From an uncultured bacterium (lineage in GTDB: Bacteria; CALINM01): DNA of 10,649 nucleotides. Below are positions 1-10,649 of the stretch, piece after piece. Below the pieces are notes generated by a model. It was not told where the DNA came from and did not search any database. It was given only the letters and a program-made list of their open reading frames with translations. Location of the stretch: NCBI GenBank assembly GCA_938045315.1, contig CALINM010000020.1, forward strand, positions 1-10,649, given 5' to 3'. Positions within the stretch are counted from its first letter, which is position 1, and each line of letters begins with the position of its first letter. Both the position numbers and the translations under genes were made by a program.

Positions 1-887
1 ATGTTTTTTCTATCGAAATCATCGGATAATGGAAAATCACCATATGCTAAATAGTTTCTATAACCTGCACCTATATTTTTTAAACCATAATCTTTATAGA
101 CCTTACCAGCTAATAAAAGATCTGGAATATAAGCAGTTTCAACAAACTCTTTTAATTTTTTGAACCTGAAAATCACCTCTCCCAACCTTTTGGGATCAAG
201 AATATCTCTTACACAAGTAACCCCTCCTACAACCACCCCCTGTGTATGAGGTTCTTTACCACCCAGTATGGCCATTATCTGACCACCAAGCCTTTGAACC
301 TCAAGCGCATCTAAATAATGTGACACAACTAGTAATACGGCCTCTGGTGGCACTTTATACTCAGGATGTCCCCAGTAACCATTTGCGAAGGGGCCTAATT
401 GCCCACTTTTCACTAAACTTTCAACTTTCTTTTTTACAGATAAAAACCTCGATTTACTTGAATTATAAGTTGAACCAGCTGCTATGGCAAGATCAGCTGC
501 TCTACCAGGGTCTGCATCCAGTACCTTTGTCACATCGACCCAATCAAGCCCATGGAGTATATAAAAGTGTATAATATGGTCCTGAATATACTGAGCTGCC
601 TTAATTAGATTTCTTACTAATCTTGCATTTTTAGGGGGAAGTACCTTTACTGCATTTTCAACAGCTCTAATAGATGCATCATAATGTACATGTGTACATA
701 CACCACAAATTCTCTGTGTAAAAAGTCCCGCATCTCTGGGATCTCTGTTTTTAACAATTATTTCAAATCCACGAAAAAGGGTCCCCGAAGATAGCGCTTC
801 TGTTACCTTACCACCGTTTACTTCTACCTCTATTCTTAAATGACCTTCTATCCTTGTTATTGGATCAATTATAGTTCTTTTAGCCAT
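1..887 (-). CDS. hynB: [NiFe] hydrogenase large subunit, N-terminal half (cut by window edge)
   Basis: This is the catalytic subunit of a group 1 uptake [NiFe] hydrogenase (H2 to 2 H+ and 2 e-), facing the periplasm together with its small subunit. I translated it by hand from the ATG at 887-885; the frame stays open to position 1, giving about 295 residues of an expected 550-580. The N-terminus carries the TRIEGH motif, with Glu14 the likely proton-transfer glutamate of the family. The first nickel-binding motif is RICGVC, with Cys61, Cys64 and downstream His68. The second motif, DPCxxCxxH near the C-terminus, would lie beyond the left edge, as would any maturation protease and cytochrome b genes. 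It sits 15 bp downstream of the small subunit, with a strong AGGAGG at 897-902, so the two are co-transcribed. The symbol could equally be hyaB, hydB or hupL. Confidence 0.95.
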   Translation of the reverse strand, partial: MAKRTIIDPITRIEGHLRIEVEVNGGKVTEALSSGTLFRGFEIIVKNRDPRDAGLFTQRICGVCTHVHYDASIRAVENAVKVLPPKNARLVRNLIKAAQYIQDHIIHFYILHGLDWVDVTKVLDADPGRAADLAIAAGSTYNSSKSRFLSVKKKVESLVKSGQLGPFANGYWGHPEYKVPPEAVLLVVSHYLDALEVQRLGGQIMAILGGKEPHTQGVVVGGVTCVRDILDPKRLGEVIFRFKKLKEFVETAYIPDLLLAGKVYKDYGLKNIGAGYRNYLAYGDFPLSDDFDRKN

Positions 888-896
888 ATAGGATTT

Positions 897-902
897 CCTC
901 CT
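897..902 (-). promoter_or_regulatory. Ribosome binding site of the hydrogenase large subunit
   Basis: On the minus strand this reads AGGAGG, 9 bases before the ATG at 887. It directly abuts the stop codon of the small-subunit gene (903-905). It fixes the start codon and indicates tight operon coupling. Confidence 0.8.
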
Positions 903-2090
903 TTATTCTTTATCTTCACTTTTACAACAGGGTTTTTCGCCCTGTCTCGAGACTGATTTTGCTTTAAAATGACTATAAATTGCATGCACACCCATACCTG
1001 CTACTGCAATACCAACAAGAGTCCATCCTACATGATCAGCTACTGCTTCAATACCCGGTAAAGTTCTTGCCTCTATTGGTTTTTCAAGTGGCGCCATTTT
1101 GTCCCAGAAAGCTTTTTCACTGCACCCAATACAACCATGTCCAGATCTAATGGGTGAGCTTATATCTTCGTTCCACCCAGGAACATTACAGTTATTATAG
1201 GTTAGCGGCCCTTTGCAACCAACTTTGTATAGACAAAAACCTTTTTTAGCACCCTCATCACCCCACGTTCTTACAAATTCCCCTGCATCAAAATGGGCCC
1301 TTCTTGGGCAGGTATCATGAATCCTTTTACCATAAGCAAATATAGGTCTTCCTCCTCTTGTTGGCGGAAGTTTACCAAAGAGAATAAAATATAAAACCGT
1401 ACCTACAAGACTAACGCTATTGTAAGGACAGCCGGGTATTATAACAGAGTTTATACCCAATGCCTCATTTATAGATTTAGAACCCGTAGGGTTTGGATAG
1501 GCTGACTGAGGCCCCCCATAAGAAGCACAATGACCAATAGATATAACAGCAGCTGCATCTTTTACAACTTCCTTCGCCCTTTCAAGGCCTGTTACTGCTT
1601 TTGTACCAATTCTAAGAAAATTTCCATTATTGTTGGTAGGAATTGAACCTTCACAAATACATATGTAATTACCTTTATATTTTTTTATTGCCTCATAAAG
1701 ACTTTTTTCAGCATACTCCCCTGAAGGAGCCATAACAGTATCATGGTACTCTAAAGACAGATAATCGAGAATTATATCTGCAATGGTGGGATTTGCAGAA
1801 CGAAGTATAGATTCAGTACAACCGGTACACTCTGCAAAGTGAAGCCATATTACAGGTATTCTAGGGGCAATTTCTGCTGCACGGGCGACCCTTTTTGTAA
1901 ATATGGGTGGGAGCATTAAAGTTGCACTCATTATGGCAGACCATTTTATAAAGCTCCTCCTGCTTATACCTCTAAACTCAAGCCATTCTGATAAACCAGT
2001 TTTAAGGCCATATTCTTTCTCAAGTAAATCAAGACGGGCATCACATTTTTTTAATAATTGTTTTAATTCTTTGTTTATTTTTTCCTCCAT
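903..2090 (-). CDS. hynA: [NiFe] hydrogenase small subunit, Tat-exported, membrane-anchored
   Basis: This is the electron-transfer subunit, 395 aa. It carries the twin-arginine motif SRRSFIKW at residues 43-50, then a hydrophobic stretch and likely cleavage near Ala71-Ala72, so the folded heterodimer is exported by Tat. The proximal [4Fe-4S] ligands are Cys88, Cys91, Cys188 and Cys221. Distal cluster ligands are His258, Cys261, Cys286 and Cys292. The medial [3Fe-4S] ligands are Cys301, Cys320 and Cys323. Gly90 and Gly193 occupy the positions where oxygen-tolerant group 1 enzymes have two extra cysteines, so a conventional oxygen-sensitive proximal cluster is expected. A C-terminal hydrophobic helix (about 350-375) followed by a basic tail anchors it to the membrane and suggests a cytochrome b partner. 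Oddities are about 43 residues before the Tat motif and a Cys-Cys pair at 388-389. It is the first gene of the operon. Confidence 0.96.
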   Translation of the reverse strand: MEEKINKELKQLLKKCDARLDLLEKEYGLKTGLSEWLEFRGISRRSFIKWSAIMSATLMLPPIFTKRVARAAEIAPRIPVIWLHFAECTGCTESILRSANPTIADIILDYLSLEYHDTVMAPSGEYAEKSLYEAIKKYKGNYICICEGSIPTNNNGNFLRIGTKAVTGLERAKEVVKDAAAVISIGHCASYGGPQSAYPNPTGSKSINEALGINSVIIPGCPYNSVSLVGTVLYFILFGKLPPTRGGRPIFAYGKRIHDTCPRRAHFDAGEFVRTWGDEGAKKGFCLYKVGCKGPLTYNNCNVPGWNEDISSPIRSGHGCIGCSEKAFWDKMAPLEKPIEARTLPGIEAVADHVGWTLVGIAVAGMGVHAIYSHFKAKSVSRQGEKPCCKSEDKE

Positions 2091-2096
2091 GCCCTA

Positions 2097-2105
2097 CCCC
2101 CTTTT
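2097..2105 (-). promoter_or_regulatory. Ribosome binding site of the hydrogenase small subunit
   Basis: The minus strand reads AAAAGGGGG, ending 6 bases before the ATG at 2090. It is a purine-rich but imperfect Shine-Dalgarno. It supports this start and the long N-terminal extension before the Tat motif. Confidence 0.55.
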
Positions 2106-2119
2106 CAATTATTAAATTT

Positions 2120-2148
2120 TTTTTAACCAAAATTAAAAAAAAAGTCAA
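2120..2148 (-). promoter_or_regulatory. Candidate sigma-70-type promoter of the hydrogenase operon
   Basis: On the minus strand, TTGACT at 2148-2143 matches the -35 consensus at five of six positions. A 17-base T-rich spacer leads to TAAAAA at 2125-2120, which matches the -10 consensus at four of six. Transcription would start near 2113, leaving a short leader that contains the ribosome binding site. The surrounding sequence is very AT-rich, so chance matches are likely. I saw no convincing FNR/CRP-like palindrome in the spacer. Confidence 0.4.
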
Positions 2149-2291
2149 GGTTAAAATTAAACACTTTTTTAATAATTAATATTTCTTTGTTTTTGATTTC
2201 ATAGGATTCAGATTTTACAAAGTTTTTTTGAACAAACATTATTTTAATTTTGAAAATATCTCCTTTTTAATTCATCAAAACTCTAAATACG

Positions 2292-2300
2292 TGCTAATAT
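2292..2300 (+). promoter_or_regulatory. Candidate extended -10 promoter directly before hldE
   Basis: TGC followed by TAATAT (2295-2300) forms an extended -10 element ending 6 bases before the ATG at 2307. Transcription from it would begin at or within a base or two of the start codon. There is no Shine-Dalgarno in front of this ATG and no good -35 hexamer at 17 bp, only TTCATC at 18 bp. Confidence 0.4.
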
Positions 2301-2306
2301 ATAAGC

Positions 2307-2792
2307 ATGGGTAAAGAAAAAATAAAAACAATAGATGAAATTTCTAAAATTATAGAAAATTTAAGAAAAGAAAAGAAAGTTGTTGTATTCACCAATGGGT
2401 GCTTCGATATGCTCCATGGAGGACATATAAAATACCTATATGATGCCAGAAAATTAGGTGATGTTCTTGTAATAGGCCTAAACAGCGATAGTTCTATTAG
2501 GAGAATAAAGGGTGAAAAAAGACCTATAATAAATCAGGAAGAGAGAGCTTATATCTTATCATCACTGGAAATGATTGACTTTATTGTTATATTTGATGAG
2601 GACACTCCATATGAATTAATAAAATGCATAAAACCTGATATTCTTGTCAAAGGTGGTGATTGGGATGTAAGTAAGATTGTGGGTAAAGACATAGTAGAAT
2701 CCTATGGTGGAAAGGTTTTAAGCATCCCCTATGTTGATGGTAAAAGCACAACAAATATAATAAAAAGGATTTTAGATGTTTATTCCCAATAA
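2307..2792 (+). CDS. hldE: D-glycero-beta-D-manno-heptose 1-phosphate adenylyltransferase (stand-alone RfaE domain II)
   Basis: This cytidylyltransferase-fold enzyme activates heptose 1-phosphate with ATP to give ADP-heptose for the LPS inner core. The protein is 161 aa and contains only the adenylyltransferase domain. Family motifs are TNGCFDMLHGGH at 29-40 (HxGH nucleotide-binding histidines 37 and 40), KGGDW at 115-119 and the C-terminal STT near 147-149. The ribokinase-like HldE kinase domain is absent and must be encoded elsewhere if the pathway is complete. The nearby glycosyltransferases and YejM-like protein agree with an LPS role. The ATG has no Shine-Dalgarno but a -10-like element just upstream. 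The gene overlaps the next one by 17 bp. A related nucleotidyltransferase for another sugar or glycerol phosphate is less likely given the motifs. Confidence 0.88.
   Translation: MGKEKIKTIDEISKIIENLRKEKKVVVFTNGCFDMLHGGHIKYLYDARKLGDVLVIGLNSDSSIRRIKGEKRPIINQEERAYILSSLEMIDFIVIFDEDTPYELIKCIKPDILVKGGDWDVSKIVGKDIVESYGGKVLSIPYVDGKSTTNIIKRILDVYSQ
2764..2769 (+). promoter_or_regulatory. Ribosome binding site of the DnaQ-like exonuclease gene
   Basis: AAAGGA lies inside the end of the heptose adenylyltransferase gene, 6 bases before the ATG at 2776. It supports the overlapping start. Confidence 0.6.
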
Positions 2793-3294
2793 AAACTTAT
2801 ATATTGTTGTTGATGTTGAAACAACGGGTAGAAAAATTCCTGATGGCAGAATAATAGAAATAGCGATGATAAAAATTAGCAATTTTGACCCAGTAGATTA
2901 TTTTCACACCCTGGTTAATCCCGAAGAGAAGTTACCATGGTTCATAACAAAACTCACGGGCATAAAAAATTCAACATTGAAAAAAGCCCCTACTTTTTGT
3001 GAAATAGCTGAAGATATTGTTAAATTTATTCAGAATGGAGTAATAGTTGCACATAATGCACCTTTTGATTATGCCTATATTAAATATGAATTAGAACGAT
3101 CACTTAAAAATTATGTTTTACAAAATCAAAAAATATGTACTGTAAAATTAGCAAGAAAAAAATTCCCTGAGCTTGGCAAATATAACTTAGACTATATTAC
3201 AAATTTTTTTAATATTCCTAACCCATGTAGACATAGAGCTTTTGGTGATGCCATGGCAACCGCTGAATTTTTCATAAAGTATTTACTTAAATAA
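2776..3294 (+). CDS. DnaQ-like DEDDh 3'-5' exonuclease
   Basis: This 172-aa protein consists of a single RNase H-fold exonuclease domain of the DnaQ/PolC-epsilon type. All five catalytic residues are visible: Asp13 and Glu15 in VVDVETTG, Asp98 in HNAPFD, and His153 and Asp158 in HRAFGDA. It should remove nucleotides from 3' ends of DNA or RNA using two metal ions. There is no fused polymerase, BRCT or UvrC-like domain and no obvious clamp-binding tail. It could be the proofreading subunit of DNA polymerase III or a stand-alone repair exonuclease, and the sequence does not decide between these. It starts inside the last 17 bp of the heptose adenylyltransferase gene, in another frame, so the two are co-transcribed and probably translationally coupled. 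Confidence 0.85.
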   Translation: MFIPNKNLYIVVDVETTGRKIPDGRIIEIAMIKISNFDPVDYFHTLVNPEEKLPWFITKLTGIKNSTLKKAPTFCEIAEDIVKFIQNGVIVAHNAPFDYAYIKYELERSLKNYVLQNQKICTVKLARKKFPELGKYNLDYITNFFNIPNPCRHRAFGDAMATAEFFIKYLLK

Positions 3295-3310
3295 AATTTT
3301 TAGTTATTAT
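3282..3310 (+). promoter_or_regulatory. Candidate promoter of the mscS gene with a very short leader
   Basis: TTTACT (3282-3287) and TATTAT (3305-3310) are separated by exactly 17 bases. The -10 ends 11 bases before the ATG at 3322, so the mRNA would carry only about 4-6 leader bases. No Shine-Dalgarno is present. The -35 overlaps the end of the exonuclease gene. Confidence 0.42.
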
Positions 3311-3321
3311 TTTGCTTTGTT

Positions 3322-4149
3322 ATGTCTCTACAAAAAAACTCTTTAGAAATTACAGATTTACATAAGAGATTATTTGAGTATTTACTAAGTCATGGAATGC
3401 AAATAATTACTGCTATAGGTATTTTAATAGCAGGTTTATTCATATCTAAGTGGATAGTAAACGTAATTCAAAAGTGGCTAACAAAGAAAAATTTCGAACC
3501 CCAATTAAAAACTTTAATATTAAGAGTTTTAAAAATTTTAATCCTCGGTCTTTTCTTAATAATGGCATCAGGTCAATTAGGTGTTCAAATAACCCCTTTA
3601 CTTGCAGGTATTGGTGTTGCAGGTGTAGGTATAAGTTTAGCAATGCAAGGACTTTTAGGTAACATTGTAGCTGGTTTAACGATAATTTTTACAAAACCTT
3701 TTACCATAGGTGAATACATTGAACTTTTAGGTGTATACGGTCAGGTAAAGGATATATCTTTATTCACAACGACACTAATACACGCAGATAATTCTCATGT
3801 TATTGTACCAAATAGAAAAATTGTGGGAGAAATATTACACAACTATGGGAAAATCAGACAATTGGAATTAAGTGTAAATGTTTCCTATGATACTGATTTG
3901 AAATTAGCGATACAAAATATAAGCGAAATATTAAATTCTAATCCTAAGATCGTGAAGGAGTTAAAACCTATAATTGGGATCTCTTCTTTTGAAGATAGCT
4001 CGATAAAGATTGCTATAAAACCCTGGGTACCAGTAGAATATTTCCCTGTTGCTGCAAATGATATAAATCTATCAATAGTCGAAAAATTTAGAGAGAAGGG
4101 TATTAAGATACCATTCCCCCAAAGAGAAATTCGGCTTCTAAATAACTAA
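3322..4149 (+). CDS. mscS: Small-conductance mechanosensitive channel, MscS family
   Basis: This inner-membrane channel opens under membrane tension to release solutes during hypo-osmotic shock. At 275 aa it is close to the E. coli MscS length of 286. Helix 1 spans about 27-47 and helix 2 about 65-84. The pore-lining helix (about 90-125) has the alternating small/Gly pattern AGIGVAGVGISLAMQG followed by LLGNIVAG. The beta domain carries the PFTIGEYI stretch and PNRKI at 163-167. The C-terminal alpha/beta domain ends with KIPFPQREI, the usual MscS C-terminal signature. It lies 27 bp downstream of the exonuclease gene, where a promoter with almost no leader is seen. It may therefore be transcribed separately or by read-through. 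The start codon has no Shine-Dalgarno, but the N-terminus length fits the family. Confidence 0.93.
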   Translation: MSLQKNSLEITDLHKRLFEYLLSHGMQIITAIGILIAGLFISKWIVNVIQKWLTKKNFEPQLKTLILRVLKILILGLFLIMASGQLGVQITPLLAGIGVAGVGISLAMQGLLGNIVAGLTIIFTKPFTIGEYIELLGVYGQVKDISLFTTTLIHADNSHVIVPNRKIVGEILHNYGKIRQLELSVNVSYDTDLKLAIQNISEILNSNPKIVKELKPIIGISSFEDSSIKIAIKPWVPVEYFPVAANDINLSIVEKFREKGIKIPFPQREIRLLNN

Positions 4150-4187
4150 AAATTTTTTATATATTGTATTTTAAAGGCCATAATTAA

Positions 4188-5180
4188 TCAAAAATTTAAA
4201 TCGCCTTCATATAGACTTAATTTAGATATCATATCCCTGTTATCTTTATACCAATCCACGCACCTTTTTATTCCTTCTTCAATATTTATAACAGGCTTCC
4301 AGGAAAGTAATTTTTCTGCTTTAGTGATATCTGCGTAAGTTTCAAACATATCGGCTTTATGAAAGGGTTCAAAATTAATATTAGCTTTCTTACCTAGATG
4401 TTCTTCAATTAATTTTATGATTTGCAAAAGTTCTACTGGCCTATTATTTCCGAGGTTTATAATTTCAAAATTTTGAATTTTCTTTTCATAAGCGAGAATA
4501 GTACCATGGGCAATATCATCAATATACGTAAAATCCCTTTTTTGTTTACCATCTCCATATATTGTTACAGGTTTACCTTCATCAATTAGTTTTATAAATC
4601 TGAAATAACTCATATCAGGTCTGCCTGCGGGACCATATACTGTAAAGTATCTTAATACAACACCTTCAATGCCATAAAGATAATTATAAGTATAAAGTAA
4701 CATTTCAGCAGACTTTTTAGAAGCTGCATAGGGAGATATAGGGGTTTCTGTATTCATATCCTCTCTATAGGGTATTGATTTACCAGCATATAAAGATGAT
4801 GTAGAGGCAAGTACTATTTTTTTTATGCCATATTTTTTCATTAGTTCTAATAAATTTAAAGTTCCAATCACATTTGTAGTTATATATACGTGAGGATTAA
4901 TAGTAGAGTATCTAACCCCTGCTCTTGCTGCTAAATTTATAATACCAACTGGTCTCTCATTCTGAATTATTTTATCTAAATCATTAAGATTTTCTATATC
5001 ACATTTATAGAAAATAAAATTTTTGGTCCCCTGAAGTTTTCTCAGTCTCCATTCCTTTAAATTAACATCATAATATGAGTTAAGATTATCAATACCTATA
5101 ACCTGATACCCCTTAGATAAAAGCATCTCAGAGACCCTCCAACCAATAAAACCACTTGCACCAGAAACCAAAACTTTCAT
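4188..5180 (-). CDS. NAD-dependent sugar-nucleotide epimerase, probably UDP-glucuronate 4-epimerase
   Basis: This 330-aa extended short-chain dehydrogenase/reductase is predicted to interconvert UDP-glucuronate and UDP-galacturonate in the cytoplasm. The NAD-binding motif is GASGFIG (7-13), with Asp31 at the end of the second strand for the ribose. The catalytic set is Ser127/Ser128, Tyr151 and Lys155 (YAASK). The segments ARAGVRYS (85-92) and GRPDMSYF (186-193) are typical of the glucuronate 4-epimerase branch (CapI/LpsL/GAE) rather than GalE. It ends with the usual ADITKAEKLLSWKP segment. It follows the WaaG-like glycosyltransferase by 10 bp, with AAAGGAG starting inside that gene's stop codon, so it likely supplies a uronic acid donor for the same glycan. 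A related UDP-glucose or other hexose epimerase is the main alternative. Confidence 0.82.
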   Translation of the reverse strand: MKVLVSGASGFIGWRVSEMLLSKGYQVIGIDNLNSYYDVNLKEWRLRKLQGTKNFIFYKCDIENLNDLDKIIQNERPVGIINLAARAGVRYSTINPHVYITTNVIGTLNLLELMKKYGIKKIVLASTSSLYAGKSIPYREDMNTETPISPYAASKKSAEMLLYTYNYLYGIEGVVLRYFTVYGPAGRPDMSYFRFIKLIDEGKPVTIYGDGKQKRDFTYIDDIAHGTILAYEKKIQNFEIINLGNNRPVELLQIIKLIEEHLGKKANINFEPFHKADMFETYADITKAEKLLSWKPVINIEEGIKRCVDWYKDNRDMISKLSLYEGDLNF

Positions 5181-5185
5181 ATATA

Positions 5186-5192
5186 CTCCTTT
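5186..5192 (-). promoter_or_regulatory. Ribosome binding site of the epimerase gene
   Basis: The minus strand reads AAAGGAG, ending 5 bases before the ATG at 5180. It overlaps the TAA stop of the preceding glycosyltransferase (5193-5191), indicating translational coupling within the operon. Confidence 0.75.
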
Positions 5193-6312
5193 AAGTATTG
5201 ATACATAAATTTACCAATTCATTTAATTTAATATGGAAATCAAAATTTTTTACTGATTGTCTAATCAGGGCTCTATCGTAACTTCTATTTGATAGTTCTA
5301 TGGCATGTATAATTTCATCAACATTTTTTAAATCCCTTATTATATACCCACAGCCATCTTGAATAATTTCGCTACAACCATTTGCAGCGCTGGTAATTGT
5401 AAAAAGACCCATCGCAAGAGCTTCAAGTGTAGCATTTGAAAAGGGATCATATATAGTGGGCAAAATAAAAGCGTCAGCAGCTTGGTAAAAACTAATCACA
5501 TCCTTTCTAGCACCAAAAAATCTAATTCTATCATGAAGTTTTTTATCCCCTGCCAATCTTTTATAAAAATTCTCATTTTTATCCTTACCTACCACGGCAA
5601 GACAATAATTATTATCCATCAAATTTAAAGCATTTATAATAAAACCAAGGCCTTTTCTTTCATATCCACTTCCCACATACAGGAGCCAGAATCTATCATC
5701 CAAGCCAAGTTTATTTCTAATCTCATATTTTTTGTTAATTGAATCATTAAATGGTACTTCAAATTTTTTCCATTCCACACCATTATGCACAACATAAATC
5801 TTATCTCTATCAAAACCATAATAATTTATAAATTCATTCTTAACCATATGGGAGTTGCATATAAGAGCCCTTAACTTCGGATTTTCTAAACTTCTTTTCT
5901 CTATTTTCAACATATGATTATGAAAGGGATTGATCTTGAAACTCAATTTTTTTAAAAAACTAGAAAATTGAGAACGCCTATCTAACCACGATTTATGACA
6001 TCCTCCACCAGCTCTTATGTGAGTTGCAAGGAAAGTCCTGTCCATATCTAAGATAATCTTATAATTTTCAAAATTTTTCATAAAAAACCTGTAACAGTTG
6101 TAACTAAATGTATACAATCTAAGATAGTTATTGAATTTTGCCATAGGTATTTCTATTTTTTTAACATTACTTTCAAACCAGTTTTCTTTGGATGCGGTAA
6201 CTACATCTACATCATAGCCTTTTTCAAAAAAAGCTCTAATAACCGCTCTGGCGTATTTTTCACCACCACCGTATGGCGTGTAATTACTTTTTATAACTGC
6301 TACTCTTTCCAT
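5191..6312 (-). CDS. GT4-type glycosyltransferase, LPS core (WaaG-like)
   Basis: This 373-aa GT-B fold, retaining glycosyltransferase is predicted to add a sugar to the LPS core at the cytoplasmic face of the inner membrane. The N-terminal domain has the acceptor-side glycine loop YGGGEKYA (14-21) and the segment THIRAGGGCHKSWLDRR (97-113), which I recognise from WaaG-like core glycosyltransferases. The donor domain starts near 205, with VGSGYERKG (213-221) and the donor-binding stretch YDPFSNATLEALAMG (288-302). Glu297 and Glu315 (NGCSEII) are the conserved acidic residues. No membrane helix is seen. It is first in a two-gene minus-strand unit with the epimerase. The ATG has no Shine-Dalgarno, and a -10-like TATACA ends 5 bases upstream. 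The exact sugar and acceptor cannot be told from the sequence. Confidence 0.85.
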   Translation of the reverse strand: MERVAVIKSNYTPYGGGEKYARAVIRAFFEKGYDVDVVTASKENWFESNVKKIEIPMAKFNNYLRLYTFSYNCYRFFMKNFENYKIILDMDRTFLATHIRAGGGCHKSWLDRRSQFSSFLKKLSFKINPFHNHMLKIEKRSLENPKLRALICNSHMVKNEFINYYGFDRDKIYVVHNGVEWKKFEVPFNDSINKKYEIRNKLGLDDRFWLLYVGSGYERKGLGFIINALNLMDNNYCLAVVGKDKNENFYKRLAGDKKLHDRIRFFGARKDVISFYQAADAFILPTIYDPFSNATLEALAMGLFTITSAANGCSEIIQDGCGYIIRDLKNVDEIIHAIELSNRSYDRALIRQSVKNFDFHIKLNELVNLCINT

Positions 6313-6316
6313 TTTG

Positions 6317-6345
6317 TTGTATAAAAAATCTCATAGAGTTATAAT
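6317..6345 (+). promoter_or_regulatory. Promoter of the yejM-like gene, placing the start codon at or near +1
   Basis: TTGTAT (6317-6322) and a perfect TATAAT (6340-6345) are separated by exactly 17 bases. The -10 ends 8 bases before the ATG at 6354, so transcription should start on or within about two bases of the start codon. No Shine-Dalgarno exists between them. The whole promoter fits inside the 41-bp gap between two divergent start codons. Confidence 0.6.
6318..6323 (-). promoter_or_regulatory. Candidate -10 of the divergent glycosyltransferase gene
   Basis: The minus strand reads TATACA, five bases before the ATG at 6312. It overlaps the -35 of the opposite promoter. No good -35 is seen at 16-18 bp (AATTAT at 17). 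A short gap and no Shine-Dalgarno imply a leaderless or nearly leaderless mRNA. Confidence 0.35.
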
Positions 6346-6353
6346 TAAAAGCT

Positions 6354-8186
6354 ATGCACTACTTTACAGGAAAAAAAAGACTAAAACAAGTTTTTCTTGC
6401 TTATATTCTAAATACATTGATTTCCCTAATTATTACTATACCATTATTTACTAAAGCAGTATTTGATGCAAAGCTACCTGTAACTTATAGTTTTCTATTG
6501 TTCATCTCCAATGCCTTATGGTTAAATCTACTTGCATCATTGATACCATTATTGCTAAGCCTGTATTTTATCCCTGAAAAAATATTTAAAATTTTCATCA
6601 TCCTCTCTTTCACTCTCCTTCAAGCATTTCTGGTGGCTGATGTAAAAATTTATAGTTACTTCAAGTTTCACATAAATGCCATTGTGATAAACTTCCTTAC
6701 TACCGAAGGTGCAGGAGATTCATTGAAATTAGGCATATCAACGATTCTTCTATTCAGCTTAATCATCATGATAATAATTATTGTTCAAATCTTTATTTTA
6801 AGAAATAAAATTATTAACGCTCAAAAAATACCATCGAGAATAATTATTATCCTGCTCGCAGTTATAATACTCGATAAGTTTACATATGCCTGCGCGGATA
6901 TTAAAAACAGGACTGAAATACTATCTATTGCAAGATTTTATCCCTTTTATCAAAAATTTACAGCCGAGAGATTTTTAACTAAATATCTGGGGATAAAACC
7001 CTCACCTAGGGAAAGCATTAATCTAAACATCACAGGTAAAAATCTTAACTATCCTTTGAAAGAACTAAAATTTGAGAAAATAAAAAAATATAATATACTT
7101 TTCATAGTAGTAGATGGCTTTAGATTTGATATGCTCTCATCAAAAGTTACCCCTTACCTATATCAATTTGGGAAAGAAAACATAATCTTAGAAAACCATT
7201 ACTCGGGAGGAAATGGCACAAGGTTTGGAATCTTTTCTCTAATTTACGGCTTATATGGAAATCTATGGCATGTCTTTCTGGATTCAAGACAGAGTCCGGT
7301 ATTGCTAGACTATTTACAAAGGTTTGATTATGACTTTACAATTTTATCTTCCACAAAACTAAGTTATCCAGAATTTAGAAGTACTGCTTTTGTAAAACTA
7401 CAAGAGTATATCTACGACACCCATACAGAGCCTCTCTCATACAAAAGAGATAAAATTATTACAAACAAATTTAAAGAGTTTTTAAATAGTGCAAAAAAAC
7501 CCTTCTTTGGTTTCATTTTCTATAACTCATCTCATCAATTTTATCAATATCCACCAGAATTTGAAAAATTTAAACCAGTATTAACAGGTAACATAAATTA
7601 CATGAAAAATCTGAATTCTGAAACTATGGAAAAATTAAAGAACAGATATAAAAATTCACTTAATTATATTGATTTCTTAATAAAAGAGATCATAGAATAC
7701 CTTAAATCAAAAAAGATGTTAGACAACACAATTATATTTATTACTGGAGATCATGGTGAAGAATTTAGAGAGACTGGTTTCTTTTCCCATACTTCCGCAT
7801 TTAATGATTATCAGATAAAAACCCCCGGGATAATGCATATACCTAAAATTAAAAATAAAAAAATATCAAAAATTACTAATCACATAGATATTGTTCCAAC
7901 TCTTTTTTCATTGATGGGCTGCCAAAATCCACCCTCAGACTATAGCAATGGTAATGATATATTTTCCGAATATAATAAAGATTATACCTTCTCTTTTAAT
8001 TGGTATGAGGGTTCAATAGTTACTAAGGATTACAGGGTAGTCATACCACTAAAGACCGAAAAAATAAAAATGATAGAAGTTTTCAGAGCAAATGATTATA
8101 AGCAAATAGATGGCAAAGAAAGCATTAAATTATATAACAAACAAATACTTGAGATGGCCGAAGGATTGGGTAGGTTTTTAAGATAA
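6354..8186 (+). CDS. YejM/PbgA-like inner-membrane protein: DUF3413 membrane domain plus periplasmic sulfatase-fold domain
   Basis: This 610-aa protein has about five membrane helices in residues 15-177, followed by a periplasmic alkaline-phosphatase/sulfatase-fold domain from about 245. The segment ADVKIYSYFKFHINAIVIN (95-113) matches the DUF3413 signature, and HYSGGNGTRFGIFSLIYG (282-299) matches the linked sulfatase-like domain. Potential active-site residues are Asp254 (IVVDGFRFD), Thr289 in the nucleophile position, His394, Asp466-His467 (GDHGEE) and His510 (NHIDIVPTL). In enterobacteria, YejM senses periplasmic LPS and controls LpxC turnover through LapB. Other sulfatase-fold membrane proteins transfer phosphoethanolamine or phosphoglycerol. 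Which role applies here is open. Lying among LPS genes supports an envelope function. Its stop overlaps the next gene's start (TAATG). Confidence 0.87.
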   Translation: MHYFTGKKRLKQVFLAYILNTLISLIITIPLFTKAVFDAKLPVTYSFLLFISNALWLNLLASLIPLLLSLYFIPEKIFKIFIILSFTLLQAFLVADVKIYSYFKFHINAIVINFLTTEGAGDSLKLGISTILLFSLIIMIIIIVQIFILRNKIINAQKIPSRIIIILLAVIILDKFTYACADIKNRTEILSIARFYPFYQKFTAERFLTKYLGIKPSPRESINLNITGKNLNYPLKELKFEKIKKYNILFIVVDGFRFDMLSSKVTPYLYQFGKENIILENHYSGGNGTRFGIFSLIYGLYGNLWHVFLDSRQSPVLLDYLQRFDYDFTILSSTKLSYPEFRSTAFVKLQEYIYDTHTEPLSYKRDKIITNKFKEFLNSAKKPFFGFIFYNSSHQFYQYPPEFEKFKPVLTGNINYMKNLNSETMEKLKNRYKNSLNYIDFLIKEIIEYLKSKKMLDNTIIFITGDHGEEFRETGFFSHTSAFNDYQIKTPGIMHIPKIKNKKISKITNHIDIVPTLFSLMGCQNPPSDYSNGNDIFSEYNKDYTFSFNWYEGSIVTKDYRVVIPLKTEKIKMIEVFRANDYKQIDGKESIKLYNKQILEMAEGLGRFLR

Positions 8187-9175
8187 TGATAAAGGTCATA
8201 TTTTTATATCAAGATAATAGTTTACCTTCATCAAGAATAAGAGTATTAAATCTTCTGCCATACCTAAATGACTGTGGCTTAAAAGCAGAAGCTTTACTAT
8301 ATCCTAAAACTTTAAAAGACAAATTAAAAATTTTTTTAACCTTAAAAGATTTTGATATTGTTGTTCTTCAAAAAAAATTAGTTAATCCAATTGATCTTTA
8401 CCTTTTAGCAAAATTCTCAAAAAAACTTGTATTCGACTTTGATGATGCTATTTATATGAATGATGACAGAGCAAAAAATTTTTATAACAAAAGAAAAGAA
8501 TCCAGATTTAAAAGAATAGCTATAAAGAGTAGCTTTATTATTGCCGGTAATCCCCACTTAGCCAGCAAAGCGAGAGAATTTAATGAAAAAGTATATATAC
8601 TTCCTTCTGCAGTTTTTACAGATGAAATACCAGTAAAAACCAACTTTAGAAAACATGAGGACCCTCTTATTTTAGGATGGGTTGGTGGAGGTTCAAATCT
8701 ACATCATTTAAACTTAGTAATACCAGCATTAAGACAAATCGCGGATAAAATCCCATTTATATTAAGGGTAATTTCTAATGAAAAATTTCAAACAAAGGGT
8801 TTAAAAATAGAAAATATAAAATGGGATCTTAAAACACAGGATTATGAAATTACCCTTTTTGATGCTGGTTTAATGCCTATTCCAAAAAATCCATGGACTG
8901 AAGGGAAATGCAGTTATAAGGCTATACAGTATATGGCTGCAGGTGTAATTCCAGTTGCTACTAAATTTGGTTTCAATCAAACCGTTATAGATGACAGACA
9001 AAATGGCTTTTTATATGATTCCCATGAAGAGTTTATTAAAATTATTGAATTTATTTACCAAAATCCAGATTTAGCCTTTGAAATGGGTAAAAAAGCTCGC
9101 GAAAAGGTAAAAAAAGAATTCTCTGTAAATGTAATAGGAAGGAAATTGGCACAGATAATAAAAGAAAATTCCTAA
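8186..9175 (+). CDS. GT4-like glycosyltransferase
   Basis: This 329-aa GT-B glycosyltransferase has unknown donor and acceptor. Recognisable blocks are SSRIRVLNLLPYL (15-27), LVFDFDDAIY (81-90), GWVGGGSNLHHL (164-175) and the donor-site region KCSYKAIQYMAAGVIPVAT (241-259), followed by GFLYD (274-278). The GKCSYK...QYMAAG arrangement is one I know from a subgroup of GT4 enzymes that has Gln rather than Glu here. The usual downstream Glu appears replaced (NQTVIDD, 264-270), so activity should not be assumed. No signal peptide or membrane helix is visible, so it is probably cytoplasmic. It starts on the last base of the yejM-like gene (TAATG) without a clear Shine-Dalgarno, implying translational reinitiation. 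Its last 4 bp overlap the end of convergent yajQ. Confidence 0.8.
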   Translation: MIKVIFLYQDNSLPSSRIRVLNLLPYLNDCGLKAEALLYPKTLKDKLKIFLTLKDFDIVVLQKKLVNPIDLYLLAKFSKKLVFDFDDAIYMNDDRAKNFYNKRKESRFKRIAIKSSFIIAGNPHLASKAREFNEKVYILPSAVFTDEIPVKTNFRKHEDPLILGWVGGGSNLHHLNLVIPALRQIADKIPFILRVISNEKFQTKGLKIENIKWDLKTQDYEITLFDAGLMPIPKNPWTEGKCSYKAIQYMAAGVIPVATKFGFNQTVIDDRQNGFLYDSHEEFIKIIEFIYQNPDLAFEMGKKAREKVKKEFSVNVIGRKLAQIIKENS

Positions 9176-9657
9176 TCCCTATAATTAGTAAATTGCAAGG
9201 GCACCTTATAATCTATGGACTTCAAATGGGAGATTATTGCTTGCAAATCATCAATTTTCTTACCTGAAACTCTCAGCTCATCACCTAAAATTTGAGTTTG
9301 AACCCTTAGTTTGGTATCCTTAATTATTTTTGAGAGCTCTTTTGCCTCTTCCTGAGACAATCCCTGTTTAATTACTATTTTTTGTCTAACAGTGTCGCCC
9401 GAGGCTTTTTCAATCTTCCCGAGAACCAGAGATTTTAAGCTTATACCCCTTTTTACAGCTTTTGCTCTCAAAACTTCAAGAACCTGTTCAAGTTTGAAAT
9501 CGTTATCAGCAATTATTTCAATCTCATTTTTTTGTAAACTTATAGAGCACTTAGATCCTTTAAAATCATAGCGAGTTTCTATTTCCCTTTTCGCCTGGTT
9601 AACGGCATTGTCAACTTCTTGCATATTAACCTTTGAAACAATATCAAAACTGGGCAT
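9172..9657 (-). CDS. yajQ: YajQ-family nucleotide-binding protein
   Basis: The 161-aa protein spans the full family length, with the typical start MPSFDIVSK and conserved blocks ETRYDFKGSK (27-36) and SGDTVRQKIVIKQGLSQEEAKEL. The C-terminus is the usual PLQFTNYRD. YajQ proteins have two ferredoxin-like folds and bind nucleotides. Some members bind cyclic di-GMP and act as effectors with transcription regulators in Xanthomonas and Pseudomonas; that role is not evident here. The ATG has no Shine-Dalgarno and is preceded within 6 bases by a -10 hexamer. The last 4 bp overlap the convergent glycosyltransferase gene, leaving no room for a separate terminator. Confidence 0.95.
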   Translation of the reverse strand: MPSFDIVSKVNMQEVDNAVNQAKREIETRYDFKGSKCSISLQKNEIEIIADNDFKLEQVLEVLRAKAVKRGISLKSLVLGKIEKASGDTVRQKIVIKQGLSQEEAKELSKIIKDTKLRVQTQILGDELRVSGKKIDDLQAIISHLKSIDYKVPLQFTNYRD

Positions 9658-9663
9658 AAGATT

Positions 9664-9692
9664 TATATAACAAAAAATTGCAAATAACTCAA
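9664..9692 (-). promoter_or_regulatory. Candidate yajQ promoter giving a leaderless mRNA
   Basis: On the minus strand, TTGAGT (9692-9687) and TATATA (9669-9664) are separated by exactly 17 bases. The -10 ends 6 bases before the ATG at 9657, so +1 would fall at the start codon. No Shine-Dalgarno is present. Confidence 0.5.
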
Positions 9693-9774
9693 GAAAAAGT
9701 GATTATAAAAATCATAGCAGATGATAATAAAGCAAGTTTATCTCTTTACAAAATACAAAGTAATATTAATTTTG

Positions 9775-9796
9775 ATAACATGTGTAAAATAACATG
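9775..9796. repeat. Short direct repeat ATAACATG, two copies 14 bp apart
   Basis: ATAACATG occurs at 9775-9782 and 9789-9796, just downstream of the TPR-protein stop codon and upstream of yajQ's promoter. It could be a tandem protein-binding site, but two 8-mers in AT-rich DNA can arise by chance. The rest of the 9658-9803 spacer shows no gene or hairpin. Confidence 0.3.
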
Positions 9797-9803
9797 CCTG
9801 CCC

Positions 9804-10649
9804 CTATTTGTAATTGAGTTTTTTCTCAATTATAGATAGGTTTTTTCTTGTTCTCCCATACCCTGGCTTTTCTTCCAATGCCATAAGTAGATATTCTCGA
9901 GCTTTCTTATAGTTCCCAAAAAAAATTTCTATCTCGGCAGCATCATTGAGTTCATAATAATTAGATGGAGATAACTTTTTTAAATCTTTGTATAGTCCTA
10001 ATCCCTTCTCTTTCTCGCCTCTTTTTAAGTGAAAAAGTATTTTTTTTGAAAGGGCAAAATAATTTTTGGGGTTAACCCTCAAAACTTCGTCAATAAATTG
10101 TTCTAGTTCTCCCATCTCACCATCCTGCCAGTGAACATCGTAGAGTAAATAAGAAATTTCTTTGTATTTTTGATTTTTAAGAAATAACTCCCTCATGAAT
10201 TTTTTTGCCCTATCTCTGTCTTCTTTTAAATAAACTATCGAGAGATTAAATAAGAATAAATCTTTTTTATCACTTTCGGGAATTGTCTCAAGACCTTTTA
10301 AATAGTAAAATTCTGCTTTCTTAAAATCCCTCTCAGCTATTGCACATAATGCTAAATCATTTAAAAAGTCATAGTAATAAGTGTATGCAAGCTCTGAAAA
10401 GTTGTACAATCTGCTGGTTTCCTTTAACCCATCCTCGAAAAGTTTTTTTGCTTCTTCAATATTGCCTTCCCGCAAAATTTTTTGCCCATAGTATTGTTTT
10501 GCCCTAAAGCTCTTCGGATTTTTATTATAAGCTTCGAGCCAGAAGCTATCCTCACTATTAAAAATTTTTGTTCTGTGATGAGTATATGGCAAAATAATAA
10601 TCACTATGGCAATTATTAATAACAAAGCTTTTTTTTTATTAAAACTTAA
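9804..10649 (-). CDS. C-terminal part of a membrane protein with TPR repeats, TMTC/O-mannosyltransferase-like (cut by window edge)
   Basis: The frame stays open to the right edge, so this is a 281-residue C-terminal fragment, not a complete gene starting at the TTG at 10625. It begins with a basic turn (NKKK) and a strongly hydrophobic helix of about 15 residues (LLLIIAIVIIIL). This is followed by RTKIFNSEDSFWLEAYNKNP and then roughly five to six TPR-like helical pairs ending at the TAG stop. A last membrane helix, then Arg-Thr, a Trp, a proline and TPRs with the pattern SxRAxxxxGxxxL, is how many bacterial TMTC-like multi-pass glycosyltransferases end (membrane glycosyltransferase domain plus TPR). 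The N-terminal catalytic part is not visible, so that identity is inferred. The alternative is a simple membrane-anchored TPR protein. Confidence 0.7.
   Translation of the reverse strand, partial: LSFNKKKALLLIIAIVIIILPYTHHRTKIFNSEDSFWLEAYNKNPKSFRAKQYYGQKILREGNIEEAKKLFEDGLKETSRLYNFSELAYTYYYDFLNDLALCAIAERDFKKAEFYYLKGLETIPESDKKDLFLFNLSIVYLKEDRDRAKKFMRELFLKNQKYKEISYLLYDVHWQDGEMGELEQFIDEVLRVNPKNYFALSKKILFHLKRGEKEKGLGLYKDLKKLSPSNYYELNDAAEIEIFFGNYKKAREYLLMALEEKPGYGRTRKNLSIIEKKLNYK

Follow-up and report, generated by a model that had tools for sequence, protein, structure and literature searches.

A short divergent spacer in an AT-rich bacterial lineage probably carries one near-leaderless promoter, that of a yejM-like gene

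The 41-bp spacer between a divergent pair of genes, encoding a glycosyltransferase (GT) and a YejM-like membrane protein, very probably serves as promoter for the yejM-like gene. It holds a sigma-70-type TTGTAT-N17-TATAAT element from which transcription would begin at the ATG or 1-3 nt before it, giving a leaderless message that would be translated without a Shine-Dalgarno (SD) sequence. The minus-strand TATACA (6323-6318), which overlaps the plus-strand -35 by 5 bp, would then be a chance match, and GT, for which no leaderless promoter is recognisable in the spacer, would be transcribed from elsewhere, possibly from a weak site within the start of yejM. The features on which this interpretation is based are collected in Table 1.

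Table 1. Positions of genes, promoter elements and candidate sites at the GT/yejM-like locus (window coordinates), with the spacer used for comparison
Feature	Position	Strand	Description
GT, GT4 type, 373 aa	5191-6312	-	Pfam PF13439 + PF00534; no SD; no promoter found in spacer
Divergent spacer, GT/yejM-like	6313-6353		TTTGTTGTATAAAAAATCTCATAGAGTTATAATTAAAAGCT, 41 bp
-35 TTGTAT, predicted yejM-like promoter	6317-6322	+	6/6 identical in sister; fits lineage-learned -35 TTGnnn
TATACA, earlier proposed as minus -10, unsupported	6318-6323	-	score -0.02; AATACA (-2.55) in sister
15-bp block around -10	6335-6349	+	AGAGTTATAATTAAA, identical in both genomes
-10 TATAAT, predicted yejM-like promoter	6340-6345	+	17 bp from -35; last base at -9 from ATG; 6/6 identical in sister
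Predicted transcription start zone	6351-6354	+	G6351 to A6354; from the -10 position and the -7 to -10 peak in SD-less genes
YejM-like membrane protein, DUF3413 + sulfatase domain, 610 aa	6354-8186	+	Pfam; best PDB matches YejM/PbgA, E ~5e-31
Weak promoter-like site for GT, tentative	6361-6389	-	TTGTTT 6389-6384, N17, TAAAGT 6366-6361; in yejM codons 3-13
truA/ilvA-like spacer	own L194 (G000:C235, ~2000); sister G001:C161:32040-32081	- (own)	42 bp

The window, by which we mean the whole 10,649-nt stretch of DNA analysed, comes from a 1.86-Mb draft genome made up of 244 contigs, with 32% GC over the 676 kb read. An earlier sequence-only reading of this DNA had described the spacer as holding two overlapping promoters, both leaderless, whose mutual exclusion would make GT and the yejM-like gene competing outputs. 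The spacer, the two start codons (GT at 6312, minus; yejM-like at 6354, plus) and the hexamers are all where that reading placed them, and inspection of the spacer sequence bears out the absence of an SD on either side. Upstream in-frame stops lie close to both genes (TAA at 6342-6344 for yejM; TGA at 6333-6331 for GT, the latter read from the sequence), ruling out earlier in-frame start codons for each.

Comparison with relatives was limited to one same-genus genome (G001, hereafter the sister, also available as JAOABK010000009.1, the MAG 'Proteobacteria bacterium isolate SKW176') and one same-family genome (G002), all others sharing merely the domain. Protein and profile searches of the genome contigs recovered only the SKW176 sister MAG and one 26% relative, and the yejM-like gene was not found in the same-family genome, so that conservation of the spacer is a single comparison, with the one sister genome in which the locus is present. 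There the gene order is kept from the hydrogenase through yajQ, with protein identities of 71% for GT and 70% for the YejM-like protein, and the spacer, TTTATTGTATTAATCACCCTTAAGAGTTATAATTAAAGACT, is likewise exactly 41 bp and identical to our own at 30 of 41 positions without gaps. The identity is unevenly distributed: the -35 and the -10 are each 6/6 identical and the block AGAGTTATAATTAAA 15/15, while the 17-bp interior has 9/17, its first 12 positions (4/12) being at the neutral level set by the fourfold-degenerate sites of the GT and yejM-like genes, which are 39-40% identical between the two genomes. At neutral sites the chance of 12/12 would be ~2e-5 and that of 15/15 ~1e-6, for positions that were picked after the fact. 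Conservation of the hexamers in relatives, suggested as a check in the earlier reading, holds for the plus-strand pair, TTGTAT and TATAAT, at 12 of 12 positions, and fails for the minus-strand TATACA, which has become AATACA in the sister.

How does the lineage start its genes in general? The 16S rRNA of the same-family genome ends in a canonical anti-SD, GGATCACCTCCTTT, and SD motifs show a sharp peak genome-wide at 5-10 nt upstream of starts. Nevertheless many first-in-operon genes lack an SD in both our own and the sister genome, as judged from gene starts that a simple ORF caller assigned in the sequence read, which amounts to 676 kb of the 1.86 Mb of our own genome and 412 kb of the 2.0 Mb of the sister. 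Upstream of these SD-less starts a -10 hexamer peak is seen at 7-9 nt. TATAAT-like hexamers, defined by at most one mismatch, end at -7 to -10 in 26 of 99 SD-less first genes in our own genome, compared with ~6.7 expected from more distant positions, and in 30 of 76 in the sister (~4.5 expected); SD-bearing genes have none at these positions. A two-block promoter model was trained on 162 SD-less upstream regions, with both genes of the locus excluded in both genomes. Seeded with TTGACA/TATAAT, and hence guided, it left the second half of TTGACA and converged on TTGnnn-N17-TATAAT, with the -10 mostly ending at -7 to -10, and about half of the SD-less first genes were assigned to it. Taken together, these upstream regions show near-leaderless transcription, as predicted from promoter position, to be common in the lineage, beside a canonical anti-SD and many SD-led genes. 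The pattern resembles the leaderless genes described by Zheng et al. 2011 (PMC3160421), in which a Pribnow box lies ~10 bp before the start codon, in that a TATAAT-like hexamer stands about 10 bp before SD-less starts with SD-led genes alongside. Those genes were reported from Actinobacteria, Deinococcus-Thermus, delta-Proteobacteria and Aquificae; the present genus, in contrast, is AT-rich (32% GC) and has no close relatives among the genomes compared, and its lineage also has an informative -35 (TTG).

Two other genes of the window have a similar appearance. Neither the rfaE-like gene (2307, plus) nor yajQ (9657, minus) has an SD. Their upstream regions (2271-2306 and 9658-9710, respectively) carry AT-rich, -10-like sequence just before the ATG that is shared in part with the sister (TATATAAGC / TATATAGGC; GTTATATAAATCTT / GCTATATAAAAATT).

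Measured against this background, the yejM-like gene has the sequence features expected of a leaderless sigma-70 gene, namely a -10 at 7-10 nt upstream of the start, a -35 separated from it by 16-18 bp, and no SD even though the lineage uses SD sequences. Under the model its promoter scores 13.1 in our own genome and in the sister alike, which places it at the 98.8th percentile among SD-less first genes; ~0.0007 of shuffles of our own sequence reach this value, and none of 1500 do so for the sister. A TTGnnn-N16..18-TATAAT at leaderless distance would occur by chance with a probability of ~0.0006 at the local base composition. The perfect TATAAT and its -35-like partner on the plus strand are thus beyond chance as well as conserved. 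The gap between TATAAT and the ATG, 8 nt, is slightly above the commonest gap in the lineage. A generic sigma-70 scan listed neither the plus nor the minus site; it demands 4/6 of TTGACA, and the yejM promoter was missed because TTGTAT matches at only 3/6. The proposal that both genes are leaderless is accordingly supported for one of them: for yejM a leader of 0-3 nt is indicated by the pattern across the genome, by the model score and by conservation, whereas for GT the proposal finds no support. A leaderless start for the yejM-like gene, as predicted, has good support and is nothing unusual in a lineage where many first-in-operon genes are arranged this way. The conserved 15-mer itself gives no sign of marking a regulon: neither genome has an exact second copy, and one-mismatch matches are at control level.

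On the minus strand the picture is very different. No -35 partner was found for TATACA, and a 4/6 match to TATAAT in the minus zone is expected in ~77% of random spacers of equal composition. For GT the highest-scoring leaderless site reaches 2.3 in our own genome (shuffle P = 0.42) and 3.5 in the sister (P = 0.26), under a model of sigma-70 type that would not detect promoters of other sigma factors on this strand. The sister has a better minus hexamer, TACAAT, which corresponds to TACAAC in our own genome; it stops just 3 nt short of the ATG, a distance at which the model expects no -10, and has no -35. All conservation seen in the GT direction falls within sequence that belongs to the plus promoter as well. 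Of two overlapping promoters, each conserved on its own strand, the spacer therefore retains only that on the plus strand, the minus site being at chance level and unconserved.

A model of two overlapping, mutually exclusive leaderless promoters is not without parallel. The hexamers are in place, and double promoter-like spacers of similar size occur in the lineage. The spacer has in common with E. coli bidirectional and overlapping divergent promoters (PMC12825309) its very short divergent layout and overlapping hexamers on opposite strands; it differs in that only one direction is supported by score and conservation. The minus site lacks a -35, scores at background and has lost its first T in the sister, and at all five bidirectional promoters tested in E. 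coli basal activity fell short of the level at which polymerases would compete (PMC12825309), implying that even a real second promoter need not mean mutually exclusive outputs. We consider the model highly improbable. Competition between promoters has no basis in the spacer, and the associated LPS/YejM switch is not supported.

Would an overlapping pair have been recognised if it were present? Divergent pairs with spacers below 60 bp are not rare in our own and the sister genome. One of these, between genes identified by eye from their sequences as truA and an ilvA-like gene, has a spacer of the same length in both genomes, identical at 39 of 42 positions. In the sister it gives promoter scores on both strands, the minus -10 overlapping the plus -35, and both promoter-like sites are kept in our own genome. 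This spacer, with a recognisable and conserved promoter-like site on each strand, implies that overlapping architecture is detectable when present in the lineage. Judged by such sites, the overlapping-promoter layout does occur in this lineage and is conserved there, yet the GT/yejM spacer does not show it; the truA/ilvA-like spacer is the better place in which to test overlapping near-leaderless promoters.

From where, then, is GT transcribed? Two leads emerge, neither of them strong. The first, tentatively the better, is the weak conserved site within the first yejM codons (TTGTTT-N17-TAAAGT). GT would then have an SD-less leader of ~42 nt, transcribed in antisense through both the start and the promoter of yejM, and with the two promoters pointing towards one another, interference between them could arise. 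The site scores the same, 6.79, in both genomes, an equally good conserved antisense site is found in only 5.6% of 108 other genes, and third positions in yejM codons 2-17 are conserved at 12 of 15, compared with 57% in other genes. These statistics are borderline, however, the amino acids at the same codons are themselves conserved, and the leader would have no SD, so that we regard this origin as unlikely. An arrangement in which such a promoter faces the leaderless promoter of yejM, simultaneous starts being impossible and each message crossing the other's promoter, is very unlikely.

The second lead is a pseudo-symmetrical bidirectional promoter, in which the core TTATAA of the yejM -10 would also serve the minus strand (TATAAC, 6343-6338), with a GT leader of ~19 nt. 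TTATAA is both palindromic and conserved, and the divergent starts would be ~21-23 bp apart here; among bidirectional promoters, which have been reported from all prokaryotes, 18 bp is the commonest separation and 10 and 23 bp are common (PMC12825309). Against this, the minus hexamer lacks the final T that is present in 94% of cases in the lineage model, it scores only 0.94, and GT would again have a leader without an SD; we think such a shared promoter quite unlikely.

The YejM-like protein deserves separate comment. It has the YejM/PbgA architecture of a DUF3413 membrane part followed by a sulfatase domain, and the nearest solved structures are YejM/PbgA, as the name given to it in the sequence-only reading suggests; its description as a regulator of LPS, on the other hand, is a guess by homology. 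Enterobacterial YejM exerts its control of LpxC turnover through LapB/FtsH. LpxC is present in the genome. A search with a LapB zinc-ribbon marker gave no match in our own genome (92% complete), and its sole hit in the sister was a RadA-like protein; controls that lack LPS matched too. The sister protein reads as RadA by sequence, and we rejected it as LapB. Like YejM/PbgA/LapC, the protein retains the nucleophile threonine, here T289, within a GNGT motif aligned to GNTT of YejM, for which a magnesium-dependent phosphatase activity with Thr302 as nucleophile has been reported (PMC7576196). Unlike them, it has Asp466-His467 at the position of the Gly-Arg pair of YejM, no LapB marker was found in its genome, and it adjoins glycosyltransferases. 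Because the threonine is kept and a DH pair stands where YejM has GR, the protein may be an active metalloenzyme.

We conclude that the proposed regulatory switch between GT and the yejM-like gene loses its basis. What the locus offers instead is a clean contrast, between a GT/yejM spacer that keeps one predicted promoter and a truA/ilvA-like spacer that keeps promoter-like sites on both strands. More generally, conservation shows the near-leaderless layout, as predicted here, to be routine in a sparsely sampled, AT-rich lineage that also uses SD sequences, for which a usable -35/-10 model is now at hand.
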